From the NCBI GenBank assembly GCA_030628225.1, contig DAOVRJ010000012.1, positions 1 through 18,396 on the forward strand: a DNA stretch of 18,396 nucleotides. The letters run 5' to 3'. Below are positions 1-18,396 of the stretch, one piece after another. Source of the stretch: Candidatus Zixiibacteriota bacterium (GTDB taxonomy: Bacteria > SM23-81). Each line of letters opens with the position of its first letter. Within the stretch, counting starts at the first letter, position 1. A program made the translations under genes and the position numbers. Under the pieces are notes generated by a model. The model ran no database searches. It worked only from the letters and a program-made list of their open reading frames with translations, and was not told the DNA's origin.

Positions 1-510
1 CCTGTTCAGTTGACCACGCATCAAGGTTGGGATACAGGTGCCTCTTGGTCCCCCGACGGGAAACACATCGTCATCTCATCGCAGATGGGCGGTGGTGCTC
101 AGAATCTGTGGGTTATACCCGTGGATGCTGCCGGTGACTCGATACAGCTGATCGATTCGCCTGGATATGAACCGGACTGGTTCTTTGGTGATGTTGTCTA
201 TCGATCCTGGGATCTAAACATCTACGTGACTTCTCTGGTCGGAATGGTGCCGGTGCAGATCACCTGGGACCCGGCCCTAGATATGTCACCAAGCTGGTCT
301 CCCGGCGGAGATGCCCTTGCTTTCACCTCTGACCGGAGCGGAAACAGGGATATCTGGATCTGGTCATTTGAGGAGAGTCGGTTTACGCAGTTGACATTTT
401 ATTCGGGAAAGGATTACGATCCGGCCTGGTCTCCCGATGGGCAATGGATCGCCTTTTCCTCGGATCGAAGCGGTTCCTCCGACATCTGGATCGTTCGAGC
501 ACAGCCCTGA
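1..510 (+). CDS. TolB/WD40-like beta-propeller protein, C-terminal part (5' end outside window)
   Basis: The frame is open from base 1 and ends at TGA 508-510, so only about the last 169 residues are present. They contain repeated PD40/WD40-like motifs of the form SWSPDG...I.FSSDRSG..DIWI: a first copy near residues 15-35, a second near 95-118 (SWSPGGDALAFTSDRSGNRD) and a third near 140-163 (AWSPDGQWIAFSSDRSGSSD). This repeat type builds the beta-propeller of TolB and of DPP-IV-like proteins. Members are usually periplasmic or secreted and bind proteins or glycans, but the part that would decide function (signal peptide, N-terminal domain) lies upstream. It ends 50 nt before aspS with no visible terminator, so the two may be cotranscribed. 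Family assignment is firm, function is not. Confidence 0.8.
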   Translation, partial: PVQLTTHQGWDTGASWSPDGKHIVISSQMGGGAQNLWVIPVDAAGDSIQLIDSPGYEPDWFFGDVVYRSWDLNIYVTSLVGMVPVQITWDPALDMSPSWSPGGDALAFTSDRSGNRDIWIWSFEESRFTQLTFYSGKDYDPAWSPDGQWIAFSSDRSGSSDIWIVRAQP

Positions 511-560
511 CAGCAGAGGCGCATGAATAGGCCGCAGATCAAGGAAAGGAGTAAGGGTAT

Positions 561-2375
561 TTGAACGCCGAGGCTATCACAAAAAGAACACACACCTGCA
601 GCGAGCTCAGGGCTCAACATGTGGGCGAGGTGGCTACGCTAATGGGATGGGTGCGCCGGCGCAGGGATCACGGGGGCGTGATCTTCATCGACCTGAGGGA
701 CCGTTACGGGTTGACCCAGGTGGTTTTCCGTCCCGAGGAGGAGCATCTGCAGGAAAGAGCCCGTGAGCTGCGCAGCGAACATGTCATCGGGGTTCGGGGA
801 GTGGTCCGTCATCGACCCCAGGGAATGGTGAATCAAGATATGGTGACGGGGGAAGTAGAGCTGGAAGCACAAGATCTTATCATCTTCAGCGAGTCAAAGC
901 CGCCGCCATTTCTCATCGACGAGGAATCCGGAGCTCTGGAAGACATGAGGCTCCGATACCGCTATCTGGATTTAAGAAGACCGCCTCTGCAGAGGGCCCT
1001 TCGTCTGCGGCATGAGGTCTATCAGGCCATCCGGGGGTATCTCAACGAAAAAGGCTTCCTGGATATCGATACGCCCATTCTGACCAAGAGCACGCCAGAG
1101 GGAGCCCGGGATTATCTGGTGCCCAGCCGGACCTATCCGGGAAAGTTCTACGCGCTTCCCCAGTCACCGCAGATATATAAACAGCTCCTGATGCTGGCCG
1201 GTTTTGATCGATACTATCAGATCGCCAGATGTTTCCGGGATGAGGACCTGAGGGCTGACCGGCAGCCGGAATTCACCCAGCTCGATATCGAGATGTCTTT
1301 TGTGGACGAGGAGGAGATCTACAACCTCACCGAAGATTTATTTAAACACGTATTTGCCAAAACTTTAGATGTTCATCTGCAGTCCCCTTTTCCCAGAATC
1401 GATTATTGGGATGCCCTGGCTCGCTATGGCACCGACAAGCCGGACATCCGCTTCGGCCTCGAGCTGGTCGATCTTGGTGACATTTTTTCGAAGTCCCAGT
1501 TTCAGGTTTTTTCCAAAGTTCTTCAGGGTGGCGGGCAGATTAAGGGCATCAACGCCAAGGGCTGTGGATCCTATTCCCGAAAGGAAATAGAACAGCTGAC
1601 CGAGCTGGTCAAATCCGCCGGCGCCCAGGGTTTGCTTTCTTTCAAGGTCACGTCCGAGGAAGAGGCCAGCGGCGGGCTTCAATCTGCAGTGGCCAAGTTT
1701 TTGTCCGCCGATGAGTTGAGCCAGGTCCGCCAGAGGATGGAGGCCCAGGATGGTGACCTGATCCTGGTGGTGGCCGGCGAGAGCAGGCTGGTGGCCAATT
1801 CTCTGGGCCAGTTGCGTTTGGAGATGGCTCAACGACAAGAGCTTATCGATCCGGATCAGTTTGCGTTCTGCTGGGTATTGAACTTTCCCCTGTTCGGCTG
1901 CAATCCGGAGACCGGTCAAGTGGAGTCGGAACACCACCCCTTTACAGGGTTTCTGGAGGAGGACAGCGACCTTTTTGACACGGATCCGGTCAAGGTAAGG
2001 TCAAGGGCATATGATATCGTGCTCAACGGAGTGGAGATAGGCAGCGGGAGCATCAGGATTCACCGTCGGGATCATCAGCAGAAAATTTTCGAAATCCTGG
2101 GTCTCAGCCCGGAGCAGATCGAGAAACGGTTTGGTTTTCTCTTGGAAGCCTTCGAGTACGGTGTGCCGCCTCATGGCGGGATCGCCCCCGGACTGGACAG
2201 GTTGATCATGATCATGCAGGGATTGAGCTCTATCCGGGATGTCATTCCCTTCCCCAAAACCACCACCGGCGCCTCGCTCATGTCCGGAGCACCCACTACC
2301 GTGGACGAATCCCAGTTAGAGGAACTGGGCATCGCCCTGAGGGCTCAAAAACGGAGCCCGGTTGACAGCTCTTGA
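561..2375 (+). CDS. aspS: aspartyl-tRNA synthetase, bacterial type, probably non-discriminating (Asp/Asn)
   Basis: Class II synthetase charging tRNA-Asp; 604 residues, normal for the bacterial type. It has an N-terminal OB anticodon-binding domain (about 15-115), the motif 1/2 core with ATPEGARDYLVPSR-like and FRDEDLRADRQPEFTQ segments (about 165-250), the bacterial GAD insertion (about 300-430), HHPFT (about 465) and motif 3 GLDRL near the end. The TTG start is chosen because AAGGAAAGGAG at 541-551 lies 9 nt upstream and the N-terminus then matches the family (RTH.C.ELR..HVG). In the OB domain the residue after RRRRD is His37. Escherichia coli AspRS, which is specific for Asp, has Leu there; Pseudomonas-type non-discriminating enzymes have His. 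This predicts that it also makes Asp-tRNA-Asn for GatCAB amidation. GatCAB is not in the window. Confidence 0.96.
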   Translation: MNAEAITKRTHTCSELRAQHVGEVATLMGWVRRRRDHGGVIFIDLRDRYGLTQVVFRPEEEHLQERARELRSEHVIGVRGVVRHRPQGMVNQDMVTGEVELEAQDLIIFSESKPPPFLIDEESGALEDMRLRYRYLDLRRPPLQRALRLRHEVYQAIRGYLNEKGFLDIDTPILTKSTPEGARDYLVPSRTYPGKFYALPQSPQIYKQLLMLAGFDRYYQIARCFRDEDLRADRQPEFTQLDIEMSFVDEEEIYNLTEDLFKHVFAKTLDVHLQSPFPRIDYWDALARYGTDKPDIRFGLELVDLGDIFSKSQFQVFSKVLQGGGQIKGINAKGCGSYSRKEIEQLTELVKSAGAQGLLSFKVTSEEEASGGLQSAVAKFLSADELSQVRQRMEAQDGDLILVVAGESRLVANSLGQLRLEMAQRQELIDPDQFAFCWVLNFPLFGCNPETGQVESEHHPFTGFLEEDSDLFDTDPVKVRSRAYDIVLNGVEIGSGSIRIHRRDHQQKIFEILGLSPEQIEKRFGFLLEAFEYGVPPHGGIAPGLDRLIMIMQGLSSIRDVIPFPKTTTGASLMSGAPTTVDESQLEELGIALRAQKRSPVDSS

Positions 2376-2397
2376 TTTCCTGATTTAAAAATATCCC

Positions 2398-2426
2398 TTG
2401 ACAAGAAAAAGTTATTTTGGTAATTT
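2398..2426 (+). promoter_or_regulatory. sigma70-like promoter for the lipoprotein/LysM gene pair
   Basis: TTGACA at 2398-2403 is a perfect -35 box. A 17-nt spacer leads to TAATTT at 2421-2426 as a -10 box. It begins 23 nt after the aspS stop and about 57 nt before the lipoprotein start, so it would drive the lipoprotein and perhaps the LysM gene independently of aspS. It is predicted from the sequence only. Confidence 0.6.
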
Positions 2427-2482
2427 ACAGCATTCAGAGGAACTCCACCAAAGTGAACTTTTCGCAAGGAGGTGTTGTTCGC

Positions 2483-2767
2483 ATGACCATCAAGATGCTC
2501 TGCCGTTCGACGGTCCTCTCGCTTTTTCTCCTGGCCTTGCTGGCCAGCGTTTTGCTGACCGGGTGTTCTCGTCATCCGTCACCCGAAGAGCTCGGCCAAC
2601 TGGAGATGACCAAGGCCGCGGCCTTAGCAGCCGAGGATGAGGCTCTGGCCAAGGCTGAGGAGAGGCAAAAATGGGAGGCCAAGTTACAAGATAAGCAAGA
2701 AGAATTGAAGAGAGCTGAAGATGATTTGAAGGCCGTTCAGGAGGCTTTAGCTCTTGAAGGAGAGTAA
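2483..2767 (+). CDS. small coiled-coil lipoprotein (Lpp-like in layout)
   Basis: 94 residues. The ATG at 2483 is chosen because AAGGAGGTG (2466-2474) precedes it at normal spacing; an upstream in-frame start at 2417 has no such site and would overlap the promoter. Residues 1-27 form a signal peptide with a hydrophobic core, followed by the lipobox LLTGC with the modified cysteine at 28. The rest (about 33-94) is rich in Ala, Glu, Lys and Leu with heptad spacing and should be one long alpha-helical coiled coil. The layout resembles Braun-type lipoproteins, which tether the outer membrane to peptidoglycan, but there is no C-terminal Lys of the Lpp kind (it ends GE), so covalent tethering is not supported. 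The next gene is a secreted LysM coiled-coil protein, suggesting the pair works at the peptidoglycan/outer membrane interface. I do not recognise a named family. Confidence 0.82.
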   Translation: MTIKMLCRSTVLSLFLLALLASVLLTGCSRHPSPEELGQLEMTKAAALAAEDEALAKAEERQKWEAKLQDKQEELKRAEDDLKAVQEALALEGE

Positions 2768-2861
2768 GGTGACATTTCGGAGCTCTCTTTCTGGAGCCTG
2801 TTCGTGTGCAGTTTACTAAAACACTTTTTGATCTCACCTTCTGAAAGGAGTTGATCGCGGC

Positions 2862-3710
2862 ATGAGAAACCATGCAAAAAAAAGCACTCTATTGTTGGTA
2901 TCTTTCCTCGCGGTGCTCATGGCCTTGGGAGTCTCTATCAGCTTTGCCCAGGAAAAGATGAGCTGGGAGGAGTATGAGGTCACTCTGCTATCCTGGCAGC
3001 AGCGCGAGATGGCGGCCAAGGCCACCATTGCTCAGGAAGAGGAGAATATCGAGAATATCAAGGGCGAGATCACCGCTATCGAGGGGAAGATCGAGAAGAT
3101 CACCCAACAGATGTACACTCTTCTGGGTATCAACCAGGCGGATGTGAATAAGCTGGATCAGGAAATAGCTGGCATCATGGCGCACATCGAGAAACTCAAA
3201 GGCATGACTTCCCAGGAACTGGAGTTCAAAAGAGATGAGATCGACGGCATCGAGAGCGCTATCGACGGTCTGAAAATATGGCCCGCGGCCAAGCTGCCGG
3301 TCATGATGAGGAAGATAGGCGGTCTCAGAAAAGCTCTGGTTGAGCTTCGGGCCAAACTGCCCAGACTACCCAGGACGCATACTGTTGTGGGGGGGGAGTG
3401 CCTGTATGTTATCTCCAGTTACGCCAAGATCTATGATGATCCTCTGAAGTGGCCGCGGATTTATCGGGCCAATCGGGATAAGATTAAAGATCCAAATCTA
3501 ATCTATCCCGGCTGGGTCCTGGATATCCCCAGAGGATATCCTTCTACGCACACGGTGATTTCAGGTGAGTATCTGTCGAAGATCGCTTCTTACTGGGAGA
3601 TATACAATGATGCTCGCCAGTGGCCCAGAATTTACCGGGCCAATCGCGACCAGATCTCCGATTCTGATCTGATCTATCCGGATCAGGTTCTTACGATTCC
3701 GAGGGACTGA
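2862..3710 (+). CDS. secreted coiled-coil protein with two C-terminal LysM domains
   Basis: 282 residues, ATG preceded by GAAAGGAG. Residues 1-29 are a signal peptide (hydrophobic core, cleavage likely after SFA). Residues about 35-170 are strongly helical with heptad-like Ile/Leu/Glu/Lys spacing and are predicted to be coiled coil. Two LysM domains follow at about 172-223 (THTVVGGECLYVISS to VLDIPR) and 229-281 (THTVISGEYLSKIAS to VLTIPR). They are close duplicates sharing WPRIYRANRD and LIYP, indicating recent tandem duplication of the domain. LysM binds N-acetylglucosamine-containing glycans, here most likely peptidoglycan. No hydrolase domain is present, so a structural or scaffold role is more likely than lytic activity. 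It lies 94 nt after the lipoprotein gene in the same orientation and is followed by a terminator. Confidence 0.87.
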   Translation: MRNHAKKSTLLLVSFLAVLMALGVSISFAQEKMSWEEYEVTLLSWQQREMAAKATIAQEEENIENIKGEITAIEGKIEKITQQMYTLLGINQADVNKLDQEIAGIMAHIEKLKGMTSQELEFKRDEIDGIESAIDGLKIWPAAKLPVMMRKIGGLRKALVELRAKLPRLPRTHTVVGGECLYVISSYAKIYDDPLKWPRIYRANRDKIKDPNLIYPGWVLDIPRGYPSTHTVISGEYLSKIASYWEIYNDARQWPRIYRANRDQISDSDLIYPDQVLTIPRD

Positions 3711-3785
3711 GAACTTTTAGGTTTCCCCGCTTTTTCTTCACGTCCCTGGTCGCGCACCCTATCGATGAGATGATGACTGATAGAT

Positions 3786-3835
3786 AAAGACCTCTCGATC
3801 CTCGGGGTTCCCCGGAGACGGGAGGTCTTTATTTT
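3786..3835 (+). terminator. intrinsic terminator after the LysM gene
   Basis: A long hairpin pairs AAAGACCTCTCG (3786-3797) with CGGGAGGTCTTT (3819-3830), with one mismatch, and an inner stem CTCGGGG/CCCCGGAG. It is followed by ATTTTG. It separates the lipoprotein/LysM unit from the phoH operon. The 3711-3893 gap holds no other gene I can support. Confidence 0.75.
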
Positions 3836-3893
3836 GAGGATGGGCTGGCCGGGGGTAGAGTTCAGATAAGCTTGTGTTCGAGGAGGTTTGCCG

Positions 3894-4856
3894 GTGGATC
3901 GAATTGTCAAAAAGACGATTTTCCTGGAGAGTGTTGATCCTAGAGCCATTTTTGGCACCAACGATCAGAATCTGCGCATGATCGAGGAGAGCTTTCCGGC
4001 GAAGATCGTGGCCAGAGGTTCCCAAATTGCACTGCAGGGTACTGAAGAAGTGGTGGAGCAGATCTCGCTGGTTTTCTCCGATCTGATTGCCTGTGCCCGT
4101 GCCGACCTGATTCCTCAGACCGAGGAGGTATCCATGGCCATCGACAGGGCGAAGGCCAACCAGGAGGGGCTTCCGTCTGAGGAAGACTTTTCCTACATCA
4201 ACGTTTCCAACAAAAAAGAGAAGGTTCGGCCGAAAACATCCGGTCAGAAGGAATATGTACGCGCTATAGCTGAGAATGATGTGGTTTTCTCCATCGGACC
4301 GGCTGGTACTGGTAAGACCTACCTGGCCGTGGCCATGGCCGTGGATGCCCTGAGACAGAAGAAGGTCACCAGGATTATTTTAGTTCGGCCCGCCGTTGAA
4401 GCAGGCGAGAGCCTGGGTTTTTTGCCCGGGGATCTTCGAGAAAAGATCGACCCTTACCTGAAACCGCTCTACGATGCCCTCTACGATATGATGCCGGCCA
4501 GCCGCATCAGGAAGTTTTTGGAGACCGGGATCATCGAAATTGCTCCCATGGCTTATATGAGGGGAAGAACTCTGAATAACTCCTTCATTATCTTGGATGA
4601 AGCCCAGAATTCCACCGCAGCACAGATGAAGATGTTCCTGACTCGTCTGGGAGTGAATTCCAAAGCCGTGATTACCGGGGACATAACTCAGGTGGATCTC
4701 TCCGATAAAAAAACATCCGGCTTGATCCAGGTGCAGGGTGTGCTCGAGCACATCGATGGGATCAAATTTATTTATCTGACCAAGAAGGATGTGGTTCGGC
4801 ACCAGCTTGTTCAAGAGATTATCAGGGCTTATGAGGACTATGAGAAAAAGGAATGA
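3894..4856 (+). CDS. phoH: PhoH-like ATPase (YbeZ type)
   Basis: PhoH/YbeZ family P-loop ATPase, thought to act in RNA metabolism together with YbeY, which is encoded two genes downstream. The chosen start is GTG 3894: GAGGAGG at 3880-3886 sits 7 nt upstream, whereas the in-frame TTG at 3888 would be only 1 nt from it. This gives 320 residues, the usual length. The N-terminal region (about 10-70) looks like the small KH-like domain of YbeZ proteins. Walker A GPAGTGKT is at 135-142, and Walker B FIILDEAQ ends at about 238, followed by TGD.TQVDL near 261. It is the first gene of a compact operon; the next frame starts 13 nt after its stop, or overlaps it if an earlier start is used. Confidence 0.93.
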   Translation: MDRIVKKTIFLESVDPRAIFGTNDQNLRMIEESFPAKIVARGSQIALQGTEEVVEQISLVFSDLIACARADLIPQTEEVSMAIDRAKANQEGLPSEEDFSYINVSNKKEKVRPKTSGQKEYVRAIAENDVVFSIGPAGTGKTYLAVAMAVDALRQKKVTRIILVRPAVEAGESLGFLPGDLREKIDPYLKPLYDALYDMMPASRIRKFLETGIIEIAPMAYMRGRTLNNSFIILDEAQNSTAAQMKMFLTRLGVNSKAVITGDITQVDLSDKKTSGLIQVQGVLEHIDGIKFIYLTKKDVVRHQLVQEIIRAYEDYEKKE

Positions 4857-4869
4857 GGGAAGAAACGCC

Positions 4870-7152
4870 GTGAAATCAGCTCGGCGAATGGCCAGTCGTT
4901 CATCCAGAAACAAGAAGACGGTCCGGAAAGAAGAGAGGTCCTCCTCCTTGCAGAGGGGCTCGACTGTCTATAAATGGACCTTGGGACTTTTAGTGGTGGC
5001 CATCCTCACTGTTTTAGCGCCGGAGAACAGGGTTTTTCGGCCCATCGGTTTGCCCCGAGAGGGAGATATCTTAAAATCGGATATCATCGCGCCCTTCACC
5101 TTCTTCGTGATGAAGGACGATGCCGTTTTGGAGCAGGAGAGGCAGGTGGCGGCCGCTGAGGTTTTGTCCCTGTTTGATTATAAGGCCTCGGTCCTGGAGG
5201 CTCAAAAGGAAAGGGCAGAGCTTTTCTTCGGTGAAATAGAGAAGGCCAGGCAGCAGAGACAGGCCGGTGGACAGTTTCCCGGTTTGACCGGCGACCGGCA
5301 GCTCTCCGAGGAAACTCTGGATCTCTTGCTCAACACCCAAAAGGCAAAGGCGGTGGAGGCCGAGGCTGAGAGATTGGGGATGAGCCTTCTGAAGATTGGG
5401 ATCATCCCCGGGGATAGCCTGCGTTCAGGGGAGCCCACCTCGCCGGTTAGAGTTCGGCGGGGTGATGTGGAGTATGAGCGAGAGCTGGAAGGGCTTCTCA
5501 CCGAGGTTAAGGCCAGGGAAACTTTGTTGAAGGAGGCTCGGGTTAAATTCAAGGATGACGATCTGGCTGTGAAGGCCACTTATGAGGTTGGCCTTCTTTT
5601 CCTGGTTCCCAATCTCATTTACAACGAGTTTGAGACGGAGAGAAGAAAAAAGGAGACTATGGAAGCCGTTCCCACCACAAAGGGCATGGTGCTTAAGGAT
5701 GAGAAGATAATCGGCAGTCACGAGCGGGTGAGCAGAACGGCTTTGGAAAAACTACGATCCCTTGCTCTGGCCAAGGAAGAGAAAGAGATGCTGGGAAGAT
5801 CGTGGAGCCTTCTCTTTCCTATGCTTGGTCGTCTATTGCTCAATGCCTTTGTGGTTGTCTTTCTCGCCGCGTACCTTTTTTTCTATCGACAGAAGGTTTT
5901 TGGCGACAACCGGTTGCTGCTTCTACTGTCTCTCATCACCGTGGGTCAGATGGTCATCGCATATGTTGTACAGACTGTTGCTGGAGCCTCGGAATATCTG
6001 GTGCCCATTGCCATCGCCGCCATGTTGACCACGATCCTCTTCGATGCACAGTTGGGAGGGGTGATGGCTTTAGCCATTGCCCTGCTCTTCGGAAATCTGC
6101 AGGGCTTCGATTTAGCCACCACCCTTATGGCCTTGATGGTGGGTACTGCCGCAGCATATTCGGTTACCAAGGTACGGCATCGACGAGAGTTCTACCGCCC
6201 TATGCTTTTCATATCCCTGGCCTATATTTTCTCCATTGGTCTCATCGGTATGATGCGGCTGACCCCGGCGATGATCCTCTTGCAAGGTTTCGGGCTGGGA
6301 GTGTTGAGTGGGGTGAGCGCGCCCATCATCACCAGTGGCATCTTGTTCATCTTCGAGGGATTGTTCCACATAAGCACCGATATTACCCTGCTGGAGCTTT
6401 CCGATTCCAATCGTCCCCTGTTGAGAGAGATGGCCTTGAAAGCCCCGGGAACCTATCACCACAGCATCAATGTGGGCTATTTGGCCGAGGCGGCTGCTGA
6501 GGCCATAGGGGCTCATTCTCTGCTGGCCAGGGTGGCTTCTTATTACCACGATATCGGCAAGCTGGAGAAGCCGGAGTATTTTGTGGAAAATCAGGGCCAT
6601 GGCAGCAGAAATCCACACGATCGTCTGGCTCCCAGCATGAGCAGCCTGATTCTTGCGGCTCATATTAAAGATGGTGTGGATCTGGGAGCGCGAGCCAGGG
6701 TGCCCAGAGCGATCATCGACGTCATCCAACAGCACCATGGTACCTCATTGATGACCTTTTTCTATCAAAAAGCTCTGGATCAGGGAATGGGGAGGGAAGT
6801 CCAGGAAGCTTACCGGTATCCTGGTCCCAGGCCTGAGACCAAGGAGGCAGCCATCGTGATGTTGGCCGATGTGGTGGAGGCCACCTCCAGGACGCTTGAA
6901 GAGGCCACACCAAGCCGGCTGAAAGGCATGGTCACTAAAATTATCCAGGAGAAGTTCACAACTGGCGAGCTGGATGATTGCGAACTGACCCTGAGGGATC
7001 TGCATAGGATAGGCGAGAGCTTTATCCATAACCTCAGCGGTAGGTTCCACCAGCGGATAGAGTATCCTCAAGTTGAGGATGATGGTCAACAAAAATATCG
7101 TTCCCCCAGACGAGCAGCTCATCTTGCCGAGTCAAAAAATGGGTCACGATAA
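4870..7152 (+). CDS. pgpH: 7TM-HD membrane phosphodiesterase, PgpH/YqfF type (predicted c-di-AMP hydrolase)
   Basis: About 760 residues from GTG 4870, which has GAGGGA (4855-4860) 9 nt upstream; the frame stays open to 4789 inside phoH and ATG 4888 is another candidate, so the start is not certain. Order: short basic cytoplasmic N-terminus, TM1 (KWTLGLLVVAILTVLAP), a large extracytoplasmic region of about 270 residues (7TMR-HDED type), then a block of further hydrophobic helices at about 5800-6380 (7TMR-HD), then a cytoplasmic HD domain. HD metal ligands visible are HHS (His530/531) and HDIGK (His560-Asp561), followed by KPEYFVENQ, which is characteristic of this family. PgpH of Listeria degrades c-di-AMP to pApA; assigning that substrate here is by family. 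A phoH-pgpH-ybeY order is common across bacteria. Confidence 0.92.
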   Translation: MKSARRMASRSSRNKKTVRKEERSSSLQRGSTVYKWTLGLLVVAILTVLAPENRVFRPIGLPREGDILKSDIIAPFTFFVMKDDAVLEQERQVAAAEVLSLFDYKASVLEAQKERAELFFGEIEKARQQRQAGGQFPGLTGDRQLSEETLDLLLNTQKAKAVEAEAERLGMSLLKIGIIPGDSLRSGEPTSPVRVRRGDVEYERELEGLLTEVKARETLLKEARVKFKDDDLAVKATYEVGLLFLVPNLIYNEFETERRKKETMEAVPTTKGMVLKDEKIIGSHERVSRTALEKLRSLALAKEEKEMLGRSWSLLFPMLGRLLLNAFVVVFLAAYLFFYRQKVFGDNRLLLLLSLITVGQMVIAYVVQTVAGASEYLVPIAIAAMLTTILFDAQLGGVMALAIALLFGNLQGFDLATTLMALMVGTAAAYSVTKVRHRREFYRPMLFISLAYIFSIGLIGMMRLTPAMILLQGFGLGVLSGVSAPIITSGILFIFEGLFHISTDITLLELSDSNRPLLREMALKAPGTYHHSINVGYLAEAAAEAIGAHSLLARVASYYHDIGKLEKPEYFVENQGHGSRNPHDRLAPSMSSLILAAHIKDGVDLGARARVPRAIIDVIQQHHGTSLMTFFYQKALDQGMGREVQEAYRYPGPRPETKEAAIVMLADVVEATSRTLEEATPSRLKGMVTKIIQEKFTTGELDDCELTLRDLHRIGESFIHNLSGRFHQRIEYPQVEDDGQQKYRSPRRAAHLAESKNGSR

Positions 7153-7588
7153 ATCAGAGAGAATCTTCGTCGCCAATGCCCATCCATCAATTGCGGTGGA
7201 CCAGAGACGGGTGCGCCGGTTGGCATCAGCGGTTCTGGAAAAGGAGAGTTGTGGTAGTGGAAAGGTGAACATTATCCTGGCCACCGACGCCGATCTGACC
7301 AAGTTGAACTTCAGATATCTCAGGCGGGATCGACCGACTGATGTCCTCTCCTTCCCGATGGGGGAGGATAAACATGTCGTTCCGAAAGAGCAGGTCATCG
7401 GCGAGATCTACATCTCTTTAGATCGGGCACGGCAGCAGGCTCAGGAATACAATGTGAGTTTGACCAAAGAGGTGGATCGGCTGGTGTTCCATGGCCTGCT
7501 TCATCTCTGTGGCTACGACCACGAAGATGCTGACGATGCCCAAAAGATGAGAGCCAAAGAAGAGGAGTTCCTGGAGAGATTTCGATGA
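7139..7588 (+). CDS. ybeY: endoribonuclease YbeY (rRNA maturation and ribosome quality control)
   Basis: Zn-dependent UPF0054 protein needed for 16S rRNA 3' maturation. The signature HGLLHLCGYDH is complete, with metal ligands His118, His122 and His128 counted from ATG 7139. The conserved RPTDVLSFP is also present near residues 65-73. ATG 7139 gives 149 residues, the normal family length, and overlaps the pgpH stop by 14 nt, suggesting translational coupling. There is no good Shine-Dalgarno in front of it, and in-frame starts at 7079 and 7082 are possible, so the first residues are uncertain. Its neighbour corC overlaps it by 4 nt (ATGA). Confidence 0.94.
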   Translation: MGHDKSERIFVANAHPSIAVDQRRVRRLASAVLEKESCGSGKVNIILATDADLTKLNFRYLRRDRPTDVLSFPMGEDKHVVPKEQVIGEIYISLDRARQQAQEYNVSLTKEVDRLVFHGLLHLCGYDHEDADDAQKMRAKEEEFLERFR

Positions 7589-8868
7589 ACATTGAACTTG
7601 TGATACAGCTGTTGGCGTTCGTGTTTTTCTTCGCCTTATCCGCCTTTCTGTCCCGATGTGAGGCAGCCCTTCTGGCTATATCTCGCCGCTGGCTGGAGGA
7701 GGGGCGCGAGAAACGAAAGAAAAACGGGCTTGCCCAAGTTTTGGAACGTCGGGGGGAGCTTTCGCTGGCCATTCTGTCGGCGCGCTCCTTCGCCAATGTG
7801 GGAACTATTTCCCTGGCTGCATTGCTGACGGCACGTCTTTTGGTGGGCCACGGTCTGCTGCTCTGGTTTCTGTTGGAAACATTGATCCTTGGGGTGGTGT
7901 TTCTGTTTCTGGTGGAAATATTGCCAAAACTGCTTGTCCTGAAACGGGCTTCAGAAGTGTCCATAGGGCTGGTCAGGTCGATGGAGTTGCTGGGCCTGTT
8001 TTTCTCTCCTCTGGTCAAGGTTCTTCAGAAGCTTGCCGGGGGAAAGATGGCCGAGCTGGCGGCTGAAACGACATTTTCCTTTAAAGCGGGCGATGGCCTC
8101 AAGGTGTCCATCGAGACCGGGGAGGACCCGGCGCTGCTGGAGGAGGATGAGCGGGAGATGATTCACAGCATCTTCGAGTTCGGCGAGACCAATGTGAAGG
8201 AAGTGATGATTCCGCGCATCGATATGGTCTGCGCTGACTCGAAGTTGTCGGCCCGGCAGGCGCTGGAGCTGATCGTCAAAAGCGGCCACTCCAGGATTCC
8301 AATATTCAAAGACAAGATCGATCATATCGTCGGCCTGCTCTATGCCAAGGATCTTCTCGGGCCCCTGCAGAAGGGCCGACATGATTTTCAGATTCTTGAA
8401 CTGATCAGGGAGGTCTATTTTGTGCCGGAGACCAAGATGATCAACGAGCTCCTGCGGGAATTTCGCAGCAGAAGGATACATATGGCCATCGTTGTGGACG
8501 AATATGGTGGCACCGCCGGACTTGTAACCCTGGAGGATCTTCTGGAGGAGATCGTCGGCGAGATTCAGGATGAGTATGACACTGAGGAGAAACTCATCGA
8601 GGTTGTGGACAAGCGAACGGCCGAGGTTTCCGCGAAGATAAACCTGGACGATCTTAATGAGGAGCTAGGCCTGGATTTGCCCAATGATGAGTTTGATACA
8701 TTAGGAGGTTTTATCTACGATCTGGCCGGCATTGTGCCGAAGAAAGGAGCCAGGCTAAAGTATAAAGAGCTCCAGTTTGTCATCCAGGAAGTCCGTGGCC
8801 AGCGGGTTTCCAAGGTGAAGATCGTCAAAATGAGGCGCGAGAAAGAGGGAAAAGAGAAGGGGGAATGA
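7585..8868 (+). CDS. CorC/HlyC-family membrane protein with DUF21, CBS pair and CorC_HlyC domain
   Basis: 427 residues. The ATG overlaps the ybeY stop (ATGA), with AGAGGAG upstream inside ybeY. The N-terminal part (1 to about 170) is a DUF21/CNNM membrane domain with hydrophobic helices at about 5-25, 60-90, 90-120 and 125-150. A cytoplasmic tandem CBS pair follows at about 205-325, with typical motifs (MIPRIDMVCAD, SRIPIFKDKIDHIVGLLY, VVDEYGGTAGLVTLEDLLEEIVGEI). The CorC_HlyC C-terminal domain is at about 340-420. Relatives are linked to Mg2+/Co2+ efflux or resistance. The soluble homologue YbeX sits next to ybeYZ in proteobacteria and affects ribosome metabolism, so the context fits a role beyond ion transport. 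A haemolysin role suggested by some annotations of the family is not supported. Confidence 0.9.
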   Translation: MNIELVIQLLAFVFFFALSAFLSRCEAALLAISRRWLEEGREKRKKNGLAQVLERRGELSLAILSARSFANVGTISLAALLTARLLVGHGLLLWFLLETLILGVVFLFLVEILPKLLVLKRASEVSIGLVRSMELLGLFFSPLVKVLQKLAGGKMAELAAETTFSFKAGDGLKVSIETGEDPALLEEDEREMIHSIFEFGETNVKEVMIPRIDMVCADSKLSARQALELIVKSGHSRIPIFKDKIDHIVGLLYAKDLLGPLQKGRHDFQILELIREVYFVPETKMINELLREFRSRRIHMAIVVDEYGGTAGLVTLEDLLEEIVGEIQDEYDTEEKLIEVVDKRTAEVSAKINLDDLNEELGLDLPNDEFDTLGGFIYDLAGIVPKKGARLKYKELQFVIQEVRGQRVSKVKIVKMRREKEGKEKGE

Positions 8869-8908
8869 GCTTTCAGCCGGAGACTTAAGGGCGGCAGAGA
8901 AAAAGAGC

Positions 8909-8937
8909 TTGACTTCCCCGGTCCGCTCGGCTATATT
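8909..8937 (+). promoter_or_regulatory. sigma70-like promoter for tRNA-fMet
   Basis: TTGACT (8909-8914) as -35, exactly 17 nt of GC-rich spacer, and TATATT (8932-8937) as -10. A start near 8944 would give a short leader before the tRNA at 8960. A dedicated promoter fits a highly expressed stable RNA behind an operon with moderate expression. Confidence 0.75.
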
Positions 8938-8959
8938 CAATCTGAATCTTAAAAAACGA

Positions 8960-9036
<77 letters not shown>

Positions 9037-9043
9037 AATAGAA

Positions 9044-9069
9044 GGGCTCTCTGTTGAGAGCCCTTTTTT
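9044..9069 (+). terminator. bidirectional intrinsic terminator after tRNA-fMet
   Basis: Perfect 8-bp stem GGGCTCTC (9044-9051) / GAGAGCCC (9056-9063), loop TGTT, then six T on the plus strand (9064-9069). On the minus strand the stem is followed by TTCTATTT, so it could also stop transcripts coming from the leftward-facing genes that converge here. Confidence 0.88.
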
Positions 9070-9093
9070 GCATCCATCTGCTCAAATTTGTCT

Positions 9094-9333
9094 TCACAAT
9101 GGTCTGACCGGCACGCAGATATCAACGATGTGCAAGCCTTGCGGATGTTCCTTGGGATCATTGTGGTAAAGCTCGTAGCAGGGACGGTCATCGGGTTGGT
9201 ATCCGTTTTCAGGCAGCCAACTGCCGTAGACCATGTTCCAGGCTCCCTCGTATTTATCACTGCCGGTGAGCTCAAATCTTGCTATCGCGTAATTGCCGGC
9301 TGGAATGGTCATCTTCCCGATGGTGGAATTCTA
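9094..9333 (-). pseudogene. GyrI-like/AraC-effector-binding domain, C-terminal half only
   Basis: The reading frame codes for about 72 residues from ATG 9312 (MTIPAGNYAIARFEL...) to the stop at 9094. Motifs IPAGNYAIARF, YGSWLPENGYQPDDRPCYELY.ND and HIVDICVPVRPL match the second half of GyrI-like small-molecule-binding domains (about 150 residues, two SHS2 repeats), which bind drugs or ligands alone or behind an AraC DNA-binding domain. The first half is missing: the same frame has an in-frame TAG at 9331-9333, preceded by about 24 codons with no recognisable family match. No Shine-Dalgarno precedes ATG 9312. It lies directly downstream of the HD-like gene. A shortened functional one-repeat protein is possible but less likely than a decayed remnant. 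Confidence 0.7.
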
Positions 9334-9403
9334 CCTGCTGCGAGTGTTTTCGTATTGAGCGAATTGTGGTATGTTGTTGGGCGCACTCGGTCCGTAGAGG
9401 GCT

Positions 9404-9952
9404 TCAGATTCTCAAGGTGTCCGCCTTGAATGGCTCAAAACTCAGAAAATCAGCGTGATGGATGATGATCGACTCTGTCGTCCTCTTCCCCAGATCCCCT
9501 TCCTGCGAGTGAGTCGCTATCATATGGCAAACCTCGTCCGGCACCCCGAACCTCATCGCCAGCCCGACTCCTGTGAATGGATGCCTGAGCAACTTCCCCC
9601 TGGTACCAACAACTACCTCTCCCTCTTCCCGAGCATATTCTATCAGCTTGCCAACATCTATCAGAATCGCCCCCGATATCAGGTGGTCCTTATTAATGGG
9701 TAGTTTCTCACCGAAGAACCTCTCCATCACCTTTGCAGCCTCTACCGCGATATGAACGACTGCCCTCTTATGCTCCATGAAGGTTACTTTACAGTCCTCG
9801 ATCAGAAGAGTGAAGGGGATTTCCAGCAGATCCTCCGGGCTCAAGACGCTCTGCTCCAATGCATATTCCCAAACCTGGTAGACTTTCTCCTTCAGATCGA
9901 CATCCTTGATCCATTCGATTTCCGGCCAGATTTTCTTGAGTCTGTCTCGCAT
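9404..9952 (-). CDS. small HD-like phosphohydrolase-family protein with altered HD motif
   Basis: 182 residues, ATG at 9952 preceded by GGAGGTGAG at good spacing. The fold signature of HD proteins is visible from about residue 60: H61/H67, then AILIDVGKLIEY, where most HD proteins have LLHDVGK, then RHPFTGVGLAMRFGVPDEV with H124, IATHSQEGD with H148, and IIIHHADFL with H165/H166/D168. The usual HD dyad is therefore Ile98-Asp99, so one metal ligand is replaced. Other histidines remain and may still bind metal. Substrate is unknown. I have a general memory of related small HD proteins with a non-His residue at this place, so this may be a subfamily trait rather than decay. It stands alone with its own ribosome site, about 200 nt from the epimerase upstream. 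Confidence 0.78.
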   Translation of the reverse strand: MRDRLKKIWPEIEWIKDVDLKEKVYQVWEYALEQSVLSPEDLLEIPFTLLIEDCKVTFMEHKRAVVHIAVEAAKVMERFFGEKLPINKDHLISGAILIDVGKLIEYAREEGEVVVGTRGKLLRHPFTGVGLAMRFGVPDEVCHMIATHSQEGDLGKRTTESIIIHHADFLSFEPFKADTLRI

Positions 9953-10149
9953 AGCCTCACCTCCAGTTCCGTTGGTTTTTGGCGGACAGGATTCTTGTAA
10001 GTTCGAATTAATAAGAAAGTTTCACACTGTTTTTTATTTTTTGAATAGATCACTTTACTGCCAGCTGCTCCGATTAAAATTCCTGGTGGACAAGCCATAA
10101 TGGCAATAAGAAAAAACAATGCATGTAAAAAGTCGAGCAGTTGATCCGG
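9953..10149. other. intergenic, AT-rich
   Basis: 197 bases between the HD-like gene and the epimerase stop. It becomes AT-rich towards the epimerase. I see no convincing gene, RNA or terminator. A leftward frame through 9892-10119 has no ribosome site and runs into the HD gene, so I do not call it. Confidence 0.4.
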
Positions 10150-11223
10150 TTATTTTTTAAATACGCCAATTCCCGAGTTATCATCTGATAACGTATAAAT
10201 TGGATCATTAAATTGCGGTCCCCCAGTAAACGGGTCTTTTTCTGGGTATGAATGAGGATCAAGATCTATAAAACTAAAACCGCCCAATCCTGCTGCAATA
10301 TGGACAGATGCACTCTTGGAAAGTACCGATTCAAGCATGCAACCTATCATAAGCCCGATGTTTGCACTACGGGCAATTGCTGCAATATCCAATGCTCCGA
10401 TGATACCAGATTTCATTGTTTTAATATTGATTACATCTGCACAGCCACTTCTAATTACATTAATTGCATCAGCGCTGGTGAATACTGTCTCATCGGCAGC
10501 AACAGGTATAGATGTGTTATCTTTGACAAACTTCATTCCCGGAAGATCATGCTTGACGACGGGCTGCTCGAAAAGGATGGGGCGAATATTGTTTTCTGCT
10601 AAGTTTTCCAAAAAGCGCAGAGCTTCATACGGTGCAAATCCCTGGTTCGCGTCAAGTGTGATCTGGCAATCAGGAGCACCATCTTTTATAGCCAAAATCC
10701 TATCGATATCTTCTTTTGGGTTTTTACCGACTTTTATTTTCAAGATTCTATAACCCTTTTTAGCTAATATTGTTGCGTTTTGTTTCGCCTCATCGGAAGA
10801 AACGATGTCTATAGTGTAATCTGTCTCAATTTCATTTTCCATTCCGCCGAAAAATTGATATAAAGGTATCTTCAATGTTTTAGTAAATGCATCGAGCAAG
10901 GCCATTTCAATGGCGCATAGCGCGGTTATCTGGGGCCAGAAGATATTTTTTACCTGCTTTGAGATCGATCTATAATTCGAGGCGTTTTTTCCAATTAAAA
11001 AATCTTTACAACTGTTTAAAACTGCAAGAACTGTCGCTTGATTTTCACCATTTATAGGCTCCAGCGGTGCTGCTTCGCCATATCCCTCGATGCCATTTTC
11101 TAAGATGATCGTGAGAATTACATTTTCAATGGTGTATTTTGTTCCAATGGCTATAGTAAAAGGTTCTTCTAATTCGATATTTAAGGGTTCAATGGAAACA
11201 TCTTTAATTTTAGTCGATTCCAT
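10150..11223 (-). CDS. dipeptide epimerase, enolase superfamily (L-Ala-D/L-Glu epimerase type)
   Basis: 357 residues, ATG 11223 with GGAGAG six nt upstream. Catalytic residues of the muconate-lactonizing-enzyme/dipeptide epimerase group are all visible: KIKVGK with Lys162/Lys164, metal ligands Asp191 (LDANQG), Glu219 (FEQP) and Asp244 (AADE), and Lys268 (NIKTMKSG). Near the C-terminus FIDLDPH gives the Asp320-x-Asp322 motif, which in dipeptide epimerases holds the substrate amino group; this favours a dipeptide over an N-succinyl amino acid or muconate. L-Ala-D-Glu epimerases act in recycling of peptidoglycan peptides in the cytoplasm, but other dipeptides are used by relatives. The gene overlaps the oxoamine synthase by 14 nt and shares its low GC, so the two arrived and are probably expressed together. 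No peptidase or Mur-ligase partner is nearby. Confidence 0.88.
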   Translation of the reverse strand: MESTKIKDVSIEPLNIELEEPFTIAIGTKYTIENVILTIILENGIEGYGEAAPLEPINGENQATVLAVLNSCKDFLIGKNASNYRSISKQVKNIFWPQITALCAIEMALLDAFTKTLKIPLYQFFGGMENEIETDYTIDIVSSDEAKQNATILAKKGYRILKIKVGKNPKEDIDRILAIKDGAPDCQITLDANQGFAPYEALRFLENLAENNIRPILFEQPVVKHDLPGMKFVKDNTSIPVAADETVFTSADAINVIRSGCADVINIKTMKSGIIGALDIAAIARSANIGLMIGCMLESVLSKSASVHIAAGLGGFSFIDLDPHSYPEKDPFTGGPQFNDPIYTLSDDNSGIGVFKK

Positions 11224-12316
11224 GATTATCTCTCCATTTGTTTAGTGATCTCACTAAATTATTGATTTGATCTTTTGTATGAATGGCGGACACCGTGATT
11301 CTAACAAGGTATTTATTCATTTTTACTGGATACTCAACACAAGGAGCAATGATGTAATTTTCGTATAAATATTGAGATAAACTATTTGCATTCTCTTGGG
11401 AATTGAAAAAGACAGGGATGATCGGGGTATTGTCAATAGTAGTAGCAAAACTCATGTTTCTAATTTTATTTCTGACATATTGGGCATTTTCCAAAACTTT
11501 TACACGGAGTTCGGGGTGCAGCTTCAATTGTTTTATTGATGCAATTCCTGCGGCAACGATAGGTGGGGGTAAAGCAGTTGATCCAAGATAAATAGATGAC
11601 TTTTTTTTAATTTGATTAATGATATTTGCAGAGCCTGAAATAAAACCTCCATAAGCACCTAACGATTTGCTCATCGTTTCGGTTTGAAAAATATTCGCCG
11701 AGTCATCGAGTTGAAAGTGCTGGGGAGTTCCTCTGCCATTTTCTCCAAGTATGCCTGTTGCGTGAGCATCATCTACGACTAAAATAGCATTGTATTTTTG
11801 AGCAATAAGATAAATTTTATCAAGCGGCGCTATTTCACCTGTTAATGCGAAAACGCCGTCTGTGATTATGAGTGGTTTATATTGGCGATTTGTTTTTAAT
11901 AAATCTTCAAGATGCTGCTCGTTACAGTGATCATAAAAAAATGATTTGCAGATTGTTGAAGGAATTCCATCTAAAATGCTAGGATGGGCAGAACTATCTA
12001 TGAAAATGGCAGAAAATTTATCTTGCAGTGCATGAAGAAGTATTTTATTCCCCATATATCCTGAGGCAAAAGTTACAGAATCTTCTTTATTTTTGAACTC
12101 CGATAAAAGTCTTTCCAATTCCAGATGAAGCTCACAAGTACCTGTTGTCCCTCTGGAGGCAGAGAAGCTAAGTCCATATTTTCTGATACACGAGATCACA
12201 TCCTTTTTCAAGGTTGCCTGGTTAGCAAGACCGAGATAATTGTTGCCAGCAAAGTATAGGTAACGCTTATCGTTTACTTTGATTTGGTTTCCTACGCCAC
12301 TTTTTAATATGTGCAT
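11210..12316 (-). CDS. PLP-dependent alpha-oxoamine synthase family (AONS/KBL/ALAS-like) acyltransferase
   Basis: 368 residues, slightly short of the usual 390 or so because the N-terminal arm is missing. The family joins an amino acid and an acyl-CoA with loss of CO2, or does the reverse cleavage. Visible: FAGNNYLGLA at the N-terminus, SASRGTTGT.ELH.ELE (about 52-69), SSAHPSILDG with the PLP-stacking His111, TDGVFALTGEIAPLD, VDDAHATG (Asp182, His185) and the PLP lysine in TETMSKSLGAYGGF (Lys217). STALPPPIVAA follows. Neither substrate can be read from sequence; no biotin (bioA, bioD, bioB) or threonine dehydrogenase gene is near, which argues against a simple BioF or KBL label. It is AT-rich: for example only 17 of the 60 bases 11761-11820 are G or C. 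No strong ribosome site precedes ATG 12316. It is followed with overlap by the dipeptide epimerase. Confidence 0.86.
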   Translation of the reverse strand: MHILKSGVGNQIKVNDKRYLYFAGNNYLGLANQATLKKDVISCIRKYGLSFSASRGTTGTCELHLELERLLSEFKNKEDSVTFASGYMGNKILLHALQDKFSAIFIDSSAHPSILDGIPSTICKSFFYDHCNEQHLEDLLKTNRQYKPLIITDGVFALTGEIAPLDKIYLIAQKYNAILVVDDAHATGILGENGRGTPQHFQLDDSANIFQTETMSKSLGAYGGFISGSANIINQIKKKSSIYLGSTALPPPIVAAGIASIKQLKLHPELRVKVLENAQYVRNKIRNMSFATTIDNTPIIPVFFNSQENANSLSQYLYENYIIAPCVEYPVKMNKYLVRITVSAIHTKDQINNLVRSLNKWRDNHGID

Positions 12317-12460
12317 TTTATAATCTCGAAAGGTTATTTATCCTTAAGCTAATAACTCATCAAAATTGTACTGAATATCCTGACTGCACACTCACACTGA
12401 GTCGCCAGATCGTTCATGCAACCGAGTACGCTTTGGTCAGCCGTTTTTGCCAAAACCCTG
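12317..12460. other. intergenic between the MazG-like gene and the oxoamine synthase gene
   Basis: 144 bases marking the left-to-right change from AT-rich to GC-richer sequence. A short GTTTT/AAAAC hairpin just after the MazG-like stop is too weak to call a terminator. TTGATG and TAAATA 17 nt apart upstream of the oxoamine synthase start could be a poor promoter, but match is low. Confidence 0.3.
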
Positions 12461-12799
12461 TCATAGATCTGTATATTTGGTCGCTTTCCCCTTCGCTTTA
12501 TGCACAGGATACTTCTCGGCGTTCTGAGCGAGCTTGTCCCTGGCTGCCTCTATAGGATCGAGATCCAATTTGTCGGCCAGATTCAGAAGATAAAGAAGGA
12601 CATCCCCGATCTCCTCGCGAACCTTTCTGAGGGTTTTACCGTTCAAATTTTGGCTCTGTTCCGGCGTCAGCCACTGGAAATGCTCGACCAGCTCTCCGGC
12701 TTCGACCACAAGGGCCATGGCCAGGTTCTTCGGCGTGTGATACTGGCCCCAATCGCGTTCTTTGTTGAAGGATCTGATTAGTTCGATTATTTCATCCAT
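12461..12799 (-). CDS. MazG-like nucleotide pyrophosphohydrolase (dCTPase/RS21-C6 type)
   Basis: 112 residues from ATG 12799, chosen because GGAG lies six nt upstream; the in-frame ATG at 12811 has no such site. The all-alpha NTP-PPase motif is complete: E33AGE36 ... E63EIGD66, the four acidic Mg2+ ligands in an ExxE...ExxD arrangement, with FQWLTPEQ between them as in the dCTPase-like branch. The family cleaves (d)NTPs to NMP and pyrophosphate, either cleaning the nucleotide pool of modified bases or, in relatives, acting in phage defence. The gene starts 18 nt after the stop of the HNH remnant and returns to a higher GC than the oxoamine synthase gene downstream. Confidence 0.86.
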   Translation of the reverse strand: MDEIIELIRSFNKERDWGQYHTPKNLAMALVVEAGELVEHFQWLTPEQSQNLNGKTLRKVREEIGDVLLYLLNLADKLDLDPIEAARDKLAQNAEKYPVHKAKGKATKYTDL

Positions 12800-12817
12800 T
12801 TCTATCTCCATTGTGTG

Positions 12818-13075
12818 CTATGAAGCGTAAATATGTTGGTTATGCCACTCGATATATTCAGCAGATGGTCTTTCGATTTCACTCGCCGGAAGAACCGTTA
12901 ATTTACGGCCATGCAGAGCATAGTAGTCACGTCCGTTTTCGAACTCAACCTTGATTCGTTTACTAACTTCAACGTGATGGTCGTTGGTTATATCTAATTG
13001 CCTGAATACTGCCGACCTGCACAGTCTCTTTCCGAAAACGAGAACACCACGAGGGCCCCGAGCGATCAGGCCCAA
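12818..13075 (-). pseudogene. C-terminal remnant of an HNH-type restriction endonuclease
   Basis: About 85 residues. The segment with DITNDHHVEVSKRIKVEFEN, GRDYYALHGRKL..LP and EWHNQHIY resembles the C-terminal end of putative HNH restriction endonucleases, in which this part follows the HNH nuclease core (LCP.HH.AFD-type). The core itself is absent. The frame continues open upstream to a TGA at 13130-13132 but codes for nothing recognisable, and the only plausible start is a TTG at 13075 without a ribosome site. I read it as a 5'-deleted gene left behind by rearrangement. Family recall is moderate; a protein-family search would settle it. Confidence 0.55.
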
Positions 13076-13201
13076 CTGAGTATATTGACGAACCCCAATA
13101 AAGTCAAGTGATTTCCTGCCTGTTTGTGATCAGGACAGGAAAAGCTTTCAATTCTCTCACAACAGAAAGGTAGGAGATTCCAGCGCTCCGCCACAAACAG
13201 A

Positions 13202-13234
13202 AAAAGCCTGGAAGAATCTCTCTTCCAGGCTTTT
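13202..13234 (-). terminator. bidirectional terminator ending the redox operon
   Basis: Perfect 14-bp stem AAAAGCCTGGAAGA (13202-13215) / TCTTCCAGGCTTTT (13221-13234) with a 5-nt loop. T-runs are present on both sides, so it works in both directions. For the leftward redox operon it lies about 100 nt after the GltB-like stop. It also insulates the accessory genes to the left. Confidence 0.9.
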
Positions 13235-13254
13235 AGCTTTAACCATAATACATA

Positions 13255-13326
13255 TCAGGATGCGCCAAGGCAGTCCGCTGCCTTCTCCACCTGCTCCTGG
13301 ACCATGTTGACTAAAGAGGACTTCAT
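13255..13326 (-). CDS. possible 23-residue small ORF at the end of the redox operon
   Basis: A short frame, ATG at 13326 to TGA at 13255-13257, reads MKSSLVNMVQEQVEKAADCL then GAS. It starts 9 nt after the GltB-like stop and ends about 20 nt before the terminator, so it is certainly inside the transcript. It has an amphipathic helical look and one Cys. No Shine-Dalgarno is visible, although reinitiation after the upstream stop is possible. It could equally be noncoding 3' sequence or a trace of a former C-terminal extension. Low confidence. Confidence 0.22.
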   Translation of the reverse strand: MKSSLVNMVQEQVEKAADCLGAS

Positions 13327-13335
13327 GAATCATCA

Positions 13336-14916
13336 TCAGGAGTTGAGTATTTTTTCAGCTTCCTCTTTGTCGGCATCCATGTCATAAGCAATGCCGCTTA
13401 TCTCAGCCGCCTCGTGTGTTAAGGAGACGATGTCATCCCGGGTGATGTGTTCCAGCGCAAATTTCCTGGCACCGCACATCAACTGCTTGACCCCCTGCTC
13501 AAGACGCGTCATATAAGTGTAGAGCCCGAGAGCACCAGAAGGGATTTTTTGGAAATCTGCACCATATTTTTGCTTGAGCTCAGGTGCTGTGATAAATGTT
13601 TCCTCTATCGTGTTGCCAAACCTCTCAATATAGACAGGCGTTGAGCCCTCTTCGATCCTCTTGCCGATATTTTTCCCTACCATAGCGGCGGCAAGTGGTC
13701 CCCTGGCCATGCCGATCAATTTGAAGTAAGGAGCGCCCAGGGCGAGTCCCTTGAAGATATGATCCTCCAGAACAGATCCGCCGGCAATCGCGATATCTGG
13801 AATATGCTTACCTTTCTTGGCCAGCTTGTCTAGGTAACGGTAAAGCAGCGACCAGAGCTCCACGCCGGGAACACCCCATTCGCACATCATCCGCCATGGA
13901 CTCATGCCGGTTCCGCCGCCCGCACCATCAACGGTCAGCAAGTCGATCTTCGCCTCGGAGCTCCACTTCACAGCACGAGCAAGGTCGCTGGGTCTATAGG
14001 CGCCCGTTTTCAGGAATACATACTTTGCGCCCGCCTTGCGCAGCTCTTCAGCTCGTGCGTAAAAGGCCTCTTCCTCTGCCATGCCTATCCTCGAATGGCG
14101 CTCAAATTCGTGAAAAGCGCGCCGCTCAAAGGCAGCGATCACGTTCTTATCGTGCGGATCCGGCAGAACCACATATCCTCTATCTTTCAACATCTGGGCG
14201 CGTTTAAGATCCTTTATCTTTACCTCGCCCCCGATATCCTTTGCGCCCTGACCCCATTTCATCTCTGCCACCTCAACGCCGAGCTTTTCGATCACATACT
14301 CCTGCACGCCGAGCCTGGTATCCTCTACATTTGCCTGCACGACGATGGTGCCATAACCATCCTGTTGCCATTCTTTGAAAAGCCTGATTCGCCTCTCCAT
14401 TTCAGGGGAGCGAACGATCCGGCCATTTTTGATTTCGCTCGCTGAGTCCATACCGCAGACATTCTCACCAACTGTGAGGATGATGCCTGATAGCGCAGCA
14501 CCAATAGCCAGCCCTTCCCAGTTGTTTTTGGCGATAGCGGTCGAACCCAGCCCGGGAATAACAATGGGTAATCTTAGCTTTATGCCTTTATCGTGTCCTA
14601 TTCTTTGTTCTAAATTCACTTTGGGGAATATCGCCTTGTCCGAGTCGGCTTCTATCCCGTAAGCGCCTCTGCACGAGCCAAGGATGTTGAAATGTGAGAG
14701 ATCAACGGGATATTCCTTCTGTCCTGCCGAGGTAATTATCCCAAAAGGCTGAGGATAGATGGCTTCTGTGCCCCGGTAGGCGGATTTGCCGATTTCACAC
14801 ATGCCGATGCAGCCGTCCACACAGGTCGCGCACATTCCACTTATCGGGACGATGGAATCTTCTGTCCTGTTCTTCGTTAATGTCGCCGCTGTTGCGTTTA
14901 TTTTTGTTAAGCTCAT
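13336..14916 (-). CDS. FMN-binding glutamate synthase (GltB) central-domain protein with N-terminal Cys motif
   Basis: 526 residues, ATG 14916 after AAGGAGGC. The body matches the FMN-binding synthase domain of glutamate synthase: LRLPIVIPGLGSTAI, LTVGENVCGMD, VEVAEMKWGQGAKDIGGEVK, LLTVDGAGGGTGMSPW and IAIAGGSVLEDHIFKGLALGA are visible in order. There is no glutaminase domain or N-terminal nucleophile Cys, so ammonia transfer would need another subunit. The 3Fe-4S motif of classical GltB (Cys...CH.N.CP after the ALGA region) is absent; the matching stretch reads MARGPLAAAMVGKNIG. Instead residues 29-40 have C-x2-C-x3-C-x3-C (CATCVDGCIGMC), a likely Fe-S site. It is the last large gene of the redox operon. 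It could be an archaeal-type split glutamate synthase subunit or an FMN redox subunit with another job. Confidence 0.85.
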   Translation of the reverse strand: MSLTKINATAATLTKNRTEDSIVPISGMCATCVDGCIGMCEIGKSAYRGTEAIYPQPFGIITSAGQKEYPVDLSHFNILGSCRGAYGIEADSDKAIFPKVNLEQRIGHDKGIKLRLPIVIPGLGSTAIAKNNWEGLAIGAALSGIILTVGENVCGMDSASEIKNGRIVRSPEMERRIRLFKEWQQDGYGTIVVQANVEDTRLGVQEYVIEKLGVEVAEMKWGQGAKDIGGEVKIKDLKRAQMLKDRGYVVLPDPHDKNVIAAFERRAFHEFERHSRIGMAEEEAFYARAEELRKAGAKYVFLKTGAYRPSDLARAVKWSSEAKIDLLTVDGAGGGTGMSPWRMMCEWGVPGVELWSLLYRYLDKLAKKGKHIPDIAIAGGSVLEDHIFKGLALGAPYFKLIGMARGPLAAAMVGKNIGKRIEEGSTPVYIERFGNTIEETFITAPELKQKYGADFQKIPSGALGLYTYMTRLEQGVKQLMCGARKFALEHITRDDIVSLTHEAAEISGIAYDMDADKEEAEKILNS

Positions 14917-14941
14917 TTTTGAAGCCTCCTTTTTTGAGCCT

Positions 14942-15026
14942 ACAGCGTACAGTCAACAGCGTACTATTATTAGCTGTTAGCTGTTAGCTGTCAGCTGTTA
15001 GCTGTCTGCTGTTAGCTGTCAGCTGT
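14942..15026. repeat. heptanucleotide tandem array, 8 units of TAGCTGT type, with degenerate flank
   Basis: 14971-15026 splits exactly into eight 7-mers on the plus strand: TAGCTGT three times, CAGCTGT, TAGCTGT, CTGCTGT, TAGCTGT, CAGCTGT. Left of it, ACAGCGTAC occurs twice 14 nt apart (14942-14950 and 14956-14964), suggesting an older degenerate part of the same 7-nt periodicity. The array fills most of the gap between the Fe-S subunit and the GltB-like gene, and its right end lies inside the Fe-S gene: the stop codon at 15019-15021 is formed by array sequence. Units contain the palindrome AGCT, so the RNA could form several short hairpins. Confidence 0.92.
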
Positions 15027-15702
15027 CTTCCTTCACGCACGTTCCGCATTCACCTTTCAAACCCATCCAGCAAGCGTAGTTGTCATAAACATCAAGGCAG
15101 GTGGGCTGAAGGCTGTTTTCACATCTGCCGCATATCACATTTTCTGCTTTTGCGCCCTCGCACCGTAAATTGCATACAGGACAGATGTACATACAACCAC
15201 CGCACCTCCTGCAGTCCTCCGAAGTTTTATCAAATGGAGTGGATATTTTTAGTTTGCTCCCCCGATCGATAAACCCGATGGCTTTTGCCATCATCTGTTC
15301 TTCACACATCCGCACGCACAGCCCGCAATAGATGCAATCTTCCCATTTGGGCTTGAACCTGATCCGCGTCAGGCCCATCTTCGCTGCCAGATCTTGCAGC
15401 GTCTTAGATGTGGGGCACTGCGCGATCAACAACTCGAGGATCATCTTCCTCGATTCCACGACCCGTTTCGTTGCCGTGCGGACTTTTAGTCCTTCTTCGA
15501 CAGGATATGTGCATGAGGTCACTAACTTAGCTTTTTGGCCTTCTCCTATCTCGACGAGACATAAACGGCAACCGCCCCAGGCTGAAAGTCCCTCGCGGTA
15601 GCAAAGCGTGGGGATGTCTATCCCCAGGAACTTTGCGGCATCGAGTATTGTCCAGCCCTCCCGGGCATCAATCTCAATTCCATCGATCTTTATTTTAGGC
15701 AT
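15019..15702 (-). CDS. iron-sulfur subunit: 2Fe-2S (NuoG/HoxU-like N-terminus), two 4Fe-4S motifs and Cys-rich tail
   Basis: 227 residues. The ATG directly follows the stop of the NuoF/GltD fusion (TAAATG), with AGGAGG inside the end of that gene, so the two are coupled. Residues 1-80 are a 2Fe-2S ferredoxin domain with Cys34, Cys45, Cys48 and Cys64. The RKMILELL..LQDLA segment (86-106) is like NuoG/HoxU, but the His-Cys ligands that normally follow it are absent. Then come two 4Fe-4S motifs: Cys123/126/129/133 and Cys164/167/170/174. Residues 177-222 add eight more cysteines (177, 181, 191, 194, 202, 211, 219, 222), not usual in this family. The protein should pass electrons between the NuoF module and another partner. 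A hydrogenase or formate dehydrogenase catalytic domain is not attached. Confidence 0.87.
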   Translation of the reverse strand: MPKIKIDGIEIDAREGWTILDAAKFLGIDIPTLCYREGLSAWGGCRLCLVEIGEGQKAKLVTSCTYPVEEGLKVRTATKRVVESRKMILELLIAQCPTSKTLQDLAAKMGLTRIRFKPKWEDCIYCGLCVRMCEEQMMAKAIGFIDRGSKLKISTPFDKTSEDCRRCGGCMYICPVCNLRCEGAKAENVICGRCENSLQPTCLDVYDNYACWMGLKGECGTCVKEDS

Positions 15703-18396
15703 TTATGCCTCCTGTTCGACCAAGGAACCTTCTTTGAGTTTTTCTAAGAACCTCTGCCCATCTTCTGTCTCAAGCTCGCATCGCAGACATCTTTTTGCTT
15801 CTTTTATTGCCTGCTCTTCCGTTAAGCCCTGGTCGACTTCTTGGAAATTAGACTTTCTCTCTGCAGGAGACAACTGGGCCATTGCTGGTCGCTTTGCTGT
15901 TAATAGTTCCTCAAGCTCCTCATCGGAAAGCTCGAGGGGCTCTATGTACTTTGAGGGTCTTGTTAACTTGTATTCGCGCTTTATTTCTTCTCCCCGTAAA
16001 AATTTATCAATAGATTCAGCAGCAATCTTGCCAGATGCGACTGCATCAACGACAGTGTTGGGTCCCGTTACCAAATCGCCACCTGCGAAAACGCCGTCTC
16101 TATCTGTAGTAAACGTTTCCTGGTCAGCGACAAGCGTTCCTCTGCGAGAGACCTTCAGTCCGGAGTCCTCTTGAATGAAAGAGACATCGGGCTGCTCCCC
16201 GATGGCCACGATCAAAGTGTCAAGTTTTACCTCAAATTCTGAGCCTTCGATAGGAACAGGTCTTTTTCTGCCGGATTCGTCCACCTTGCCCAGTTTCATC
16301 CGCATAAATTCACAGGTTTTCAATTTTCCATTCTCAGCAATTACTTTTTTCGGTGTGACCAGGAACTCGATCTTGATTCCTTCTCCGATAGCTGCTTCGA
16401 CTTCCTCTTCGTATGCCGGCATCTCGGCAATTGTCCTTCTATAGAAGATGGTCACATTTTCAGGCATTCCAGTGCGCAATACTGCTCGGGCAGCATCTAC
16501 GGCTGAATTTCCTCCTCCGATCACTCCAACATTCTTGCCGATTTTTATTTCCTGGCCAAGGTTTATGGATGTTAGCACTTGCATGCCAGGCAGGACACCT
16601 TCGACATCCTCGCCAGGCATATTCAACTTCCACGACTTATGGGCACCACTGGCAAGAAACATCGCTTTATAACCCTGCTTAAATAAACTGTCTATAGTAA
16701 AATCTTTGCCGAGTGTTTTATTAGTTTGAATCTTAACACCTGAGCTTTTAATGAAGTCGATATCAGTCTTTAATATTTTTCTAGGCAGCCTGTATTCCGG
16801 TATTGCTACGGCAAGCATGCCTCCGATAACGGGTAATTTCTCGAATATGTCAACCGCATAACCCTTCTGGGCAAGATAAAACCCGCAGGTTAAGCCAGCC
16901 GGTCCGGAGCCGATTATTGCTATTTTGCCCTGTTTGTTTTTCGCTACTGATTCTATTTTGAGGGCGAGATTGTTCCTCAAGCCATAATCAGTCGCAAACC
17001 TTTTCAGATCTCTGATGGCAATGGGATCTCCGCCCTCACCTGCTCGACACTTTGCTTCACAGGGATGGTTGCATACGCGAGCGAGAACAGAGGCTAAAGG
17101 ATTATCCTTTTTAATGATCTGCAGAGCCTCAGCATATTTCTTCCTGGCGATTAAAGAAATGTAAACCGAGGCTTCTGTGTCTATTGGACAAGTATGTTGG
17201 CAGGCCGAAGAGATTATCTCTTGACATACCGCCGCTGTGCATCTCTTTTTTGTAATATGATCGATGTATTCGTTCCTGAAATGGTGAAGAGTTGCCAGGA
17301 CAGGATTTGGCGCCGTTTGACCGAGCCCGCAGAGGGAAGTTTCTTTTATCACAACTCCTAATTCCTCAAGGAGGTTGAGATCTTCCTCCGTTCCCTTACC
17401 TGTAGTGATATCGGTGAGTATTTCGAACATGCGCTGGGTGCCTTCCCTGCAGGGAACACATTTGCCGCAGGATTCATCCTTAAGGAAATTGATGAAATAC
17501 TTGGCCACATCGACCATGCAGGTATTCTCGTCCATGACGATCATACCGCCAGAACCCATCATTGAGCCCACTTCGGTTAATCGTTCATAATCGATAGGTA
17601 AGTCGAGTAACTCCTTAGGGATGCAACCTCCTGAAGGTCCACCTGTCTGAACAGCTTTGAATTTACGATTTTTAGGAATCCCCCCGCCGATATCATAAAT
17701 AATTTCCCGGAGAGGCATACCCATTGGAACCTCAACCAAACCGGTGTTATTTATTTTACCAACAAGGGAGAATATCTTTGTGCCTTTGCTTGTCTCCGTT
17801 CCGATGCTGGCAAACCAGTCGGCTCCCTTATTAATGATTTGGGGCACGTTTGCCCAGGTCTCAACATTATTGATTACCGTTGGCTTGCCCCAAAGTCCTT
17901 TCCTGACCGGAAAAGGTGGTCTTTGTTTGGGAACTCCTCTGGAGCCCTCTATGGATTGAATGAGAGCGGTTTCCTCGCCACAGACAAAGGCACCGGCACC
18001 TTTTATGATTTTAATATCGAAACTGAATCCCGAACCAAGTATGTTTTCACCTAACAAACCAAGTTTCTTCGCCTGTTCGATGGCCATGGATATATGTTTG
18101 ACAGCCAGTGGATATTCTTCGCGTACATAAATCCAGCCTTGGCAGGCACCTATTGCATACGCTCCCAGTATCATTCCTTCAATAACGCTATGCGGATTGC
18201 CCTCCAGAAGACTCCTGTCCATGTAAGCGCCTGGATCGCCCTCATCGGCGTTGCAAATTACATATTTAGGCTCGCCCTTCGCTTTTCTGCAAAAATCCCA
18301 TTTGAATCCAGTGGGAAATCCGGCTCCCCCTCTGCCCCTTAACTGAGATTTTTTGATGACCTGGATAACTTCCTCAGAAGCCATTTTGCTTATTGC
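15703..18396 (-). CDS. NuoF-like NADH module fused to GltD/NfnB-like NADPH module (5' end outside window)
   Basis: 897 residues are visible and the frame is still open at 18396; family alignment places ATG 18384 inside the domain, so the true start lies beyond the edge. Numbering from that Met: [11 protein letters not shown] (16-26) binds [18 protein letters not shown] (129-142) belongs to the FMN site, and SCGKCVPC (305-312) with Cys352 forms the N3-type 4Fe-4S cluster of NuoF. The second half is GltD-like: Fe-S cysteines at 395, 399, 438, 442 and 446, FAD Rossmann motif GSGPAG (492-497), NAD(P)H motif GGGNSA (623-628), YRRT.AEMPA (648-657) and [19 protein letters not shown] (767-785). One chain thus has two pyridine nucleotide sites and two flavins. 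It precedes the Fe-S subunit and GltB-like genes in the same operon. Confidence 0.9.

Follow-up and report, generated by a model that had tools for sequence, protein, structure and literature searches.

In the Bfu family of electron-bifurcating enzymes, the B2 cluster ligands, with their His, are reported as specific to bifurcating HydB, and this His and the residues of the GDPGAxM motif as absent in non-bifurcating homologues (PMC9304861). Exchange of the HydB ferredoxin domain for DPD_II plus FAD was described in 2024 for [FeFe]-hydrogenases (PMC11406978), and the Lys seen at the FAD-proximal [4Fe-4S] cluster in StnC is a Glu in NfnB (PMC10482914). Is there any such core that works on an amino acid? 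We found no bifurcating glutamate enzyme in the literature, and no GltB2-like third module is among the types named in Schut et al. 2022 (PMC9304861). The window analysed here is a stretch of 18396 bp from Candidatus Zixiibacteriota bacterium, which is the entire contig C220 (18396 of 18396 bp). Judged from sequence, three of its genes provide most of a soluble, electron-splitting core as in bifurcating hydrogenases, in which an NADPH module stands where the ferredoxin module would be and a GltB2-type protein takes the place of the hydrogenase. Our preferred reading, to which we give a probability of roughly 45%, is a Bfu-type complex that would link amino-acid or 2-oxo-acid chemistry, probably that of glutamate, with NAD(H) and NADP(H) (or ferredoxin) in a coupled reaction. 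The first-pass annotation had called the locus a possible undescribed complex. This stands for the full gene set, of which no description was found, but not for the HydB-GltD fusion, which is known from [FeFe]-hydrogenases (PMC11406978).

The operon and its relatives

Three adjacent ORFs lie on the minus strand. The first in reading direction (15703..18396, 897 aa read, open at the window end) encodes a BfuB/HydB-GltD fusion ('NuoF-GltD'), in which Pfam finds Complex1_51K, SLBB and NADH_4Fe-4S, then Fer4_20 and Pyr_redox_2. It is followed by a short BfuA/NuoG-N/HoxU-like Fe-S subunit (15019..15702, 227 aa; Fer2_4 and a Fer4 dicluster) and by a GltB2-like FMN TIM-barrel protein (13336..14916, 526 aa), the putative third-substrate module. 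A strong intrinsic terminator with a 15-pair stem and a T tract lies on the same strand (13202..13234), about 100 bp past the last stop codon. Thus the ORFs, the Pfam domains and the hairpin confirm the arrangement of three leftward genes and a terminator noticed earlier. The fusion gene is truncated at its 5' side by the contig end, and the sequence upstream of 18396 is unreadable in the assembly. Relatives of the fusion protein are about 1055 aa long, with about 160 more N-terminal residues, which here lie beyond the contig end, and have a HydC/NuoE gene upstream; the ATG at 18384 is therefore internal. The only NuoE-type gene found in the own genome is next to another, HydABC-like cluster (contig C228); a HydC gene belonging to this operon is therefore either unassembled or missing from the genome.

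Is this gene set kept in other genomes? A scan for the FMN (GltB2) gene gave 554 relatives, and 80 loci from many bacterial and archaeal phyla were kept. The commonest order among them is HydC, HydB(-GltD), short BfuA, GltB2. An Fe-S gene is at most two genes away in 68 of the 78 GltB2 genes that have an upstream gene, and HydC is present in 47 of the 56 HydB genes with room upstream; such an arrangement is not due to chance. HydC is the thioredoxin-like [2Fe-2S] counterpart of BfuC, and its four-Cys pattern is found in all 55 HydC-type proteins of related loci. The set is common in uncultured anaerobes, including Aminicenantes, WOR-3, Zixibacteria, Bipolaricaulota, ANME and other archaea. The mapping across genomes suggested at first pass thus shows a set that recurs in many phyla.

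The short BfuA is predicted to hold one [2Fe-2S] and two [4Fe-4S] clusters, plus a family-specific Cys-rich C-terminal part. The 12 ligand Cys together with C181, C191, C194 and C202 are invariant in 26 BfuA members. No hydrogenase (H-cluster) domain was found in this 227-aa protein, and no A3-type His cluster was seen in it.

The GltB2-like protein and its substrate

The 526-aa protein matches Pfam Glu_synthase PF01645 with 46.6 bits and GltB2-type proteins in a profile comparison (prob 99, E 3.6e-18), while NCBIfam has no model for it. By these profile matches it is a real yet divergent relative of the glutamate-synthase FMN domain. Its AF2 model (pLDDT 81.7) has an FMN hydroxyacid-oxidase-type barrel (Z ~25). 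Foldseek placed glutamate synthase 1ofd at rank 35, and the absence of glutamate synthase from the best 50 VIA-align matches of the model is no evidence against kinship. When the GltB2 alignment was compared with PDB profiles, only designed TIM barrels came back, and these were discarded as spurious. Among 33 sequences, QGAK (residues 223-226; 14239..14250, minus strand) is invariant; it aligns with GltB2-type proteins and glutamate synthase and is common to the FMN site of the latter. A new N-terminal motif, C-x2-C-x3-C-x3-C (C29, C32, C36, C40; 14797..14832, minus strand), is invariant in 33/33 and is likely a [4Fe-4S] entry site. Its four cysteines are the only invariant ones in the 33 sequences, those of the [3Fe-4S] cluster of glutamate synthase being gone.

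Then which substrate does the barrel use? The invariant E231, beside the Lys, occupies a position where GltS has a Gln (presumably Q978 of Azospirillum) and archaeal-type GltB2 has a His, so the substrate may differ from that of GltS. Together with the lost [3Fe-4S] site, this would suit the same complex with its barrel on another substrate, such as a 2-hydroxy acid, an amino acid other than glutamate or a small-molecule acceptor, and with glutamate dehydrogenase as a partner rather than an equivalent. The GltB2 model also fits FMN 2-hydroxyacid oxidases, and distant stand-alone homologues are found in amino-acid fermenters. We regard such a substrate as possible but on the unlikely side, for QGAK and the DGxGGGTG signature of the glutamate synthase branch are both kept, and enzymes of glutamate metabolism recur as neighbours. 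Glutamate dehydrogenase genes are nearby in about 18 of the 80 fetched loci, from several phyla, and glutamine synthetase in 13 of the 80. The former bear on both sides of the question, since in some genomes glutamate dehydrogenase is in the same operon, directly downstream in L090 (with a 4-bp overlap), L037 and L078. For four genomes of the same phylum, intact GltB2 is present in two, both without glutamate dehydrogenase, and the other two show the reverse; one of the genomes lacking GltB2 has an 83-residue 3' remnant of it about 40 bp after the glutamate dehydrogenase gene. Glutamate dehydrogenase is also present in several genomes with the set, and the two roles may thus not be equivalent.

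The HydB core and its exchanged module

For the HydB core in a close relative (L029) the best PDB match is 7t2r_B, the HydB of a bifurcating NiFe-hydrogenase, with 690 bits. In the alignment, the B2 [2Fe-2S] ligands H-x5-C-x4-C (H380, C386, C391; 17224..17259, minus strand) fall on H525, C531 and C536 of 7t2r_B, and the motif is kept in all 66 HydB-type proteins of related loci. Equivalents of C438, H525, C531 and C536 are retained in the core, and so is the GDPGA(Y/F)M motif. The C476 position has a Thr, as in FeFe enzymes, and at the N-terminal B5 site there are three Cys, fully or partly conserved, instead of four. A model of the full-length HydB-GltD has confident domains (pLDDT 81), a pTM of 0.54 and a low-confidence joint at 552-557, and it yields no cluster distances. 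These HydBC bifurcating-core marks support the set of NADH (NuoF/HydB), NADPH (GltD), Fe-S and FMN output modules proposed by the first-pass annotation. A plain transhydrogenase, one of the options it named, is less likely because GltB2 is conserved and associated with glutamate dehydrogenase and glutamine synthetase.

Where HydB has its C-terminal ferredoxin domain, the window protein has a GltD-like domain for FAD and NADPH that carries two [4Fe-4S] sites (15706..17223, minus strand). The closest kin of this domain is StnC of the bifurcating Stn complex, and its C-terminal RCLRC pair is as in StnC. K465 ('DLKRF'; 17002..17004, minus strand) corresponds to K170 of StnC, which lies at the FAD-proximal [4Fe-4S] cluster, and the Lys is invariant at this position (K624) in 25/25 fused HydB-GltD proteins. 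As the domain is StnC-like, bifurcation probably takes place elsewhere than at its FAD. In place of a bifurcating GltD FAD in the manner of NfnB, considered earlier, the HydB FMN/Fe-S centre is the likely site, because the proximal-cluster Lys resembles StnC and not the Glu of NfnB. The tree of HydB forms has 13 changes between the ferredoxin and GltD states, at least 12 of them forced by well-supported branches, and a single origin of the fusion is unsupported. Distances between GltD domains follow those between cores only in part (Spearman 0.63), and either repeated gain or repeated loss of GltD may fit the tree. Such alternation of modules on one core gives a comparative series on the cofactor need of the low-potential branch.

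Does the core still bifurcate? The ferredoxin domain, which serves one partner in known Bfu enzymes, is missing in this branch, and glutamate formation is exergonic from NADH or NADPH alike. Both points would suit a non-bifurcating, NAD(P)H-dependent and ammonia-using glutamate synthase or reductase, in which the GltB2 FMN would receive electrons through either HydB or GltD. We consider this improbable: the B2 His and GDPGAxM, reported absent in non-bifurcating homologues (PMC9304861), are kept, and the full Bfu core, including a two-cluster ferredoxin domain at the GltD site, is found in 31 sister loci that have the same BfuA and GltB2.

Proposed function and known systems

The own genome is 92% complete, so absences in it are provisional. 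It has two glutamine synthetases, and no convincing glutamate dehydrogenase was detected. The first-pass annotation had set an ordinary split glutamate synthase against its own proposal. With its GltB1 and GltB3 genes at other loci, this reading has PF01645 and the GltD domains on its side but is largely refuted and very improbable, given that no GATase_2 (glutaminase) and no GXGXG (GltB3) domain was detected in this genome, that GltB3 is missing in 7 of 9 tested genomes carrying the set and was not found in four genomes of the same phylum, that the [3Fe-4S] cysteines are lost and that GltD is fused to HydB. In genomes that show no glutamate synthase and no glutamate dehydrogenase, the set is a candidate route to glutamate. 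Composition, gene order, the B2 and B1 ligands, the domain swap and the loss of glutaminase and GltB3 can be read from the sequence itself.

The preferred complex would be a soluble HydABC/Bfu-type assembly of HydC (off the contig), HydB, short BfuA and the GltB2-type FMN barrel. In it the HydB FMN and surrounding clusters would exchange electrons with NAD(H), and the fused GltD module, replacing the ferredoxin branch, with NADP(H). BfuA would wire the HydB core to the GltB2-like FMN, which would most likely turn a 2-oxo acid and ammonia into an amino acid or the reverse; 2-oxoglutarate and glutamate are the probable pair. What we infer is how the subunits assemble, the route of the electrons, whether they bifurcate or confurcate, the substrate and the direction of the reaction. 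The net result would most plausibly be a coupled transfer that joins NAD(H), NADP(H) (in sister enzymes ferredoxin) and the formation of glutamate. A more specific proposal, rather doubtful as yet, is an electron-bifurcating enzyme with an amino acid as third substrate, in which GltB2 would form or oxidise glutamate in an ammonia-dependent way and the HydBC core would connect it to NADH and, via the repeatedly swapped C-terminal module, to either ferredoxin or NADP(H). The 2-oxoglutarate/glutamate couple is at about -0.12 V, far more positive than NADH, so bifurcation would bring no obvious gain unless glutamate formation drives the reduction of NADP+ or ferredoxin. If amino-acid bifurcation is true, energy conservation would be linked directly to nitrogen assimilation, and bifurcation-type cores would extend to amino-acid chemistry.

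With the Bfu family (PMC9304861) the window enzyme shares the HydB FMN core (NuoF FMN, SLBB and NuoF 4Fe-4S domains), the B1 and B2 ligands, HydC in relatives, and a BfuA with [2Fe-2S] and 2x[4Fe-4S]; in Bfu Type 2 an extra subunit handles the third substrate, as proposed here. BfuB contains a ferredoxin domain (IPR017896; B3/B4) while the window protein has GltD instead, and by that definition the predicted enzyme is Bfu-like but no strict Bfu member. In the Sub-type I BfuABC [FeFe]-hydrogenase of Hydrogenedentota (PMC11406978), B3/B4 of HydB are likewise replaced, by DPD_II and FAD/NAD(P)-binding domains; its BfuA carries the H-cluster, whereas here GltB2 follows a BfuA without hydrogenase domain. 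The Stn transhydrogenase of Sporomusa ovata and Nfn-Bfu of Thermococcus sibiricus (PMC7483475, PMC10482914, PMC9304861) share the HydBC-type core and the StnC-like GltD, with its proximal-cluster Lys and permuted C-terminal Cys pair. Stn has GltD in the NuoG-like StnC, keeps the ferredoxin domain in StnB and has no GltB2, while here GltD is fused to HydB. NfnAB shares the GltD-like NADPH domain; it has a proximal-cluster Glu in place of Lys465, and the conserved gene set here has the HydB core and no NfnA-type subunit. Glutamate synthase (GltB/GltD; archaeal split GltB2) shares the GltD-type domain and the FMN barrel with QGAK; here its glutaminase, GltB3 and [3Fe-4S] cysteines are lacking, and HydB and BfuA are added.

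The gene set and its relatives

The three leftward genes lie where the first-pass annotation had placed them: a NuoF-GltD (here HydB-GltD) fusion at 15703-18396, an Fe-S subunit at 15019-15702 and a GltB2-like FMN subunit at 13336-14916. The reading of open frames agrees with this, a domain search bears out the domains assigned, and the terminator following the set is a strong one at 13234-13202. Just downstream of the terminator region is a gene for a MazG-like protein (12461-12811); the window also has overlapping genes for 8-amino-7-oxononanoate synthase/glycine C-acetyltransferase-like and L-Ala-D/L-Glu epimerase-like proteins (10150-12316) and a tRNA-Met (cat) gene (8960-9036). The window is one entire contig; the NuoF-GltD frame is open at its end, lacking about 160 N-terminal residues as judged against relatives, and the HydC gene found upstream in relatives is missing from the contig.

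Genome contigs were scanned with the 526-aa GltB2-like protein as query, which gave 554 relatives, and 80 loci were examined. The hosts are Aminicenantes, WOR-3, Stahlbacteria, Zixibacteria, TA06, Acidobacteriota, Bipolaricaulota, Bacteroidota, Planctomycetota and Clostridia, together with several archaea. The commonest order is HydC - HydB(-GltD) - BfuA-like Fe-S - GltB2, while the more distant GltB2 relatives, at 38-60% identity, are stand-alone genes. In Peptoclostridium acidaminophilum, an amino-acid fermenter, a stand-alone 'glutamate synthase-related protein' (L112:7533-9521, 37% identical) adjoins an FMN-binding protein gene. Locus L052 (2910-11581) has in tandem the fused HydB-GltD, a second and distant HydB with ferredoxin domain, and two BfuA-like genes, all before a single GltB2 gene. 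A small double-zinc-ribbon-like protein of 135 aa is encoded between HydC and HydB in L035 (5592-5999), and similar-sized genes occupy the same position in L036, L043 and L094. HydC does not adjoin HydB in some WOR-3/Stahlbacteria loci (L066, L080, L101, L104, L106); in L080, L101 and L106 the two are parted by a gene block resembling hydrogenase-cluster neighbours.

HydB core and its C-terminal module

Is the HydB core of the bifurcating kind? The structure that the L029 protein matches best is 7t2r_B, HydB of a bifurcating NiFe-hydrogenase (690 bits), and complex I subunits score below it. Bifurcating BfuB has a B2 cluster of C438, C476 or Thr, H525, C531 and C536, with further marks including A202 and M204 (PMC9304861); every aligned position checked is retained, with Thr at 476. 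Every one of the 66 HydB-type proteins has H-x5-C-x4-C, and 65 have GDPGA(Y/F)M; the B1 and B2 Cys columns are fully or almost fully conserved in the fused and the ferredoxin-domain forms alike. The window's own genome has a second, canonical HydC-HydB-HydA-like cluster with associated Fe-S genes (contig G000:C228, loci L003 and L109), whose 634-aa HydB has the ferredoxin domain.

A two-cluster ferredoxin domain with eight Cys columns ends HydB in 31 sister proteins, and GltD continues the chain from the same point in 34, the window's included. A maximum-likelihood tree built from the HydB core shows the two states interleaved. It has 13 changes, of which at least 12 are forced by well-supported branches, and each of 500 shuffles had more; sister pairs of opposite state include L029/L030 and L048/L079. 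The HydB-GltD fusion as such is not new: in sub-type I [FeFe]-hydrogenase BfuB the B3/B4 domain is replaced by DPD_II plus FAD, a module suggested as a possible second bifurcating centre (PMC11406978). For the window protein, the residues argue against the GltD FAD having such a role, because its GltD domain scores highest against StnC-type proteins (409, 398 and 336 bits; NfnB reaches 322 and 318, true GltD 189) and has at K465 the proximal-cluster lysine K170 of StnC, which all 25 relatives compared share. Structure and mutants led to the conclusion that the FAD of StnC is not a bifurcating one (PMC10482914).

The FMN subunit and glutamate

The PF01645 match of the FMN subunit is weak (46.6 bits). 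When profiles are compared, the subunit aligns with GltB2-type proteins along most of its length, with probability 99 and E 3.6e-18. QGAK and DGxGGGTG are retained, and the predicted fold is an FMN-type TIM barrel. The subunit lacks the [3Fe-4S] cysteines of glutamate synthase and has a new N-terminal C-x2-C-x3-C-x3-C motif, invariant across 33 sequences. Since an invariant Glu stands at the Gln/His position of glutamate synthases, glutamate may be proposed as the substrate only tentatively.

About 18 of the 80 loci, spread over several phyla, carry a glutamate dehydrogenase gene; a rough estimate based on genome size and gene number would predict about 1%. In L090 the frame of this gene shares 4 bp with the end of GltB2, and in L037 the two genes are 22 bp apart; glutamine synthetase is found in 13 loci. 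In L081 (661-4492) glutamate dehydrogenase immediately precedes the Fe-S and GltB2 genes, at the usual place of HydB. No GXGXG or GATase_2 domain was found in the window's own genome, which has two glutamine synthetases and only a partial ELFV_dehydrog match (25 bits), and GXGXG is missing from seven of nine genomes carrying the set. Each of four genomes of the phylum, a small sample, has either an intact GltB2 or glutamate dehydrogenase, never both; the two coexist in genomes outside those four. In G002, another genome of the phylum, an 83-residue 3' GltB2 remnant (L028:9180-9560, contig C48) lies about 40 bp past a complete glutamate dehydrogenase gene, an arrangement that would fit deletion of the operon next to that gene.

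Proposed mechanism and relation to Bfu enzymes

In the proposed scheme, the HydBC core and BfuA would lead electrons to a glutamate-synthase-type flavin, and NADP(H) would take the place of ferredoxin in the window version. Exergonic glutamate formation from NADH could possibly pay for the reduction of NADP+ (or ferredoxin). The set may bifurcate, and both this and the acid it would act on are inferences. A search of open-access main texts found no paper on the gene combination.

The Fe-S subunit has one [2Fe-2S] and two [4Fe-4S] sites, and its C-terminal Cys-rich part is family-specific, with C181, C191, C194 and C202 invariant in 26 sequences. The typical His-ligated NuoG cluster was not found in its sequence; Type 2 BfuA likewise goes without it, and the subunit is probably Type 2 BfuA-like. 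Sister enzymes with the same partner genes have the Bfu features tested. The window enzyme departs from the published BfuB definition in one feature, the ferredoxin domain, and is therefore filed as Bfu-like.
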